A stretch of DNA of 64,000 nt from Roseovarius aestuariivivens. Its GTDB lineage: Bacteria > Pseudomonadota > Alphaproteobacteria > Rhodobacterales > Rhodobacteraceae. Below the pieces are notes generated by a model, which saw only the letters and a program-made list of their open reading frames with translations, was not told where the DNA came from and searched no databases. The stretch is from the NCBI RefSeq assembly GCF_004761875.1, contig NZ_SJEY01000001.1:496001-560000 (forward strand). Reading direction: 5' to 3'. Position 1 is the stretch's first letter. Each line of letters begins with the position of its first letter. This document shows, piece by piece, positions 1 through 64,000 of this stretch. Both the position numbers and the translations under genes were made by a program.

Positions 1-2
1 GG

Positions 3-869
3 CTGGGCGCATTCAAGGACGCGGCAGAGGAGCTTTGCGTGACGCCCTCTGCGGTCAGTCACCAGGTCAAGGTGCTGGAGACCTTCGTGGGCCGCGCGCT
101 TTTCGAGCGGGAAACCCGCGCGGTGCGGCTGACGCGCGACGGGCGCGATTACCTTGAACTGGTGGGTCCCATCCTTGATGCGCTGGACGCGTCGACCCGG
201 CGCGTAGCGGGCGAGGCGGCGACGGGGGTGCTGCATCTGCACATGACCGAGGGCTTCATGAAACGATGGCTGATGCCGCGCCTGGGACGGTTCATGACGG
301 CGCATCCCTCGATCGAGATTCGCATGGAGCGCTGGATGCCCCCAACGGAGTTCCGGGGCGGGGCGCCGGACGTGATCGTGCATTGGGGCGATGCCCCGGT
401 GCCCGGCGTCGAGGTGACGCCGTTCCTGAGTTCCAGCCGCATCCCGCTTTGCAGTCCGGCCTATCTGCGGGCGAATCCCGATCTGACCCGGCCCGAGGCG
501 TTGCTGAAGAAGGTTCTTTTGCGCGACGAGGTCGAGGATGGCTGGCCGGAATGGTTCGGCCTTCTGGGGCGCGCGCGTGAGTGCCCGCGGGGCGGGCCGG
601 TCTTTGCCCATTGTGAATTGTCCACCTGCGCGGCGGAGAACGGTCTGGGTGTCGTGCTGGGCTACAAGCACATGATCGGCGAGACCCTGTCGCGCGGGAC
701 GCTGGTGGCGCCCTTCGAGATCGAATCGCCAACACGCACGATCTATTCCATCGCGGTCGAGGCGACCCGGATGCATGAGCCGAAGATCGTCGCGTTCCGC
801 GATTGGGTCCTCGATGAGGCGATGTTCGACCGTCTGCCCGGAGCACGGGTGCTCAACGCAGCCCAATAG
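3..869 (+). CDS. LysR-family transcriptional regulator, GcvA-like (5' truncated by window edge)
   Basis: The reading frame is open from base 3, so the true start lies before the window; the GTG at 39 is inside the helix-turn-helix, not a start. The visible N-terminus (LGAFKDAAEELCVTPSAVSH, then QVKVLE) is the winged-helix DNA-binding domain typical of GcvA-type LysR regulators, followed by a LysR substrate-binding domain of about 200 residues. Known for the family: control of an adjacent or divergent metabolic gene by an inducer bound in the C-terminal domain. The target would lie upstream of the window and the inducer cannot be read from this sequence. The gene ends at 869, just before a cobalamin riboswitch that serves the next gene. 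Confidence 0.88.
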   Translation: MGAFKDAAEELCVTPSAVSHQVKVLETFVGRALFERETRAVRLTRDGRDYLELVGPILDALDASTRRVAGEAATGVLHLHMTEGFMKRWLMPRLGRFMTAHPSIEIRMERWMPPTEFRGGAPDVIVHWGDAPVPGVEVTPFLSSSRIPLCSPAYLRANPDLTRPEALLKKVLLRDEVEDGWPEWFGLLGRARECPRGGPVFAHCELSTCAAENGLGVVLGYKHMIGETLSRGTLVAPFEIESPTRTIYSIAVEATRMHEPKIVAFRDWVLDEAMFDRLPGARVLNAAQ

Positions 870-917
870 GTGCGCGCCCTCTTGCGCGGAGGGGCCGAAC
901 CCGGCACAGTCGTAGAC

Positions 918-1085
918 AGAGGTGCCGCCGGCCCGCAAGGTTCGGCGGAGAATTGGGAAGCCGGTGCAAACCCGGCGCTGCCCCCGCAACGGTTAGTCCG
1001 GGGGATACCGCAGGATGCCACTGGCCGGACACGGCCGGGAAGGCGCGGTATCCGATCCCGGCGAGCCCGGAAACCAGCCTCTGGA
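918..1085 (+). promoter_or_regulatory. Cobalamin (B12) riboswitch aptamer
   Basis: Conserved class-I cobalamin blocks occur in the right order: AGGTGCC near 919, GAATTGGGAAGCCGGTG with AAACCCGG and CCCCCGCAACGG (the B12 box region, about 951-993), GCCACTGG near 1017, CCGGGAAGGC near 1035, and GAGCCCGGAAACC near 1062. The following 120 bases before the ATG at 1208 would be the expression platform. A TCCTCC run near 1146 could pair with the ribosome binding site AAGGAGGGG near 1193, suggesting translational control; that pairing is my inference. Confidence 0.9.
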
Positions 1086-1207
1086 CGACGTCAAGCCGCG
1101 GGGCGCGGTGCGGGCGGATGCACTGGCCCTTCTGGCCTGTGTCTTTCCTCCGCACGGGTACTCCGCCCCAAGCCGGTCCGGGGTGGGACCGAAAGGAGGG
1201 GACAATC

Positions 1208-1471
1208 ATGACCGTGACGCGAATTGTCGAAGGTCTGGAGCGCAGCGAGGCGACAGGCCCCGCGGCGCAAGACGCTGCACGGCTGGGATTTCTGGAATGG
1301 GTGTTCGCGCATCCCGGTCAGGTGACCGCGCAGACGATCCGGGCCGCGCAGGCCGAATTGAGCGCGTGCCCTATGTCGAGCGACGCGGCCTGCGCCTTTG
1401 CGGACGTGCTGCGCCAGGCGGCGCCGGGCCTTCACGCGCCCGGGCGGCGGCGGGTGCGGCGGCACAGCTGA
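1208..1471 (+). CDS. Hypothetical protein under cobalamin riboswitch control, 87 aa
   Basis: The ATG at 1208 has a strong ribosome binding site (AAGGAGGGG) and directly follows the B12 riboswitch, which argues that this small frame is real. The protein is soluble, with an alanine-rich helical core (RLGFLEWVFAHPG, then TIRAAQAEL) and a basic tail ending RRRVRRHS. I do not recognise a domain. B12 riboswitches usually govern cobalamin transport, cobalamin synthesis or B12-independent isoenzymes, and nothing of that kind follows: the next plus-strand gene is mrp at 1900, and the 3' end faces the terminator of a minus-strand RNA. Its function may relate to cobalamin or cobalt, but this is inferred only from position. 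Confidence 0.6.
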   Translation: MTVTRIVEGLERSEATGPAAQDAARLGFLEWVFAHPGQVTAQTIRAAQAELSACPMSSDAACAFADVLRQAAPGLHAPGRRRVRRHS

Positions 1472-1475
1472 TGCG

Positions 1476-1520
1476 TAAAAGAAAAACGGCGACGCCAGGG
1501 AGGAGGAGAGGCGCCGCCGT
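1476..1520 (-). terminator. Rho-independent terminator closing the anti-SD RNA array
   Basis: The stem 1486-1496/1510-1520 has 11 pairs (one G-U), with the loop UCUCCUCCUCCCU, followed on the minus strand by TTTTTCTTTT (1485-1476). It is both the terminator and the last anti-SD hairpin of the array. It lies 3' of the convergent 87-aa gene. Confidence 0.8.
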
Positions 1521-1680
1521 TGGTCACGTCGGGCCCCAGGGAGGAGGAGAGGAACCCTTCGCGTCTCGCGGGCCTCGAAGCAGGCCCGGTATTTATGGCG
1601 GCATCCCCAAGGGAGGAAATGCGGGGCTGCCGCCGTCACAGATGCCAAGGGAGGAGGAGTGGCATCCGATCCATGTCTCG
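1476..1680 (-). ncRNA. CcsR-like small RNA array: four hairpins with anti-Shine-Dalgarno loops
   Basis: Read on the minus strand, four hairpins follow one another: stem 1641-1646/1661-1666, stem 1597-1608/1623-1634 (one mismatch), stem 1531-1537/1551-1557 (with G-U pairs), and stem 1486-1496/1510-1520. Every loop carries CUCCUCCC or UUCCUCCC, complementary to Shine-Dalgarno sequences. A fifth hairpin without the motif (about 1568-1588) separates the second and third. The last hairpin is followed by UUUUUCUUUU, which fixes the direction as minus. Known: the CcsR RNAs of Rhodobacter sphaeroides are tandem stress-induced RNAs with CCUCCUCCC loops, made together with a DUF1127 gene. Here no DUF1127 gene is attached. 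A CCCATAT element at 1757-1763 (minus) could be a heat-shock-type -10 box, but the 5' end is unknown. Confidence 0.75.
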
Positions 1681-1899
1681 GTTCGTTGAGACAAAGATAG
1701 GTGAATGCTGCAACTGCACAATACCCCTCTGCGCAATGCTGCCATGCAGAAAACGCATATGGGATTCTGACTTGATATCAGGCGCTTGAGCCGCTTTTTT
1801 GGGCGAAATGCGAACGAAAATACCCGCTGGTCGCGAGCTTGGTTTCCTGTTTGAAACAGCTCGTGACGGGGTTTTATGAGATCGCGGAAGGATTTGGCG

Positions 1900-2964
1900 A
1901 TGAGCGACATTCTTGGGCAGGTACGGGCCGAATTGGACAAGCTGGATTTGCCCGATGGCGGCACGCTGATCAGCCGGGATATGGTACGCGCGCTGCGAAT
2001 CGAGGCCGGTGAGCTGAGTTTCGTGATCGAGGCGCCGAATGCCGAGATTGCGCGGATGATGGAGCCGCTGCGCGCGGCTGCGGAGCGTGCAGCGCAATCC
2101 GTGCCGGGCGTGGCCGTGGTGCGGGTGGCGCTGACTGCGCCCACCGCCTCGAAACCGGCGCCGCAACTCAAGGTGGGCGGGCACCCCAAGGGAGGGCAGA
2201 GCTCGATCCGGCCGGCGGGCATCAAATCCATTCTTGCCGTGGCGAGCGGCAAGGGGGGCGTCGGCAAATCGACGGTCTCGGCCAATCTGGCGGTGGCGCT
2301 GGCGCGGGCGGGGCGGCGCGTTGGGCTTCTGGATGCGGATATCCACGGGCCAAGCCAGCCGCGCATGCTGGGCGTCGAGGCGCGGGTATCGAGCCCCGAT
2401 GGCGAGACGATTGAGCCGATGCGCGCGCATGGCGTCACGCTGATGTCGATTGGGCTGATGATGGAGGCGGGAAAGGCCGTGGTCTGGCGCGGGCCGATGC
2501 TGATGGGCGCGCTGCAGCAGATGATGAGCCAGGTGCGCTGGGGTGAGCTTGACGTGCTGATCGTGGATCTGCCACCGGGCACGGGCGACGTGCAGTTGAC
2601 GCTGTGCCAGCGGGCCGCGCCCACCGGTGCGCTGGTGGTGTCGACGCCGCAGGACGTGGCGCTTCTGGATGCGCGCAAGGCGATGGACATGTTCCGCACG
2701 CTGAAAACGCCGATCCTGGGCCTGATCGAGAACATGTCGCTGTTTCACTGTCCCGAATGCGGGCATGAGGCGCATATCTTCGGCCATGGCGGCGTCGCGG
2801 CGGAGGCCGAGGCGCTGGGCCTGCCGCTTTTGGCGGTGCTGCCGATCGACCTCGAGACCAGGATCGGCGGGGATGAAGGCCGGCCCGTTGCGGCGGGTGC
2901 GGGGCCGGTGGCAGAGGCCTATGCGCGGCTGGCCGAGAGGCTGGTGGCGGGCGGCATGGCCTGA
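1900..2964 (+). CDS. mrp: Mrp/NBP35 family Fe-S cluster carrier ATPase
   Basis: A 354-aa cytosolic P-loop ATPase of the Mrp/ApbC family, which binds and transfers [4Fe-4S] clusters to apo-enzymes. The N-terminal ~75 residues are the DUF59-like MIP18 domain; the deviant Walker A motif [10 protein letters not shown] lies near 116-125, and the C-terminal half has the bridging CPEC motif ([16 protein letters not shown]) that holds a cluster between two subunits. I chose the ATG at 1900 because GGAAGGA sits 8 bases upstream; an ATG 24 bases earlier (1876) is in frame but lacks a good ribosome binding site. The gene is divergent from the small RNA array and is followed by the peroxiredoxin gene after 62 bases, possibly the same transcript. 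Confidence 0.93.
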
Positions 2965-3026
2965 GGCCGCTTTTCACTGACGCTGCGGCTGCTAAGCTGT
3001 GTGTTCAAACCAACAAGAGGTGAACG

Positions 3027-3566
3027 ATGACCCCGCAGACCGTGCCCGATGCCGTGTTCCATACCCGCGTGCGCAATCCCGAACTGGGGGGCGACAACCC
3101 GTTCGAATGGAAAACGCTGCGCAGCGCCGACGTCTTTGCAAGTCGCCGCGTCGTGCTCTTTGCCGTGCCGGGCGCCTTTACGCCGGCCTGTTCGGACAGC
3201 CACCTGCCGGGCTATGAGCGCCATCACGACGCCCTAGTCGCGCAAGGCATCGACAGCGTGGTCTGTCTGGCGGTCAACGACGCCTTCGTGATGTATCAAT
3301 GGGCATTGTCCCGCGATATCTCCAAGGTGATGATGCTGCCCGATGGGAATGGTGAATTCACCCGCAAGATGGGCATGCTGGTCGAGCGGACCGGGCAGGG
3401 CATGGGCATGCGCAGCTGGCGCTACGCGATGCTGGTCGAGGATGGATGCATTACCAAGATGTTTATCGAGCCGGGATTTCGCGACAACCCGCCGGGCGTG
3501 CCGCTGGAAGTGTCGGGCGCGGAAACGATGCTAGCCTGGCTGGAGTCGGACGACAGCGCGGCGTGA
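3027..3566 (+). CDS. Peroxiredoxin, Prx5-type (thioredoxin/glutaredoxin-dependent peroxidase)
   Basis: A 179-aa thiol peroxidase that reduces hydrogen and alkyl peroxides. The active-site signature PGAFTPACS contains the peroxidatic cysteine at residue 55, and the conserved arginine lies in RSWRYAMLVEDG near 130. Length and motif match the Prx5/AhpE-like group, which uses glutathione or glutaredoxin/thioredoxin as reductant; which one cannot be told. AGAGGTGAACG precedes the ATG as ribosome binding site. A perfect 7-bp hairpin (573-589 within 3573-3589) lies just after the stop codon without a U-run. Position behind mrp fits a link between Fe-S cluster handling and oxidative stress. Confidence 0.92.
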   Translation: MTPQTVPDAVFHTRVRNPELGGDNPFEWKTLRSADVFASRRVVLFAVPGAFTPACSDSHLPGYERHHDALVAQGIDSVVCLAVNDAFVMYQWALSRDISKVMMLPDGNGEFTRKMGMLVERTGQGMGMRSWRYAMLVEDGCITKMFIEPGFRDNPPGVPLEVSGAETMLAWLESDDSAA

Positions 3567-3715
3567 GACGCAACCACCGTTACGGTGGTCTCAGAGCGCG
3601 TTAACACACCATTGATATTTCCCTTTGCCACTGGGTGCGGCCAGAGCGGCGCGCCTATCGGCTGGCAATTTGTGATGTCGGGGCATGCGGGCGCCCGGCG
3701 CGGAAAGGGGAATTC

Positions 3716-6010
3716 ATGAACAAGGCAATCACCGATGGTATCGTCTTTCGGCCGCCGGCTTTCGGGCAGGGGCTCGACATGTGGTCGAGCGGCGACGGCA
3801 CGCCGGGCTCGGACACCTATGCGGCGGCGTTCAACGCGGCCTTCGTGCCGGCCGATCAGGATTTTGGCGGCGCGCTGGAACTGCAGAAGACCGATACCGT
3901 GCAAAAGCTGCGTTACATGGGTGAGACGCCAATCCTGCCGGGCTGTTACCTGCAGATCCGCGCGCGTGTAAAGGCGGTCGCGGGCAACCTGCCAACCGTC
4001 CGCATCGCGGCCTGGGCCGGGGGCGCGGGCGGTGCGGCCGTGACCGGCGTGACCCTGACCGGCCCGGCGGTTAGCCTGACGGGCTATGGCGATGTCGTGG
4101 AGGTGAGCGCCATCGTCGGTACCGGCAATCGCGGTGGCGTCGACATGGTCTGGGGCCGCGAGGCGCTTTACGGGCATTTCGGTCTGGATCTGACCGGGCC
4201 CAATGGCGGCGTGGTGCGGATCGACGATCTCGACATTGAGGACGTCACCAGTGTCTTCCTGCGCGATTACGTCACGGTCGTGGATGTGCGCGACTATGGC
4301 GCGGTCGGCGACGGCGTGACCGACGATCATGCCGCGTTCGAGGCGGCGGACGCTGCGGCCAACGGGCGCGAGGTGCTGGTCTCGGCGGGAACCTATTTCC
4401 TGGGCGACAGCGTGACCTTCCAGTCGAAGGTGCGGTTCGAGGGTTCCGTTGTCATGCCGGTCGACAAGATCCTGGAACTGACGAAGAATTACGATTTGCC
4501 GAGCTATGTCGAGGCGTTCGGCGGCGACAACGAGGAGGCGTTCAAGAAGGCCTATCAGGCGCTTTTGAACAATCCCGATCACGTGGAACTGGACATGGCG
4601 GGGCGCAAGGTGCAGCTGCGCGCGCCCATCGACATGCAGGCGGCCGTGGCCAACCGGACCTTCTATGCGCAGCGCCACGTGATTAAGAACGGGCAGATCT
4701 CGGTCGTGCCGGGCCCCAATTTCGACGTCGAGGTGGCGACGTCGCAGGCGACCTACGATCCAGACGACCCCAAGCGGCTTACTAATGTCGTCAACGTGGC
4801 GAATATCAAGGTGGGATCGCTGATCGAGGGCAACGGCGTGGGCCGCGAGATCTATGTGCGCGAGACCAATGTCGGGGCGCAGACGATCACGCTGAGCCAT
4901 CCGCTTTATGACGCCGCGGGCACCCAAGTCTACACCTTCCGTCGCTTCAAATATATGTGGGATTTCAGCGGCTTCGATCAGATTTCGCGCTGTCTTGTGC
5001 AGAATGTGGAATTCCAGTGCGGGGGCGATTGCAGCGGGGTGCTGCTGCCGCCGACCGGCAAGGGCTTCATGTTCCAGGACTGCTTTTTCACCCGCGCCCG
5101 CGAACGCTGCATCACCAGTCACGGCGAGGGCGATCAGGGCATGATGATCGACCGCTGTCAGTTCGTGTCCGACGAATCCTCGAAACTGGTGACCGAGCGC
5201 ACGTCGATCGGAATCAACACGAACGGCAACGACCTGAAGGTGCGCAACTGCCGGATCACCTTCTTCCGCCACTTTGCCATCATCGGCGGATCGAGCACGA
5301 TCTTCTCGGGCAACCACATGTTCCAGGGCGACAGCGCCGATCCCGGGCCGCGACTTGCGGGGATTGTTCTAACGCGCACCAACAACCGCGCCACGATCAC
5401 CGGCAACTACATCGACAACTGCACCATTGAATGGTCCAACGAATACGATCACCAGCCCGGATTTTCGAGCGAGTTTTCGTTCTCGTCGCTGTCAATCACC
5501 GGCAATATCTTCCTGTGTTCGAGCGCGGTGCCGTCCTTCAACTTCCTGAGCGTGAAGCCGCACGGGCCGGGCCATTTCATCAGCGGTCTTGCGGTTACCG
5601 GCAACACCATTCGGGTGATCGACGGGGTGCTTGATCGGTTCGAGGGTATCGACACCACCTTTGCCACGATGAATTTCGAGCGATTCAAGAACATCAAGTT
5701 CAGTGACAACATCTTCCACAACGTGCGGGACGAGGTCGAAAACCCGCTGGTGCTGGAACATACCGAGGCCAGCGTGCAGCGCGCCTGGACCGTGGCGCCC
5801 AAGCCGAAACTGGCCTTCGGCGCGTGGCTTCAGCATGTGGAGTCGCTGATCCCGTCGGGGCCCATTCGCGATGCGAATGACGAGCCGCATTACGGCATTC
5901 CCTACTACGACAGCAAGCAGGGGCCGAACAATGACGAGGTGGTGTTCCGTTGGGAGAAGCCGGTGCGCGGGTCTGTCGTGCTGCGGGTGCGGATCGACGA
6001 TCTGATCTGA
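3716..6010 (+). CDS. Right-handed parallel beta-helix (pectate-lyase-like) protein
   Basis: A 764-aa protein with no signal peptide. The N-terminal ~190 residues form a beta-rich domain opening MNKAITDGIVFRPPAFGQGL. The phrase VRDYGAVGDGVTDDHAAFEAA, near 200, marks the start of a Pectate_lyase_3/GH28-like beta-helix that runs to about 690, with repeated turns of the type ITGNYIDNC, ITGNIFLC, VTGNTIRV and FSDNIFHN. Known: such proteins are polysaccharide lyases, tailspike-like depolymerases or exopolysaccharide-modifying enzymes. No phage genes surround it. Start at 3716 is preceded by AAAGGGG. The 3' end lies 4 bases from the convergent gene at 6015. Substrate cannot be inferred; other Rhodobacterales proteins begin similarly and are annotated only as beta-helix proteins. 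Confidence 0.82.
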   Translation: MNKAITDGIVFRPPAFGQGLDMWSSGDGTPGSDTYAAAFNAAFVPADQDFGGALELQKTDTVQKLRYMGETPILPGCYLQIRARVKAVAGNLPTVRIAAWAGGAGGAAVTGVTLTGPAVSLTGYGDVVEVSAIVGTGNRGGVDMVWGREALYGHFGLDLTGPNGGVVRIDDLDIEDVTSVFLRDYVTVVDVRDYGAVGDGVTDDHAAFEAADAAANGREVLVSAGTYFLGDSVTFQSKVRFEGSVVMPVDKILELTKNYDLPSYVEAFGGDNEEAFKKAYQALLNNPDHVELDMAGRKVQLRAPIDMQAAVANRTFYAQRHVIKNGQISVVPGPNFDVEVATSQATYDPDDPKRLTNVVNVANIKVGSLIEGNGVGREIYVRETNVGAQTITLSHPLYDAAGTQVYTFRRFKYMWDFSGFDQISRCLVQNVEFQCGGDCSGVLLPPTGKGFMFQDCFFTRARERCITSHGEGDQGMMIDRCQFVSDESSKLVTERTSIGINTNGNDLKVRNCRITFFRHFAIIGGSSTIFSGNHMFQGDSADPGPRLAGIVLTRTNNRATITGNYIDNCTIEWSNEYDHQPGFSSEFSFSSLSITGNIFLCSSAVPSFNFLSVKPHGPGHFISGLAVTGNTIRVIDGVLDRFEGIDTTFATMNFERFKNIKFSDNIFHNVRDEVENPLVLEHTEASVQRAWTVAPKPKLAFGAWLQHVESLIPSGPIRDANDEPHYGIPYYDSKQGPNNDEVVFRWEKPVRGSVVLRVRIDDLI

Positions 6011-6014
6011 TCGC

Positions 6015-6665
6015 TCAGAACTCGTGCCAGAGGCCGAACTTGATCTTGACCTCGGAGAGTTCCACGATCCCGGCCGTCACCCCGATTTCGAGGTGGCGGT
6101 CTGGGCCCAGAGCGAAGACGTAGGAGGGCGCCAGTTTCGCATAGGCATCGCGCGTCGAGGGGGCGCCGGTTTGCAATTGCAGCAAAATCATGTGGCCGTC
6201 GCGCGGTTTTAGCCCGAGCGTGACATCGGTTTCCAGCACGCCGTCGAACCCGTCCGAGATCTGTGCCCGGCTGTCGACCGCCAGCCATCCGGCCATGTCG
6301 CCCAAGGTCAGTCCGCGCCCGTAGGCGACCCCGGGGCGCAGCGCGAACCTGTCGTCCACCGTGCCGAGACCGAATTCCATCGCCCAGACACCGGGACCGT
6401 CGCCAAGAGCGAGCGGCCATCGCAGAAATCCGATCGCCTTGGTGACGTTTGCCTCGTCGCCGCCCAGATCGAGACCAAGCGTCAGATCGGAGCCCATCCC
6501 GTGTTCGGCGTAAAGCGTGCCGAACCCGCCGGTGCCATCGGTAATCCCGCTTTCGAACTCCAGTTCCACCGTCACGCTGACAAAGCTGGTGCCTTCGGCA
6601 CGCGGCCAGGCCCCGGCGCTGGCCTGAGCGGCGAGCAAGGACAGGATGACGACAAGACGGAGCAC
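6015..6665 (-). CDS. Hypothetical secreted/outer-membrane beta-barrel-like protein
   Basis: A 216-aa protein with a clear signal peptide (MLRLVVILSLLAAQASA, cleavage after about residue 17). The mature part is rich in alternating hydrophobic/polar strands with glycine and aromatic residues (SVTVELEFESG, LTLGLDLGGDEAN, HLEIGVTAGIVELSEVKIKF, ending GLWHEF with a terminal aromatic), the pattern of an outer-membrane beta-barrel or barrel-like periplasmic protein. I recognise no named family. It is convergent with the beta-helix gene, and a CtrA-type box lies 40 bases upstream of its start, so cell-cycle control is possible. Confidence 0.75.
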   Translation of the reverse strand: MLRLVVILSLLAAQASAGAWPRAEGTSFVSVTVELEFESGITDGTGGFGTLYAEHGMGSDLTLGLDLGGDEANVTKAIGFLRWPLALGDGPGVWAMEFGLGTVDDRFALRPGVAYGRGLTLGDMAGWLAVDSRAQISDGFDGVLETDVTLGLKPRDGHMILLQLQTGAPSTRDAYAKLAPSYVFALGPDRHLEIGVTAGIVELSEVKIKFGLWHEF

Positions 6666-6704
6666 GGACCGGCACCTCCCAAGCTCACCTTTGCGTAATC
6701 TTGG

Positions 6705-6720
6705 TTAACCATCGCTTAAC
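6705..6720. promoter_or_regulatory. Candidate CtrA-binding box
   Basis: The sequence TTAACCATCGCTTAAC matches the CtrA consensus TTAACCAT-N3-TTAAC exactly (TTAA-N7-TTAA). It lies between the divergent genes starting at 6665 (minus) and 6875 (plus), 40 bases from the former. CtrA is the cell-cycle and motility response regulator of alphaproteobacteria. Confidence 0.55.
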
Positions 6721-6874
6721 GAAACTTCGGTGGGCGCGATCGGCTTGTCCGGCGTCTACCTGATGCACTGAAGACCTTTTGGATGTGACGGCTGTTGCCA
6801 TGTTCCATGTCCGCCACCGGTGATCGCCGGTATCGAAGGGAGGTCGACGGCGAAAGTCGCGCTAAGTTAAGATC

Positions 6875-7153
6875 ATGCTGTTTGCGTGGATCGGAATCTA
6901 TCTCGTCGCCTGGGCCTGTGCCTATGTCGCGGTATACAAGGCACCCGGTCGTGCGGGATTTTGGATATTTTACCTTTTGAGCGTGACGCTTGGTCCGGGT
7001 CTTTTCGGCGGGTTGGCGTTTCTGCTTTACAAGACAACCGAACGCGGCGTCGCGCAAGATCTTGCGCAGTTCGTGATCGCCGTGGGTGCGGTTGTGGCGG
7101 CGCTGGTCTACCCGGTTAAATTCTGGCTCTGTCGTCGCAGGGCACGCCGCTGA
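6875..7153 (+). CDS. Small integral membrane protein, 92 aa
   Basis: Three hydrophobic segments are visible: about 2-22 (FAWIGIYLVAWACAYVAVY), 29-55 (FWIFYLLSVTLGPGLFGGLAF) and 66-86 (AQFVIAVGAVVAALVYPV), followed by a basic tail WLCRRRARR that should sit in the cytoplasm. No family is recognised. The ATG has no obvious ribosome binding site, so the start is uncertain. It points toward the convergent lipoprotein gene, whose stop is 18 bases away. Confidence 0.6.
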   Translation: MLFAWIGIYLVAWACAYVAVYKAPGRAGFWIFYLLSVTLGPGLFGGLAFLLYKTTERGVAQDLAQFVIAVGAVVAALVYPVKFWLCRRRARR

Positions 7154-7170
7154 GCGTTGGTAGGTTCCGA

Positions 7171-7710
7171 TCAGTCCAGCGTATCGCGCGGCACCGCGAC
7201 CAGCCCGAGTTGACGGGCGGCGGCCATCGACAGAATGCCCGAGTCGAGCCCCTGTGCCTTTTGATAGGCACGGATCGCCGCGCGCGTGCGCGCATCGATT
7301 TGGCCGTTGATCATCCCCTTGTAGTGCCCCCGGGCCTTGAGGGCTCGCTGGACCGAGGCATTGAATTCGGGCGTGTGATCGGCGGCGCAGGGCGTTTCAA
7401 ACCACGTCTCCTGCCGTTCTTTCACGATCATCTGGCGGGTTTCCGTCTTGTAGATCGCGGGTTCCGCAAGAGTGCCGTCGCTGCGCAGTTCGGCCGGCTG
7501 GAGCAGGATCTGTTCGGTCACGGTTTCCACCACGGCCGGGCTGATATCCTTGCCCCAGCACTGGCCCGGGGCAGCGCCGGGCGGCGCGGTGTCGAGGCGC
7601 TGTACCAACTCGGGCTCGGTGGACAGGGGCAGGGGCGCGCCACAGCCCGACAGGCCGGAAACGGCGAGAAGCACGCCTGTGGCGGCTATGGGGAAAGAAA
7701 CGATGCGCAT
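7171..7710 (-). CDS. Peptidoglycan-binding lipoprotein
   Basis: A 179-aa protein with a lipoprotein signal peptide: hydrophobic stretch then the lipobox LSGC (cysteine near residue 23). The middle part (residues 40-115) has no known domain but includes two cysteines (QCWGKD, TPCAADHT). The C-terminal ~60 residues are a PG_binding_1 domain: VQRALKARGHYKGMINGQID, then TRAAIRAYQKAQGL. It should be anchored in the outer or inner membrane and touch peptidoglycan; the family often works in envelope integrity. Convergent with the small membrane protein at 6875. Confidence 0.85.
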   Translation of the reverse strand: MRIVSFPIAATGVLLAVSGLSGCGAPLPLSTEPELVQRLDTAPPGAAPGQCWGKDISPAVVETVTEQILLQPAELRSDGTLAEPAIYKTETRQMIVKERQETWFETPCAADHTPEFNASVQRALKARGHYKGMINGQIDARTRAAIRAYQKAQGLDSGILSMAAARQLGLVAVPRDTLD

Positions 7711-7757
7711 CTGCTCGGGCCTCGTGGGGCATGGCCTTGTGGCTCTTGAGCGAGAGT

Positions 7758-8159
7758 TTAGCCGGTTTGAGCGTCGCGCGAAAGACTTGTCTGCGGCATC
7801 AGCAGCCGGTCGAGCAGGGGCGAGATATCCTCGATCGTCTCGGCCACAACGTGGACCACGCCCGCCTCGCGCTGGATCCGCCCGGTGACGCGCAAAAGCC
7901 GTCCGGCGATCACCGCGCGGCGGTAGGTCTCGTAAAGGCTGCGCCAGACCACCACGTTTGCCACGCCGGTCTCGTCCTCGAGCGTGAGAAAGATGACCCC
8001 CTTCGCGGTGCCGGGACGCTGGCGCAGGATGACGAGCCCCGCCACGGTGACGCGGGCACCTGCGGGGGGTTCATCCAGCCGGGCGGCGATGAGGGCGGCG
8101 GGGGGGCGCGGCCAAGAAAGGGTTGAGGGCGCGCGGGCCATGGCGGTGACGATCTGCAT
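7758..8159 (-). CDS. Orphan OB-fold protein resembling the C-terminus of error-prone polymerase DnaE2
   Basis: A 133-aa protein. Residues ~36-115 (VTVAGLVILRQRPGTAKGVI, FLTLEDETGVANVVVW, LLRVTGRIQREAGVVHVVAE) match the OB-fold nucleic-acid-binding domain at the end of DnaE2 (ImuC), normally about 1000-1100 aa; nothing upstream encodes the polymerase parts. A LexA-type box GTTC-N7-GTTC (8162-8176) ends 3 bases before the ATG at 8159. A transcript from a promoter overlapping that box might start inside the frame, making the ATG at 8141 (MARAPS) a plausible start. It could be a remnant of an imuA-imuB-dnaE2 cassette that kept its SOS promoter, or a stand-alone SOS-induced OB protein. Good codon use and lack of lesions favour a functioning gene. 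Confidence 0.65.
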   Translation of the reverse strand: MQIVTAMARAPSTLSWPRPPAALIAARLDEPPAGARVTVAGLVILRQRPGTAKGVIFLTLEDETGVANVVVWRSLYETYRRAVIAGRLLRVTGRIQREAGVVHVVAETIEDISPLLDRLLMPQTSLSRDAQTG

Positions 8160-8161
8160 AA

Positions 8162-8611
<450 letters not shown>

Positions 8612-8613
8612 GC

Positions 8614-9360
8614 ATGACCGGTGCGCGGCGTCCGCCGTCGCGCGTCTGGCCGCGTTGGGCTCGCCGCGCGGGGCTGACGCTGGGCCTCTGGCTGGCGGCG
8701 CCCGGAGTGGGCCTCGCGCAGGAGATCGTCGCGGCGCAGTATGCCCAGCCCACGACGCGCTACGCCCATGGCGTTCTCGGCGACGCGGTGGAATGGGGCG
8801 CGCTGCGGCTCGATCTTGCGGATGGCCGGCGCCGCACGTTCACCTTGCCCGACACGCTGGTCTTCGAGGATACCGCGCCACGGCTGGCCGATCTCGATGG
8901 TGACGCCGCGCCCGAGGTGATCGTGGTCGAATCGAGCCTGACGAAAGGCGCGCGGCTCGCCATCTACAGCGCCCAGGGCCGGATCACCGCCACGCCCCAT
9001 ATCGGCCAGCGCAATCGCTGGCTTGCGCCACTTGGCGCCGCGGATCTCGATGGCGACGGGCATGTCGAGATCGCCTATATCGACCGCCCGCATCTGGCCA
9101 AAACCCTGCGCATCTGGCGCTTCAGGGACTGGCAGCTGACCGAGATCGCACAGCGCTCCGGCCTGACCAATCACCGGATCGGCTGGGATTTCATCGCCGG
9201 CGGCATTCGGCGCTGCGGTGATATCCCGGAGATCGTCACTGCCGACGCCACCTGGACGCGCATCATCGCCAGCCGCCTTACCGCGCAGGGTCTCGAAAGC
9301 CGCGATCTCGGACGCTATAACAGCTCTGTGAGCCTGACCGCGGCGCTCACCTGCCGCTGA
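8614..9360 (+). CDS. Secreted FG-GAP/VCBS-repeat-like protein
   Basis: A 248-aa protein with a twin-arginine-poor but clear signal sequence (basic start, then LTLGLWLAAPGVGLAQ; cleavage near residue 36). Two calcium-loop-like motifs, LADLDGDAAPEVIVVE and AADLDGDGHVEIAYI, are typical of FG-GAP/VCBS beta-propeller blades, so a small periplasmic repeat protein is likely. Two late cysteines (RRCGDIPEI and ALTCR) may form a disulfide. It follows the ferredoxin gene by 3 bases. No enzyme activity is suggested; the family mostly acts in binding. Confidence 0.75.
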   Translation: MTGARRPPSRVWPRWARRAGLTLGLWLAAPGVGLAQEIVAAQYAQPTTRYAHGVLGDAVEWGALRLDLADGRRRTFTLPDTLVFEDTAPRLADLDGDAAPEVIVVESSLTKGARLAIYSAQGRITATPHIGQRNRWLAPLGAADLDGDGHVEIAYIDRPHLAKTLRIWRFRDWQLTEIAQRSGLTNHRIGWDFIAGGIRRCGDIPEIVTADATWTRIIASRLTAQGLESRDLGRYNSSVSLTAALTCR

Positions 9361-9363
9361 TCT

Positions 9364-9440
9364 TCATCTGGCCAGAAATACCTCGGGGAGTGCGAGGGGC
9401 AGCGCCCCTCGCTCCGGTCGGATTTTGCACCGCAAAATTC
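9364..9440. repeat. Intergenic palindromic repeat between convergent genes
   Basis: The stretch holds CTTCATCTGGCCAGAAATAC, then a hairpin GCGAGGGGC/GCCCCTCGC (about 9391-9411), then a second palindrome ATTTTGCACCGCAAAAT (9422-9438). I know similar CTTCATCT-GGCC-AAATACTC elements from many Rhodobacteraceae intergenic spaces. It lies between the secreted protein gene and purD and may act as a bidirectional terminator although no long U-run is seen. A related core in opposite orientation (GAGTATTTGGACCAAGAAGAAG-like) occurs at about 46396. Confidence 0.5.
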
Positions 9441-9445
9441 GATCC

Positions 9446-10711
9446 TCAAGTGAGCGCGCGCCAGCCGATATCGCGCCGGTAAACCCCCTCGGGCCAGTCG
9501 ATCTTATCGACCATGGCATAGCACCGCTCGGCGGCCTCCTTGAGGCTGTCGCCGCGGGACGTCACGTTGAGCACGCGGCCCCCGGCGGCCACGATCCGGC
9601 CCTTGTCCTCGGCGGTGCCGGCGTGGAACACCATGTGAAAACTGTCCTCGGCGCAACGATCCAGGCCCTTGATTTCGCTGCCCTTCTCATAGGTGCCGGG
9701 ATAGCCGCTTGCCGCCATCACCACGGTCATCGCGTGATCCTCGGCCCAGTTCACCCGGCAGTCGGCCAACCGTCCCTCGGCTGCGGCCTGCAGCAGGTCG
9801 AGCACCTGCCCGCCCAGTCGCATCATCAGGACCTGACACTCCGGGTCCCCGAACCGCGCATTATACTCCACCAGCCGCGGCGCGCCATTCTCGATCATCA
9901 GGCCAGCATAGAGCACGCCAGTGTAGGGCGTGCCTCGGCGCGCCATTTCCCGCAGCGTGGGGCGGATGATCTGCTGCAGCGCCTTTTCGGCCACCGCATC
10001 GGTCAGGATGGGCGCGGGGGAATAGGCGCCCATGCCGCCGGTGTTGGGGCCGGTGTCGCCTTCGCCCGCGCGCTTGTGGTCCTGCGCCGTGCCGATCGGC
10101 AGGGCGGTCTCGCCGTCGCAGAGCACGAAAAAAGACGCCTCCTCGCCGGTCATGAATTCCTCGATCACCACCTCGGCCCCAGCACAGCCGAAAGCCCCGC
10201 CGAACATGTCGTCGATGGCGGCCTCGGCCTCGGCCACTGTCTCGGCGATGATCACACCTTTGCCGGCGGCCAGGCCGTCGGCCTTGACGACGATGGGTGC
10301 GCCCATGCTGCGCACATGCGCCTTGGCGCTTTGCGCGTCGGTGAAGTGCCCGTAGGATGCCGTTGGCGCGCCTGCCGCGTCGCAGATCTCCTTGGTGAAG
10401 CTCTTGGAGGCCTCGAGCCGCGCCGCCGCCTTGGACGGGCCGAAGACCAGAAAGCCCGCATCGCGCAGACGGTCGGCCACGCCGGCGGCCAGTGGCGCCT
10501 CGGGGCCGATGATGACGAAGTCGATGGCGTTGGCCTCGCAGAAGTTCACGACCGCCGTACCGTTCTCGATCTTCAGGCTGGCGCATTCGGCGATCTGCGC
10601 GATCCCCGCGTTGCCCGGCGCCACGATGAGCTTGTCGCATTTGGGGTTCTGCATCACCGCCCAGGCCAGGCTGTGCTCGCGTCCGCCTCCGCCGAGAATG
10701 AGAATGTTCAT
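9446..10711 (-). CDS. purD: Phosphoribosylamine-glycine ligase
   Basis: A 421-aa ATP-grasp enzyme that joins glycine to 5-phosphoribosylamine, the second step of purine synthesis. The N-terminal Rossmann segment MNILILGGGGREHSLAW, the GPEAPLAAGVADRL motif, the ATP-grasp loop VKADGLAAGKGV and the NTGGMGAYSP signature are all present, as is the C-terminal domain to DIGWRALT. Length is normal. It is divergent from the Cys-rich gene at 10838 and no riboswitch is seen in the 126 bases between them. Confidence 0.97.
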   Translation of the reverse strand: MNILILGGGGREHSLAWAVMQNPKCDKLIVAPGNAGIAQIAECASLKIENGTAVVNFCEANAIDFVIIGPEAPLAAGVADRLRDAGFLVFGPSKAAARLEASKSFTKEICDAAGAPTASYGHFTDAQSAKAHVRSMGAPIVVKADGLAAGKGVIIAETVAEAEAAIDDMFGGAFGCAGAEVVIEEFMTGEEASFFVLCDGETALPIGTAQDHKRAGEGDTGPNTGGMGAYSPAPILTDAVAEKALQQIIRPTLREMARRGTPYTGVLYAGLMIENGAPRLVEYNARFGDPECQVLMMRLGGQVLDLLQAAAEGRLADCRVNWAEDHAMTVVMAASGYPGTYEKGSEIKGLDRCAEDSFHMVFHAGTAEDKGRIVAAGGRVLNVTSRGDSLKEAAERCYAMVDKIDWPEGVYRRDIGWRALT

Positions 10712-10837
10712 CGCTGCCCTTTCGATCCTTCCGCCGCTGCCCTGTCACCGGCACGTCATAGAGGTAAGATACGGCTTATCGGGTGGTCTTGGGCGTGGCA
10801 AGACCGCTCCCGTGGCGTCCCGACAGGATAGGCCGGA

Positions 10838-11074
10838 ATGATCGAAACGACATATCTCGTGACCAAGGCCCCGGCCCAAGAGGGCAAGCATTTCGTACAT
10901 GCCGAGAGCTGTCAGGTCCGGCCCGATCAGGAGATGGTCGAGCTGGGCGTTTTCGGCGACTGCCAAACCGCGGTGGCCGAGGCGGCGAAGACCTATGCGC
11001 CGCTCAATGCCTGTGCGCTTTGCTGTCCCGAGTGTTATATCAAGAGCGACGATCCCGAGGACAGCTTGGCCTAG
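10838..11074 (+). CDS. Small cysteine-rich hypothetical protein, 78 aa
   Basis: A soluble acidic protein with six cysteines, four of them in NACALCCPECYI near the C-terminus, and others in ESCQV and GDCQTA. The CxxCCxxC arrangement suggests a metal site or an Fe-S/zinc knuckle. No family is recognised. CAGGATAGGCCGG lies upstream as a weak ribosome binding site. It sits between purD (divergent) and xseA (63 bases downstream, same strand), so it may share a transcript with xseA. Confidence 0.65.
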   Translation: MIETTYLVTKAPAQEGKHFVHAESCQVRPDQEMVELGVFGDCQTAVAEAAKTYAPLNACALCCPECYIKSDDPEDSLA

Positions 11075-11137
11075 GGTGGTTTTCCCCGCTCCGCGCTTCG
11101 CCTAAGCTGACGCGCGAAGCAGCGACACGAGGCAGGC

Positions 11138-12652
11138 ATGGACCTTTTGGACGACGCGCCGGGCAACGCGCCGGAATTTTCCGTCTCGGAGCTTTCGGGC
11201 GCGATCAAACGCATCATCGAGGGCGAATTCGCGCATGTGCGAGTCAAGGGCGAGGTGGGTCGTGTCTCGCGGCCGCGCTCGGGGCATCTTTACCTCGATC
11301 TCAAGGACGACCGGTCGGTTCTGGCCAGTGTCATCTGGAAAGGGGTGACTGGCCGTCTGAGCGTCCAGCCCGAGGAGGGCATGGAAGTGGTGGCGACGGG
11401 GCGCCTGACCACGTTCGCCGGGCAGTCGCGCTATCAACTGGTGATCGAGGATCTCAAGCCTGCCGGCATGGGCGCTCTGATGGCGATGCTGGAAAAGCGG
11501 CGCGCGGCGTTGGCTGCCGAGGGGCTTTTCGCCGCCGAACGCAAGCGGCGTCCACCGTTTTTACCCGAGGTGATTGGCGTGATCACTTCGCCGTCGGGCG
11601 CGGTCATCCGCGATATCCTGCACCGATTGCGCGACCGGTTCCCGCGCAAAGTGCTGATCTGGCCCGTGGCCGTGCAGGGCGAGCGCTGTGCGCCCGAGGT
11701 CACCCGCGCGATCGAAGGATTCAATCGGCTCGCACCCGGCGGCGCGCTGCCCCGGCCCGACCTGATCATCGTGGCGCGCGGCGGTGGGTCGATCGAGGAT
11801 CTCTGGGGGTTTAACGAGGAAAGCGTTGTCCGTGCGGCAGCAGCGTCAGAGATCCCGCTGATCTCGGCCGTGGGACACGAGACCGACACGACGCTGATCG
11901 ACCATGCCGCCGATTTGCGCGCGCCGACGCCCACGGCGGCGGCGGAACTGGCGGTGCCGGTACGGCTCGACCTTTTGAACTGGTTCGACGCGCAGGGGGC
12001 GCGGCTTTTGCAGGCGCTCTCGGGACAGGTCCGCGCGCGCGATCAGCGGTTGCGGGATCTGTCGCGCGCGTTGCCGCGTCCCGAAAGCCTGACCGAAAGC
12101 GCGCGTCAGCGGCTCGACGTGGCCGGGGACCGGCTGCCTCAGGCTTTGCGCGCGCTGGTCCGGACGCGTGAACTGCAGCTGACGCGCAGCGCCGGCGTGC
12201 TGCGGCCCGGTCTTTTGCGCAGCGGGCTTGAAGCCGAGCGCCGGCGGCTGGCAAACACGGCGGCCCGGCTCAATATCGGCGCTCTGCAGCGGGATACCGC
12301 GCAGAAACGGCGCGATTTCGACCGGATCGTTGCGCAATTCGCCCGGGCAGGCGCGCGGCAGGTCTCGGGACTGCGCGAAAAGCTCGACAGTACCGACCGT
12401 CTGCGCGAGACGCTGGGCTACAAGGCGACCTTGCAACGCGGATACGCCGTCGTGCGCGGCGATGGTGCGGTAGTGACGACACAAGCAGCGGCGGAGGCGG
12501 CGCTGGCGCTGGAAATCGAATTCGCCGACGGGCGGCTGACGGTCGGCGGCGGGTCTGGTGGTGGTCCGTCGGGCGAGGGCACGCCGAAGCCGAAAAGGTC
12601 CAAATCCGGGGCGCCGAAGCCCAAGCCGCCGGAGCAGGGCAGTCTTTTCTGA
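11138..12652 (+). CDS. xseA: Exodeoxyribonuclease VII large subunit
   Basis: A 504-aa nuclease subunit that degrades single-stranded DNA from both ends with XseB. An N-terminal OB fold (EFSVSELSGAIKRIIEGEFA, then RVKGEVGR) is followed by the catalytic region with ITSPSGAVIRDILHRL, RGGGSIEDLWGFNEE and SAVGHETDTTLIDHAADLRA, then a long coiled region (about 275-430). The C-terminal ~40 residues form a low-complexity G/P/K tail (GGGSGGGPSGEGTPKPKRSK). AGGC before the ATG is a weak ribosome binding site. xseB is not in the window. The 3' end faces the sulfotransferase pseudogene 8 bases away. Confidence 0.96.
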   Translation: MDLLDDAPGNAPEFSVSELSGAIKRIIEGEFAHVRVKGEVGRVSRPRSGHLYLDLKDDRSVLASVIWKGVTGRLSVQPEEGMEVVATGRLTTFAGQSRYQLVIEDLKPAGMGALMAMLEKRRAALAAEGLFAAERKRRPPFLPEVIGVITSPSGAVIRDILHRLRDRFPRKVLIWPVAVQGERCAPEVTRAIEGFNRLAPGGALPRPDLIIVARGGGSIEDLWGFNEESVVRAAAASEIPLISAVGHETDTTLIDHAADLRAPTPTAAAELAVPVRLDLLNWFDAQGARLLQALSGQVRARDQRLRDLSRALPRPESLTESARQRLDVAGDRLPQALRALVRTRELQLTRSAGVLRPGLLRSGLEAERRRLANTAARLNIGALQRDTAQKRRDFDRIVAQFARAGARQVSGLREKLDSTDRLRETLGYKATLQRGYAVVRGDGAVVTTQAAAEAALALEIEFADGRLTVGGGSGGGPSGEGTPKPKRSKSGAPKPKPPEQGSLF

Positions 12653-12659
12653 GCCGGGA

Positions 12660-14017
12660 TCACGCGGAGTCCGCGCGGGCCCAATCCTCGATCCAGTTCC
12701 AGCCGCCCAACGCGTCGATCAACGGCTGCAACTGCGTTCTATACGGCGTCCATTTGTTGAGCGCGCCTGTGGAGATCGGCGCTCGCACTTGTGTGAGTGA
12801 GGCGGTGCCGACAATGCCTGCGCGCCGTTCGGGCGAAAGACAGGCCGAATCCCAGTCGAGCCCAACATGCATAAGAAGTGCCCGGATTTGCGGCTCGGGC
12901 GATGTGACAAGCGCGCGGAAGGATTGACGCCGGAACGCGGGCCCAAGCGCCGTGGCATAATGGGCGGCGGCGCGATAGGCGGCCCGGGTCATGTGTCCGA
13001 TCGTGTCCAGCCGATGCGAGAACGGGTGCGCGGCATGGAAATTGGTGGTGAAATTGGACAGGCCCGTATCGAGAGGATGGCGTGACAGGAAGATTATGCG
13101 AGCGTCGGGAAAGAGCCTGCGCGCGAGGCCCAGCTCGAAAAGATTGAGCGGTGTCTTGTCGATCAGAACCTGGGGCGGGGGCGTGGTGCGCCGGGCCATG
13201 TGCATCGCGAGATTCTGTGCGCGAAGGTCCCGGTCATCGGGCGCATCGGAGGCGCGGGCGCGGTCTGTCAGCCGTGCCAGTGCGGGACTTTCGCCCAGGC
13301 TTTCGGCTTGTGGATGCTGCGCAAGAATACTTTCGACCAGCGTCGTTCCCGAACGCGGCAGGCCGCAGATGAAGACAAGGCGTGGTTCATCTTTACCGGC
13401 GGTTCGCGCCGGACCGGCCGGAGCCTCGCGGCAGAGTGCGTCCACCCTGTCGTCGACCGCCGCCGCGTCGTAGCGGCCCGGCGACAGCGCCCTTGCCCGC
13501 GTGAAGTGGCGGAAGGCGGCGGCGTCATGTCCGGCGTGGCCTTAGATCCGTCCGAGCGCGTTGCACGCCGTGGCGCGGGCGGGCCGTGACGCATGGCGGT
13601 CGGCGGCGATCTTGCGCAGGCTGGCCGTGCGCGGGCTTGATTTGGAAAATGGTGTCAGACGGTTGAGCGCGGCCAGCGCTTGGCCTCCCGGGGTTTGTGG
13701 CGCAGCGCGGTCTCGAAAGCGGCCTGCGCGCCGGCCTGATCGCCCGCGGACAGCGCCATCGCACCCAGCTTGCCCCAGGCAGGCGGGTCTGTGCCAAGGT
13801 GATTGGCGGTCAGATCTGCAAGCTCGATCGCCGTGGCCGCATCGCCGAGCGCCCAGTCGCAGCTTGCCATGTCGTCCCAGATCGCCGGATCGGGCGGCAG
13901 GCGGCGCGACAGGTCGATCAGCGTCAAGAGTGCGGGTTTGATCGCGCCGTCGGCGATCTGGCGGGCGATGGCGGGGCGAAGGGCGTCGTAGCCGGGCGAG
14001 AGAGCGGTCTGGGTCAT
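12660..14017 (-). pseudogene. TPR-sulfotransferase pseudogene (frameshift plus nonsense mutation)
   Basis: On the minus strand a TPR segment begins at 14017 (MTQTALSPGYDALRPAI) and runs to LRHKPREAK near 13682. There the frame shifts by one missing base: the next frame continues ALAALNRLTPFSKSSPRTAS, with KIAADRHASRPARATACNALGRI. A TAA at 13544-13542 then interrupts it, after which the same frame continues GHAGHDAAAFRHFTRARALS into the sulfotransferase domain: PAPS-binding loop ICGLPRSGTTLVESIL and the 3'-phosphate motif IIFLSRHPLDTGLSNF. The joined length of about 452 codons is right for the family. The 3' part could be translated alone from a GTG at 13445, but it lacks a ribosome binding site. 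Two lesions make a sequencing error less likely, though not excluded. Confidence 0.8.
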
Positions 14018-14063
14018 AGTCGCAAGCTAGACCCGGGGCAGTGAAGAAACCGCTAAGCGCCCT

Positions 14064-14465
14064 TCAGACGCCGATTTCCGGCCCCAGGCACATGAGTGGC
14101 TCATCCGTGTTTTCGACCTCGTAGAGCATGGTTTGTGCGGGGTCGTTGCGAAACTGGGCGATCATCCCGCCCGCGCCACGCCGGAAGCTCCAGCATTGCG
14201 GGTCGGATTTGTTTTCGTAGACGAAGCAGATCAGGCCGGCCTCTTCGTACCAGTATCCCTCCTGGCATTTGCCATCGAGAAAGGACCAGCGCACGCGGCG
14301 GTCGTCTAGATACTCTTCCGCGCCGTAGGGCGCGCCGTTGGATCCGTAATAGAACGTTTTGCCGCGCGTGTAGGCATCGAATTCGGCCGCGTTCATGCCG
14401 GGCTGCGCCTGTGCGGGTGCGAACCACACGATACTTAGTGCGAGAAAGGCGATAAGACGGGTCAT
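14064..14465 (-). CDS. Secreted hypothetical protein, 133 aa
   Basis: A signal peptide (MTRLIAFLALSIVWFAPAQAQ) is followed by a ~110-residue mature domain rich in aromatic residues (KTFYYGSNGAPYGAEEYL, WSFLDGKCQEGYWYEEAGLI) with four cysteines: KCQEG, LICFV, PQCWS and LMCLG. These could form two disulfides in the periplasm. I have the impression that similar proteins are common in Rhodobacterales but know no function. ATG 14465 gives a better signal peptide than the in-frame GTG at 14474. It lies alone between the sulfotransferase pseudogene and alkB on the same strand. Confidence 0.7.
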   Translation of the reverse strand: MTRLIAFLALSIVWFAPAQAQPGMNAAEFDAYTRGKTFYYGSNGAPYGAEEYLDDRRVRWSFLDGKCQEGYWYEEAGLICFVYENKSDPQCWSFRRGAGGMIAQFRNDPAQTMLYEVENTDEPLMCLGPEIGV

Positions 14466-14506
14466 GACTCGCACTCTGTCAGAGGCGCGGGGGCGGGATC
14501 AACGGA

Positions 14507-15574
14507 TCATTGCCCGGGTGTGGCGATTGCGCCCGGTACGGTGGCGGCGTCGGCATCGGATTGCCAGCGGACCAGCCGCCGGTCCAGCACACGCCGCCAG
14601 AGCGGCGGTAACAGCGCCAGTCCGGCCATAACCGGAAGCGGGTAGGGCAGAATCGGCATCTCGCCCCGGTCAAGTTGGAGCGCCGGGTAGGGACGCGAGG
14701 GCGAGGTATGGTGATCGGAATGGCGCGGCGCGTTCAGCATCAGCGCCGAGGAAAACCAGTGCGGTGCGTTCCACGAATGGCGCGGCCCCACCGGTTCGAG
14801 CCGGCCATCGGGCGTCGTGCGGCGGCGTAGCCCGTAATGCTGCACGTAATCCGACATCAGGATCTGCACCTGCGCGTAGAGCGCCATGAAGAGATAGCCC
14901 GCCAGCGCGGGTCCGCCGCCCCAGAGCGTTACGGCGACGGGCATGGCCAAGCCGCCGGCCACGTAAAGCACGTAAGGATGGCTCAACGGGCTGCGCTTGC
15001 GGCCCGAGCGCAGATGCGTTTCCGCGCGCAGACCCGCGAGAAAGGATTGCACGCTGGCGCGCAGGGCGTAGCGGTAGAAGCCTTCGCCACGCGGCGCGCT
15101 GTTGGGGTCGGCGTCGCTGCCGACATGGACATGGTGCACGCGCAGATGCGCGCTGGCATGGTGGCCCACCATCAGAGACGTATAGATCAGACGGCCCAGC
15201 AGGCGTTTGGACCGGTGATTGCGGTGGATCAGCTCGTGCGCGACGGGGTGCGAAACCTGCCCGAACATCAGACTGGCCGCGATGGCGATCAGGGCCGTCT
15301 TGCCGGCGCTCAGGCCGCTTGGGCCAGCGATGGCCCAAAGCGCCAGTGCAAGGACAGCGAAGTGCGTCACCCCGAGGGCCACGAGCAGTACGTCTGCGGC
15401 GGGAAATTCCGCGTCGGGATCGGCATTGACCGCCTCCACCGCGATCAGCCGGTCGAGCGCGAAGACGAGCACGGTCAGGTAGCCCACGGCAAGCCACGGC
15501 CAGACGCCGCCCAGCCAGACGCCAAGCGCGATCAGCGCGGCGGGCATCAGTGTGGCAAGGGTGAAAAGGCGCAT
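14507..15574 (-). CDS. alkB: AlkB-type integral membrane alkane 1-monooxygenase
   Basis: A membrane di-iron hydroxylase that oxidises the terminal methyl group of medium-chain alkanes with electrons from rubredoxin. The histidine boxes are complete: HELIHRNHR, HHASAHLRVHHVHVG, and SWNAPHWFSS with LNAPRHSDHH; about six transmembrane helices precede or flank them. I placed the start at 15574 (MRLFTLATLMPAALIAL, 355 aa); an in-frame ATG at 15652 would add 26 residues, and neither has a convincing ribosome binding site. No rubredoxin, rubredoxin reductase or regulator is adjacent, so it stands alone. Substrates other than alkanes (for example other lipids) are possible. Confidence 0.88.
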   Translation of the reverse strand: MRLFTLATLMPAALIALGVWLGGVWPWLAVGYLTVLVFALDRLIAVEAVNADPDAEFPAADVLLVALGVTHFAVLALALWAIAGPSGLSAGKTALIAIAASLMFGQVSHPVAHELIHRNHRSKRLLGRLIYTSLMVGHHASAHLRVHHVHVGSDADPNSAPRGEGFYRYALRASVQSFLAGLRAETHLRSGRKRSPLSHPYVLYVAGGLAMPVAVTLWGGGPALAGYLFMALYAQVQILMSDYVQHYGLRRRTTPDGRLEPVGPRHSWNAPHWFSSALMLNAPRHSDHHTSPSRPYPALQLDRGEMPILPYPLPVMAGLALLPPLWRRVLDRRLVRWQSDADAATVPGAIATPGQ

Positions 15575-15752
15575 TGGGGCGGGGTCCGTGGTCTGCAGAA
15601 TGGCAAGGATCAACTTGGCGGCAATGACGATTCGCTCAAGGTATGGCGGCACGGTTAAATGGCGTTTGACGCGTCACCGTGGTCTGTGTGTCGCGCCATT
15701 TCAGCTAAGGGGGGAGCGATATATTTTTTACACAACTTAAAATAAGCTTTCT

Positions 15753-15944
15753 TCATATCCGGTTCGCGTAAACCGCACATAGGCAGCCTGCAGCCCTGAA
15801 CGCCAAGCAGTCGCGTAATGCGGTGTCGCACTCCATACGGCCGAGGCAGGCCAAGATATAGCCGTTCTCCGCGCTGGCGCAGCTCTTGCGGAACATCAAA
15901 TCGGGCGTCTCGCCGCCGATGAGACGCTGACGATTGCGTGTCAT
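15753..15944 (-). CDS. Possible small protein, 63 aa (doubtful)
   Basis: The frame has GC-rich third positions over its first 40 codons (RLIGGETPDLMFRKSCASAE, then NGYILACLGRMECDTALRDC) and six cysteines, suggesting real or formerly real coding. It lacks a ribosome binding site and I recognise no relative. It sits inside the 555-base space between alkB and ftsY (15653-16207), in which I see nothing else except TTACGCAAA at 15977-15985. It may be a fragment. Confidence 0.3.
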   Translation of the reverse strand: MTRNRQRLIGGETPDLMFRKSCASAENGYILACLGRMECDTALRDCLAFRAAGCLCAVYANRI

Positions 15945-16207
15945 GCGCGCGAATTTATCGGCCGCGCGTTTTCTCTTTACGCAAAAGGTCCTCTGGATGG
16001 CCCAAGGTTCTGCCGACGTGGACAGGGGATTAGGCTTGCGTCACGCGGAAGGTGCGAGCGAGACCGTGACAGGCGGGAGGCAAGGCCAGTTCAGGCGAAG
16101 GCGCGCATCGGATCACGACCGCGCGGGCGCACGCTGGGTCAATGCCGTCTTTTCATCCGCGCGCGGGAGGTTTAACTGGACGGGTCAGACCGATCCCGGG
16201 GGGGAGC

Positions 16208-17590
16208 ATGTCCTTTTTTCGTAAGCTCAAAGACAAGTTGACGCGGTCGTCGTCCAAGCTCGAAGAAGGGCTGGACGCGATCGTCGAAGAAGGAGGCGAG
16301 GAGGAGGACGTCGCCGCGCTCGAGCCGGACCCGACGCCAGATCCGCCGCCCGCGCCCGATCCGCAGCCCGACCCGGAACCAGAGCCAAGGCCCGACCCCA
16401 CGCCGCCTGCGCCGCCCACCGAGATCCCCGATCCCGCCCCCGACGTCACGCCGCCGCCCGAGCCCGAGCCGGTGCCCGATCCGGGACCTGCGCCCGCGCC
16501 GGATCCCGCCCCCGAGGAAGTGCCGCCGCCGGACAATGTTCCGCCACACGATCCCGGCGAGGTGCCGCCCGCCGCCCCGCAGGAAGTTCCGCCGCAGCCC
16601 GCACCGCCCCAGCCGCACCCAATGGACCCTGCGCCACAACCCGAACCGTTGGGCATCCCCGAGCCCGAGACGTCACCGGCAACGCCTTCGGACGGGCCCA
16701 AGCCTGGCCTTCTGGGGCGCCTCTTTGGGCGGGGCAGCCAGCAGGGCACGGTCATGCGCCGGGTGCTGGACGACGACATGCTCGAACAGCTTGAAGAGCT
16801 GCTGATCACCGCAGATATGGGCGTCGACACCGCCCTGCGCGTCACCGCCAACATGGCCGAGGGGCGGATGGGCAAGAAACTGTCGAGCCAGGAGATCAAG
16901 GCGCTTCTGGCGCGGGAGATCGCACGGATCATGGAGCCGGTGGCCAAGCCGATGCCGATTTATCCCAAGCGCCCGCAAGTGGTGTTGGTGGTGGGCGTCA
17001 ACGGATCGGGCAAGACCACGACCATCGGCAAGCTCGCCAGCCAGTTCAAGGCCGCCGGAAAGTCGGTGGTGATCGCCGCCGGCGACACCTTCCGCGCCGC
17101 GGCGGTGGAACAATTACAGATCTGGGGCGAGCGAGCCGGCGTTCCGGTTCTGACAGCGCCCGAAGGCTCGGACCCGGCAAGCCTGGCCTTCGATGCCATG
17201 GACAAGGCCGAACGGGACGGCGCGGATTTGCTGATGATCGACACGGCCGGACGCTTGCAGAACCGGCAGGACCTGATGGAGGAGCTGGCCAAGATCGTGC
17301 GGGTCATTCGCAAGAAAGACCCCGATGCGCCGCACAACACGCTTCTGGTGCTGGACGCCACGACGGGGCAGAACGCCCTGAGCCAGGTCAAGACATTTCA
17401 GGAACTTGCGGATGTGTCGGGTCTGGTGATGACCAAGCTCGATGGAACCGCAAAGGGCGGTGTGCTGGTGGCCTTGGCCGACAAATTCGGCCTGCCCATT
17501 CACGCCATCGGAGTGGGCGAACAGATCGACGATCTTGCGCCGTTCGATCCCGAGGAATTCGCCGCAGCGCTGACGGGGCTGGAGCGCTAG
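16208..17590 (+). CDS. ftsY: Signal recognition particle receptor FtsY with long acidic Pro-rich linker
   Basis: A 460-aa SRP GTPase that docks ribosome-SRP complexes at the membrane. After MSFFRKLKDKLTRSSSKLEE comes an acidic patch and a low-complexity region (about 40-177) of PDP, PEP and PPP repeats. The NG domain follows: helical N domain from ~185, P-loop GVNGSGKTTTIGKL near 263, DTFRAAAVEQL, DTAGRLQN and TKLDGTAKGG, ending with the conserved GVGEQIDDLAPFDPEEF. The ATG at 16208 follows a purine-rich GGGGGGAGC. The Pro/Asp/Glu region replaces the usual acidic A domain and may act as a flexible membrane-tether. The next gene starts at the last base of the stop codon. Confidence 0.96.
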   Translation: MSFFRKLKDKLTRSSSKLEEGLDAIVEEGGEEEDVAALEPDPTPDPPPAPDPQPDPEPEPRPDPTPPAPPTEIPDPAPDVTPPPEPEPVPDPGPAPAPDPAPEEVPPPDNVPPHDPGEVPPAAPQEVPPQPAPPQPHPMDPAPQPEPLGIPEPETSPATPSDGPKPGLLGRLFGRGSQQGTVMRRVLDDDMLEQLEELLITADMGVDTALRVTANMAEGRMGKKLSSQEIKALLAREIARIMEPVAKPMPIYPKRPQVVLVVGVNGSGKTTTIGKLASQFKAAGKSVVIAAGDTFRAAAVEQLQIWGERAGVPVLTAPEGSDPASLAFDAMDKAERDGADLLMIDTAGRLQNRQDLMEELAKIVRVIRKKDPDAPHNTLLVLDATTGQNALSQVKTFQELADVSGLVMTKLDGTAKGGVLVALADKFGLPIHAIGVGEQIDDLAPFDPEEFAAALTGLER

Positions 17591-18159
17591 TGATACAAGA
17601 GGCTATCGACGCGCTTGGCACGGCCAGTTTCTGGCTGGACGCCGCCATCGTCACGGCGATCGTCCGCTTCGTCTGGACAGTGGTTCAGCGCCTTTCGGAC
17701 GCGCTGCTTTTTCGACTTTCGCTAAGGACCAAGGTAATCGAGGTCAGCTTTGAAGCGCGCCCGGACGTGCCGCCGGAGATCGAGGCGCTAAAATATCTCT
17801 TCATCCGGTATGGCAACGACACCTATCTGCGCGAGCTTGCCAGCGATCAGGAAAAGCATCACGGCAAGCTTCAGAACAGGGTCTATGCCGTTACGGTCGA
17901 TCCGCCTTTAAACGGCGTACGTAGAATTCGCGTGAAACTGCGTGTTCACAAGCGGTTGGGCACGCAGTTCAAGTTCTTTGTGGATGTCAAAGGCGAGACA
18001 GGGCCAGTGATTTCCTATCTCGAGTCGCACGACAACATCTACAAAGTCGAAGCCTCACCCCGGCCCGGCGACAAGAAACGCGTGTTCTTTTTGGTTAAGG
18101 ACTATCCCGAGATCGAAACGGTAGACGGCTTTCGCAACAACATGATCTTCCCGGTATGA
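17590..18159 (+). CDS. Hypothetical membrane-anchored protein, 189 aa
   Basis: The GTG start overlaps the ftsY stop by one base, so translation is probably coupled. One N-terminal hydrophobic helix (about 10-34, ASFWLDAAIVTAIVRFVWTV) is followed by a soluble domain with many alternating strands: KVIEVSFEARPDVPPEIEAL, YAVTVDPPLNGVRRIRVKLR, QFKFFVDVKGETGPVI. The C-terminus is DGFRNNMIFPV. I recognise no family. Codon use is less GC-biased than in ftsY, which may mean later acquisition. The gene separates ftsY from the transporter at 18185. Confidence 0.7.
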   Translation: MIQEAIDALGTASFWLDAAIVTAIVRFVWTVVQRLSDALLFRLSLRTKVIEVSFEARPDVPPEIEALKYLFIRYGNDTYLRELASDQEKHHGKLQNRVYAVTVDPPLNGVRRIRVKLRVHKRLGTQFKFFVDVKGETGPVISYLESHDNIYKVEASPRPGDKKRVFFLVKDYPEIETVDGFRNNMIFPV

Positions 18160-18184
18160 CCTCGCGTTGCCGACCGCCAGCCGC

Positions 18185-19087
18185 ATGAGCGACTGGCTCG
18201 TCTCGCTGGAAGGCACGGAGGCCGGCGCGCGGCTGGCCATGGCGCTGGCGCTGTTGGCGGCGCTGCTGCACGCCGTGTTTGGCGCATTGCAGAAGGGGCG
18301 GCATGATCCGTGGCTGACACGTGGGGCGATCGATGCCTGTTACGGGCTCATGGCCGCGCCCTTCGCGCTTTTCGTCGTGCCCTGGCCCGAGCCGCATATG
18401 TGGATCATCTTCTTTTTCGTCTGGCTGATCCACTCGACCTACAAGGTGCTGCAGGCGATGGCCTATATGCGCGGGGCCTACACGGTGGTCTATCCGGTCG
18501 TGCGCGGCACAGGGCCGCTTTTTACCGTGATCGGGGCCTATTTTCTGTTCGGGGAAAGTTTTACCGGCATGCAGTGGAGCGGGGTCGCGGTGCTGCTCAT
18601 GGGGATTTACGGGTTGGCGATCTACAATTTGCGCACCCTGACGGTCGACCGTGCCACAATGCCCGCGGCGTTGGGTCTTGCGGTGCTCACGGGCCTTTTC
18701 GTGGCGCTTTACACCACCTATGACGCGTACGGCATCCGCGCCACCGCGGACCCCTTCACCTTTCTCGCGTGGTTCTTTTTCATCGATGGCCTGACCTTCC
18801 CGGCCGTGGCCTATCGACGCTGGTGCGCGATGCCCGGTCGGCCCGCCGTTGGGCCACTGCTCCTGCGCGGCTGGATCGGCGGATTGGTCGCGTTCGCGTC
18901 TTTCGGATCGGTGATGCTGGCCACACGTCTTGACAAGGTGGGTGAGGCGGCTGTCTTACGCGAAACCTCGACCGTGTTCGCCGCCGCGATCGGCTGGATT
19001 TTTCTGAAGGAAACGGTAGGACCGCGGCGGATTGCGCTTATGGCATTGATTGCCGCCGGCGCGGTCATAGTTGAAATGGGCGGATAA
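18185..19087 (+). CDS. EamA/DMT-family transporter
   Basis: A 300-aa inner-membrane protein with about ten hydrophobic helices and two EamA repeats; the motif AYTVVYPVVRGTGPLFTVIG is typical of the first repeat's end and GEAAVLRETSTVFAAAIGWI of the second. The family exports amino acids, metabolites or drugs; the substrate here cannot be told. ATG at 18185 (MSDWLVSLEG) is preferred over the TTG 18 bases earlier. It precedes yciB by 11 bases and probably shares its transcript. Confidence 0.87.
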   Translation: MSDWLVSLEGTEAGARLAMALALLAALLHAVFGALQKGRHDPWLTRGAIDACYGLMAAPFALFVVPWPEPHMWIIFFFVWLIHSTYKVLQAMAYMRGAYTVVYPVVRGTGPLFTVIGAYFLFGESFTGMQWSGVAVLLMGIYGLAIYNLRTLTVDRATMPAALGLAVLTGLFVALYTTYDAYGIRATADPFTFLAWFFFIDGLTFPAVAYRRWCAMPGRPAVGPLLLRGWIGGLVAFASFGSVMLATRLDKVGEAAVLRETSTVFAAAIGWIFLKETVGPRRIALMALIAAGAVIVEMGG

Positions 19088-19098
19088 GGGAGCGGAAC

Positions 19099-19704
19099 AT
19101 GGCGGGCGACAACGGCAACAAGGGGATCAAGGCGGCCCTGGAATTCGGACCGGTGCTTGGGTTCTTCGTGGCGTATTTGTGGTTCAAGGACGAGGTCTTC
19201 GTCGTCAACGGAACCGAGTATGACGGCTTTATCTTCGTCACCGCAGGCTTCATCCCGGTGTTCCTGATTGCCATGGGCGCGCTTTGGTGGATGACCGGCC
19301 ATTTGTCGAAGATGCAGGTGGTCACAGCGGTTCTGATCGTGGTTTTCGGCGGCATGAGCGTGTGGTTCAACGATCCGCGCTTTTTCAAGATGAAACCGAC
19401 GATCATCTACCTTCTGTTCGGCGGTACCCTGGCAGTCGGCCTGCTGCAGGGGCGCTCTTACCTACAATACGTGATGGACGGGATGATGCCCCTCACCGAT
19501 CGTGGCTGGATGATTCTGACCAAGCGGATCACCTATTTCTTCCTCGCCCTGGCGCTGCTGAACGAAGTGATCTGGCGGACGATGAGCGAGGAAACCTGGG
19601 TGTATTTCAAGACCTTCGGGCTGACGGCGGCGGTGTTCGGCTTCTTCATGACGCAAGGCCGGCTTTTCGCGGAGCACGGAACCGGAGAGAAAGACGACGG
19701 CTAA
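19099..19704 (+). CDS. yciB: Inner membrane-spanning protein YciB (intracellular septation protein A)
   Basis: A 201-aa protein with five to six transmembrane helices. The family signatures LEFGPVLGFFVAY near the N-terminus, WFNDPRFFKMKPTIIYLLFG in the middle and NEVIWRTMSEETWVYFKTFG near the C-terminus are present. YciB influences cell-envelope synthesis and septation in enteric bacteria; its exact role is unsettled. GGGAGCGGAAC precedes the ATG. It lies at the end of the ftsY-orf-EamA-yciB run on the plus strand. Confidence 0.93.
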   Translation: MAGDNGNKGIKAALEFGPVLGFFVAYLWFKDEVFVVNGTEYDGFIFVTAGFIPVFLIAMGALWWMTGHLSKMQVVTAVLIVVFGGMSVWFNDPRFFKMKPTIIYLLFGGTLAVGLLQGRSYLQYVMDGMMPLTDRGWMILTKRITYFFLALALLNEVIWRTMSEETWVYFKTFGLTAAVFGFFMTQGRLFAEHGTGEKDDG

Positions 19705-19797
19705 ACTCGCCCTTTGCGCGAAATAGCACCAGAAATAACGCGGCGCGATCCCGCTTCTGTCTTACCGATGCCTTAATTCGGAACGACCGTCGCAGGC

Positions 19798-20406
19798 ATG
19801 AGTATGCGTTTGTCTTCCCGTATCATCGAGGCGCTTGCCTCGGTTCCGCCGCTCCGGCCCGCCACCATCGTTCCCATTGTCGTCATGGTGTCGCTTTGGA
19901 CGATGTGCGTGCAGGCTGGCGGATCTCCTGAGCGGGCCTTCGTGACGGTCATGGTCTTGGGTCAGAGCTTTGCCATTTGGCGCAGTCTGCCGCGCGCGGC
20001 ACACGCGCTGAGCCGTCCCGGGCGCGACCGCACCAATATGCTTGTCTGGCCCGTGGTGGGCATGGTGGCGTTGGCCGCAGCGCAGATCGTGATCTGCGAG
20101 CCTGTGTTCAGTCAGCGCCTTTTGTCGGCGGGCTGTATATTCGTGCTTGTGGTCATGGCGCTGGGCATGCGGCGCGAGCGCCAAGTGCTGGCCCGGGTCG
20201 ATAACCGGGTCGACGCACGCAAGGTGCCGCTTTTACGCATTAACGCCCTGGTCGCTGCGCTGACGCTGGTGGTCAATGAAAGCCTGATCGCGGCGGAGGA
20301 ACTGGTGGTCTGGGTGGCGGGCATGGCGCTTTTCGCGGTGGCGGTGCATGGGCTCTACTGGTTCATGGTGCTTCTGGTCTTGCCGGCAGAGGACAGCCAC
20401 GCCTGA
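19798..20406 (+). CDS. Hypothetical multi-pass membrane protein, 202 aa
   Basis: Five to six hydrophobic segments are visible, for example TIVPIVVMVSLWTMCVQ, LVWPVVGMVALAAAQIVI, LSAGCIFVLVVMALGM and WVAGMALFAVAVHGLYWF; a basic loop (RREQVLARVDNRVDARKV-like, about 140-157) lies between them. No known family is recognised. Its last ~50 bases overlap the 3' end of the convergent hydrolase gene (stop at 20355), an unusually deep tail-to-tail overlap. Confidence 0.68.
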   Translation: MSMRLSSRIIEALASVPPLRPATIVPIVVMVSLWTMCVQAGGSPERAFVTVMVLGQSFAIWRSLPRAAHALSRPGRDRTNMLVWPVVGMVALAAAQIVICEPVFSQRLLSAGCIFVLVVMALGMRRERQVLARVDNRVDARKVPLLRINALVAALTLVVNESLIAAEELVVWVAGMALFAVAVHGLYWFMVLLVLPAEDSHA

Positions 20407-21326
20407 ACCTGCGCGCCCGGCGCGTCCGGGCGCAATCCCGGCCAGAGACGTGACCAGCGCGGGTCAGGCCGGTCGGGCAACGCGGCGCGCAATTGCGAAA
20501 GGGGCAGACGCTCGGGTGTGCGAAGAAGCGCGCGGTAAAGCGCCATTGCGCCGGGACGAAGATAGGGCGACCAGTGGCAGACCCGTGACGGCGTGCCCGA
20601 CACATCGAACCCGGCGCGGGCCAATTGCCTTTGGGCTGCCGGGTGATCAATCTGGATCTGCAACGTGTTGGGCAGGGTCGGAAAGGCCTCGGTCAGGCAG
20701 CGTGCGCCCCGCGCCGGTGGACGAATCAAACGTTCGAACAGGAAATCGAACAGATCGTTTTCGCGGCTGGTGATGTGGATCACCTCGGCACGCCGCCCGG
20801 CGGGCGAGGTCAGCGCAAGTTCGGCGGCGAGTGCGTATTCCGCGGCGTTGAGCAGGATGATGCGGCGCGCGCCCGCGGTCCGAACCTGCGCCAAAGCGCC
20901 GAGGACCACGCGCGCGCCGAGAGAATGCGCGATCAAGTGCACCGGACGGTGGGGCGCGTGGCCATGCAGTTGGTCGATCAGGTGCGCCAGTTCGGTGGCC
21001 GCATGGCTGGCGCGCCCATAGGCCTGTCCGAGCGTGCCGCGCGCCGGCCAGCCGAAGCCGATAGCGAGCCCTTCGCCTGCAGCGCCGGTGCCGAAACCGA
21101 GACCGCGCGGCCAGCTTAGCGCGGTGCGTACAGGGCGCGGTGAAAGCGACAGGATATGACGGTGCGGGCAGGCGCGGACATGTCCCGGGGCGAACTTGTA
21201 GCCGTGTACCATCACGATGACCGGGCCGGTCATGTGCCGCATTTCACGCAACGCCGCGTCCGGACGGGCGCCCGTAAGGTGCAGACAAAGGCCATCGGGC
21301 CCGGCGTTGATCGGTAGCAGCGGCAC
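20355..21326 (-). CDS. Alpha/beta hydrolase (lipase-like)
   Basis: A 323-aa cytosolic protein. The oxyanion-hole region VIVMVHGYKFAPG near 35-47 and the nucleophile elbow LIAHSLGARVVLG (G-x-S-x-G variant A-H-S-L-G, serine near 140) define an alpha/beta hydrolase; ITSRENDLFDFLFERL and a later histidine (CHWSPYL) may supply the acid and base. There is no signal peptide. Substrate unknown; an ester or lipid is likely. Its 3' end overlaps the convergent membrane-protein gene by about 50 bases. The region upstream leads to the SAM-II riboswitch of the divergent metZ. Confidence 0.82.
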   Translation of the reverse strand: MPLLPINAGPDGLCLHLTGARPDAALREMRHMTGPVIVMVHGYKFAPGHVRACPHRHILSLSPRPVRTALSWPRGLGFGTGAAGEGLAIGFGWPARGTLGQAYGRASHAATELAHLIDQLHGHAPHRPVHLIAHSLGARVVLGALAQVRTAGARRIILLNAAEYALAAELALTSPAGRRAEVIHITSRENDLFDFLFERLIRPPARGARCLTEAFPTLPNTLQIQIDHPAAQRQLARAGFDVSGTPSRVCHWSPYLRPGAMALYRALLRTPERLPLSQLRAALPDRPDPRWSRLWPGLRPDAPGAQVQAWLSSAGKTRSTMNQ

Positions 21327-21475
21327 GCGCGCGATCCCCTACATCTTGTGGTCCGGTTCTGCCCAAGACATATGACGCGGGAGCAAAAGCTTTGTTACAC
21401 CATCGTGACGCAGCAAGTACGCAACGCCCCTGCGCGGCGCGGTTGACGCCTTCCTTCGCGCAGGGTAATTCGACG

Positions 21476-21532
21476 GTGTGGCGATTTGTTACCGGATTGC
21501 GGGCCACGTAAAACACCACCGCTAAAGAGGTC
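21476..21532 (+). promoter_or_regulatory. SAM-II riboswitch
   Basis: P1 is formed by GTGGC (21478-21482) and GCCAC (21503-21507). The loop begins GATTTGTTACC and the 3' part is GTAAAACACCACCGCTAAAGAGG, close to the conserved SAM-II end GCTAAAAAGG that closes the pseudoknot. It lies 73 bases upstream of metZ and is directly followed by a terminator. Known: SAM-II represses methionine-synthesis genes in alphaproteobacteria when S-adenosylmethionine is plentiful. Confidence 0.85.
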
Positions 21533-21538
21533 AGGAGA

Positions 21539-21576
21539 AAGCCCCCTTTCGCTTGACCGGCACGGGGCTTTTTTAT
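21539..21576 (+). terminator. Rho-independent terminator forming the SAM-II expression platform
   Basis: AAGCCCC (21539-21545) pairs with GGGGCTT (21564-21570) and is followed by TTTTATT. It lies between the SAM-II aptamer and the metZ start, so transcription attenuation is the likely output. Confidence 0.8.
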
Positions 21577-21604
21577 TGGGCACGAGCTGCCCGGAGGTCG
21601 AAAG

Positions 21605-22786
21605 ATGACAGACACATGGAAGACGCGCACCAAACTGGTGCATGGCGGCGTACGGCGCAGCCAGTATAACGAGGTGAGTGAGGCGCTCTTTCTCACGCAA
21701 GGCTTCGTCTATGACAGCGCCGAGGCTGCCGAGGCGCGGTTCCTGCAGGCGGGCGAGGACGAATTCATCTATGCCCGCTACGGCAACCCGACCGTGGCGA
21801 TGTTCGAGCGGCGCATCGCGGCGCTGGAGGGCGCCGAGGATGCCTTTGCCACGGCAAGCGGCATGGCAGCGGTATCGGGCGCGCTGACCTCCATGCTCAA
21901 GGCGGGCGATCACGTAGTGTCGGCGCGCGCGCTTTTTGGATCCTGCCTTTACGTACTTGAAGAGGTGCTGACACGCTTCGGGGTCGAGGTGACCTTTGTG
22001 GATGGAACCGATCTGGACGCGTGGCGCGCAGCGGTACGCGAGGACACGAAGCTCGTGTTCTTCGAGACAATTGCCAATCCCACGCTGGAAGTCATCGATA
22101 TCGCGGCCGTCGCCGAAATCGCGCACGCGGTCGGGGCACAGGTCATGGTCGACAACGTCTTCGCCACGCCGGTCTTCTCGCGCGCGCTGGAGCAGGGGGC
22201 GGATGTGGTGGTCTACTCCGCCACCAAGCATATCGACGGGCAGGGGCGCACGCTTGGCGGCGTGATCCTTGGGACGACGGAATTCATTCGCAAGACGGTT
22301 GAGCCCTACATGAAACATACGGGCGGTTCGATGTCGCCCTTTACGGCGTGGGTGATGCTCAAAGGGCTCGAGACAATCGACCTGCGCGTGCGCGCACAGG
22401 CGGCCGGGGCGCTTCATATCGCGGAGGCGTTGCAGGGTCATCCCAAGCTTGCGCAGGTCATTTATCCCGGTCACCCGAGCCATCCGCAACATGCGCTGGT
22501 CGCGCGGCAGATGGGCAAGGGCGGAACCGTGATTGCGCTCGACATTAAGGGTGGGCAGGGGGCGGCCTTCCGGTTTCTGAACGCGCTGCAAATCGTGCTC
22601 ATCTCCAACAATCTGGGTGACGCCAAATCGATCGCCACGCATCCCGCAACCACCACGCATCAGCGGCTTGCCGAGGATGTGAAGGCAAAACTGGGCATCA
22701 CTCCGGGTCTGGTGCGGCTTTCCGTCGGGATCGAAGATCACGAGGATCTGATCGCGGATGTCCTGCAGGCGCTGGACGCCGTTTGA
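21605..22786 (+). CDS. metZ: O-succinylhomoserine sulfhydrylase
   Basis: A 393-aa PLP enzyme of the Cys/Met metabolism family that makes homocysteine from O-succinylhomoserine and sulfide. Key parts are YARYGNPTVAMFE, the EDAFATASGMAAV phosphate-binding region, VDNVFATPVFSRALEQGADV and the PLP lysine in VYSATKHIDGQGR; the C-terminal GLVRLSVGIEDHEDLIADV is typical. CGGAGG precedes the ATG. The SAM-II riboswitch upstream supports a role in methionine synthesis. O-acetylhomoserine as substrate cannot be fully excluded. A strong hairpin terminator follows the stop codon. Confidence 0.95.
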   Translation: MTDTWKTRTKLVHGGVRRSQYNEVSEALFLTQGFVYDSAEAAEARFLQAGEDEFIYARYGNPTVAMFERRIAALEGAEDAFATASGMAAVSGALTSMLKAGDHVVSARALFGSCLYVLEEVLTRFGVEVTFVDGTDLDAWRAAVREDTKLVFFETIANPTLEVIDIAAVAEIAHAVGAQVMVDNVFATPVFSRALEQGADVVVYSATKHIDGQGRTLGGVILGTTEFIRKTVEPYMKHTGGSMSPFTAWVMLKGLETIDLRVRAQAAGALHIAEALQGHPKLAQVIYPGHPSHPQHALVARQMGKGGTVIALDIKGGQGAAFRFLNALQIVLISNNLGDAKSIATHPATTTHQRLAEDVKAKLGITPGLVRLSVGIEDHEDLIADVLQALDAV

Positions 22787-22790
22787 GCCA

Positions 22791-22830
22791 ATGCGCCGCC
22801 CGTGCACACCCGGCGGCGCATGCGTGTTTT
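22791..22830 (+). terminator. Terminator after metZ
   Basis: A perfect 10-bp stem ATGCGCCGCC/GGCGGCGCAT (22791-22800 and 22812-22821) is followed by GCGTGTTTT. The T-run is short and offset, so it is a moderate terminator. Confidence 0.65.
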
Positions 22831-23044
22831 CGCCGGGACTCACGGGGCAAGTGCGTCACAGCGAGGGACTGTTTTTTGCGTGACCTAACGGAACTCTCTA
22901 CCGTCGAGTGGTGTTGATCGCTGCGCCAGCGACGCCTGCGACTTTGATCCGATGCGCCGTGTTTCGCGTAAAACGTGACGAAAATAGAAATTCTCGCCGG
23001 CAGGCTATATATACACCTGACTGGTGTTACACGAGGACTGGGCC

Positions 23045-24145
23045 ATGAACATCCATACCGCTCGACTGACCGATGTGGGCAGCCGTACCGAGGCCGAGGA
23101 GGCTTTGGAGCGTCTGCGCGCTTGGGCGGCCCAGGCGACGCCGGAAGAGGTGGCGGATCTTGATCCGGCCATTGCGCGCCTGCTGCCCGACGGCGAGGTA
23201 TCGAACTATCCGCTGCTCAAACGCGACTATCCCGAGGATTTCGCGCCCGACGCCCAGTATCGCGCGGATATGCCGGACCTGCAGAACGGGCCGTCCTCGC
23301 TCATCAAGGGCGCCAAGCGCGCTTTGCAGCATGTGGGCATCTCGAATTTCCGCCTGCCGATCAAGTTTCATACCCGCGACAACGGGGATCTGACGCTTGA
23401 AACCTCGGTGACCGGCACGGTCAGCCTCGAGGCCGAAAAGAAGGGCATCAACATGTCGCGCATCATGCGCAGCTTCTATCGGCATTCGGAAAAGACGTTC
23501 AGCTTTGAAGTCGTTGAAGCAGCGCTGGACGACTATATTTCGGACCTCGAAAGTTTCGACGCCCGCATCCAGATGCGCTTTTCCTATCCGATGAAAATCC
23601 AGTCGTTGCGGTCCGGCCTGGAAGGGTTCCAGTATTACGATATCGCGCTGGAGCTTGTGGAGCGCGACGGGGTGCGTCGGAAGTACATGCATCTCGATTA
23701 TGTCTATTCGTCAACCTGTCCGTGTTCGCTTGAACTAAGTGAGCACGCGCGGCAGACGCGCGGACAGCTGGCCACGCCGCACTCGCAGCGCTCGGTTGCA
23801 AGAATTTCGGTCGAGGTGAAAAGCAAGAGCTGCATGTGGTTCGAGGACGTGATCGATCTGGCCCGCGAAGCGGTGGCGACGGAAACCCAAGTCATGGTGA
23901 AGCGCGAAGACGAACAGGCGTTCGCAGAACTTAATGCGGCGAACCCTATTTTCGTGGAAGACGCCGCGCGTCTTTTTGCCGAACAGCTTCTGAAAGACGA
24001 CCGGATCGGCGATTTTCGCGTCGTGGCCAGTCATCAGGAAAGTCTGCACAGCCATGACGCGGTTAGCGTGCTGACCCATGGCGAAAGCTTTGACGCGGCA
24101 AGTCTCGACCCGAAACTCTTTTCGACGCTTATCCATCCCGGTTAA
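23045..24145 (+). CDS. folE2: GTP cyclohydrolase FolE2 (type IB)
   Basis: A 366-aa enzyme that converts GTP to dihydroneopterin triphosphate, the first step of folate synthesis; the IB type uses metals other than zinc when zinc is short. The family core VGISNFRLPIKFHTRDNG, the GINMSRIMRSFYRH segment and the metal-binding cysteine in STCPCSLELSEHARQ are present. ATG 23045 (MNIHTARLTDVGSR) follows GAGGA. An inverted repeat ACACC-N5-GGTGT (about 23013-23027) lies just before the start; I see no convincing Zur box. The stop codon sits in the loop of a 7-bp hairpin ATCCCGG/CCGGGAT (24135-24154). Confidence 0.95.
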   Translation: MNIHTARLTDVGSRTEAEEALERLRAWAAQATPEEVADLDPAIARLLPDGEVSNYPLLKRDYPEDFAPDAQYRADMPDLQNGPSSLIKGAKRALQHVGISNFRLPIKFHTRDNGDLTLETSVTGTVSLEAEKKGINMSRIMRSFYRHSEKTFSFEVVEAALDDYISDLESFDARIQMRFSYPMKIQSLRSGLEGFQYYDIALELVERDGVRRKYMHLDYVYSSTCPCSLELSEHARQTRGQLATPHSQRSVARISVEVKSKSCMWFEDVIDLAREAVATETQVMVKREDEQAFAELNAANPIFVEDAARLFAEQLLKDDRIGDFRVVASHQESLHSHDAVSVLTHGESFDAASLDPKLFSTLIHPG

Positions 24146-24175
24146 AGCCGGGATCGCCCGATAATTCAGCATCAT

Positions 24176-24207
24176 GCGGCGGCGCAGCTCAGCGCCGGCG
24201 CTTTTTT
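24176..24207 (+). terminator. Terminator after folE2
   Basis: GCGGCGGCGC pairs with GCGCCGGCGC around the loop AGCTCA (nine of ten pairs), followed by TTTTTT at 24202-24207. Confidence 0.75.
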
Positions 24208-24329
24208 GCGCCTTTTTTAAAGGGTAACGGCGGGGGTTTTGCTGCGCTTGCAAAATCAATACATACTGGCCTGAGGGAACGGGCCGATTCTTCCGGCCGA
24301 GGGAATCAGATCGGAAAGGACGGAACACG

Positions 24330-25067
24330 ATGGATTTCTTTACTGCACCTCTCAGAATGTCAGCCGCCTCGATGCGTCTTGCCGGGTATATGCTTGAGAA
24401 AAACCTTCAGGTCATGCACGCCACGAACATGGCATTGCTCGACGCGCATATGAGCGCTCTTGGCCTGCGGCGCAGCGGTGAACGCGGAAAGCCCAAAATG
24501 CGCGCCGTCAGCAAGCCAAAGACGGCTGCGAAAGCATCTGCCCCGACGGCGGTCTCAACGACGGCCAAGACAAAGAAATCGACGTCGACCGCGACGAAGA
24601 GCACCAAGAAAGCGGCGCCGGCCACCTCGGCCAAGTCGGTCAAGAAATCCTCTGCGCCGAAGAAAACTGCGGCGTCGAAGCCGGCGGCCAAAGCCACGTC
24701 GAAGTCGAGCCGGAGTTCGGCGCCGAAGACCGCACCTGTTTCGCCCAAGACCAAGGCATCGGCACCGGCCGCAAAGACACCCGAGGTTGCGGAGACGAAG
24801 GCGGTAACGACCAAACCCGAAGTCTCGGCGAAGGCCGCCAGCCCGGCACCGACCCCTGAAGCCAAGACAGTGCCGGCCAAACCTGAAGCGACCCCCGCTG
24901 CCACGCAGGGCAATGTCACGGCCTTCCCCGGCGCGGCGCAGCCAGCCGCCACCGAAACCGCCACGCAAGAGACTGCGGCCAAGCCGGGCGAGCAGAAGCG
25001 CCCGCGCAAGCCGTCCGCCCCGCCGGCGATGCCAGAGCGAATGGACGGTACGAAAGACGCCAAGTAA
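24330..25067 (+). CDS. Lys/Ala/Pro-rich low-complexity protein, phasin-like N-terminus
   Basis: A 245-aa protein. The first ~50 residues form amphipathic helices (MDFFTAPLRMSAASMRLAGY, MLEKNLQVMHATNMALLDAH) reminiscent of short phasin-like or PHA-associated proteins. The rest is a histone H1-like tail of K, A, S, T and P (for example SAKSVKKSSAPKKTAASKPA), becoming more acidic and Pro-rich (EAKTVPAKPEATPAATQ) before a basic end. Such tails bind nucleic acid or polymer surfaces. A TGCTGCGCTTGCA stretch upstream (near 24240) loosely recalls PhaR sites, a weak hint. Good ribosome binding site (AAAGGACGG) and a strong terminator afterwards support a well-expressed single gene. Confidence 0.72.
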   Translation: MDFFTAPLRMSAASMRLAGYMLEKNLQVMHATNMALLDAHMSALGLRRSGERGKPKMRAVSKPKTAAKASAPTAVSTTAKTKKSTSTATKSTKKAAPATSAKSVKKSSAPKKTAASKPAAKATSKSSRSSAPKTAPVSPKTKASAPAAKTPEVAETKAVTTKPEVSAKAASPAPTPEAKTVPAKPEATPAATQGNVTAFPGAAQPAATETATQETAAKPGEQKRPRKPSAPPAMPERMDGTKDAK

Positions 25068-25090
25068 GGCACTGTCCGTAAATGGACTCT

Positions 25091-25130
25091 GAAGCCCCGG
25101 GTTGCGCCAGACGCAATCCGGGGCTTCTTG
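25091..25130 (+). terminator. Strong terminator after the Lys/Ala-rich gene
   Basis: A 16-pair stem (one G-U) GAAGCCCCGGGTTGCG/CGCAATCCGGGGCTTC at 25091-25126 encloses a five-base loop and is followed by TTGTTTGT. Confidence 0.85.
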
Positions 25131-25211
25131 TTTGTCGGTACTCATGTCAGGGCGGCTGACCTATCTTGAACGCAAGGGAGGAAACCAGACACATCCAAGC
25201 GAGGTTTCCAG

Positions 25212-25439
25212 ATGATATCGACACCGAAAAACCCAACTTTTCAAAGCTCTGCGGGCACTGGCGCGCTGTCGCGCCTCTTTTCACGGTTCCTGAAGGCCAT
25301 GGAGGACCATCTGCGGATCGCATCGCGGCGCGATCTGATTGAAAAGCTCGAAGCGAAATCCGACGCTGAGCTCGCGGAGCTTGGCATCAAACGCGAGGAT
25401 ATCGCGATGCACGTTCTGCGTGATATGTTCTACGCCTGA
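25212..25439 (+). CDS. DUF1127-family small protein, 75 aa
   Basis: The C-terminal ~45 residues match DUF1127: RIASRRDLIEKLEAKSDAEL, AELGIKREDIAMHVLRDMFY. The family are short basic-to-amphipathic proteins of alphaproteobacteria; CcaF1 of Rhodobacter is an RNA-binding member whose mRNA carries CcsR small RNAs. The leader contains AAGGGAGGAAA (25174-25184), fully complementary to loop 2 of the anti-SD RNA array at 1.6 kb. GGAAACC (25180-25186) can pair with GGTTTCC (25203-25209), which overlaps the weak ribosome binding site GAGG. RNA binding there could free the start region; this is inference. No CcsR-like array follows this gene. Confidence 0.85.
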   Translation: MISTPKNPTFQSSAGTGALSRLFSRFLKAMEDHLRIASRRDLIEKLEAKSDAELAELGIKREDIAMHVLRDMFYA

Positions 25440-25599
25440 CACGGTGCGCCCCCCGGTTTTTGCGCCAGGGGCGCTTTGGCGCTACTGCCGCACTTCTACG
25501 CATGCCGCTGGGCGTGAAGAGATGTTGAAGCGTCCTCTGACATGGTCGCGCGCCGCGCGCGCTTGACACCGCTTACGCCCGGGGCCAACTCTGCGCTCC

Positions 25600-27045
25600 A
25601 TGTTGGATTTTCGTCCCGTCGGATACGTGATCGGCCTGATGGTCATGGCGCTTGGCCTGGCCATGGTGCTGCCGATGGTGGTCGATATTGCCGAAGGGCT
25701 TGGGCATTGGCAGGTGTTCGCCGAAAGCGCGATCCTGACCATCCTGATCGGCGGTCTTGTGGCGCTTGCCTGCCGCAACGGGGTGCGAGAGGGGCTGACG
25801 ATCCAGCAGACCTTTCTGGTCACCACATCCGTCTGGCTGGCGCTGCCTTTATTCGGTGCGCTGCCGTTCATACTCGGCGCGACCGAGGCGCGGATCGTGG
25901 ATGCGGTCTTTGAGGCAATGTCGGGCCTGACCACCACGGGATCTACCGTATTGAGCGGTCTCGATAGCCTCCCGAAAGGCCTGTTGCTGTGGCGTGGGTT
26001 GCTGCAATGGCTTGGCGGCATCGGGATCATTGTTGTCGCCATGGTGTTCCTGCCCGAGTTGCGGGTCGGCGGCATGCAGATCTTCCGGTCGGAATCCTTC
26101 GACACGATGGGCAAGATCCTGCCGCGGGCAACCGAAATTTCATCAAATATCTCGATCATCTATATCGGCATCACGCTGGCCTGCGTAGTCTCTTACATCC
26201 TGTGCGGAATGACCCCATTCGACGCCACGGTACACGCCCTGACCACGGTCTCGACCGGTGGCTTTTCCAATTACGATGCCTCTTTTGCGACGTTTTCCGG
26301 CTCGGCAGAATGGGTGGCGGTCGTCTTCATGATACTCGCGGCGCTACCCTTTGTGCGCTACGTGCAGTTGTTGAGCGGGAGCAATGCGCTTTTTCTCGAC
26401 AGCCAGGTGCGCGTCTTTCTCATGACGATCGGCGTGCTGGTGGTGATAACTGCGGCAGTCCTTCTGACGAACTTTTCGCGCCAGCCTGAACAGGCGCTGC
26501 GCGAGGCTGCGTTCAACATCACCTCGATCATCAGCGGCACGGGCTATGCCAGCGTCGATTACATGGGCTGGGGGTCGTTCCTGATCTCGATCTTCTTTTT
26601 TATCGGTTTGATCGGCGGCTGCGCCGGCTCGACCTCTTGTTCGATCAAGATTTTCCGCTACCAGCTGCTTTTCGCGTCCGTGCGAACCCAACTTAGCCGG
26701 ATCTACACGCCGCATGGTGTGTTCACTCCACGTTACGAGGGCCGTCCCATCGCCGATGACGTGCTCAGCTCGGTGATGTCGTTCTTCGTGTTTTTCGTCG
26801 TAACGCTGGGGCTGATCGCTGTGGCGCTGGCGATGACCGGACTCGATTTCACCACGTCGGTGTCAGGCGCGGCCACGGCGTTGGCCAATGTGGGGCCGGG
26901 CCTGGGCGACACCATCGGGCCGTCAGGAAATTTCGCGACGCTCAACGATACCGCCAAATGGATCCTGACCGCCGCGATGCTGATCGGGCGGCTGGAGTTG
27001 CTGGCGGTTTACGCGATCTTCACTCTGAATTTCTGGAGAGCCTGA
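25600..27045 (+). CDS. trkH: TrkH-family potassium uptake protein
   Basis: A 481-aa membrane protein that forms the pore of the Trk K+ uptake system, gated by cytosolic TrkA. Four selectivity-filter regions are seen: GLTTTGSTVL, TVSTGGFSNYD, ISGTGYASVDYMGWG and LANVGPGLGDTIG; the CAGSTSCSIKIFRYQLL segment is also typical. The start has no clear ribosome binding site; ATG 25600 (MLDFRPVGYVIGLM) is the family start. The stop overlaps the ATG of the TPP enzyme by one base, so the two are translationally coupled although functionally unrelated. trkA is not nearby. Confidence 0.94.
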   Translation: MLDFRPVGYVIGLMVMALGLAMVLPMVVDIAEGLGHWQVFAESAILTILIGGLVALACRNGVREGLTIQQTFLVTTSVWLALPLFGALPFILGATEARIVDAVFEAMSGLTTTGSTVLSGLDSLPKGLLLWRGLLQWLGGIGIIVVAMVFLPELRVGGMQIFRSESFDTMGKILPRATEISSNISIIYIGITLACVVSYILCGMTPFDATVHALTTVSTGGFSNYDASFATFSGSAEWVAVVFMILAALPFVRYVQLLSGSNALFLDSQVRVFLMTIGVLVVITAAVLLTNFSRQPEQALREAAFNITSIISGTGYASVDYMGWGSFLISIFFFIGLIGGCAGSTSCSIKIFRYQLLFASVRTQLSRIYTPHGVFTPRYEGRPIADDVLSSVMSFFVFFVVTLGLIAVALAMTGLDFTTSVSGAATALANVGPGLGDTIGPSGNFATLNDTAKWILTAAMLIGRLELLAVYAIFTLNFWRA

Positions 27046-28646
27046 TGGTCGAAACCGCCCCGACCCGCCACTTGGGGGCGCAGATTTCGCACATGCTCAA
27101 GGCGCGGGGGGTCGACGTGATTTTCGGCATACCCGGCGTGCACAATATCGAGATGTATCGCGGCGTCGAGGAGGCCGGGATCATCCATGTCCTGGCCCGG
27201 CACGAACAGGGTGCGGGATTTATGGCCGACGGCTATGCGCGGGCCAGCGGCAAGCCCGGGGTGGCCTATGTGATCACTGGCCCGGGTCTTTGCAATATCA
27301 TGACGCCGATGGGGCAGGCCTATTCAGACAGCGTGCCGCTGCTGGTGCTATCCTCCTGTCTCGACGAGACAGTGGCGCGGCGCGGCCAGCTTCACCAGAT
27401 GATTGACCAGGCGGGCGCGGCGGCGTGTGTTTGCGACTGGAGCTTTGAGGCGCGCACGCCCGGTGCGGCCTTTGCCCTGATCGACCGCGCCTTGACCGAG
27501 TTCGTCAGCCAGCGACCGCGCCCAAAGCATCTGCAGATCCCGATCGGCCTGCTGGGCGCTGACGCAGAGGCGTGCTGGGATGATCTCTATTTGCCGGGAT
27601 ACGCGCGGCCGCTCCCTATACCGGAGCAGGTCGAAACTGCGGCAGAGGCACTGAAAGCGGCACGGCGACCTCTCTTCGTATTCGGCGGCGGTGCATGCGG
27701 CGCCGTACAGGCCGCGCGTGATGTGCTGCGCCTGTCGCGGGCCTCATCCTTTTGCACCTATGCCGGACGCGGGATTGTCGCGGCCGATGATACTTTGTAC
27801 TTCGGCGCCTATCTGGCGCGACCGGACAGCGCGGCGATTTTTGCGCAAGCCGATCTTGTACTTCAGGTCGGTACTGACATGGCCGAAGTCGATCTGTGGC
27901 GGGACGCGCTCGGTCACACCTGCGAGACCATCCATGTCAATCTGGACGCGGAGGTTTTAGCGCGGGGGAAAGGCACGGATCAGCGTATCCACGCCGACAG
28001 TCTGGAGTTTCTCAAGGCGCTCGGGGGGCGGCTTAAGGACCATGTGCCGCAGACGACATGGTTCGAAGAGGATGTCGCGAAGACGCGAGCGCGGTGGCGG
28101 GCCGAGGTGGAATCGGAGCGCCCCGGCATCCTGCCGGTGCTCGATGCGCTGCGAGACATCACCCCGCCTGAGACGATGATCTATTCCGACATGACGCAGA
28201 TCGCCTACACAGCGCTTGAGACGTGGCCGATGGACTGGCCAGGCCACTGGCACCACCCTTACGGCTTTGGCACGCTGGGTTACGCGGTGCCAGCCGCCAT
28301 CGGCGGAGCAGTGGCGCGGCCAGGCCTGCCGACGCTGGCCATCGCGGGCGATTACGGCTTCCAGTATACCTTGCAAGAGCTCGGCACGGCGGTCGAACTG
28401 GGGCTGCCGTTGCCGATTGTGGTCTGGGACAACGCGAAGCTGAAAGAGATCGAGGACGCGATGGTGCGCGCGCAGATCGCGCCCAATGCCGTCGTGGCGC
28501 AGAACCCCGATTTCTGCGCGCTGGCGCGTGCCTATGGCGCGCATGCGACGCTGCCCGGGACGCTGGACGAAATGCGCATGGCGGTAAGGGCGGCGTTCGA
28601 GGCTGACCGTCCGACGCTGATCCATGTCAGACCGGGGCTCGCCTAA
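27045..28646 (+). CDS. Thiamine pyrophosphate-dependent decarboxylase/synthase-like enzyme
   Basis: A 533-aa member of the acetolactate synthase/benzoylformate decarboxylase superfamily. The catalytic glutamate lies in LARHEQGAGFMADGYARASG near 60-70; the middle domain follows, and the C-terminal TPP site is GDYGFQYTLQELGTAVELGL ... WDNAKLKEIEDAM, in which the usual GDGxF becomes GDYGF and NN becomes DNAK. Similar Rhodobacterales proteins are often called 5-guanidino-2-oxopentanoate decarboxylase (AruI-like, arginine transaminase pathway); I cannot confirm the substrate. Its ATG overlaps the trkH stop. Confidence 0.85.
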   Translation: MVETAPTRHLGAQISHMLKARGVDVIFGIPGVHNIEMYRGVEEAGIIHVLARHEQGAGFMADGYARASGKPGVAYVITGPGLCNIMTPMGQAYSDSVPLLVLSSCLDETVARRGQLHQMIDQAGAAACVCDWSFEARTPGAAFALIDRALTEFVSQRPRPKHLQIPIGLLGADAEACWDDLYLPGYARPLPIPEQVETAAEALKAARRPLFVFGGGACGAVQAARDVLRLSRASSFCTYAGRGIVAADDTLYFGAYLARPDSAAIFAQADLVLQVGTDMAEVDLWRDALGHTCETIHVNLDAEVLARGKGTDQRIHADSLEFLKALGGRLKDHVPQTTWFEEDVAKTRARWRAEVESERPGILPVLDALRDITPPETMIYSDMTQIAYTALETWPMDWPGHWHHPYGFGTLGYAVPAAIGGAVARPGLPTLAIAGDYGFQYTLQELGTAVELGLPLPIVVWDNAKLKEIEDAMVRAQIAPNAVVAQNPDFCALARAYGAHATLPGTLDEMRMAVRAAFEADRPTLIHVRPGLA

Positions 28647-28724
28647 GGCCGCGGGTGCCAGGCCACCTCTCACGCGTCTGGTTTCTGTCGGTGCGACACG
28701 CCGCGACCGCGGGCCCAAGCCCGC

Positions 28725-28994
28725 TTAGTAGACGTCGCGATAGGAAGTATGCCCGACAATGTATTTCGGACAGCCTCGCTTGGCCGTGTTTATGATCAGG
28801 TACCAGATCACTTCGCCTGGACGGCCCGCGCGCGAGTACTCGCATCCTTTGGGATGGGTCCACCATTGGCCTTCATAGTCTACGGGCGGCACCGCCTTTC
28901 TGTCCTGCGCCACGTCGCCCGAAAGATCGGCCTGAGCTGCCTGCGTCAGGCCAAGGCCAACAGCGGCGGCGGTCACAAGTGCCAAAATCTTCAT
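28725..28994 (-). CDS. Small secreted hypothetical protein, 89 aa
   Basis: A signal peptide (MKILALVTAAAVGLGLTQAAQA) precedes a ~67-residue mature domain, DLSGDVAQDRKAVPPVDYEG and following, with two cysteines (KGCEYSR and RGCPKYIVG) that probably form a disulfide. The motif YEGQWWTHPKGCEYSRAG is distinctive; I do not know its function. GGAGTGTTTACC upstream of the ATG is a modest ribosome binding site. It lies alone between the TPP enzyme and the protease-like gene. Confidence 0.72.
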   Translation of the reverse strand: MKILALVTAAAVGLGLTQAAQADLSGDVAQDRKAVPPVDYEGQWWTHPKGCEYSRAGRPGEVIWYLIINTAKRGCPKYIVGHTSYRDVY

Positions 28995-29156
28995 GGTAAA
29001 CACTCCTATTCCCCGGAGTGGTTTCCCATTCGCTCCGGCACACTGCCCCACACCAAGGGCGAGAATTGCCAGCGGAGATTTCGGAGTACTTAACGCAACC
29101 TAGAAAGATAACGCCTTAGAATTTTGATTTTTATGGTGATTTTAATTGGCTGCGCG

Positions 29157-30932
29157 TCAGTCCCAGCAGCTGACCAGAACCGTCATGCCGGTTGCCCGCT
29201 GGGTCAGCGCCTCGGGCTTGAGCAGATCACCGCCGGTGCTGGCCGCGCTGCGCACGCCGGCGGCTTCGAGTACCGCCCGGATCGTTTCGGCATTGGCGGC
29301 GAAACTCACACCATCCGGCAATCGCCGTCCGTTGCTTTGCGCTGGCAAAAGCATGCCAACCACTGCGCCGCCCGCGTCCACAACCGGTCCCCCGGCATCG
29401 CCTTCAAGCGCGCTCAGCGCCAGGCGCTTCAGGCTTTCCTCACCTTGAAGGCCCTGCACATCCTCCAGCTGTCCGAAGGTTACGGTCGGCGCGCTGAGCA
29501 CGCCTCCATAACTGTAGCCCGCGACTGCAATATCGGCCTTGAGCCTCGGCACGGCCTCGCCGAACGCCGCGACTGCGAGCGGGGCCAGCGGATCGACCGG
29601 GCGCAATACCGCGATTCCCGCCTCTTCGTCCACCGCCTGCACCGTGGCGTCATAGGCGTCGTCGAGCGTGATCCGGCTGCAGCCCTGTACCACTTCCGAG
29701 GTGGTTACCACGGTGCCGGCACGGTCCACGTAAAAGCCCGAACGAGAGATCTTGGGCTTGCGGATTTCCAGACCGGCGACGAGATTGATGCTTTGTTCGC
29801 GGTCCGCGCCTGCGGTGGGATCCAGTGTACCGTCGAGCCGGGTGAAGCTTTCCTGCATCTCGCCCAAAAGACGGGTGCGGCGTTCTTCGTCGCCGGCGGG
29901 CCAGATCAGGGTAAAGCCTTTGACTTCGCCGTTTCTCAGCCATGCCTGGGTGTGGGAAATGAAGTAAGCGCCTTCGCCGATCAGCGTGAATGCATCGCCC
30001 TGGATCGTGCGCGGCCCGGTTTCTGGCACAATTTCAAGGGTTTGCATGATGTCGTAGAGCCCGGCCAGCGTCGCGCGATCGCCCTCTTGCGATATCAGAA
30101 GCACGCGCGCCTCTATATTGCCGGTGGCGGTGTAATGCGCGAAGGGCGCTTCGTAACGATCAAAGCTGACCACGTCCATCGGCATCCGCATTTCGATGCC
30201 GGCTTCTGTGTCTCGCACCACGCGCAGGCCCAGGCCATCAAGCACGGCGTTATACTGTCGCAAAAGCTCGGCACGCTGCCTTGTGGTCAGAACGCCGGTA
30301 GGTTCGAAACTATTAGCTTCTTGCCAGCGTGCCATGGAGCCACGCGTACCGCGCCCGAAAGCTGCATCGATCGCGCCGCCGTAAAAGCCCGCCCATTTGA
30401 GCGCGACCTGCAGCGCCGCGCGTTCTTCGCGGGTTAGGCGGGCCTCGCTGGCGCGGGCCTCGCGCGGGGTTTCGTCCACGAGCACTGGTTCCGGGTCAGC
30501 GGTGGCCTCGGGTGCCGGATCCACCCGCTCGGTCCGGGCCTGAGAGCTGCGCGCCTCGCTCTGCGCTGCATCGGACGTCTGTCCGCTTTCGATGGCGGCC
30601 AGAAGATCGGTGCCTACCGGCCAGAATTGGCGCTGGTATTCAGAAGGTTGCGCGATGTAGCTGTCGCGCGGGATCAGGCGGGCCGCGCGCAAATTGCGCA
30701 GGATGCCGGGGGCCTCGTCTTCGTCATAGGGGCCAAGCGCGATGCCGTACCAGCCACCGCCAAGCGCGAAGCCGTTTACGTCTTGCACCTCTAAGGCGTA
30801 GCGGCGCAGGCTGTCTTCCGCGCGGGCGAGACTGGGTTGCGCCTCGATCTGAATGAAGACGGATTGCTGCGCTGCCGCCGGCAAAGCGCCCGCAAACACG
30901 ATAAAAAGCAGCGACATAAAGATACGCGTCAT
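29157..30932 (-). CDS. SPOR/peptidoglycan-binding protein with degenerate trypsin-like domain
   Basis: A 591-aa exported protein (signal peptide MTRIFMSLLFIVFAGALPAA). Residues ~25-105 resemble a SPOR-like module (SVFIQIEAQPSLARAEDSLR), ~165-225 a PG_binding_1 domain (LQVALKWAGFYGGAIDAAFG), and the C-terminal ~190 a trypsin/DegP-like fold. The catalytic residues are missing: the usual T-x-x-H-V-V is TTSEVVQGC (Glu near 413), and GDSGGP is GDAGGP (Ala near 513). It is therefore likely a non-catalytic binding protein of the cell wall, perhaps recognising unfolded or septal partners. Start ATG 30932 fits the signal peptide. It is divergent from glyQ. Confidence 0.82.
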   Translation of the reverse strand: MTRIFMSLLFIVFAGALPAAAQQSVFIQIEAQPSLARAEDSLRRYALEVQDVNGFALGGGWYGIALGPYDEDEAPGILRNLRAARLIPRDSYIAQPSEYQRQFWPVGTDLLAAIESGQTSDAAQSEARSSQARTERVDPAPEATADPEPVLVDETPREARASEARLTREERAALQVALKWAGFYGGAIDAAFGRGTRGSMARWQEANSFEPTGVLTTRQRAELLRQYNAVLDGLGLRVVRDTEAGIEMRMPMDVVSFDRYEAPFAHYTATGNIEARVLLISQEGDRATLAGLYDIMQTLEIVPETGPRTIQGDAFTLIGEGAYFISHTQAWLRNGEVKGFTLIWPAGDEERRTRLLGEMQESFTRLDGTLDPTAGADREQSINLVAGLEIRKPKISRSGFYVDRAGTVVTTSEVVQGCSRITLDDAYDATVQAVDEEAGIAVLRPVDPLAPLAVAAFGEAVPRLKADIAVAGYSYGGVLSAPTVTFGQLEDVQGLQGEESLKRLALSALEGDAGGPVVDAGGAVVGMLLPAQSNGRRLPDGVSFAANAETIRAVLEAAGVRSAASTGGDLLKPEALTQRATGMTVLVSCWD

Positions 30933-31095
30933 GAAGTTGCCCTTGCCCGAATGCCTGTTTCGAAGTCCCTCAGCCGTGTTGTAGCAAATCTGCCGCGCCG
31001 TGCACCCAAAATATGGTCTGTCGCGTGATTGACCCTGCCGTGCCCGCGGCCTAAGCAGGGGCAACGATTTCAGGGCTTTCCAATAAGGGCAGATC

Positions 31096-32025
31096 ATGGC
31101 GGACACCTCTGCGAAACCCCGCTCTTTCCAAGAGATCATCCTGCGGCTTCAGACCTATTGGGCGGCCAAGGGATGTGCTGTTTTGCAGCCCTATGACATG
31201 GAAGTGGGGGCGGGCACGTTCCACCCGGCAACGACTTTGCGCAGTTTGGGATCAAAGCCGTGGGCGGCCGCCTATGTGCAGCCGTCGCGTCGGCCCACCG
31301 ACGGGCGTTATGGCGAGAACCCGAACCGCCTGCAGCACTATTATCAATTCCAGGTGCTCATCAAACCAAGCCCGCCGGATTTGCAGAATCTTTACCTCGG
31401 CAGTCTGGAAGCCATCGGCATTGACGCAACTCTGCACGATATCCGATTTGTCGAGGACGACTGGGAAAGCCCGACCCTTGGTGCCTGGGGGCTGGGGTGG
31501 GAGGTCTGGTGCGACGGGATGGAAGTGAGCCAGTTCACCTATTTCCAGCAGGTCGGCGGGCATGACTGCGCGCCCGTGTCGGGCGAATTGACCTACGGGC
31601 TTGAGCGGCTTGCGATGTATGTGCTGGGAATCGACCACGTGATGGACATGCCCTTCAACGACCCCGATGCGCCGATTGCACTGAGCTACGGCGACGTCTT
31701 TCGCCAGACCGAGCAGGAATACAGCCGTTGGAATTTCGACGTGGCGGATACGGACGTTCTGTTGCGGCATTTCGAGGAGGCCGAGGCGGAATGCGAGGCG
31801 ATCCTGAGCCAGCCAGCCGACGATCCCAAGACGGGTATGCGCATCGTCATGGCGCACCCCGCATATGACCAGTGCATCAAGGCCAGCCATATCTTCAACC
31901 TGCTGGATGCGCGTGGTGTCATCTCGGTGACGGAGCGTCAGGCCTATATCGGACGGGTGCGCGCGCTGGCGAAGAAATGCGCCGACGCCGTCGTGACGAC
32001 CGAAGCCGGCGGGCAAGCGGCGTAA
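31096..32025 (+). CDS. glyQ: Glycine-tRNA ligase alpha subunit
   Basis: A 309-aa catalytic subunit of the bacterial alpha2beta2 glycyl-tRNA synthetase. The start [20 protein letters not shown], the [15 protein letters not shown] and [20 protein letters not shown] motifs and FTYFQQVGG ... [15 protein letters not shown] are diagnostic. The ribosome binding site is AAGGGCAG. The stop codon overlaps the ATG of the small gene at 32025, which in turn overlaps glyS, giving one operon. Confidence 0.98.
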
Positions 32026-32555
32026 TGGGAAAGGTACTGTCCTTGGCGATCCTGATCAGCGCGCTCGCGGCAGGCGTATCGATGTACTATTTACAGGTCT
32101 ATCATTTCTACGAACCGGTCGAGGCGACGGGCACGGACGACGTGATGTTGACTTCCATCTCGACCGATAAGCCTGAGCCGGTGCTCTACGGGGATTTCGA
32201 GGGTATCGATGCGGACAGCTCGCCCATCCGGTACCGGGCCTGCTTCACCACGTCGATGAGCCTAGCCATGCTATCGGAAACCTATGTACCCTATGCTCAG
32301 GCCGAGCCCCTGACTGCGCCGGGCTGGTTCGAATGTTTCGACGCAGAGGAGATCGGCGGGTCGCTGGAAGACGGCCGCGCGCTGGCCTTTCTGGGCACCA
32401 AGGACATCGAGTATGGCATAGACCGGATTGTGGCCATCACCGAGGATGGCCGCGGCTATGTCTGGCAGCAGATCAATGAGTGCGGCGAGGTCGTTTTCGA
32501 CGGTAACCCTGTCCCCGAAGACTGCCCCGAGCCGCCCGAAGGAGGGCTGAACTGA
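32025..32555 (+). CDS. Hypothetical membrane-anchored protein between glyQ and glyS
   Basis: A 176-aa protein with one N-terminal signal-anchor helix (GKVLSLAILISALAAGVSMYY) and a periplasmic domain containing RYRACFTTSMSLAMLSETYV, GWFECFDAEEIG and a C-terminal NECGEVVFDGNPVPEDCPEP; four cysteines may pair. Both ends overlap neighbouring genes by one base (TAATG, TGATG), showing coupled translation with glycyl-tRNA synthetase. I believe Rhodobacterales genomes commonly keep an orf here (possibly catalogued as DUF6446), but its function is unknown. Confidence 0.78.
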   Translation: MGKVLSLAILISALAAGVSMYYLQVYHFYEPVEATGTDDVMLTSISTDKPEPVLYGDFEGIDADSSPIRYRACFTTSMSLAMLSETYVPYAQAEPLTAPGWFECFDAEEIGGSLEDGRALAFLGTKDIEYGIDRIVAITEDGRGYVWQQINECGEVVFDGNPVPEDCPEPPEGGLN

Positions 32556-34810
32556 TGCCTGATCTTCTGATTGAGCTTTTCTCCGAAGAGATTCCCGCCC
32601 GGATGCAGGCGCGCGCGGCGGACGATTTGCGCAAGCGCGTAACAGACGGGCTGGTCGAAGCCGGCCTGACCTATGCCGGTGCAGCTGGATTCGCCACGCC
32701 TCGCCGCCTAACGCTGGCCATCGAGGGTCTGACTGCGGAAAGCCCCACTTTGCGCGAAGAGCGCAAGGGACCGCGCATTGACGCACCCGAAAAGGCGATC
32801 GAGGGGTTTCTGCGCGGCGCGGGCGTGTCGCGTGAAGATCTGGAAATCCGCGACGAGAAGAAGGGCCAGGTCTATTACGCCTCGATCACCAGGCCGGGCC
32901 GTCCCGCGGCCGACCTCGTGGCCGAAGTTCTGGAACAGGTGATCCGTCACTTTCCGTGGCCGAAGTCGATGCGCTGGGGCGGGGGAAGCCTGCGCTGGGT
33001 GCGCCCGCTTCATTCCATTCTGTGCATCCTGACCGATGATGCCGGTGAAGCACAGATCGTGCGGCTTGAGGTGGACGGAATTACAGCGGGCGACACGACC
33101 GAAGGGCACAGGTTCATGTCGCCGGGCCGCTTTGACGTTTCCTCGTTTGACGATTATGTGGCCAAGCTCAAGCGGGCGCATGTGATCCTCAATTCCGAGG
33201 AACGCGCGCGGCATATCTGGCAAGAGGCCACAAATCAGGCCTTTGCCGCCGGTTTGGAAGTGGTCGAGGATAAGGGCCTGCTGGCCGAGGTTGTGGGGCT
33301 TGTGGAATGGCCCGTGGTGCTGATGGGGCAAATCGACACCGAATTTCTCGACCTTCCAGCCGAGGTTCTGCAAACCTCGATGAAGGAGCATCAGAAATTC
33401 TTTTCGGTCAAGAACCCGAAATCGGGCCGGATCGAGCGTTTTGTCATAGTCGCCAACCGCGAGACCGCCGATCATGGCGCGACCATCCTCGCGGGCAATC
33501 AGAAGGTGCTTTCGGCCCGGCTTTCGGATGCGAAGTTCTTTTGGGAGAACGATCTGCGCATCGCGAAGGATGGCATGCAAGCATGGCTTGAAAAGCTGGA
33601 AAGCGTGACCTTCGAACGGCAGCTGGGCACGCAGGCGGCACGGATTGCGCGGATCAGGGCTCTGGCCAAGGAACTGGCACCAGCCCTTGGCGCGGACCCC
33701 GACCGGGCCGAACAGGCCGGGCGCGTGGCGAAGGCCGATCTGAGTTCGGAAATGGTCTATGAATTTCCGGAGTTGCAAGGCTTGATGGGGCGCTATTATG
33801 CGCAGGCCGCCGGGCTGCCCGACGATGTGGCCGCCGCCTGTGAGGCGCATTACGCACCCCTTGGCCCTTCGGATGCGGTCCCGTCGCATCCTGTGTCGGT
33901 TGCCGTGGCTCTGGCCGATAAACTGGACACGCTGACAGGCTTCTGGGCGATTGACCAGAAACCGACCGGCTCGAAGGATCCGTTCGCGCTGCGCCGCGCG
34001 GCACTGGGCGTGATCCGCATCGTTCTTGAAAACGGGCTGCGGCTGAAGCTCGACCGGTTCATCGACGCGCAGCTGCTGCGCCACAAGATCAACCTGAACG
34101 CCGGGACGGCAAAGGACAACGAGATCGACACGCTTGAGGAGGTCCTCGACGAGATCGCGGATCACGGCGTTTTCGGCGCGGCCTTCCGGGCCGTAATCGA
34201 CAAGGTCAAGGCCAAGGACAATCCACCCGAGACCGGGGATGGCAGCCTGTTGCGGACGGTGGGCGATATGGTGCCCGACCTGAGCACCGACCTGCTAGCC
34301 TTCTTTCATGACCGTCTCAAGGTGGTCCTGCGCGACCGGGGCATTCGCCATGATGTCATCGACGCTTGCCTCGGCTTGGGCGGTGGTGACGATTTCGCAT
34401 TGATCGCCGCCCGGGCACAGGCTCTGCAATCGGTTCTTGAGACCGAAGAGGGCGAGAATCTTCTCCAAGGGTTCAAGCGGGCCAACAACATCCTGGCTCA
34501 GGCAGAGGAAAAGGACGGGGTCGAGTATTCTTTCGGTGCCGATCCCAAATTCGCAAAGGACCCGACCGAAACCGCGCTTTTCCAAGCGTTGGAAGAGGCG
34601 GAAGCAAAAATCGCTGCCGCGAACGAAGCCGAGGATTTCGCCGCCGCGATGGCCGCTATGGCGGCGCTGCGCGGGCCGATTGACGATTTCTTCGAGGCCG
34701 TGCAGATCAATTCCAATCAGCAGGTCTTGCGGCGCAACAGGTTGAACCTGCTTTTCACGATCCGGCAAATCTGTCTGCAAGCCGCCGATCTGACCCGATT
34801 GGAGGGCTAG
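32555..34810 (+). CDS. glyS: Glycine-tRNA ligase beta subunit
   Basis: A 751-aa subunit needed for tRNA-Gly recognition. The start PDLLIELFSEEIPARMQARA, the SMRWGGGSLRWVRPLHSILC motif, the HD-domain region (residues ~430-520) and the C-terminal anticodon-binding DALR-like domain (FFEAVQINSNQQVLRRNRLN) are present. The ATG overlaps the previous stop codon. No other glyRS form is in the window. Length is close to that of other alphaproteobacterial GlyS proteins. Confidence 0.98.
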   Translation: MPDLLIELFSEEIPARMQARAADDLRKRVTDGLVEAGLTYAGAAGFATPRRLTLAIEGLTAESPTLREERKGPRIDAPEKAIEGFLRGAGVSREDLEIRDEKKGQVYYASITRPGRPAADLVAEVLEQVIRHFPWPKSMRWGGGSLRWVRPLHSILCILTDDAGEAQIVRLEVDGITAGDTTEGHRFMSPGRFDVSSFDDYVAKLKRAHVILNSEERARHIWQEATNQAFAAGLEVVEDKGLLAEVVGLVEWPVVLMGQIDTEFLDLPAEVLQTSMKEHQKFFSVKNPKSGRIERFVIVANRETADHGATILAGNQKVLSARLSDAKFFWENDLRIAKDGMQAWLEKLESVTFERQLGTQAARIARIRALAKELAPALGADPDRAEQAGRVAKADLSSEMVYEFPELQGLMGRYYAQAAGLPDDVAAACEAHYAPLGPSDAVPSHPVSVAVALADKLDTLTGFWAIDQKPTGSKDPFALRRAALGVIRIVLENGLRLKLDRFIDAQLLRHKINLNAGTAKDNEIDTLEEVLDEIADHGVFGAAFRAVIDKVKAKDNPPETGDGSLLRTVGDMVPDLSTDLLAFFHDRLKVVLRDRGIRHDVIDACLGLGGGDDFALIAARAQALQSVLETEEGENLLQGFKRANNILAQAEEKDGVEYSFGADPKFAKDPTETALFQALEEAEAKIAAANEAEDFAAAMAAMAALRGPIDDFFEAVQINSNQQVLRRNRLNLLFTIRQICLQAADLTRLEG

Positions 34811-34901
34811 CGGGCAAAAAGGGAAATGTCTTGCCTGCCTGACAAGTCCTTGCGTAAACAAACGGGTTGCGTATCCTGCGCAGGAAGAACAGGATGCCGC
34901 A

Positions 34902-37442
34902 GTGCAGCATGACATGACTCATATCACGCCGGTCACTCCGGACGCGCCCATTTCGGCGGAGACCCATGGCGGTCGTGCCAAATGCCTGCAGCGGCTGGTG
35001 CGCCTTGACCTGCCGGTGCCGCGCACCACAGCGCTGTCTTTCGAGGCGGTACGCGCCATAGCCGCCGGAGAGACGCTGGACATTGATGCCCTTCTGGCAC
35101 CTTTCGGTGAAGACGCCGTGCTTTGCGTGCGCCCGTCTTCCGAGGATCCGGACTGGGGCGGGCCGGGGGCCGTTCTCAACATCGGTATGAACGACGCGCG
35201 CTATGTGGATCTGTCGGATCGGATTGGTCGTACGGCAGCCGCCACGCTTTACCTGCGCTTCGTGCAGTCCTTTGCTGTGCATGTCGCACGGATCGATCCG
35301 GATGTTTTCGATGAGATCGACGACGATCCGGTCGTCGGCGTTGGGCAGGCGCTTACGGTCTACGAGGAAGAGGTGGAAGAGCCTTTTCCGCAAAACACCG
35401 CCGCGCAGTTGATCGACGTGCTGCGCTCCATGGCTCGGGCCTGGCAGGGAACAACGGCACGCCTGCTGCGGCAGGCCAAAGGGGCGCCCGCCGATGCTGG
35501 GCTTGGCCTGGTCGTGCAGGAAATGGCGCTTGGGTTTGGCGAGGGGGAGTGCGGATCCGGCGTGATGCAGCTGGTTGACAGCGTGACGGGCGAGCGCCGC
35601 TGTACGGGGCGCTACTTGCGTCAAAGCCAGGGACGCGAGGCGCTGAGACCGGAAACTGAGGCGATGTATCTGCAGAAGGACCCTCGCGGTCCTTCGCTGG
35701 AAGATCTGGCGCCGGACGCCTTCGCCAAGCTCAAGGTATATACCAAGCTAATGCGTCAGAAGCTGCGCGAGGAAATGCAGGCGGAGTTCACCATCGACAA
35801 TGGCGAGGTCTTTTTACTGGACGGGGTCCGCGTTGCCCGGTCGGCCCGCGCCGCGGTCGCGATCGCGGTGGCGCTGGCCGAGGACGCCATCATTCCGCGC
35901 GAAGAGGCGCTTTTGCGCATTCAGCCGCGTGCGCTCAACGAGTTGTTGCACCGGCAGATCGACCCCAATGTGAAGCGTGATGTGCTGGCCAGCGGAATCG
36001 CTGCGAGCCCCGGTGCGGCCTCGGGCCCGATCGTTTTTTCCGCGGCAGAGGCGCAAGCGGCGGAAAGCCGTGGTGAGCCCTGTATTCTCGTGCGGCGCGA
36101 AACCAGCCCTGAAGATATCCGCGGCATGCATGCTGCGGTGGGTGTGCTGACCGAGCGGGGTGGCACCACCAGCCATGCTGCCGTGATCGGGCGCGGAATT
36201 GGCCGGCCTTGCGTTGTCGGAGCCTCGGAAATCCGCTTCCAGACGCAGAAGAAGCGCCTGGTGTTCCCCGATGGGCGCATTGTGAAGGCGGGCGAGATCA
36301 TCACCATCGACGGCACCAATGGTCAGGTTCTGGCCGGCGAAGCCAAGACGCTGGAAGCCGCGCGAGACGATAGTTTCCGCACGCTGATGGATTGGGCGGA
36401 CGAGTTCCGCGACATCGAGGTGCGGGCCAATGCCGACACGCCGGCAGATGCAGAGGCCGCCCGACGCTTTAATGCGCATGGCATTGGCCTTTGCCGGACA
36501 GAGCACATGTTCATCGAACCCGACCGTTTGACCGCGATGCGCGAGATGATCTTTGCTGATACAGGCGAGGACCGCGCCCAGTCTCTGGAACGTATCCTGC
36601 CAATGCAGCGCGCCGATTTTATCGACCTGTTTCGGATCATGCAGGGCATGCCGGTCTGCATCCGGCTTTTCGATCCGCCGTTACATGAGTATCTGCCCTC
36701 CGACCGTGAGGGGATTCGCGAACTGGCCGAGGCGGTGGGCCTGCCGGTTTCGGACGTGACAGTCCGGATCGAGGCGATGGACGAATATAATCCGATGCTG
36801 GGCATGCGCGGCGTGCGCCTGGGCGTGGTCATGCCCGAAATCTACGAAATGCAGGCACGGGCTATTTTTGAAGCCACGGTGGAGAGCAGCCGCGAGGGCG
36901 ACCCGGTGGTGCCCGAGATCATGATCCCGCTTGTCTCGGCGATGCGGGAGGTCGAACTCGTCAAAATCCGTGTCGACGCGGTGGCCGCTGCAGTGCGAAC
37001 CGAGACGGGCCGCGATTTCACCTACCGTCTGGGTGTTATGGTGGAAACGCCGCGTGCGTGCCTGCGGGCCGCAGAGCTTGCGCCACATGTTTCGTTCCTG
37101 AGCTTCGGCACGAATGACCTGACGCAGATGACCTATGGTCTCAGCCGCGATGACGCGGGGCGCTTTATGTCCACCTATGTGCAGCAGGGCGTCTATCCTG
37201 AAGATCCGTTTCACACGCTCGACAAGGACGGCGTGGGCGAACTTCTCGAGATCGGTGCGCGTCGGGGGCGTGAGGCAAATCCGAACCTCACTCTGTCGAT
37301 CTGCGGGGAGCATGGCGGCAATCCCGAATCGATTGCGTTTTGCCGCGCGGCCGGTTTCGATTACGTTTCCTGCTCGCCGTTTCGTGTGCCTGTGGCGCGA
37401 CTGGCCGCGGCGCAATTGGCTGTCCGCGACAAGATCGAGTAG
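34902..37442 (+). CDS. Pyruvate phosphate dikinase-like PEP-utilizing enzyme
   Basis: An 846-aa protein of the PPDK/PEP synthase family. The swivel domain carries the phosphohistidine motif ERGGTTSHAAVIGRGIGRPC (His near 425), and the C-terminal PEP/pyruvate barrel has GLCRTEHMF, MLGMRGVRLG, SFGTNDLTQMTYG and SICGEHGGNPES (catalytic Cys near 801). The N-terminal nucleotide-binding region is divergent: GGKGANLAEM is reduced to HGGRAKCLQRL and the RSGARASMPGMMDT segment reads RPSSEDPDWGGPGAVLNIGM. The enzyme may be PPDK interconverting pyruvate and PEP, or a related enzyme with altered nucleotide use. GTG 34902 is taken as start; the in-frame ATG at 34914 is possible. Confidence 0.82.
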   Translation: MQHDMTHITPVTPDAPISAETHGGRAKCLQRLVRLDLPVPRTTALSFEAVRAIAAGETLDIDALLAPFGEDAVLCVRPSSEDPDWGGPGAVLNIGMNDARYVDLSDRIGRTAAATLYLRFVQSFAVHVARIDPDVFDEIDDDPVVGVGQALTVYEEEVEEPFPQNTAAQLIDVLRSMARAWQGTTARLLRQAKGAPADAGLGLVVQEMALGFGEGECGSGVMQLVDSVTGERRCTGRYLRQSQGREALRPETEAMYLQKDPRGPSLEDLAPDAFAKLKVYTKLMRQKLREEMQAEFTIDNGEVFLLDGVRVARSARAAVAIAVALAEDAIIPREEALLRIQPRALNELLHRQIDPNVKRDVLASGIAASPGAASGPIVFSAAEAQAAESRGEPCILVRRETSPEDIRGMHAAVGVLTERGGTTSHAAVIGRGIGRPCVVGASEIRFQTQKKRLVFPDGRIVKAGEIITIDGTNGQVLAGEAKTLEAARDDSFRTLMDWADEFRDIEVRANADTPADAEAARRFNAHGIGLCRTEHMFIEPDRLTAMREMIFADTGEDRAQSLERILPMQRADFIDLFRIMQGMPVCIRLFDPPLHEYLPSDREGIRELAEAVGLPVSDVTVRIEAMDEYNPMLGMRGVRLGVVMPEIYEMQARAIFEATVESSREGDPVVPEIMIPLVSAMREVELVKIRVDAVAAAVRTETGRDFTYRLGVMVETPRACLRAAELAPHVSFLSFGTNDLTQMTYGLSRDDAGRFMSTYVQQGVYPEDPFHTLDKDGVGELLEIGARRGREANPNLTLSICGEHGGNPESIAFCRAAGFDYVSCSPFRVPVARLAAAQLAVRDKIE

Positions 37443-37609
37443 TCTCGGGCCACTCTACGTCCAGATATATTGCGAAAAACGCGGATTTTCGCGGTAGGCC
37501 TCCTGCGTGAATGGGTCGCAACCGCACGGCTGGACCAGAGGCACCGCATTAGATATCTCCCAACAAATTTAGGCGGTCTTTGAATCGCAGTAATATAGGA
37601 GGCGAGACC

Positions 37610-38218
37610 ATGAAAAAACTCGCAATATGCGCTCTGGCGATGTTCGGCACTATGGCCGCAGCAGAGCAGGAAATGAATAAGCTTTACGAAGACGAACGTC
37701 GCGTGCTGTCCAGTCTTCCCAAGGATTCCGTCGCGCGGTATTTCGAACTGCCAGGAACTGAACTGGAATATTCTCGTGACTGGCTGGCCCGTCAGAACGT
37801 CAAGCCAGGCGGCAAAGAGTGGCGTTGCCTCGCAGAGGCGCTTTATTTCGAAGCGCGTGGCGAAAGCGTAAAAGGGCAGTTCGCGGTAGCCGAAGTTATC
37901 CTTAATCGCGTTGATAGTGCCGAGTATCCCGACACGGTCTGCGGTGTAATCAACCAGGGCACAGGTCGCAAGTACCAGTGTCAGTTCACCTATACCTGCG
38001 ACGGGTATAAGGAAGTGATCTCGGAGCCGCGCGCCTACAAGCGTGTGGGCAAGGTGGCGGCGATCATGCTTTCGGACGCCCCGCGGGATCTGACCGATGG
38101 CGCCACGCATTATCATACCAAGGCGGTGAACCCGCGTTGGGCGCGTAAATTCCCGCGTACGGCCACAATCGGCGTGCATCATTTTTACCGTATGCCGACC
38201 CGCGTTTCGTCCAACTAG
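37610..38218 (+). CDS. Cell wall hydrolase, SleB/CwlJ-like
   Basis: A 202-aa exported protein: short signal sequence (MKKLAICALAMFGTMAAA) then a Hydrolase_2 domain from about residue 75. The motif CLAEALYFEARGESVKGQFA, followed by VAEVILNRV, gives the catalytic Glu; CQFTYTCDG and ATHYHTKAVNPRWARKF complete the fold. The family cuts peptidoglycan as lytic transglycosylases. AGGAGG sits 8 bases before ATG 37610. The 167 bases upstream hold nothing I recognise. It precedes rpmG but that gene has its own promoter. Confidence 0.88.
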   Translation: MKKLAICALAMFGTMAAAEQEMNKLYEDERRVLSSLPKDSVARYFELPGTELEYSRDWLARQNVKPGGKEWRCLAEALYFEARGESVKGQFAVAEVILNRVDSAEYPDTVCGVINQGTGRKYQCQFTYTCDGYKEVISEPRAYKRVGKVAAIMLSDAPRDLTDGATHYHTKAVNPRWARKFPRTATIGVHHFYRMPTRVSSN

Positions 38219-38225
38219 AATACGG

Positions 38226-38251
38226 TTGACATACATTGGTGCGTCTATAAA
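38226..38251 (+). promoter_or_regulatory. Candidate housekeeping promoter of rpmG
   Basis: TTGACA (38226-38231) and TATAAA (38246-38251) resemble -35 and -10 boxes; the 14-base spacing is short, or the -10 may be shifted to TAAAAG with 16 bases. It lies about 70 bases before the rpmG start. Confidence 0.45.
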
Positions 38252-38320
38252 AGGCGGGCTTCAAGACGCATTTCGTGGGGGTGGGTTTCCTAACGCGCCC
38301 CCGCTGCAGGAGAGAGACCC

Positions 38321-38488
38321 ATGGCGAAGCCGACCACAATCAAGATCCGCCTGAACTCGACCGCCGGTACGGGGCATTTCTATGTCACAAAGAAAAACGC
38401 CCGCACGATGACAGAAAAGATGTCTGTGCGCAAATACGACCCCGTCGCGCGCAAGCATGTCGAGTACAAAGAAGGCAAGATCAAATAG
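38321..38488 (+). CDS. rpmG: 50S ribosomal protein L33
   Basis: A 55-aa protein: [40 protein letters not shown], then [15 protein letters not shown], a full match to bacterial L33 of the cysteine-free (zinc-independent) type. GCAGGAGAG is the ribosome binding site. It is monocistronic, with a promoter-like sequence upstream and a 15-bp terminator 22 bases after the stop. Confidence 0.97.
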
Positions 38489-38510
38489 GATCTCGCGGTT
38501 CTGGACGAAC

Positions 38511-38543
38511 AAAAAGCCGCGTCACTTTGTGACGCGGCTTTTT
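38511..38543. terminator. Rho-independent terminator after rpmG
   Basis: A perfect 15-bp stem AAAAAGCCGCGTCAC/GTGACGCGGCTTTTT with the loop TTT. T-runs flank both arms, so it can work in both directions. Confidence 0.9.
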
Positions 38544-38703
38544 CTTTGACTTACCTGGGCAAGGCCAAGCTCTCCACTCTACGCACCTCAATGTGACGCG
38601 TTTTGCCCTTTTGGCTGCGCGAGTGTTTTTCGAACAGGTGTGTGACTGGACTGCGGAATGGCGGTGCGCGGCAGTGCAACGAGGCTGAACAGGCCGAAAA
38701 AGA

Positions 38704-38732
38704 AAAAGGCCGGTCACAGAGACCGGCCTTTT
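38704..38732. terminator. Terminator of the Bax-inhibitor gene, bidirectional
   Basis: AAAAGGCCGGTC/GACCGGCCTTTT (12 bp) with the loop ACAGA lies 23 bases beyond the stop of the minus-strand gene at 38755. T-runs occur on both strands. The 160 bases between the two terminators hold nothing recognisable. Confidence 0.88.
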
Positions 38733-38754
38733 GCGTTTCTACAGATGCGTAGTG

Positions 38755-39474
38755 TTACTCGCGCTGACCGAGCAGGTTCAGCAGCATCATGAACATGTTG
38801 ATGAAGTCGAGGTAGAGACGCAGAGCGCCCATGATCGCCGACTTGCCGAGCCATTCGCTATCGCCATGATGCGCATGCGCAAGATACTCGTTCTTGATGC
38901 TCTGGGTATCGTAGGCCGTCAGACCGGCGAAGATCAGGACGCCGATAACAGAAATCGCGAACATCACCGCCGACGAGGCCAGGAAGATGTTGATGATCGA
39001 CGCCACGATCAGACCGATCAGGCCCATGATCAGGAAACTACCCCAGCCGGAGATGTCTTTCTTCGTGGTGTAGCCCCAAAGCGACAGGCCGGCGAACGAG
39101 ATGGCGGTGATCAGAAAGACCTGCGCGATCGAGAAATCGGTGAAGATCACGAAGATATAAGAGATCGACACGCCCATCACCGCTGCAAAGGCGTAGAAGA
39201 AAAGTTGAGCAGCCGCAGCCGACAGGCGATTGATCACGGCACCGAATGCGAACACCATGATCAGTGGCGCGAACATAACGATATAGCGGGTGAACCCGGT
39301 GAAGAGCGCGTTCATCATGGCCGCGTTATTGCCAACGGCCCAAGCCGCAGCAAACGTGAGCAGCATGCCTACGGACATTGTGCCGTAGACCTTGTTCATA
39401 TGGGCGCGCAGCCCCTCGTCAATCTCGGCGGCGCGCGCACCACTTGCCGTCCGGATTGTGTCGAATTCAGCCAT
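38755..39474 (-). CDS. Bax inhibitor-1/YccA family membrane protein
   Basis: A 239-aa protein with seven hydrophobic helices. Family marks: a soluble start AEFDTIRTASGARAAEIDEG, HMNKVYGTMSVGMLLTFAAA, FAPLIMVFAFG, AQVFLITAISFAGLSLWGYT and a C-terminal ALRLYLDFINMFMMLLNLLG with an Asp in the last helix. Members are pH-sensitive calcium leak channels or protease-interacting proteins (YccA modulates FtsH). Monocistronic, ending at a strong terminator. Confidence 0.94.
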   Translation of the reverse strand: MAEFDTIRTASGARAAEIDEGLRAHMNKVYGTMSVGMLLTFAAAWAVGNNAAMMNALFTGFTRYIVMFAPLIMVFAFGAVINRLSAAAAQLFFYAFAAVMGVSISYIFVIFTDFSIAQVFLITAISFAGLSLWGYTTKKDISGWGSFLIMGLIGLIVASIINIFLASSAVMFAISVIGVLIFAGLTAYDTQSIKNEYLAHAHHGDSEWLGKSAIMGALRLYLDFINMFMMLLNLLGQRE

Positions 39475-39586
39475 TCAAGCCTCCGATAAGTGACTCCTAC
39501 AAACCCCAGGATAGGGGTTTGCGGTAAATATCGGTAAGCGGACCTGTCATTTCAAGCGTTTTGGTCCGGAATTCGGACGGAAACAG

Positions 39587-39799
39587 TCAGTTTTCCGACC
39601 AATGCTCAGGAATATCCCAGATCGGACGGTGCGCTTCCTGCAGTGCCTGCGCGCGCGTGACGCCGATATCCCGCAGGCGTTCTGTGTCCAGCACAGCCAG
39701 CGCGCGACGTTGGCGTGCAAGCGCAAAAAGCGCGCCGAATGAGGGCAGGCGGCGGCGCAGGCGGCCTGCGGTGGTGGTGTCGGTGAGGAAGGTCATCAT
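39587..39799 (-). CDS. DUF1127-family protein, 70 aa
   Basis: The core RQRRALAVLDTERLRDIGVT, RAQALQEAHRPIWDIPEHW is a textbook DUF1127 domain. The N-terminus (MMTFLTDTTTAGRLRRRLPS) is basic. GAAAGGATTGA before the ATG is a good ribosome binding site. It is divergent from a LysR gene at 39921. I looked downstream for CcsR-like CCUCC hairpins (39490-39586) and found none, so the anti-SD array at 1.6 kb has no DUF1127 partner here either. Confidence 0.9.
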   Translation of the reverse strand: MMTFLTDTTTAGRLRRRLPSFGALFALARQRRALAVLDTERLRDIGVTRAQALQEAHRPIWDIPEHWSEN

Positions 39800-39920
39800 T
39801 CAATCCTTTCTGTTTCGTGATGTTTTGTCTCGAACCATCTTTTCTGTTGATATAACTGGCATCCCCGGTATGATTTTGAAAATGAATGTTTGATACGTAA
39901 CCCATCAAGGATCCTGATGT

Positions 39921-40796
39921 ATGCGAAATCTCGACATGACGACGCTTCGGTCGTTTCTCTCCGTCTCTGAACAGGGGGGTGTCACCCGCGCCGCACAGGT
40001 GCTCAACCTCACGCAATCGGCGGTCTCGATGCAGATCAAGCGGCTGGAGGACATGCTGGGCCTGGAGCTTCTTGACCGCACGGGACGGCGCGTGGCGCTT
40101 ACCGCTTCGGGAGAGCAGCTTTTGGGCTATGCGCGGCGGATCGTCGATCTCAACGACGAGGCGGTCGGACGTCTGACCGACAAGGTTTATGAGGGCGAGG
40201 TCGTTCTAGGCGTGCCGCACGACATCGTGTACCCGGTGGTGCCACGCGTGCTGAAAAGCTTCAATTCAGCTTTGCCTAGAGTAAACGTGGTGCTGAAGTC
40301 CTCGTCGACCAATCGTCTCCACGAGGCCCGGGCACGCGGAGAGTGCCATCTGATCCTGACAACCGAGTCCCAAGTCGCTCCGGGCGGAGAGACCTTGGCG
40401 GAGATCCCTTTGCGCTGGGTCGGGGCCATGGGCGGGCAGGTCTGGAAAAAGCGTCCTTTGAGGGTTGCGTTCTGCTCGCAATGCATCTTCCGGCCTTTCG
40501 CGTTGCGACGGCTCGAGGCTGCCGGGATCGACTGGGACATGATTGTGGAAACGGAAGAGGACCGTTCCGTCGAGGCGCTGATCAGCGCGGATCTGGCCAT
40601 TGGGGCGCTGCTTGAAAGCTCTATTCCGCCTCATCAGGAGGCGATCGCAGCGGCGGGCATGCTGCCTGAACTTGGCGTACAGCAGGTCAACCTTTATGGC
40701 GCAACCGAGCGGGACGAGATCACGGCAAAACTGGCCGATATGCTGCGCCAGGGCTATGCCGGATCTCCGGCCGTTCTGGCGAGGGCCGCGTCATGA
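39921..40796 (+). CDS. LysR-family transcriptional regulator
   Basis: A 291-aa regulator. The helix-turn-helix is LRSFLSVSEQGGVTRAAQVL with LNLTQSAVSMQIKRLEDMLG; the effector domain begins about residue 90 (GEVVLGVPHDIVYPVVPRVL). The gene is divergent from the DUF1127 gene, and the 121-base intergenic region probably holds its operator. The 3' end overlaps the convergent oxidoreductase gene by six bases. Effector and targets unknown. Confidence 0.92.
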   Translation: MRNLDMTTLRSFLSVSEQGGVTRAAQVLNLTQSAVSMQIKRLEDMLGLELLDRTGRRVALTASGEQLLGYARRIVDLNDEAVGRLTDKVYEGEVVLGVPHDIVYPVVPRVLKSFNSALPRVNVVLKSSSTNRLHEARARGECHLILTTESQVAPGGETLAEIPLRWVGAMGGQVWKKRPLRVAFCSQCIFRPFALRRLEAAGIDWDMIVETEEDRSVEALISADLAIGALLESSIPPHQEAIAAAGMLPELGVQQVNLYGATERDEITAKLADMLRQGYAGSPAVLARAAS

Positions 40797-41756
40797 CGTG
40801 GGAGTGATCACGACCTTGCCGGTCGATTTGCGGCTGCGCAAAAGCTCGAGCCCGTCCGCTGCCTGATCGAGGGGCAGGATGTGGCTGACATGCGGACGCA
40901 GCTTGCCCGCTTCGTACCAGCCGAAGAGCGTCGAGAGGCTGTCGGTGACGACCTGGGGCCGGAAGGCAAGGTATCCGCCCCAATAAAGGCCCATGACGGA
41001 TATATTCTTGACCAGCAGATGATTGGCCTTGATCTGGGGCACCTCGCCGCTGGCAAAGCCAATGGTGAGAACGCGTGCTTCGGGCTTGCAGGCGCGGAAC
41101 GCGGCGGTGAATTGGTCGCCGCCGACCGGATCATAGACCACGTCGACCCCGCCAAGCGCCCGGCACGCCTCTCGGATATCCTGCGTGCCGGCATCGATCA
41201 GGTGGTCGGCCCCGGCTTTCTCGGCAACGGCAAGCTTGTCGGCACCGCGCGCGCAGGCGATCACAGTTGCGCCCATGAGCTTGCCGATCTCGACCGCTGT
41301 AAGGCCCACGCCGCCAGCGGCCCCGAGCACAAGCAGCGTTTCTCCGGGCTGAAGACGGGCCTTGTGGTCGAGCGCCACGTGACTTGTCCCATAGGCGACC
41401 TGAAATGCCGCAGCGTCGGTGAAGCTCATGGCGTCGGGCAGGGCGACGGCGCGGTCAGCGGGAAAGACGCCCGCCTCGGCCAGGCCGCCCTGGCCGCCGA
41501 ACACGGCGATCCGCGTGCCGATTTCGGGGCTGCTGACATCGGGGCCGAGCGCGGTGACCGTACCGGCCACTTCCATGCCCAAGGTAAAGGGCGCATCTGG
41601 TGTGTCCTGATACTCTCCCTTGACCATGAGCAGATCGGCGAAGTTCAGTCCGCAAGCGCCGATTTTCAGGGCGATTTCACCTTCGCCTGGCTGAGGATCA
41701 GGGATGTCCATGATCTGCGGCGATGCGCCGGTTTTCTCGATCCTGAAAGCACGCAT
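40791..41756 (-). CDS. NADPH:quinone oxidoreductase, zinc-free MDR family
   Basis: A 321-aa medium-chain reductase. The N-terminal catalytic fold (KIGACGLNFADLLMVKGEYQ) lacks zinc ligands; the nucleotide-binding motif is VLGAAGGVGLTAVEIGKLMG near 147-166 and later YDPVGGDQFTAAFR. Such enzymes reduce quinones or activated alkenes with NADPH. ATG 41756 follows AGGAAAGGTATCGC. Stop overlaps the LysR 3' end. The 301-base space upstream (41757-42057) contains TCACGCAAA (41940-41948) and no gene I can support. Confidence 0.92.
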   Translation of the reverse strand: MRAFRIEKTGASPQIMDIPDPQPGEGEIALKIGACGLNFADLLMVKGEYQDTPDAPFTLGMEVAGTVTALGPDVSSPEIGTRIAVFGGQGGLAEAGVFPADRAVALPDAMSFTDAAAFQVAYGTSHVALDHKARLQPGETLLVLGAAGGVGLTAVEIGKLMGATVIACARGADKLAVAEKAGADHLIDAGTQDIREACRALGGVDVVYDPVGGDQFTAAFRACKPEARVLTIGFASGEVPQIKANHLLVKNISVMGLYWGGYLAFRPQVVTDSLSTLFGWYEAGKLRPHVSHILPLDQAADGLELLRSRKSTGKVVITPTS

Positions 41757-42057
41757 GCGATACCTTTCCTGGGCCAAAAGCGGGGCAATAGAAGCGTGCG
41801 TGCAGTAGACGACGTGTGCGCGGAAAGTCAAATCTCGGTTGCAGGTTGTAGGGTGCCTACCCAAAAGACTATACCGCCCGTTAAGATTGTAGGTATTTAG
41901 GACCGATCCCTTTTATGGGGAGCGATCAAGCTTGTTTTTTCACGCAAAGGTGGTAGCTTTCAGATGCGCTGCAGGGTTGCGCGGCGATAACAGTAGCAAG
42001 GTTGACGTGGGCAATTTGAAATACCGCGTACCAAAGTAATAAATGAAAGGATCCACC

Positions 42058-42429
42058 ATGCCGCACCCCGTAGATGTGCATGTAGGTAAACGTATTCGTC
42101 ACCGGCGCTGGCTAGTCGGCATGACCCAGCAGCAATTAGCAGAAAGCGTCGGGATCAAATTCCAGCAGATCCAGAAATACGAAACGGGCGCCAATCGCGT
42201 GAGCGCATCCCGGCTTTGGGATATTGCCGATGCGCTTGACGTCGAAGTGAGCTTCTTTTTTGAAGGTCTCAACAGCGAAGCGCCGTCGCGCGAAAACGGT
42301 GAGTCTGTACCTGCCGATCTTCTCGGCGACAAGGAAGCGCTTGATCTTGTGCGTTCCTATTACGCCATTCCGGAAAACCAGCGTCGCCGGCTTTTCGATC
42401 TGGCGCGGGTCCTGTCCGACGTGGCTTGA
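42058..42429 (+). CDS. XRE/Cro-type helix-turn-helix regulator, 123 aa
   Basis: The HTH_3 domain fills residues ~10-68: GKRIRHRRWLVGMTQQQLAE, SVGIKFQQIQKYETGANRVS, then WDIADALDVEVSFFFEGL. The C-terminal ~45 residues are a short tail (DLVRSYYAIPENQRRRLFDL). This form is widespread in Rhizobiales and Rhodobacterales, where relatives control symbiosis, motility or stress genes; the target here is unknown. ATG 42058 is preceded by GAAAGGATCC. It lies 58 bases upstream of hisN on the same strand. Confidence 0.9.
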   Translation: MPHPVDVHVGKRIRHRRWLVGMTQQQLAESVGIKFQQIQKYETGANRVSASRLWDIADALDVEVSFFFEGLNSEAPSRENGESVPADLLGDKEALDLVRSYYAIPENQRRRLFDLARVLSDVA

Positions 42430-42487
42430 GGCCCTGTCCGATCCGGTCTACGCATGCCGCGAACACGCGGGATAACAGGTCGACCGG

Positions 42488-43276
42488 ATGGACCGCAAAG
42501 ATATCGTTGAAACAGCTCATGAGATGGCCGACGCTGCGCGTCGTGCCATCCTTCCGCTGTTTCGCGGCACCACTTTGGCCACGGAAAGCAAGCAAACAGG
42601 CTCGTTCGACCCCGTGACCGAGGCCGATCGCGCGGCCGAGCGGGCCATGCGGGATGTATTGATGCGTCGCCGACCGGACGATGCTGTCCTGGGCGAGGAA
42701 TTCGGCGAAAAGCGGGGCACTTCAGGTCTGACCTGGGCTCTCGACCCAATTGACGGCACACGCGCGTTTTTGTCAGGTACGCCGACATGGGGTGTTCTTA
42801 TCGCGGCTGCGACCGATACCGGCCCGGTCTACGGATTGATCGACCAGCCTTATATTGGCGAACGTTTCGAAGGTGGTTTCGGAGCGGCCAGCATGACCGG
42901 ACCCAATGGTGCACGCCGGCTGACAACGCTCGGGGACCGGTCACTCAAAGAGGCGATCCTCTTCACCACGTTTCCGGAGGTCGGCACCGAAGCCGAAGGC
43001 GAGGCGTTTCAGGCGGTGTCGGCCGAGGTGCGGCTGACGCGCTTTGGCATGGATTGCTATGCTTATGCGCTGATTGCCATGGGTCAGATTGATCTGGTGA
43101 TCGAGGCGGGACTCAATCCCTATGATATCCAGGCACCCATCGCCGTGATTGAAGCGGCGGGCGGAATCGTGACCGACTGGTCGGGCGGTGCGGCTCATCT
43201 TGGCGGGCGCGTGATTGCCGCGGCGGGCCGCGCTCAGCATGAGGCGGCGCTTGCGCTTCTGGCGCGTTTCGCCTGA
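42488..43276 (+). CDS. hisN: Histidinol-phosphatase, inositol monophosphatase family
   Basis: A 262-aa Mg-dependent phosphatase. Metal ligands are in VLGEEFGEKRGTSG and ALDPIDGTRAFLSGTPTWGV, with the second aspartate in NPYDIQAPIAVIEAAGGIVT. These features match the HisN branch (histidinol-phosphate to histidinol), the usual enzyme for that step in alphaproteobacteria lacking HisB/HisJ; activity on inositol-1-phosphate remains possible. It is followed 10 bases later by the deaminase gene and probably forms an operon with it. Confidence 0.88.
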   Translation: MDRKDIVETAHEMADAARRAILPLFRGTTLATESKQTGSFDPVTEADRAAERAMRDVLMRRRPDDAVLGEEFGEKRGTSGLTWALDPIDGTRAFLSGTPTWGVLIAAATDTGPVYGLIDQPYIGERFEGGFGAASMTGPNGARRLTTLGDRSLKEAILFTTFPEVGTEAEGEAFQAVSAEVRLTRFGMDCYAYALIAMGQIDLVIEAGLNPYDIQAPIAVIEAAGGIVTDWSGGAAHLGGRVIAAAGRAQHEAALALLARFA

Positions 43277-43285
43277 GGTCTGCGG

Positions 43286-44623
43286 ATGCCAGAGATCCTT
43301 CTCCGCTCTGCCGACACGATCCTGACCATGGACGATGATCGTCGTGAACTGACAACGGCAGATATCCTGATACGGAACGGGAAGATCGCTGCCATTGGTC
43401 AGCAATTGACGACAACGGGCGAAATCATCGACGCGCGGGGCTGTCTGGTGACGCCGGGCCTTGTAAACACCCATCATCATCTTTTCCAGACGCTGACCCG
43501 GGCTGTGCCCGGTGCGCAGGATGCCGCGCTGTTCGGATGGCTCAAAACGCTGTATCCGATCTGGGAAGGTTTCGGCCCGGAGGAGATCCATGTCTCTGCC
43601 CTGACGGGCCTCGCGGAACTTGCGCTGTCCGGCTGCTCGCTGAGCTCCGATCATCTCTATCTCTACCCAAATGGAGCGCGGCTTGATGACAGTATCGCCG
43701 CCGCGGCAGAGGTCGGTCTGCGCTTTCACCCAACGCGCGGCGCGATGAGCATTGGCGAAAGCGAGGGTGGCCTGCCGCCCGATACGCTGGTCGAGGACGA
43801 GGCTGCAATTCTCGAGGATTGCATCCGGGTCATTGACGCCTTTCACGACCCTTCAGAAGGCTCCATGTGCCAGGTCGGTGTCGCGCCATGCTCGCCTTTC
43901 ACGGTGAGCCGCGATCTGATGCGCGAGGCTGCGGCTCTGGCGCGGGACAAAGGCGTGCGGCTGCACACGCATCTTGCCGAAAATGACGAGGATGTCGCCT
44001 ATTCGCTGGAACGCTTCGGATGCCGTCCGGGGCAATATGTCGAGGATCTGGGCTGGACCGGTGCGGATGTCTGGCACGCCCATTGCGTCAAACTTGACGC
44101 GCGTGAGATTGACCTGTTTGCGCGGTCGCGCACCGGCGTCGCGCATTGCCCCTGTTCCAACTGCCGGCTTGGTTCGGGCATCGCGCCGCTTGTCGAGATG
44201 CGCGCCGCTGGCGTGCCGTTGGGCCTTGGTGTGGATGGCTCCGCCAGCAACGACACAGGCAACCTCGTGGCCGAAGCGAGACAGGCGATGCTGTTGCAGC
44301 GCGTCGCCGAGGGGGCCGACGCCATGTCGGCCCGCACCGCGCTTGAGATCGCCACTCGGGGTGGCGCGGATATTTTGGGCCGACCGGAATGCGGCCGCCT
44401 TGCGCCGGGAAAGCGGGCCGATATCGCCGTTTGGGATATGTCCGGGATCGAGGCTGCGGGAAACTGGGATCCCGCGGCCTTGTTGCTTGCCGGCCCGATG
44501 CATGTACGCGACCTGCTTGTCGACGGGCGCCAGATCGTCAGGGACGGATGTCTTGTGACCATCGAGCTTGGCAGGGTCGTGGCGCAGCAGAATGCGCTTG
44601 CGAGACGTCTCGAATCGCGATGA
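43286..44623 (+). CDS. 8-oxoguanine deaminase-like amidohydrolase
   Basis: A 445-aa metal-dependent hydrolase of the AtzB/TrzN/SsnA group. Metal and catalytic residues: NTHHHLFQTLTRA near 66-78, LHTHLAENDED near 228, DVWHAHCVKLD and GLGVDGSASNDTGNL. The combination of HHHLFQTLTR and SGCSLSSDHLYLYP resembles bacterial 8-oxoguanine deaminases, which turn 8-oxoguanine into urate. Another aminopurine or cytosine-like substrate cannot be excluded. Follows hisN after 10 bases with AGG as weak ribosome binding site. Confidence 0.85.
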   Translation: MPEILLRSADTILTMDDDRRELTTADILIRNGKIAAIGQQLTTTGEIIDARGCLVTPGLVNTHHHLFQTLTRAVPGAQDAALFGWLKTLYPIWEGFGPEEIHVSALTGLAELALSGCSLSSDHLYLYPNGARLDDSIAAAAEVGLRFHPTRGAMSIGESEGGLPPDTLVEDEAAILEDCIRVIDAFHDPSEGSMCQVGVAPCSPFTVSRDLMREAAALARDKGVRLHTHLAENDEDVAYSLERFGCRPGQYVEDLGWTGADVWHAHCVKLDAREIDLFARSRTGVAHCPCSNCRLGSGIAPLVEMRAAGVPLGLGVDGSASNDTGNLVAEARQAMLLQRVAEGADAMSARTALEIATRGGADILGRPECGRLAPGKRADIAVWDMSGIEAAGNWDPAALLLAGPMHVRDLLVDGRQIVRDGCLVTIELGRVVAQQNALARRLESR

Positions 44624-45148
44624 GCGTGATGACGTGACGCTGCGGATCCCAATCTTGTCCCGGCAGGTTGTGGAAGGGATGCGGTGTCATGGCATCTCAG
44701 CAACTGCCGCACGCTTAATCCAGCGGGAACGCTATCAGGCCTTATAGAAAAAACTTCAGGTAGTGCTTTGGAAAGGCGGCTTCGCGCTTGAAAAGCAGCT
44801 TGATGCTTTTCCGGGAGGCCTGCACATCGAAAAGATGATGACGGGCCGTCCCGGGTGCTGAGCAGAACGCTGTCCACACCACGGGACAGCCCCCAGATGC
44901 AAGTGGCCTCGATAACATAGTCAACTCAACACTCGGGAAAGAAGCGACCACTTCTGCACCTAAGTTAACCCTAGTCATGATTCATGGCTGCTTTACGGGC
45001 ATTCGGGGATCGTATGGCGGCGAATTCACGGCGATAGCGTCTCTGCTTCGCACGGTCGCCATCGTGTTGCCGTGTTTCGACATTGCGGCGGCTGTTTTGC
45101 TATGCCAGACCCTTTTTTTAGGATCAGCCAGAAAGAGGAGACTGTCCG
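44624..45148. other. 525-base intergenic region without a supported gene
   Basis: No reading frame here has convincing codon bias or a relative I know. Frames of 78 codons (minus, about 44742-44978) and 66 codons (plus, 44977-45177) lack ribosome binding sites and look like chance frames. Base composition seems less GC-rich than in the flanking genes, so this may be a decayed gene or old insertion. Confidence 0.4.
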
Positions 45149-46378
45149 ATGAACCTTGGCTTGCGCGCAGAAAATGAGGCTCTTTTGGCGCGCGTTCGCG
45201 CCTTCGTTCGAGATGAGATCATGCCGCTTGAGGCGGATTACCATGCGGAAATCGGCAAAGGCGACCGCTGGACATATACGGATCGGCAGGCCGAGATCCT
45301 TGAAGGTCTCAAAGCGCAAGCCAAGTCGCAGGGCCTTTGGAATTTCTGGCTGACAGATGCAGAGGGCGGCGCGGGCTTGACCACTGTCGAATATGCGTTC
45401 TTCGCCGAGGAAATGGGACGTACGCCGATGGGCGCCGAGGTCTTCAACTGCAACGCTCCGGATACCGGCAACATGGAGGTCTTCGTCAAATACGGTACCG
45501 ACGAGATGAAGACGCGCTGGCTTGCGCCGTTGATGGAAGGCGACATTCGCTCGGCCTACCTGATGACAGAGCCGGATGTGGCGAGTTCGGACGCCACCAA
45601 TATTTCGATGTCGTGCGCACGCGACGGAGACGACTACGTCCTGAACGGAGAGAAATGGTGGGCCACGGGGGCCGGTGATCCGCGGTGCGCGGTATATATC
45701 GTGATGGTCAAAACCGGGGGTGATGACGCCCCCAAGCATCAGCGCCATTCGATGATCGTGGTGCCGGCCGACAGCCCCGGCATCGAGAAACTGCGACCGA
45801 TGCAGGTTTATGGCGCCGACGATGCGCCGCACGGGCATATGCATATCCGCTATACAGATGTGCGCGTGCCGGCGGAAAATATGCTTCTGGGCGAGGGGCG
45901 CGGTTTCGAGATCGCGCAAGGTCGCCTGGGTCCGGGGCGCATTCACCATTGCATGCGCGCCATCGGACAGGCCGAAGCAGCACTTGAACTGATGTGCGGC
46001 CGCGCGCTTGACCGCGAGGCTTTCGGCAAGCCGCTGGCCCAGTTGGGCGCCAATTACGACATCCTCGCCGAGGCGCGCATGGAGATCGAACAGGCCCGGC
46101 TTTTGTGTCTGAAGGCCGCGTGGATGATGGACAAGGGAGACGCGCGTGCTGCTGCGCCGTGGATCCACCAGATAAAGGTTGTGGCGCCGCGAGTGGCGCT
46201 CAAGGTGGTGGACGAGGCCGTCCAGATGTTCGGCGCGCAGGGGATCAGCCAAGATACACCCTTGGCCGCCATGTGGACTCATCTGCGCACTTTGCGCCTT
46301 GCGGACGGACCGGACGCGGTGCATCGCCGACAGGTCGCCCGGGCCGAACTGCGCCGCTATACACAGGCGCAACTCTGA
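45149..46378 (+). CDS. Acyl-CoA dehydrogenase
   Basis: A 409-aa FAD flavoenzyme that forms the 2,3-double bond in an acyl-CoA. The N-terminal helical domain, the FAD/substrate segment LMTEPDVASSDATNISMSCA, YVLNGEKWWATGAGDPRCAV and the C-terminal RALDREAFGKPLAQLGANYD with QMFGAQGISQDTPLAAMWTH are present. It resembles the ACAD10/11-type medium- or long-chain group more than short-chain enzymes. AAAGAGGAG is the ribosome binding site. No thiolase, hydratase or ETF gene is adjacent. Confidence 0.93.
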   Translation: MNLGLRAENEALLARVRAFVRDEIMPLEADYHAEIGKGDRWTYTDRQAEILEGLKAQAKSQGLWNFWLTDAEGGAGLTTVEYAFFAEEMGRTPMGAEVFNCNAPDTGNMEVFVKYGTDEMKTRWLAPLMEGDIRSAYLMTEPDVASSDATNISMSCARDGDDYVLNGEKWWATGAGDPRCAVYIVMVKTGGDDAPKHQRHSMIVVPADSPGIEKLRPMQVYGADDAPHGHMHIRYTDVRVPAENMLLGEGRGFEIAQGRLGPGRIHHCMRAIGQAEAALELMCGRALDREAFGKPLAQLGANYDILAEARMEIEQARLLCLKAAWMMDKGDARAAAPWIHQIKVVAPRVALKVVDEAVQMFGAQGISQDTPLAAMWTHLRTLRLADGPDAVHRRQVARAELRRYTQAQL

Positions 46379-46571
46379 AAGGGTTCGCGGCGCAGAGAGT
46401 ATTTGGACCAAGAAGAAGTTGGCGCGCAGATGTCCTCTGGCGGGACTGCTCCAAGGTGTTCTGCTTGGTTCCTTTTCAAAATGCGGAACGCTGCGCGCTT
46501 TGCAAAATGGCGCGCGCTGGTTTGCAGGAATGCGGCTCGACACGCCTTGGTCGCCGCGGGTAACTAGTCCG

Positions 46572-47477
46572 ATGCAAAGCGCGCCAAACCCGCAGCCCGG
46601 CTGGGGCATTTTATGGATGATCCTGACCGGTCTGCAGTTTGTGGGCGTCACAGCGTTCGTGAAGCTGACCGGCACGCGTATACCGGCGGTCGAGGCGGCG
46701 TTTCTTCGTTACGTTCTGGGATTGGTATTCCTTTTGCCGCTGTTGGGCGCGCTGGCCAGAATGCGCACCAGCCGTGGAACCTGGGGCTTGTTTCTTGCAC
46801 GGGGTGCCGCGCATTCGATGGGGGTCGGCCTTTGGTTTTACGCAATGGCGCGGATTCCCATCGCCGACGTGGTCGCGATGAATTACCTTAATCCCATCTA
46901 CGTCACGCTTGGCGCCGCGCTTTTCTTCAAAGAAAAACTGGCGCTGCGGCGCATCTTGGCGGTGCTGGTGGCGCTTCTCGGGGCTTTGATCATTCTGCGC
47001 CCCGGGTTTCGCGAGGTTGGCGCCGGGCATTTGGCGATGATTTTCACCGCTATCGCCTTTGGCGGCTCCTACCTTCTGGCCAAGATCCTGGCCGACCGAT
47101 GCAGCCCGGGGTTGGTGGTTGCTATGTTGTCGATCACAGTGACCATTGCGCTGGCGCCCGTGGCCCTATCGGTCTGGGTCACGCCGACGCTTTACGAACT
47201 GACGATGCTGGCCGCTGTGGCGTGTTTCGCCACCGGCGGGCACTATACCATGACGCTGGCCTTCCGCGCGGCCCCGCTGACGGTCACGCAGCCGGTCACG
47301 TTCCTGCAGCTGGTCTGGGCGGTTCTCGTCGGTATGGTCTTTTTCAACGAGCCCTTCGATCCTTTCGTGATCCTGGGCGGATTGGTGATCGTGTCCGCGG
47401 TCACGTTCATCAGTTGGCGGGAGGCCGTGCTGAAACGCCGTGCGATGACGCCGGTTTCGACCGCAACGAAGGTCTGA
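46572..47477 (+). CDS. EamA/DMT-family transporter
   Basis: A 301-aa protein with ten hydrophobic segments. The repeat ends are recognisable: IADVVAMNYLNPIYVTLGAA, FFKEKLALRRILAVLVALLG and, in the second half, AAPLTVTQPVTFLQLVWAVL with FFNEPFDPFVILGG. Likely an exporter of metabolites or amino acids. ATG 46572 is the best start by family alignment, though no ribosome binding site is clear. The 193-base gap upstream contains a fragment of the intergenic repeat seen at 9364. Confidence 0.87.
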   Translation: MQSAPNPQPGWGILWMILTGLQFVGVTAFVKLTGTRIPAVEAAFLRYVLGLVFLLPLLGALARMRTSRGTWGLFLARGAAHSMGVGLWFYAMARIPIADVVAMNYLNPIYVTLGAALFFKEKLALRRILAVLVALLGALIILRPGFREVGAGHLAMIFTAIAFGGSYLLAKILADRCSPGLVVAMLSITVTIALAPVALSVWVTPTLYELTMLAAVACFATGGHYTMTLAFRAAPLTVTQPVTFLQLVWAVLVGMVFFNEPFDPFVILGGLVIVSAVTFISWREAVLKRRAMTPVSTATKV

Positions 47478-47648
47478 GTCTAAAAGATCCGTGGCACCTC
47501 CGGCACTGAGCCGCCGGGTTAGAGCGCCGTATCCATCTTCGTCTTGCCCGGCACTGATCCTTTACCGAACCTGCTTCTCGCCAGGGTTAGTCAAAGCTTG
47601 ATCGGCCAATCTGAAAGGGTGAGATCTCGCGAGAGACACGGACGTAAA

Positions 47649-47675
47649 AAACCCCCGGCGCGAGGCCAGGGGTTT
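47649..47675 (-). terminator. Terminator of the ABC binding-protein gene
   Basis: AAACCCC/GGGGTTT with an inner GGC/GCC stem; on the minus strand it is followed by a run of T (47651-47645). It lies 29 bases beyond the stop of the minus-strand gene. Confidence 0.78.
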
Positions 47676-47703
47676 GCGATAACTGGTCGGCATAACGCGG
47701 CCT

Positions 47704-49260
47704 TTATTCGACCAGCCACCAGCGCTCCATCCAGCGCTCGCCGTCCATTTCCCAGTTCGACGCCATATCGCCATGCTGGACCTTGTCGGCCTTGGCATGC
47801 ACGTAGTTCGCGAACATTGGGATGCAGACACCGCCTTGATTGGCGACGAGGTCCTGCATTTCCCAGTACATGTCGCGGCGCTTGTCTTCGTTCAGTTCAG
47901 CACGGGCCTTGACCAGCAGTTCCTCGAACCGGTCGTTGCACCAGAAACTGTCGTTCCAGGCCGCGCCGCACTGGTAAGCTGTCGAGAACATCTGGTCGGC
48001 CACGGGCCGTCCGCTCCAGTAGACGGCAGTGAAGGGCTTCTTCATCCAGACGTCGGACCAGTAGCCGTCCTTGGGCTCGCGCACGACCTGAAGATCGATG
48101 CCCGCTTCCTTGGCGGAGTTCTGGAACAGCGTGGCCGCGTCCACGGCACCGCCGAACGCCGCGTCCGAGGCCGAAAGGCTTACGGTCAGAGTGTCGAGAC
48201 CGGCTTCCTTAAGATAGAACTTGGCTTTGTCCGGATCATAGGTCTTCTGCTCCAGCTCGGAGTTGTAAAAACGCTGGCCCCGTCCGATCGGGTGGTCATT
48301 GCCGACCGATCCGTAGCCGAACAGGATTTTTTCCACGAGTTCTTCGCGATTTAGCGCGTATTTCAAAGCCTGACGTATATTGTTGTCGGTGAAAGGGTCC
48401 TGATTGGTGGACATGGCGAATGTGTAGTGCTGCGTGCCCGAAATGGACTCGACCTCGACGCCCGGGCGGCGACCCAAGAGCGAGGCGGCCTTGAGGTCAA
48501 CCCGGTCGATGGCGTCGACATCACCCGAAACAAGCGCGGTTGTTCTCGCGTTCTGGTCTACGACCGACAGCATCTCGCAGCTGTCGACCCAAGCGACATC
48601 GTCGCGCCAATGGTTCTCGTGGCGCTCGAATTCGGCTGTGACACCGGGCTTGAAGCTTGTCATGACGTAAGAGCCACAGCCATTGCCCGACTGCCAGTCG
48701 ATGCCGTCATCGTTGGCGGGACAGATCACTAGGTGGAAGTCCGAAAGGATGAAGGGAAAGTCGGCATTGCCGGCATCCAGCGTGAAGATCACGGTGTCCG
48801 TGCCTTCGGTCGTGATCTCCTGAATGGGCGCAACGATCGGACCAGCCGCCGACGTCGAATCTTCGCCGCGGTGATGATTGATCGAAGCAACCACGTCGTC
48901 GACGGTCAGCGCTTTGCCATCGTGGAAGGTGACCCCTTGGCGGATCTTAAAGCGCCAAACAGCCGCATCGTCCGACGCTTCCCAGCTTTCGGCCAATTCG
49001 GGAATAAGGCTGCCATCAGCCGCGACCTCGGTCAGTCGGCCATGCACGGCAAAGCCGAGCGCCGACATGAAGCCATTTGACCACTGGCCGGGATCGAGCG
49101 TATCCGTCGTCTGACCGTGGCCCTTGGCCACGCGCAGATGCCCGCCGCGTGTTGGTGCGGCCATCGCGCCGCCCATTGGCAGGGTGGCTGCGATCGCGCC
49201 CGCTGCGGTGGTTTTCAGAAAACCGCGGCGGTCCAGAAACCCGCCCTTGATAATCGACAT
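47704..49260 (-). CDS. ABC transporter substrate-binding protein, family 5 (peptide/opine type), Tat-exported
   Basis: A 518-aa periplasmic solute-binding protein. The start has a twin-arginine signal DRRGFLKTTAAGAIAATLPM; the family-5 signature runs from GRLTEVAADGSLIPELAESW through WRFKIRQGVTFHDGKALTVD. Family members bind di/oligopeptides, nickel, opines or other small solutes. No permease or ATPase genes are adjacent, so it must work with a transporter encoded elsewhere. It is divergent from betI, and the shared 284-base region contains the likely BetI operator 223 bases from its start, so choline-linked control is possible. Confidence 0.9.
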   Translation of the reverse strand: MSIIKGGFLDRRGFLKTTAAGAIAATLPMGGAMAAPTRGGHLRVAKGHGQTTDTLDPGQWSNGFMSALGFAVHGRLTEVAADGSLIPELAESWEASDDAAVWRFKIRQGVTFHDGKALTVDDVVASINHHRGEDSTSAAGPIVAPIQEITTEGTDTVIFTLDAGNADFPFILSDFHLVICPANDDGIDWQSGNGCGSYVMTSFKPGVTAEFERHENHWRDDVAWVDSCEMLSVVDQNARTTALVSGDVDAIDRVDLKAASLLGRRPGVEVESISGTQHYTFAMSTNQDPFTDNNIRQALKYALNREELVEKILFGYGSVGNDHPIGRGQRFYNSELEQKTYDPDKAKFYLKEAGLDTLTVSLSASDAAFGGAVDAATLFQNSAKEAGIDLQVVREPKDGYWSDVWMKKPFTAVYWSGRPVADQMFSTAYQCGAAWNDSFWCNDRFEELLVKARAELNEDKRRDMYWEMQDLVANQGGVCIPMFANYVHAKADKVQHGDMASNWEMDGERWMERWWLVE

Positions 49261-49483
49261 GTCAAAGTCTCCCTGTCTTGATTTGTCGTCTTGCGCCGCG
49301 ATGACCGATCGGCCAGTCACGGCTTTGGACCTTATCTTGTGAAGTCCATCGTTTGGCCTATACGCATGATCTTTGTCTTGCCGGGCCCTGTCGCCGGTAC
49401 CGTATGCCGAGCCTTATGGAGGCTGCAACGAAAAACTCGGCGTCCGCCCGTCGCCCCAAAGGGCAGTCTGAACGGAACGGGAT

Positions 49484-49505
49484 TTTGATTGACGAGTCAA
49501 TCAAA
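49484..49505. promoter_or_regulatory. Likely BetI operator
   Basis: TTTGATTGA-CGAG-TCAATCAAA is a perfect palindrome with 9-bp arms. Known BetI sites contain TTGATTG(G/A)ACGTTCAAT-like inverted repeats. It lies 39 bases upstream of the betI start and within the divergent promoter region shared with the ABC binding-protein gene. Confidence 0.75.
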
Positions 49506-49544
49506 GAACTGATAGCGGGATCCAGAGTAAAGGAGGCTGTGCGC

Positions 49545-50147
49545 ATGCCAAAGCTTGGTATGGAGCCGATCCGGCGCACGGCGCTGGTCGAAGCGACTAT
49601 CCACGAGATCGGGGTCCGCGGGTCGCTTGACGTGACCGTCAGCCAAATTGCGCGCCGCGCGGGTATGTCGAGTGCGCTGGCTCATCATTATTTCGGGTCG
49701 AAGGAAGCGATTTTCGCCGCCGCCATGCGCCACATTCTGACGCTTTACGGCACCGAGGTGCGAGGCGCCTTGGTCATGGCCAAAACGCCTCGCGACCGGA
49801 TCGAGGCCATTTTGCGTGCCAGTTTCGCACCACGTCAGTTCCGGCCGGAAATCGTTTCAGCCTGGCTGAATTTCTACGTGCAGGCTCAGACTTCAGCGGA
49901 CGCTGCGCGCTTGCTGCATGTCTACCAGAAACGATTGCGCTCGAACTTGCGTCATGCGTTGCGGCAGGTCGCGCCGAACGAAACCGCGACTCTCACCCGT
50001 GGTCTGGCCGCGATGATTGACGGCCTTTACCTCCGACAGGCGCTGGGTCGCGATGGCATCGCGCCACAGGCCGCTATCGACGTGCTCTTACACTATCTCG
50101 ATACAGCTCTGGGAAGGGTCCCTGGGACGAAGGACGTAAAACGATGA
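49545..50147 (+). CDS. betI: Transcriptional repressor BetI
   Basis: A 200-aa TetR-family repressor that responds to choline. The DNA-binding region is RRTALVEATIHEIGVRGSLD with VTVSQIARRAGMSSALAHHY, a sequence specific for BetI, and FGSKEAIFAAAMRHIL follows. ATG 49545 (MPKLGMEPIRR) has AAAGGAGG 8 bases before it. The palindrome at 49484-49505 is its probable operator. The stop overlaps the betC start (ATGA). Confidence 0.95.
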   Translation: MPKLGMEPIRRTALVEATIHEIGVRGSLDVTVSQIARRAGMSSALAHHYFGSKEAIFAAAMRHILTLYGTEVRGALVMAKTPRDRIEAILRASFAPRQFRPEIVSAWLNFYVQAQTSADAARLLHVYQKRLRSNLRHALRQVAPNETATLTRGLAAMIDGLYLRQALGRDGIAPQAAIDVLLHYLDTALGRVPGTKDVKR

Positions 50148-51652
50148 CGCAGCCCAATATTCTGATCCTGATGGTCGACCAGTTGAACGGAACTCTCTTT
50201 CCCGATGGTCCCGCCGACTGGCTGCACGCGCCCAACCTCAAGCGGCTCGCCGCGCGTTCGACCCGTTTCGCAAACGCCTATACAGCCTCGCCGCTTTGCG
50301 CGCCGGGGCGTGCGAGTTTCATGTCGGGCCTGCTGCCTTCGCGAAGCCGTGTTTACGATAATGCGGCTGAATTCGCCGCCGACATTCCGACCTATGCTCA
50401 CCATCTTCGTCGCGCGGGATACCAAACTTGCCTTTCGGGAAAGATGCATTTCGTCGGTCCCGATCAGCTTCATGGGTTTGAAGAGCGCCTGACAACCGAC
50501 ATCTATCCGGCCGATTTCGGCTGGACGCCGGATTACCGCAAACCGGGTGAGCGGATCGACTGGTGGTATCACAACATGGGCAGCGTGACCGGCGCAGGAG
50601 TGGCCGAGATCACGAACCAGATGGAGTATGACGACGAGGTTGCCTATCACGCACAGCGCAAGCTCTACGATCTTTCGCGCGGTCATGATGCGCGCCCCTG
50701 GTGCCTGACCGTCAGCTTCACCCATCCGCATGACCCCTATGTGGCGCGGCGCAGGTTCTGGGATCTTTACGAGGATTGCGCGCATCTGCTGCCCGAGGTG
50801 CCGGCGATGGACTATGCCGATCACGACCCGCATGCGCAGCGCATCTTCGACGCGAACGACTGGCGAAGCTTCGATATAACCGAAGATCACATCCGTTGTG
50901 CGCGGCGGGCGTATTTCGCGAATATTTCCTATCTTGATGAGAAGATCGGCACGCTTCTGCATACGCTTGAAACATCCCGGCAGGACGCGGTGATCCTGTT
51001 CGTGTCGGATCATGGCGATATGCTGGGCGAGCGCGGTTTGTGGTTCAAGATGTGTTTCTACGAAGGCTCGGCGCGTGTGCCTCTGATGATCTCGGCGCCG
51101 GGTATGACGCCGGGCCTGATAACAGAGCCTGTATCCACGATCGATGTCTGCCCGACGCTGTGCGACCTTGCAGGTGCCGACATGGAAGAGGTGATGCCAT
51201 GGGTTGCCGGTGAAAGCCTTGTCGCTCTCGGTCAGGGCGCGCGAAGACAGAGCCCGGTGGCCTTGGAATATGCGGCGGAGGCTTCCCATTCGCCGCTCGT
51301 CTGCCTACGCCATGGGCGGTGGAAATATACCAACTGCGCGCTCGATCCCGAGCAGCTTTTCGATTTGGAGACGGATCCGCGGGAATTGAAGAACCGGGCA
51401 GGGGATCCTGCGTGCCACGACACGCTCGAGCGGTTCCGTGCGGAGGCGGCGGCACGATGGGACTTAGAGGTTTTCGACGCCGAGGTGCGTGAAAGCCAGG
51501 CGCGGCGATGGGTCGTGTACGAGGCCCTGCGGCAGGGCGGGTACTACCCGTGGGATTACCAGCCGCTGCAAAAAGCCTCGGAACGGTACATGCGCAACCA
51601 CATGGACCTCAACGTTGTCGAAGACAACCAAAGATTTCCGAGGGGAGAATGA
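50144..51652 (+). CDS. betC: Choline-sulfatase
   Basis: A 502-aa sulfatase that splits choline-O-sulfate into choline and sulfate. The motif PLCAPGRASFMSGLLPSR holds the cysteine (residue 52) converted to formylglycine. Metal ligands are in ILMVDQLNGTLFPDGPADW near the start and FVSDHGDMLGERGLWFKM near 285. The C-terminal choline-sulfatase extension (residues ~430-500) is present. Coupled to betI by an ATGA overlap and to the next gene likewise. It is cytosolic: no signal peptide. Confidence 0.96.
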   Translation: MTQPNILILMVDQLNGTLFPDGPADWLHAPNLKRLAARSTRFANAYTASPLCAPGRASFMSGLLPSRSRVYDNAAEFAADIPTYAHHLRRAGYQTCLSGKMHFVGPDQLHGFEERLTTDIYPADFGWTPDYRKPGERIDWWYHNMGSVTGAGVAEITNQMEYDDEVAYHAQRKLYDLSRGHDARPWCLTVSFTHPHDPYVARRRFWDLYEDCAHLLPEVPAMDYADHDPHAQRIFDANDWRSFDITEDHIRCARRAYFANISYLDEKIGTLLHTLETSRQDAVILFVSDHGDMLGERGLWFKMCFYEGSARVPLMISAPGMTPGLITEPVSTIDVCPTLCDLAGADMEEVMPWVAGESLVALGQGARRQSPVALEYAAEASHSPLVCLRHGRWKYTNCALDPEQLFDLETDPRELKNRAGDPACHDTLERFRAEAAARWDLEVFDAEVRESQARRWVVYEALRQGGYYPWDYQPLQKASERYMRNHMDLNVVEDNQRFPRGE

Positions 51653-52299
51653 TGCTCACCATCTTCGGTCGCGCGACCTCATCCAACGTGCAGCTTGTTA
51701 TGTGGGCGGTGGCCGAACTGGGGCTGGACTGTGAAAGACTGGATTACGGGCACGTCTATGGCGGGCTGGACACCGAAGAACTCGAAGCGCTCAACCCGCA
51801 CCGCAAAATCCCGGTCTTGCGCGACGGCGATCTGGTGATGTGGGAAAGCTGCGCGATTCTGCGTTATCTGGCGGCGCGCTATGGCGATGGCGGCGCATTT
51901 TGGCCCACAGATCCTGTGGCGCGGGCCCATGTGGACATGTGGGCGGAATGGGGCAAGTCCGAACTCGTTCAGGATTTCACGCGTCCGATTTTCTGGGGCA
52001 TTGTTCGAACCGTCCCCAAGGATCGCGATGCCGAGGCGTTGGCTAGAGATGTGACCCGTTTCGAGCGTCATATGGCCATTCTGGACAAACAGCTCTCCGA
52101 TCAGGCTTTTATCTGTGGACCGGTTCTGACGGTCGCTGATATCGTCGTCGGCCACGTGCTTTTCCGCTGGTTCACAATCGATGTTGACCGGCGGCCAGCC
52201 CCGGCGGTTCAGGCCTACTACGAGCGTCTGGCCGAACGTCCCGCCTATCGAGAGCATGTGATGGTCTCTTATGACGCTCTGCGAGCGGAAGGGGCATGA
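51649..52299 (+). CDS. Glutathione S-transferase inside the bet operon
   Basis: A 216-aa two-domain protein. The thioredoxin-like domain starts [20 protein letters not shown] (the serine pair is the likely glutathione-activating site) and includes [20 protein letters not shown]; the helical domain follows from about 90. It overlaps both neighbours by four bases (ATGA) and so is made together with BetC and BetA. A GST is not a standard part of choline oxidation. It may detoxify an aldehyde (betaine aldehyde) or be a passenger; the reason is unknown. Start may also be the second ATG at 51652. Confidence 0.87.
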
Positions 52300-53954
52300 T
52301 GGAGGCTGATTACGTCGTTGTCGGCGCGGGCAGTGCGGGCTGCGCCATGGCCTATCGGCTCAGTGAGGCCGGGCATTCGGTGATCGTGGTAGAGCATGGG
52401 GGCTCGGATGCAGGCCCGTTCATCCAGATGCCCGGCGCGCTCAGTTTTCCGATGAACATGGCACGCTACGACTGGGGATACCGGACCGAGCCCGAACCTC
52501 AACTCAACAACCGCCGCTTGGCCGCGCCGCGCGGGAAAGTGATCGGCGGATCGTCTTCGATCAATGGCATGGTCTACGTGCGCGGCCACGCGCGGGATTT
52601 CGATCACTGGCGCGACGAGGGCTGTGATGGCTGGGGTTTCGCCGATGTCCTGCCCTACTTCAAACGGCAGGAAAACTGGGACGACGCCGGCCATGGCGGC
52701 GATCCGGACTGGCGTGGAACCGATGGTCCGTTGCATGTCACGCGCGGAACAATGTGGAACCCGCTGACCCGCGCATTTCTCGAAGCCGGGCGGCAGGCGG
52801 GCTATCCCGTGACCGCCGACTACAACGGCGAGCAGCAAGAGGGTTTCGCGCCATTCGAGATGACCGTGCACAAAGGGCGGCGCTGGTCCGCGGCCAATGC
52901 CTATCTGCGGCCGGCGCTGAAGCGTGACACGTGTAAGCTGCTGCGCGGACTGGTTACACGGGTCGTAATCGAAGACGGACGTGCGGTGGGGGTCGAGACG
53001 CTTCGAAAGGGGCGTCGAGAGGTCGTGCGGGCGCGCGCCGAAGTGATCCTGTCGGCGTCGGCGTTCAACACGCCGAAGCTTCTGATGCTGTCGGGGATCG
53101 GCCCAGGACACCATTTGGTAGAGCATGGCATCGAGGTTCTTGCGGACCGCGCAGGTGTTGGCGCGAACCTACAGGATCATCTGGAGCTATACATTCAGAT
53201 GGCGGCAAGCCAGCCGATTAGCTTGTTCCGCTACTGGAACCTGGCGGGCAAGGCCTGGGTCGGCCTGCGTTGGCTTTTGGGTCGCAAGGGCCTTGGCGCC
53301 TCGAACCAATTCGAGTCCTGCGCGTTCATTCGTTCGGATGCCGGTATCGAGTATCCTGATATCCAGTTCCACTTTCTGCCCATCGCAGTACGCTACGACG
53401 GGCAGGCCGCTGCCGAGGGCCACGGCTTCCAGGCCCATGTCGGGCCGATGCGCGCGGCTTCGCGCGGGGCGGTCACATTACGCTCGCCAGATCCCAAGGC
53501 TGCACCGGTGATCCGCTTCAATTACATGAGCGAGACGCGCGACTGGCTTGAATTCCGTCGTGCAATCCGCCTGACGCGTGAGATCTTTGCGCAAGAGGCT
53601 TTCCAGCCCTATGTCAGCCACGAGATCCAGCCTGGCGCCGCGGCGCAATCGGATTCCGAGCTCGACGCGTTCATCCGAGAGCACGCCGAAAGCGCCTATC
53701 ATCCCTGTGGCACCTGCCGAATGGGGAGAGCGGATGACCCAAGGGCCGTTGTCGATCCCGAGGGCCGCGTGATCGGCGTCGACGCCTTGCGTGTCGCGGA
53801 CAGCTCGGTCTTTCCGCGAATTCCTAACGGCAATCTAAACGCGCCCTCGATCATGGTGGGCGAAAAGATCGCGGACCATGTTCTGGGTCGCCGCCTGCCG
53901 CCGGAAAACAGTACGCCCTGGATCCATCCAGATTGGCGAAGCGCGCAAAGATAG
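52296..53954 (+). CDS. betA: Choline dehydrogenase
   Basis: A 552-aa GMC-family flavoprotein that oxidises choline to betaine aldehyde and on to betaine at the membrane. FAD binding: [23 protein letters not shown] signatures: [20 protein letters not shown] near 72-91 and [20 protein letters not shown] near 250; C-terminal active-site [12 protein letters not shown] and [20 protein letters not shown]. Overlaps the GST stop by four bases. betB (betaine aldehyde dehydrogenase) is not downstream: the next gene is a DUF465 protein. Confidence 0.96.
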
Positions 53955-54038
53955 GTCTATATTTGATCCCGGTCAAAGTGGCCCGCGAAAACGTGGGGCA
54001 GTGTCTCGAGGACAGGCACGCAACAGGAGAACCGCCCC

Positions 54039-54275
54039 ATGTCCCACACGCCCCATGAGCTGCACGAGGAGTTTCCCGAGCATGCGGAGCGCATTCAGGA
54101 ACTGAAAGGCTCGGACGCGCATTTCGCGCGCATGGCCGACGAATACCATAAGGTTAATCGCGCCGTGCACAGGGCCGAGGCGAATATCGAGCCGGTCGAG
54201 ACGCTGACCGAATCCGAGATGCGCAAGAAACGCGCCCATCTGAAGGACGAGATATACCGGCTTTTGTCAGCCTGA
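54039..54275 (+). CDS. YdcH-family (DUF465) small protein, 78 aa
   Basis: A short, charged helical hairpin protein: TPHELHEEFPEHAERIQELK, GSDAHFARMADEYHKVNRAV and ESEMRKKRAHLKDEIYRLLS are the diagnostic DUF465 blocks. Function in the family is unknown. CAACAGGAG is the ribosome binding site. It stands alone between betA and the convergent pccR. Confidence 0.93.
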   Translation: MSHTPHELHEEFPEHAERIQELKGSDAHFARMADEYHKVNRAVHRAEANIEPVETLTESEMRKKRAHLKDEIYRLLSA

Positions 54276-54320
54276 TATTACCCAAAACGACTGCAGCTTG
54301 TCCTACGGATAAAACTTCGA

Positions 54321-55721
54321 TCAGCCGACTATGTAGGGAAGAACGCCGCGCGCGTCCGGATCGACCTGCAGCCGGCGTTCCAGCGGAGGCACCGAACGCT
54401 GATGGCAATCGGTGCGCTCGCATATCCGGCAAGAGATGCCGATGGGTTCGAACGCGCGCGCGTTCCCGAGATCGAGATCGTCGGCATAAACGAGGCTTTC
54501 GGCGTGACGGATCTCACAGCCGAGTGCGATTGCGAAGCGACGCACGGGTGCTCCGAAATGGCCGCCGGACTTCGATATGTCGCGCGCGAGGCTGATATAG
54601 CGTACACCGTCGGGGGTTTCGGCAAGCTGGCGCAGGAAGCGCCCGGGCGTTTCGAAAGCACGGTGTACGTTCCAAAGCGCGCAGGCGCCCCCAAAGCGGG
54701 CGAATTGAAGCCGCGTCGCCGAGTGCCGTTTGGTGATCGTTCCGGCCTGATCGACGCGCACGAAGAAAAACGGTACGCCCTTTGCGCCTGGGCGTTGAAG
54801 AGTCGAGAGGCGATGGCAGACCTGCTCGATTGACGCGCCGAAACGGGTGGCGAGGATTTCCAGATCATGCCGGTGGTGCTGAGCGGCGCGCAGGAAAGCC
54901 GTGTAGGGCATTATCGCGGCCCCGGCAAAATAATTGGCTAGCCCTATCTTTGCAATGGCGCGCGCCGCGTCAGACTGGAAACGGGCAAGATCGAGCGTGG
55001 CTTCCAAGAGTTTATCCTGCGTGAGCAAAGCCACTTGCAGGAGGAGCTGGAAGTTGCGAGTCTCTGACGCTGCCAATGTCGAAAGGTAGAGGACCTTGGC
55101 GTCGCGGTCGTAATGGCGCAGGCGCGGCCCATCACTTCCGACAACGCGGATTCCAAGCGCCTCCAGCCGCGCTTCGGCCAGATCGCGGATATGGCGGGGA
55201 TCCTGAGCGCCAGCACTGAAATGCTCGGCCGCGCGGTCGACCGCGTCAATGTAGTTGTCGCAGTAGTGGAAAAAGTCGCGAACCTCATCCCAAGGGCTTG
55301 TTTGCCGGCTTGCGTCTACACGTCCCAAAGCTTCGTCGAGGCTGGCAAGCCTTTCGTGTGTTTCGCGATAGACGCGATGCAGTTCGAGAAAGGCGCGCGC
55401 CAGCGCCGGAGCGTTGGAGGCTGCGAGACGCAGATCGCTGAGCGGCGGCATATCTTCGGCGAAGACAGGATCGGCCAGCGCTTCGCGCATATCGCTGACC
55501 ATGCGCTCGGCATCGCCAGTCGACAGCTCGGTCACATCAAATCCGAACTCCTGAGCCAGAGCCAGCACCACGGTCGTACTGACCGGGCGGTTATTGTTTT
55601 CCATCTGGTTGAGATAGGGCAGGGACACGCCAAGCTTCGATGCAAAATCCTTCTGCGTAAGGCCAAGCCTTTGACGAGTCTCGCGCAGCTTGGAACCCGC
55701 GTAGAGTTTTTGCATTCTCAT
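54321..55721 (-). CDS. pccR: ScfR-family regulator, PccR-like
   Basis: A 466-aa regulator: an XRE helix-turn-helix (KLRETRQRLGLTQKDFASKL, GVSLPYLNQMENNNRPVS) at residues ~10-65, then the IrrE-like middle region and a C-terminal short-chain-acyl-CoA regulator domain with a cysteine cluster CRICERTDCHQRSVPP near 438-453. Known: PccR of Rhodobacter sphaeroides, of this family, controls propionyl-CoA carboxylase genes and binds TTTGC-rich repeats. Such repeats lie just upstream of this gene (55758-55772) and before pccB (57126-57186), suggesting autoregulation and control of pcc. It is transcribed in the same direction as the exporter gene at 55797, 75 bases downstream of it. Confidence 0.88.
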   Translation of the reverse strand: MRMQKLYAGSKLRETRQRLGLTQKDFASKLGVSLPYLNQMENNNRPVSTTVVLALAQEFGFDVTELSTGDAERMVSDMREALADPVFAEDMPPLSDLRLAASNAPALARAFLELHRVYRETHERLASLDEALGRVDASRQTSPWDEVRDFFHYCDNYIDAVDRAAEHFSAGAQDPRHIRDLAEARLEALGIRVVGSDGPRLRHYDRDAKVLYLSTLAASETRNFQLLLQVALLTQDKLLEATLDLARFQSDAARAIAKIGLANYFAGAAIMPYTAFLRAAQHHRHDLEILATRFGASIEQVCHRLSTLQRPGAKGVPFFFVRVDQAGTITKRHSATRLQFARFGGACALWNVHRAFETPGRFLRQLAETPDGVRYISLARDISKSGGHFGAPVRRFAIALGCEIRHAESLVYADDLDLGNARAFEPIGISCRICERTDCHQRSVPPLERRLQVDPDARGVLPYIVG

Positions 55722-55757
55722 GGACGTCTATTCATTTTGCCAATCTACGACGTCAGC

Positions 55758-55772
55758 TTTGCAAAGTTTTGC
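55758..55772. promoter_or_regulatory. Candidate PccR site upstream of pccR
   Basis: TTTGCAAA-G-TTTTGC lies 36 bases from the pccR start, in the gap after the exporter gene. A further TTTTGC is at 55735-55740. The motif matches the TTTGC(AAA) units before pccB. Confidence 0.6.
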
Positions 55773-55796
55773 CCGGTGCACAATCGTGCCGCGGTG

Positions 55797-57014
55797 TCAG
55801 GCCAGGTGAAGCCTGCGCTCCCGCCGGATTACCAGCGTGATGGCAACGATGCTCAGGGCGGCGCTTGTGAACATGATCCAGAGCAGCGGAAATGCCCCTG
55901 TGCCGGGTTTCAGCAGAGCCCCGGCAAGTGCGGACAACGCCGCGCCGCCGCCGATCATCAGCGCACCGGACAGCCCGCTTGCCGTACCGGCGAGATTCGG
56001 GCGCACGGACAAGGCCCCGGCGGTGGCGTTTGGAATCGTCATGCCGTTTCCAAGCCCCATGAGCGTCATGAGGCCGAAAAAGCTGAACGGGGTGCCGAGA
56101 CCGAGATAAAACAGCGAAAGATTGGTGCCGATGCCCACAGCGTTGATCAGCGTGCCCCAGAGCACCATGCGATTCACGCCCACGCGCACCGAAAACCGTC
56201 CAGACGCGAAATTGCCGAGAAAATACCCGATGGCGGGTGCGCCGAAATAAAGGCCTAGTTCGCTTGGGGTCATGCCGAATACCTGGCTGCCCACGAAAGG
56301 CGCACCGCCCAGATACGTGAAGAACGCCCCGGACGAGAGTGCCGCGGCCATGGCGTATCCCAAAAAGCGGGGGGACATGAAAAGCTCGGGATAGTTGCGG
56401 GCCTGGTCGCGAAAGCTTTGTCCCGAGAGCGGCGCGGTCTCGCCCAGATCTAAAAAGGCGAGTGCCAGTACGACCAATCCCAGCGCGAAAAGCGCCCAGA
56501 AGCTTGCCTGCCAGCCGAACGCCTGATCGAGAAGCCCGCCGATGGCCGGGCCGATCATCGGCACGACGGCCATGCCCATGGTAACGTAACCAATCATGCT
56601 TGCTGCTTGCGCCTCTGGCACCATGTCACGTACGACGGCCCGGCTGAGCACCATGGCCGCCACGACGGTCGCTTGCATCATGCGAAAGAACAGAAAGATC
56701 CAAACGTTGGCCGCCCAAATACATCCCAGCGTGGCGAGGAGAAAGATCACAAGCCCGCCAAGGATGACCGGTCTGCGGCCGAGCCGGTCCGAAATCGGCC
56801 CCATGAAAAGCTGTAGCACTGCGTTAACGCCGAGATAAACCGCGACAGACAGTTGAATCAGCCGGTATTCGGTGTCGAAATGCGCCGTCATGCCGGGCAG
56901 AGAGGGAAGGAATATATTCATCGCGAGCGCTGCAATCCCGGCCAGCAGAATTAGCGTCAGGATATGCGGCGGACTGTACCGGTCGAGGAAGCGGGGCGGG
57001 TTTAGCGTGGGCAT
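55797..57014 (-). CDS. Bcr/CflA-family drug-resistance MFS transporter
   Basis: A 405-aa protein with 12 hydrophobic helices. MFS motif A between helices 2 and 3 reads GPISDRLGRRPVILGG; MTAHFDTEYRLIQLSVAVYL and PMIGPAIGGLLDQAFGWQAS (helix 4-5 region) match Bcr/CflA exporters, which expel sulfonamides, bicyclomycin, cysteine-related compounds or other small molecules. It lies between pccB (divergent) and pccR (downstream), and the PccR-like repeats at 57126-57186 are in its promoter region, so it may belong to the same regulon. Confidence 0.88.
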   Translation of the reverse strand: MPTLNPPRFLDRYSPPHILTLILLAGIAALAMNIFLPSLPGMTAHFDTEYRLIQLSVAVYLGVNAVLQLFMGPISDRLGRRPVILGGLVIFLLATLGCIWAANVWIFLFFRMMQATVVAAMVLSRAVVRDMVPEAQAASMIGYVTMGMAVVPMIGPAIGGLLDQAFGWQASFWALFALGLVVLALAFLDLGETAPLSGQSFRDQARNYPELFMSPRFLGYAMAAALSSGAFFTYLGGAPFVGSQVFGMTPSELGLYFGAPAIGYFLGNFASGRFSVRVGVNRMVLWGTLINAVGIGTNLSLFYLGLGTPFSFFGLMTLMGLGNGMTIPNATAGALSVRPNLAGTASGLSGALMIGGGAALSALAGALLKPGTGAFPLLWIMFTSAALSIVAITLVIRRERRLHLA

Positions 57015-57125
57015 GCGGATGCTCTAGGCCCCTGCGCAAGGAAAGTCTATCTGTGGCGCTCGGCGAGTTGGCGCCGGCGAAACCGGGCAGCTAATGGAAG
57101 CGATACGGACCGCTTTCACAGATAG

Positions 57126-57186
57126 TTTGCCGGTTTGCGGATTTGCAATTTGCTCGGCAAGTGATTTCCAAAAATTGCAAATTTGC
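57126..57186. promoter_or_regulatory. TTTGC repeat cluster, probable PccR operator before pccB
   Basis: TTTGC occurs at 57126, 57134, 57142, 57149 and 57182. The units TTGCAATTTGCTCG (57143-57156) and TTGCAAATTTGCTCG (57175-57189) form a direct repeat 32-33 bases apart, about three helical turns. They lie 66-126 bases before the pccB start and 112-172 from the divergent exporter start. Confidence 0.7.
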
Positions 57187-57251
57187 TCGATTTTTCTTTC
57201 GTCCCTTTCCGCGCGTCCCTATGGTCTGCGGAAAGACATAGGGGGACGGTG

Positions 57252-58784
57252 ATGAAAGACATCCTTCAGGAATTGCAATCCCGGCGCGACAAAGCGCGTC
57301 TTGGCGGAGGGCAACCGCGGATCGATGCGCAACACGGCAAGGGCAAGCTTACGGCGCGCGAGCGGGTCGAGCTTTTGCTTGATGATGACAGCTTCGAGGA
57401 ATTCGATACGTTCGTGGCGCACCGATGCAGCGATTTCGGCATGCAGGACAATCGGCCCTACGGTGATGGCGTCGTAACAGGCTGGGGAACCGTCAATGGC
57501 CGCCAGGTTTACGTCTTCAGTCAGGATTTCACCGTGCTGGGCGGATCGGTGTCGGCCACTCACGCGGCGAAGATCTGCAAGATCATGGACATGGCCATGC
57601 AAAACGGCGCCCCTGTCATCGGCATCAACGATTCAGGCGGCGCGCGAATTCAGGAAGGTGTCGACAGTCTTGCGGGATATGGCGAGGTCTTTCAGCGCAA
57701 CATTGAGGCGTCGGGCGTCGTGCCGCAGATTAGCGTCATAACGGGCCCCTGCGCCGGTGGCGCTGTTTATTCGCCGGCCATGACGGATTTCATCTTCATG
57801 GTGCGTGACAGTTCCTACATGTTTGTCACGGGCCCCGACGTGGTCAAGACGGTGACCAACGAACAGGTCAGCGCGGAGGAGTTAGGCGGCGCGTCGACTC
57901 ACACCCGCAAAAGTTCGGTCGCTGATGGCGCTTTCGAGAACGACGTCGAGGCCATGGCCGAAGTGCGTCGCCTGATCGATTTCCTGCCGCTCAACAACCG
58001 CGAGTCGGTTCCGGTGCGCCCGTTTTTCGATGACCCCGACCGCATGGAACCCAGCCTTGACACTCTGGTGCCCGACAATCCCAACACGCCGTATGACATG
58101 AAGGAATTGATCACCAAGATTGCGGATGAGGGTGATTTTTACGAGATTCAGGAAGATTTTGCGAAGAATGCCATCACCGGGTTCATCCGGCTCGAGGGAC
58201 GTACGGTGGGCGTCGTCGCCAATCAGCCGATGGTGTTGGCGGGGTGCCTTGATATCGACAGCAGCCGCAAGGCCGCGCGCTTCGTGCGTTTCTGCGACTG
58301 TTTCGAGATCCCTATCCTGACGCTGGTCGACGTGCCGGGTTTTCTTCCCGGCACGAGCCAGGAGCATAATGGTGTGATCAAGCATGGGGCCAAGCTTCTC
58401 TTTGCGTATGGCGAAGCGACCGTTCCGAAAGTCACGGTGATCACGCGCAAAGCTTATGGCGGCGCATATGTTGTGATGTCGTCCAAGCATCTACGCGGCG
58501 ACATTAACTATGCGTGGCCTACTTCCGAAATCGCGGTCATGGGGGCCAAGGGCGCGACAGAGATCCTTTATCGCTCAGAACTGGGCGACGCCGAGAAGAT
58601 CGCGGCGCGCACGGCGGAATACGAAGATCGTTTCGCAAATCCCTTTGTAGCAGCAGAGCGCGGTTTCATCGACGAGGTGATTCAGCCACGCGGAACGCGC
58701 AAACGTGTCAGTCGCGCCTTCGCGGCGCTGCGCAACAAAAAGCGCAGTCTGCCTTGGAAGAAGCACGACAATATTCCGTTGTGA
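57252..58784 (+). CDS. pccB: Propionyl-CoA carboxylase beta subunit
   Basis: A 510-aa carboxyltransferase subunit that moves CO2 from biotin to propionyl-CoA, giving methylmalonyl-CoA. The N-terminal half has [20 protein letters not shown] and [20 protein letters not shown]; the C-terminal half [20 protein letters not shown] and [21 protein letters not shown] 57252 has GGGGGAC upstream. It is separated from pccA by 2.6 kb with six small genes, an order known from Rhodobacterales. TTTGC repeats upstream suggest PccR control. Confidence 0.96.
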
Positions 58785-58794
58785 TAGGCTTGGA

Positions 58795-59133
58795 ATGAAC
58801 CGTCCTTTTTTCACCTCGCGGACGATCCTTTTTGGATCTGTCCTAATGGCAGGTATGGCCGGCGCCGCCGAAGCGGATACCCGGTTTTCGGGTGCGGAAG
58901 TCGAGGTGGCGGAGGTTTCACCGATGGCCGCACCTGATCGTGCAAAGGGCGTCAAGAGAGCCTATCTTCGGGTTTATCATTCCGATCTGGTTACCGAGTT
59001 GAAAAGTCGCGCGCCAAGCGCCGCTATCTTTCGCACGCTTCCGAGTATCGAGTGCGCGCGCGGTGCGGGACGCATGTCCCAGATGCTATCAGGGCGCTAT
59101 GGAAGGTCGGCCGCGCAAGGAGGGGTCGCATGA
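58795..59133 (+). CDS. Secreted hypothetical protein, 112 aa, in pcc region
   Basis: ATG 58795 opens a signal peptide (MNRPFFTSRTILFGSVLMAG, cleavage after AEA near 30). The short mature part has APDRAKGVKRAYLRVYHSDL and one cysteine (SIECARGAGRMS). No family recognised. It begins 10 bases after the pccB stop and ends with an ATGA overlap to the next gene, so it belongs to the pccB transcript. Confidence 0.62.
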   Translation: MNRPFFTSRTILFGSVLMAGMAGAAEADTRFSGAEVEVAEVSPMAAPDRAKGVKRAYLRVYHSDLVTELKSRAPSAAIFRTLPSIECARGAGRMSQMLSGRYGRSAAQGGVA

Positions 59134-59465
59134 CCCGAAAGCGCTGGCACATCTTGCGCGAGGACGGTGAATTGACCCTGACGCGGCAGGTGCCTGCGCG
59201 TCTAGACGTTGGGGTCACGACCTTTCTGCCCTTGGTGCGCGCGGTTCCACTGGCACATCAGATCAGACAGGATATCTGGCGGGCGCTTCGCGGACTTCGG
59301 GGGTTCTCGCCGATTGTGCACGTCGCGCGCAGGGCGGATGGGCTGAAAGTAACGGCCGGAGGGCGGGTCGATGGACCCTTACCATATTTAGCGATCGAGG
59401 CGCGGCTGATCGAAGTTTTGAATGATTCACGTAACCGGGCACGTTGGGTGCGGTGGGCGCGATGA
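59130..59465 (+). CDS. Hypothetical cytosolic protein, 111 aa
   Basis: Overlaps both neighbours by four bases (ATGA), so it is translated as part of the operon. The protein is basic and soluble: RKRWHILREDGELTLTRQVP, LRGLRGFSPIVHVARRADGL, ending NRARWVRWAR. No domain is recognised. Gene position behind pccB suggests it is a stable neighbour, not that it acts in propionate metabolism. Confidence 0.6.
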   Translation: MTRKRWHILREDGELTLTRQVPARLDVGVTTFLPLVRAVPLAHQIRQDIWRALRGLRGFSPIVHVARRADGLKVTAGGRVDGPLPYLAIEARLIEVLNDSRNRARWVRWAR

Positions 59466-59863
59466 CGCGAGTGGCGGCATATTTCCTGGCCCTCTGTCTG
59501 GCGCAACCCGCCCAGCCGCAGGACGAGGCAAGGGAGGAGAGTCTCGTCCTGCCTTCGGGGCTTGGCGCGGTTCTGCACGAAATGCTTTGGGACCGTCCGG
59601 GTGGAGGACTGGTCTACCGTTTCCGGTTCGTCGCGCCAGAGTTCACTGGCAATGAAGATTTCGATGCGCTCTCGGCTGACTTGGAGCATCTGTGCAACAA
59701 CTACGCGCTTCCACGGCTTTCCAATACCGGTCCAAAACCTGCACGCATCATCGTGTCACTTGCCGACAAGCCGTCCCCGTTCGGGCAGTTCGATCCCGCA
59801 GTTATCCAGATCTTCGAGTCCTATTCGGTCGAGGATGGCGCCTGCATTTGGGAGATGTTCTGA
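59462..59863 (+). CDS. Secreted hypothetical protein, 133 aa (possibly DUF6497)
   Basis: A signal peptide (MTRVAAYFLALCLAQPAQPQ) precedes a compact domain: LPSGLGAVLHEMLWDRPGGG, YRFRFVAPEFTGNEDFDALS, LEHLCNNYALPRLSN, IIVSLADKPSPFGQFDPAVI, ending EDGACIWEMF. Two cysteines may pair. I believe this matches a Rhodobacterales-specific unknown family (DUF6497), without certainty. Coupled to the preceding gene by an ATGA overlap. The 214 bases that follow (59864-60077) contain nothing recognisable. Confidence 0.68.
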   Translation: MTRVAAYFLALCLAQPAQPQDEAREESLVLPSGLGAVLHEMLWDRPGGGLVYRFRFVAPEFTGNEDFDALSADLEHLCNNYALPRLSNTGPKPARIIVSLADKPSPFGQFDPAVIQIFESYSVEDGACIWEMF

Positions 59864-60077
59864 TGTTTCCACAATATCTTGCGAAACGAAGCTTATCCCA
59901 CGCTCTGGTTGCGGCAATAGGGACACATACGCGGCGCTTTGCCGATCACGGATACCAATTCCGTTCATATTCCGATAAGGTGCTGGACGGTTGCACCCAA
60001 GTAACCCATACCTCGGAAGTGGGGCAGGTGGGGCGTTTTGCGCGTCGTTTGCCCGTATACAGAGACAGGAGACAAAT

Positions 60078-60221
60078 ATGTCGAACAGCTTCAAAAGCCT
60101 TCTGGCCCTCGGCCTCGTTGCCTTCGTTGCAGCATGCGGCGGCCAGCAGGAAGAAGAATTTGTTGTGGTCGAGCCAGAGCCGATCAGCCAAGAGCCGGTT
60201 TACACCGGTAAGTACAAGTAA
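60078..60221 (+). CDS. Small lipoprotein, 47 aa
   Basis: MSNSFKSLLALGLVAFVAAC is a complete lipoprotein signal with lipobox VAAC (Cys 20), followed by an acidic tail GGQQEEEFVVVEPEPISQEP and VYTGKYK. The ribosome binding site is ACAGGAGACAAAT. Such short acidic lipoproteins are frequent in Rhodobacterales and have no assigned role. Confidence 0.78.
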   Translation: MSNSFKSLLALGLVAFVAACGGQQEEEFVVVEPEPISQEPVYTGKYK

Positions 60222-60305
60222 GGTCTTTGACCTTTTTACAGGGCGGGCCCTAGGGCCCGTCCTGAACGACACCGCTGCAGGCCCTGTTGATCCGGAGGGC
60301 CGATC

Positions 60306-60662
60306 ATGCTGAAGCACCGCGGTTTCCCAGGGCGTCTGCCGGGTACGGATTACCAATTCACAATTCGTCGTGCGAATCCGAAAGGGGTAACGCCCCTTCA
60401 GAGACGTGAACGCCATCGCGACCGGCGTCCGGCCGACAAGCGCGCCGATACGGCCTTTGTCCGTGCCCTTTGGGAGCAATTCGGCGATCAGCCATTTGAA
60501 CGTGGAAATCTTGATGCAGGCCGTATCAGCTGGCTTCTCGGGCGCGAGTTGCTTCCCGCCGAAGACCCATTCGATCCTGTAAGTTATGAGGCCTTGCTCG
60601 TTCTCGACGTTCAGGCCGCGCGCGCGGCCTTTCCCGAGGCCTTCGACGAGGAGGCACGGTAA
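60306..60662 (+). CDS. Hypothetical protein, 118 aa
   Basis: A soluble protein with a basic N-terminal half (IRRANPKGVTPLQRRERHRD) and an acidic C-terminal half (AGRISWLLGRELLPAEDPFD, ending AFPEAFDEEAR). GGAGGGCCGATC precedes the ATG, a fair ribosome binding site. No family recognised. It ends at 60662 before a 391-base region with a terminator. Confidence 0.55.
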   Translation: MLKHRGFPGRLPGTDYQFTIRRANPKGVTPLQRRERHRDRRPADKRADTAFVRALWEQFGDQPFERGNLDAGRISWLLGRELLPAEDPFDPVSYEALLVLDVQAARAAFPEAFDEEAR

Positions 60663-61053
60663 TGACCGGCATCTGGGTCTCAGACCGGACATGCGCACCG
60701 GAAACTGGCGTGATCATGCCTATAGGTTGTGTAAATGCGCGGGATATGGCCGATCACGACGCTGGCGCGAGGTCGCGCTTTGCACGCAGGAGATTCGCGG
60801 GCAGTGTCGGATTCGTAGTGGCGGCCTTTCCCCAAATGGCCGAGACACGTTGTCTACACCGTTACCCTTCCCCTGATAGGCGGCTCTGCGCATTGTTGCG
60901 CAGGCCGCCACTTTTTTTCTGCGAATCAGATGCTTATCTGAACCGGCAGAGTCCCGCCTGTTCCGTAGGTCCACGGCATTCGGGCTTTGACGCCAAGGCA
61001 AGCCTGGCTTTGACTGCGCGATATCGCGACGAAGTCACAAAAGGGCATTCATC
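60663..61053. other. 391-base region between small genes; possible RNA ending at a terminator
   Basis: I find no frame here with convincing coding character: the long frame that runs through it passes straight through a strong terminator hairpin. The stretch 60663-60918 could be the trailer of the upstream gene or an independent small RNA. It does not look like tmRNA, 6S, RNase P or SRP RNA. From 60919 to 61053 lies the leader of the lipoprotein gene. Confidence 0.35.
60879..60918 (+). terminator. Rho-independent terminator
   Basis: GGCGGC-T-CTGCGC pairs with GCGCAG-G-CCGCC around ATTGTT (60879-60909), followed by TTTTTTT at 60912-60918. It closes the transcript of the pccB-distal small genes or a small RNA. 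Confidence 0.85.
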
Positions 61054-61257
61054 ATGCAACTCAAATCTTGCCTCGCTATCGCAGCGTCCGTGGCCACACT
61101 TTCAGGTTGTGGGGATACCTTGCCAGAGCAGGCGCTTATCGGCGCCGGTGCAGGTGCGGGAGCGGCGGCGGTCGTCGATGGATCGCTCGCAACGGGCGCG
61201 CTTGTGGGTGCGGCCGGTAACGTGGCCTATTGCCAGTCCAACCCGGGCAGATGTTAA
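61054..61257 (+). CDS. Small glycine-zipper-like lipoprotein, 67 aa
   Basis: A lipoprotein signal with lipobox LSGC (Cys 19) is followed by EQALIGAGAGAGAAAVVDGS and LATGALVGAAGNVAYCQSNP, a glycine-zipper-like hydrophobic segment, as in small envelope-stress lipoproteins. The end PGRC adds a second cysteine to YCQSN. It is flanked by terminators on both sides, so it is a single-gene unit between the pccB run and pccA. Confidence 0.75.
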   Translation: MQLKSCLAIAASVATLSGCGDTLPEQALIGAGAGAGAAAVVDGSLATGALVGAAGNVAYCQSNPGRC

Positions 61258-61307
61258 CCCACTAAAGAATTCGGGCGCTACTCGGCGTTCCCGCCAACCA
61301 TCATTGC

Positions 61308-61347
61308 AAGCCATCGGGGTACAGCAAGGTACCCCGGTGGCTTTTTT
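61308..61347 (+). terminator. Rho-independent terminator before pccA
   Basis: AAGCC-A-TCGGGGTAC pairs with GTACCCCGG-TGGCTT and is followed by TTTTTT (61342-61347). It ends the lipoprotein gene; pccA therefore needs its own promoter in the 60 bases after it, or read-through. Confidence 0.85.
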
Positions 61348-61406
61348 GCGTGACGCACCGGCCGAACCGCACCGTGTCAGCCGAAAAGACAAGAAAGGGA
61401 CGTAAG

Positions 61407-63452
61407 ATGTTCAAGAAGATCCTGGTCGCTAACCGTGGTGAGATCGCCTGCCGCGTGATCAAGACGGCTCGCAAAATGGGAATCACGACCGTTGCGATCT
61501 ATTCGGACGCAGACAGCAATGCGCTTCACGTCAAGATGGCTGATGAGGCGGTGCATATCGGTCCTCCGCCAGCGTCGGAATCCTACATCGTCATCGACAA
61601 GGTCATGGATGCGATCCGCAAGACCGGCGCCGAAGCTGTGCATCCGGGCTACGGGTTCTTGTCGGAGAACCCGAAATTTGCCGAAGCACTGGAGGCCGAG
61701 GGCGTGGCCTTTGTCGGCCCGCCCAAGGGCGCGATCGAGGCGATGGGTGACAAGATCACCTCCAAGAAGATCGCTGCCGAGGCGGGGGTCAGCACGGTAC
61801 CCGGCCATATGGGACTTATCGAGACAGCCGAGGATGCGATCCGTATTTCCGGTGAGATCGGTTACCCCGTCATGCTCAAGGCCTCTGCCGGCGGCGGCGG
61901 CAAGGGTATGCGCATCGCGTGGACCGAAAACGAGGTCGCAGAAGGGTTCCAGGCGTCTAAGAACGAGGCGGCAAGTTCGTTTGGTGACGATCGCATGTTC
62001 ATCGAAAAGTTCGTCACGCAGCCGCGCCATATCGAAATCCAGGTTCTGTGCGATGCGCACGGAAATGGAATTTACCTTGGTGAGCGGGAATGTTCGATCC
62101 AGCGCCGGAACCAGAAGGTGATCGAGGAGGCGCCGAGCCCGTTTCTGGACGAGGAAACGCGTAAGGCGATGGGCGAGCAATCCGTCGCCTTGGCCAAGGC
62201 TGTAGGATACACAAGCGCCGGCACCGTAGAATTCATCGTCGACGGTGAGAGGAACTTCTACTTCCTGGAAATGAACACCCGGCTCCAGGTGGAGCATCCC
62301 GTGACGGAATTGATCACCGGCGTCGACCTCGTCGAGCAGATGATCCGTGTTGCGGCAGGCGAAAAGCTGTCGATCAGCCAAGATGACGTAACACTTGGCG
62401 GATGGGCGATGGAAAGCAGGCTTTACGCCGAAGATCCCTATCGCAATTTTCTGCCCTCAATCGGTCGTTTGACGCGCTATCGCCCGCCTGAGGAAGTGGC
62501 CGCCGGGCCTCTTGCGGAGAGCGGCAAGTGGCAGGGTGACGCGCCGCGCGGGGAAACCGCGGTACGCAACGACACTGGCGTCTTCGAAGGTGGCGAGATC
62601 TCGATGTACTACGACCCGATGATCGCCAAGCTGTGCAGCTGGGGCCGGACGCGAACCGAGGCTATCGAAGGCATGCGCATTGCGCTCGACTCGTTTGAGC
62701 TCGAAGGGATCGGGCATAACCTACCGTTTCTGAGCGCGGTCATGGATCATCCGAAATTCGTGTCCGGCGACATCACCACGGCCTTCATAGCCGAGGAATA
62801 CCCCGATGGCTTCGGGGGTGTGACCCTGAGCGAGGATGCTTTGCGACAGATCGCGGCAAGTTGCGCTGCGATGCACCGTGTTGCCGAAATTCGGCGCACG
62901 CGCGTGTCTGGCCGGATGGACAACCATGAACGACATGTCGGCGAAGATTGGGTCGTAAGCTTGCAAGGCCAAAGCTTTGCCGTCCGCATCGCCGCCGACA
63001 AGGGCGGCTCTACCGTGACGTTCGACGACGGTGTCAGCCACCGCGTGGCCAGCGACTGGACGCCGGGTGACCAATTGGCCCTTATCGATCTTGATGGCCA
63101 ATCGCTTGTGCTCAAGGTTGGCAAGATCTCTGGCGGCTTCCGTATCCGCAATCGTGGCGCCGAACTCAAGGTTCACGTTCGCACGCCGCGCCAGGCTGAA
63201 CTGGCGCTCTTAATGCCCGAGAAACTCCCGCCTGATACGTCAAGGATGTTGCTGTGCCCAATGCCCGGTCTCGTCGTCAAGATGAACGTGGAAGAGGGCG
63301 ACGAGGTGCAGGAAGGGCAAGCGCTATGCACGATCGAAGCCATGAAGATGGAAAACATACTCCGGGCGGAGCGCAAGTCGGTGGTCGCGAAGATCAACGC
63401 TGGGCCAGGCGACAGCCTGTCGGTGGACGACGTGATCATGGAATTCGAGTAG
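61407..63452 (+). CDS. pccA: Propionyl-CoA carboxylase alpha subunit (biotin carboxylase/carrier)
   Basis: A 681-aa subunit that carboxylates its own biotin with ATP and bicarbonate. The biotin carboxylase domain (1-450) starts FKKILVANRGEIACRVIKTA and has LKASAGGGGKGMRI and NTRLQVEHPVTELITGVDLV; a BT linker (about 460-590) follows, then the biotinyl domain with EAMKMEN (Lys 647). The layout matches PccA rather than the shorter acetyl-CoA carboxylase AccC. AGAAAGGGACG precedes ATG 61407. Together with PccB it feeds propionyl-CoA into methylmalonyl-CoA. Confidence 0.96.
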   Translation: MFKKILVANRGEIACRVIKTARKMGITTVAIYSDADSNALHVKMADEAVHIGPPPASESYIVIDKVMDAIRKTGAEAVHPGYGFLSENPKFAEALEAEGVAFVGPPKGAIEAMGDKITSKKIAAEAGVSTVPGHMGLIETAEDAIRISGEIGYPVMLKASAGGGGKGMRIAWTENEVAEGFQASKNEAASSFGDDRMFIEKFVTQPRHIEIQVLCDAHGNGIYLGERECSIQRRNQKVIEEAPSPFLDEETRKAMGEQSVALAKAVGYTSAGTVEFIVDGERNFYFLEMNTRLQVEHPVTELITGVDLVEQMIRVAAGEKLSISQDDVTLGGWAMESRLYAEDPYRNFLPSIGRLTRYRPPEEVAAGPLAESGKWQGDAPRGETAVRNDTGVFEGGEISMYYDPMIAKLCSWGRTRTEAIEGMRIALDSFELEGIGHNLPFLSAVMDHPKFVSGDITTAFIAEEYPDGFGGVTLSEDALRQIAASCAAMHRVAEIRRTRVSGRMDNHERHVGEDWVVSLQGQSFAVRIAADKGGSTVTFDDGVSHRVASDWTPGDQLALIDLDGQSLVLKVGKISGGFRIRNRGAELKVHVRTPRQAELALLMPEKLPPDTSRMLLCPMPGLVVKMNVEEGDEVQEGQALCTIEAMKMENILRAERKSVVAKINAGPGDSLSVDDVIMEFE

Positions 63453-63457
63453 GGCGC

Positions 63458-63970
63458 ATGCTGGCCGCGTGCCATCTTCCCACGGTCACCTGTGCCGCGT
63501 TATTCGCCGTGGCGGGGTGCAGCCGTGACAGCGAGGCGGAGATGCGCGCCCGCTTGGCACCGTGGTTCGCCTTGGGTGAAACGCTTGCGTTTCAGGCCAA
63601 CGGCGGCTGCGCGGCCGAGGCTTTCCGGTTGATTCATGATGGTATCGGATCGGGGCTTTCGGTTCAAAGCAGCGTCTCGGCTTGGATGCGCGACGTGGCG
63701 CGTCGTGGCGTTGGGGCGCTCGATGTGCCCAAAATGACGCCGGACGCCGCGATGGTCGCCTCTGCGAATGCGGCGCGTGCGACCGGCACGGCGATGCGTC
63801 GCACCTCTTTGGAGGCGCGGGATTGCATGCATGACCGGATCGGAACGGAGTTTCTGCGTTTGCTCACGGCAGAAGGGATCGTCATAGGGTTCGACGCGAA
63901 CGAAGCTGCGGTGATGCTGATGGATCGTCGAAATGCCGTTTTGGTGGTTGCGATGGGGGCCAGACCGTGA
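63458..63970 (+). CDS. Hypothetical lipoprotein, 170 aa
   Basis: The start MLAACHLPTVTCAALFAVAG leads to the lipobox VAGC (Cys 21). The mature region has LAPWFALGETLAFQANGGCA, AAEAFRLIHDGIGSGLSVQ, a central helix and EARDCMHDRIGTEFLRLLT. No family known to me. It begins 6 bases after pccA and is probably co-transcribed; its stop overlaps a possible next start. Confidence 0.7.
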   Translation: MLAACHLPTVTCAALFAVAGCSRDSEAEMRARLAPWFALGETLAFQANGGCAAEAFRLIHDGIGSGLSVQSSVSAWMRDVARRGVGALDVPKMTPDAAMVASANAARATGTAMRRTSLEARDCMHDRIGTEFLRLLTAEGIVIGFDANEAAVMLMDRRNAVLVVAMGARP

Positions 63971-64000
63971 GCCGGCGCAATCAGCTTGGGCCGCGCCGGT
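63967..64000 (+). CDS. Possible start of the next gene (truncated by window end)
   Basis: A GTG at 63967 overlaps the stop codon of the lipoprotein gene (GTGA) and opens a frame reading VSRRNQLGPRR to the window end. Only eleven codons are visible, so identity cannot be told. The overlap pattern matches that used elsewhere in this region. Confidence 0.3.
   Translation, partial: MSRRNQLGPRR

Follow-up and report, generated by a model that had tools for sequence, protein, structure and literature searches.

A predicted CcsR-type anti-Shine-Dalgarno sRNA array retained beside mrp after loss of its DUF1127 gene in Roseovarius

The window analysed is a stretch of 64,000 nt from Roseovarius aestuariivivens, and all coordinates refer to it. 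Near its start the minus strand from 1668 to 1485 forms four consecutive hairpins that present CUCCUCCC/UUCCUCCC in their loops, and a terminator with a U-tract closes the array. On one side of the array lies mrp, and on the other a small gene (1208–1471) preceded by a cobalamin riboswitch on the plus strand (904–1096), in agreement with the original prediction of an array placed between mrp and a B12-controlled gene. The riboswitch is also present in 8 of the 20 relatives' loci scanned, so this neighbour of the array is partly conserved. A second riboswitch in the window, of the SAM_alpha type, is located at 21468–21546 (plus strand, 53.1 bits).

Following the minus strand, hairpin 1 (1639–1668) has the loop CUCCUCCUCCC and is followed by hairpin 2 (1597–1634), in which the loop is UUCCUCCC. 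A short linker hairpin lacking the motif (1569–1588, minus strand) then leads into hairpin 3 (1525–1563) and hairpin 4 (1485–1521), both with the loop CUCCUCCUCCC. Hairpin 4 is the stem of the terminator, and continues directly into the U-tract TTTTTCTTTT (1476–1484, minus strand), read from the sequence. Hairpins 1 to 4 were assigned by folding together with motif calls, hairpin 4 additionally by covariation, and the linker hairpin by folding. The CCTCCC sequence is fully unpaired in the loop of each of the four hairpins, so that folding confirmed both the four minus-strand hairpins with loops of conserved type and the terminator that had been predicted at the end. Taken alone the motif is not rare; there are four copies of CTCCTCCC in the 64 kb against an expectation of 2.1, and CCTCCC occurs 17 times where 39 would be expected. 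One further GGGAGGAG, at 59532 of the window, has no assigned start codon. What is unusual is that four copies of the motif lie within ~160 nt, each of them in a hairpin loop.

In the window 255 nt separate mrp from the first loop, and no frame for DUF1127 turned up between mrp and the array. We compared 63 loci of the genus Roseovarius, comprising 60 mrp loci together with the window, L033 and L065. A DUF1127 gene between mrp and the array is absent from 12 of these. The distance from mrp to the first loop is 248–313 nt in the 12 loci without the gene and 479–1044 nt in the 51 with it (the distance table misplaces the array in L058, L067 and L173, and holds no array for L080, L091 and L095). 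The empty gap, too short by comparison with the minimum of 479 nt where the gene is present, bears out the prediction that the array stands without its DUF1127 partner. By eye, the 5′ leader CTCAACGAAC in the window now adjoins GATCGGATG, which in relatives is the spacer after the stop codon. Ten loci were left out as repeats of genomes in the set (L047, L048, L053, L055, L059, L061, L063, L068, L073 and L077). L101–L126, mostly a second type of mrp gene with no array, were left out of the comparisons, with the exception of L103 and L107, used once.

A scan with the Mrp protein was also made, in which the best 80 named loci are mostly from Rhodobacterales. The DUF1127 gene is present in 54 of these best 80, and an mrp-adjacent array without it is found in three (L047, L048 and L065); the rest mainly have a more distant mrp, mostly with no array. 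L048 is from R. confluentis, a member of the DUF1127-less clade. A profile of CcaF1 (termed A2, cut-off E 1e-6) was run over 84 genomes of the genus and matched in 78. At this cut-off there was no match in the window's own genome, nor in G031, G012, G008 or G074. In five genomes (G006, G032, G035, G065 and G083) the only match is weak (E about 1e-7) and lies elsewhere in the genome, and in G102 the match (5e-10) is on a contig other than that of the array. Movement of ccaF1 to another place was ruled out for the window's own genome by the absence of any A2 match at E 1e-6. Three other DUF1127 matches are found in this genome, none of them followed by an array in the flanks examined. The window contains a short DUF1127-family frame (39587–39799, minus strand; 26.1 bits, above the cut-off) that is divergent from the LysR-type gene at 39921–40796 (plus strand).

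The relationship of the array to known RNA was examined using covariance models. A model (R1) was constructed from the last two hairpins of 30 DUF1127-linked arrays, leaving out the window. It matches hairpins 3 and 4 (1472–1569, minus strand) with 79.6 bits and E 2.2e-16, and hairpins 1 and 2 (1585–1676, minus strand) with 31.9 bits and E 1.3e-5. A new class of RNA was ruled out by the former match, to a model built from DUF1127-linked arrays only. R1 finds the array in 80 of the 84 Roseovarius-genus genomes, and in 72 of the 72 with completeness of 90% or more and contamination of 5% or less. The Rfam models score lower. CcsR1 (RF02791) gives 45.7 bits for hairpins 3 and 4 and 30.2 bits for hairpins 1 and 2, not reaching its gathering threshold of 65.3, and ar14 (RF02344) gives 48.5 bits for hairpins 3 and 4 (second half 30.8) where the threshold is 58.8. 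Among 20 relatives' loci scanned, 15 of which have the DUF1127 gene, none reaches the CcsR1 threshold and two (L086 and L129) reach that of ar14. The Rfam models are therefore narrow, since relatives that bear DUF1127 mostly miss the thresholds too. The choice of CcsR as the nearest known class was upheld by the R1 matches, with the Rfam CcsR1 search remaining below gathering.

In the window all four loops of the adjacent hairpins are of the CCUCCUCCC type, and CCTCCTCCC is the loop in 413 of the 532 loops tallied over all loci. The array is homologous to those that follow DUF1127 genes, and lies at the same site beside mrp. On this evidence it is assigned as an anti-Shine-Dalgarno sRNA cluster of the CcsR/cuckoo (CIN1) type, predicted to fold as two double hairpins. 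The upstream DUF1127 gene of the same transcript, expected of the CIN1 type, is absent; as it has been lost in the lineage, the window does not hold an intact CIN1 locus. A hairpin layout differing from CcsR had been predicted, with an extra hairpin between units 2 and 3 as a special feature. Neither was sustained. The loop spacing and the extra hairpin are the same as in DUF1127-linked relatives, and among the DUF1127-bearing loci of the genus that have four loops, 31 of 32 are predicted to form a hairpin at the place of 1588–1569.

No second CcsR array was found above chance in the window's own genome with CcsR1 (next best E 0.75), and none with R1 at E 0.001. Two ar14 matches in that genome (C33:109172 and C1:121305) were rejected, as they fold into other structures with no motif loops. 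The cuckoo RNA family, reportedly described by Reinkensmeier and Giegerich in 2015, is said to comprise arrays of 2 to 4 adjacent hairpins, in which the loop is CCUCCUCCC and the stems vary, usually next to a DUF1127 gene. The window differs in lacking the DUF1127 partner of cuckoo/CIN1 loci, and some of its relatives exceed that number of hairpins. In L086 (Loktanella atrilutea) the array at the same locus is very long, with 23 motifs over 1015 nt, 21 of them in predicted hairpin loops. Very long arrays also occupy this locus in L075 (16 of 17 motifs in predicted loops), L062 (14 of 15) and L054 (13 of 14), and clusters of the motif occur away from mrp in L091, L104, L080 and L095 (Amylibacter-like and others).

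The two strands can be distinguished by the stems. In the 12 arrays without DUF1127, cells with G-U or U-G outnumber those with A-C or C-A by 62 to 6, and in the 30 DUF1127-linked arrays by 67 to 5. Because the related stems tolerate G-U far more than A-C, the RNA is the minus strand. The alternative is that the plus strand is the functional RNA, its GGGAGGAG-bearing hairpins acting as a sponge for a CsrA/RsmA-like protein. The plus-strand loops read AGGGAGGAG, with a weak match there to RsmW (13.3 bits against a gathering threshold of 52), and the array region alone folds about equally well on either strand (−92.9 for plus, −92.7 for minus). Compared with its own shuffles the minus strand folds far better, with z = −5.6 against −2.6 for the plus strand, none of 200 shuffles being as good in either case. 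Moreover the minus strand carries the terminator U-tract as well as the conserved promoter, and the homologous arrays follow minus-strand DUF1127 genes. Such a sponge is extremely improbable, and was set aside on the strand evidence from the G-U and A-C cells.

The history of the missing gene was traced on a tree of Mrp with 73 rows (the 63 genus loci and 10 outgroups), based upon that one gene only. Eleven of the 12 loci without DUF1127 form a single clade, with support 100/96. The twelfth (L151, in G102) lies apart, so that the least number of changes is two. All 10 outgroup rows have the gene, so its absence represents loss, occurring twice. Since the loss took place within the genus with promoter and array kept, the stand-alone state is derived and the promoter is inherited. 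An independent origin, by which a new stand-alone array was inserted beside mrp, would fit the lack of a DUF1127 neighbour in the window. Against this, relatives share the mrp-divergent place, the promoter block, the order of the hairpins and the linker hairpin, and the gene is present in every outgroup; with synteny refuting it as far as tested, we give this origin almost no credence. From its sequence, the locus is best described as an ordinary mrp-divergent CIN1 locus minus the ccaF1-type gene. Of the proposal that it might be a new, independently transcribed variant, the stand-alone state without DUF1127 survives; the arrangement arose by gene loss and has an inherited promoter. Independent transcription of the array is inferred from the conserved promoter block. 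L151 is an independent instance of a DUF1127-less array, in which the hairpin loops and the promoter boxes are kept.

The 12 DUF1127-less arrays were placed upon the structure of the window. Counted on this structure, which is favoured by having been derived from the window itself, 90.1% of cells are paired and 19 of 51 pairs are changed on both sides, compared with a mean of 11.5 in shuffles and at most 10 in slid controls. In the linker hairpin six of the seven pairs have such two-sided changes. The covariation score is 0.320, against 0.186 when shuffled and at most 0.091 when slid. All 45 of the motifs called are in hairpin loops; that of hairpin 2 is lost from three of the 12 arrays (L130, L131 and L135). 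Loss of loop motifs in close relatives had been named in advance as grounds for refutation; for the most part it is not observed, the exceptions being hairpin 2 of these three arrays. Over six sub-lineages the mean identity is 76% in motif columns, 65% in stems and 48% in other columns. The expectation of conserved loops on variable stems thus holds on average; it fails for loop 2, where identity is only 51%, and is reversed in hairpin 4, where the stem (89%) exceeds the motif (79%).

These data bear on the possibility that the array is a decaying relic, functionless and on its way out after the loss of ccaF1. The loss of loop 2 in three of the 12 arrays, hairpin 2 being the least conserved, is what a relic might show. 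Compensatory changes and intact loops across the 11-species clade and in the independent loss argue the other way, as do promoter boxes kept in 12 of 12 DUF1127-less loci, and we regard decay as unlikely. Promoter and array have been retained after the loss of the gene.

The 63 genus loci share a strongly conserved promoter block, ATGCA...CTGCATAGCAGCATTG...TTGTGCA..TGCAGCA...TATCTT, which precedes DUF1127, or the array itself in loci that have lost the gene. In the window it provides a −35-like TTGTGC (1716–1721, minus strand) and a putative −10-like TATCTT (1694–1699, minus strand) with a 16-nt spacer, giving a predicted start near 1687. A sigma-70 scan placed these −35 and −10 elements of the array below threshold, and called no promoter. 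Two LTTR-type boxes belong to this region. The upstream box TGCG-N6-GCAT (1744–1757, minus strand) lies at about −70 to −57 from the predicted start, and has one change (TGCG) from the LsrB box TGCA-N6-GCAT. The second, TGCA-N6-GCAT (1705–1718, minus strand), was located by pattern count and overlaps the −35. Of 103 loci, 97 contain TGCA-N6-GCAT, where shuffling would lead one to expect 2.5. Relative to the first base of TTGTGC it mostly lies 36–37 nt upstream or 3 nt downstream, and loci in which the two boxes are exact have them 39–40 bp apart. Allowing TGC[AG]-N6-GCAT, both are present in 12 of 12 DUF1127-less loci. LysR-type promoters typically have a pair of sites, one near −65 and the other near −35.

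The same region resembles the operators of two known regulators. The LsrB box of NfeR1 in Sinorhizobium meliloti is reported at −72 to −60/−57 (PMC10746234). The plus-strand sequence CAATGCTGCCATGCA (1734–1748) agrees at 14 of 15 positions with the VtlR-binding motif CAATGCAGCCATGCA reported for Brucella (PMC12595884), and is the only exact fit to CAATGCWGCYATGCA in the window's own genome. If up to three mismatches are allowed, 89 of 103 loci contain the VtlR-like 15-mer, compared with 25 of 2060 shuffled sequences. The Agrobacterium tumefaciens form GCAT-N3-TG-N3-T (box from PMC7486931) fits only 7 of the 103. A search for operators in the own genome using CTGCATRGCAGCATTGC and TGCTGCNNNGCAGCA revealed no clear regulon. 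In Rhizobiales the LsrB/VtlR gene is next to trxB. None was found beside trxB here, where the gene downstream is not LysR. A LysR protein encoded at 39921–40793 of the window (frame listed as 39921–40796, plus strand) resembles LrhA most.

Since the loci inherited the boxes from a common ancestor, conservation does not tell which protein binds them. The promoter of the same array might be driven by PhaR, which senses polyhydroxybutyrate, or by RpoH only, with no part for an LsrB/VtlR-type LTTR. CTGCNNNGCAG, reported as the PhaR site of R. sphaeroides (PMC12542648), fits the same promoter stretch in 73 of 103 loci against 1.1 expected, and where the first copy is changed there is another 8 nt further on. 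In R. sphaeroides the ccaF1-CcsR operon is reported to have an RpoHI/RpoHII promoter (PMC10253847). On the other side stand the two boxes, which keep fixed positions about the −35 and an LTTR-promoter-like spacing of 39–40 bp, and the reported control of anti-Shine-Dalgarno sRNAs and DUF1127 genes by LsrB/VtlR in rhizobia and Brucella (PMC12595884, PMC10746234), where Brucella VtlR activates DUF1127 genes and AbcR2 (PMC12595884). PhaR or RpoH alone is a less likely driver that nonetheless deserves serious weight; a LysR-type activator akin to LsrB/VtlR is the probable occupant of the two TGC[AG]-N6-GCAT boxes.

The array can be compared with two characterized systems. With CcsR1-4 of R. sphaeroides it shares loops of CCUCCUCCC type, repeated units and a terminator at the end, and the CcsR1-4-like operon with a DUF1127 gene is present in the relatives of the window (PMC10253847, PMC8307010); it differs in lacking ccaF1 and in scoring below the RF02791 threshold. 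CcsR1-4 are processed from the ccaF1 3′ UTR by RNase E with the help of CcaF1, an RNA-binding partner which is needed for their maturation and in excess lowers CcsR (PMC10253847, PMC8625941, PMC8307010). They target flhR (PMC8307010). Hfq binding is a further trait attributed to CcsR of R. sphaeroides. The CIN1 locus is mentioned in PMC10253847. NfeR1 (alpha-r14) of S. meliloti likewise has several hairpins with CCUCCUCCC loops on differing stems and its own promoter with an LsrB-type TGCA-N6-GCAT box about −70 (PMC10746234), a position that in the window is counted from the predicted start. NfeR1 has three hairpins and the window four plus the linker hairpin, in another genomic place. NfeR1 is activated by LsrB and silences ntrB via anti-Shine-Dalgarno seeds (PMC10746234), whereas LsrB control of the window array is putative, from the sequence of the box.

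Building on the computed homology, structure, strand, gene loss and retention of promoter and array, we infer transcription, regulator, targets and mode of action as follows. With a probability of about 0.82, the array is a stand-alone, LysR-type-regulated anti-Shine-Dalgarno sRNA that blocks translation initiation, following one loss of the ccaF1-type gene in the ancestor of the 11-member clade. The co-transcribed gene would have been deleted once in that ancestor, such that the old promoter now runs straight into the array. An LTTR of the LsrB/VtlR kind at the two boxes would give a transcript of ~210 nt, from about 1687 to 1476, ending at hairpin 4. The pyrimidine loops (CCUCCU, the anti-Shine-Dalgarno core) may then base-pair to purine-rich ribosome-binding sites on several mRNAs and so prevent translation from starting, as NfeR1 does with ntrB. 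Without CcaF1, maturation might be performed by RNase E alone or by another DUF1127 protein, or might not be needed; the three other DUF1127 matches in the genome could stand in for CcaF1.

The locus belongs to a known family and is ordinary in all but one respect: throughout a clade the partner gene has been lost while the RNAs have stayed. As the RNAs are kept and the gene is lost, the sRNAs of this clade must work without that protein gene. It is conceivable, at somewhat less than even odds, that CcsR in Rhodobacterales and NfeR1 in Rhizobiales are branches of one LsrB/VtlR-switched anti-Shine-Dalgarno system, and that loss of ccaF1 here has produced a primary, protein-independent sRNA, the NfeR1-like architecture being reached from the other side, out of a processed 3′-UTR cluster. 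Among the papers searched, none mentions LsrB together with CcsR. The promoter boxes would make it possible to ask directly whether the anti-Shine-Dalgarno sRNAs of both Rhizobiales and Rhodobacterales answer to a single redox-responsive LysR regulator. The 11-species clade and the one separate case, in which the sRNAs are kept and the protein gene is lost, provide a natural test of the link between CcaF1 and CcsR.
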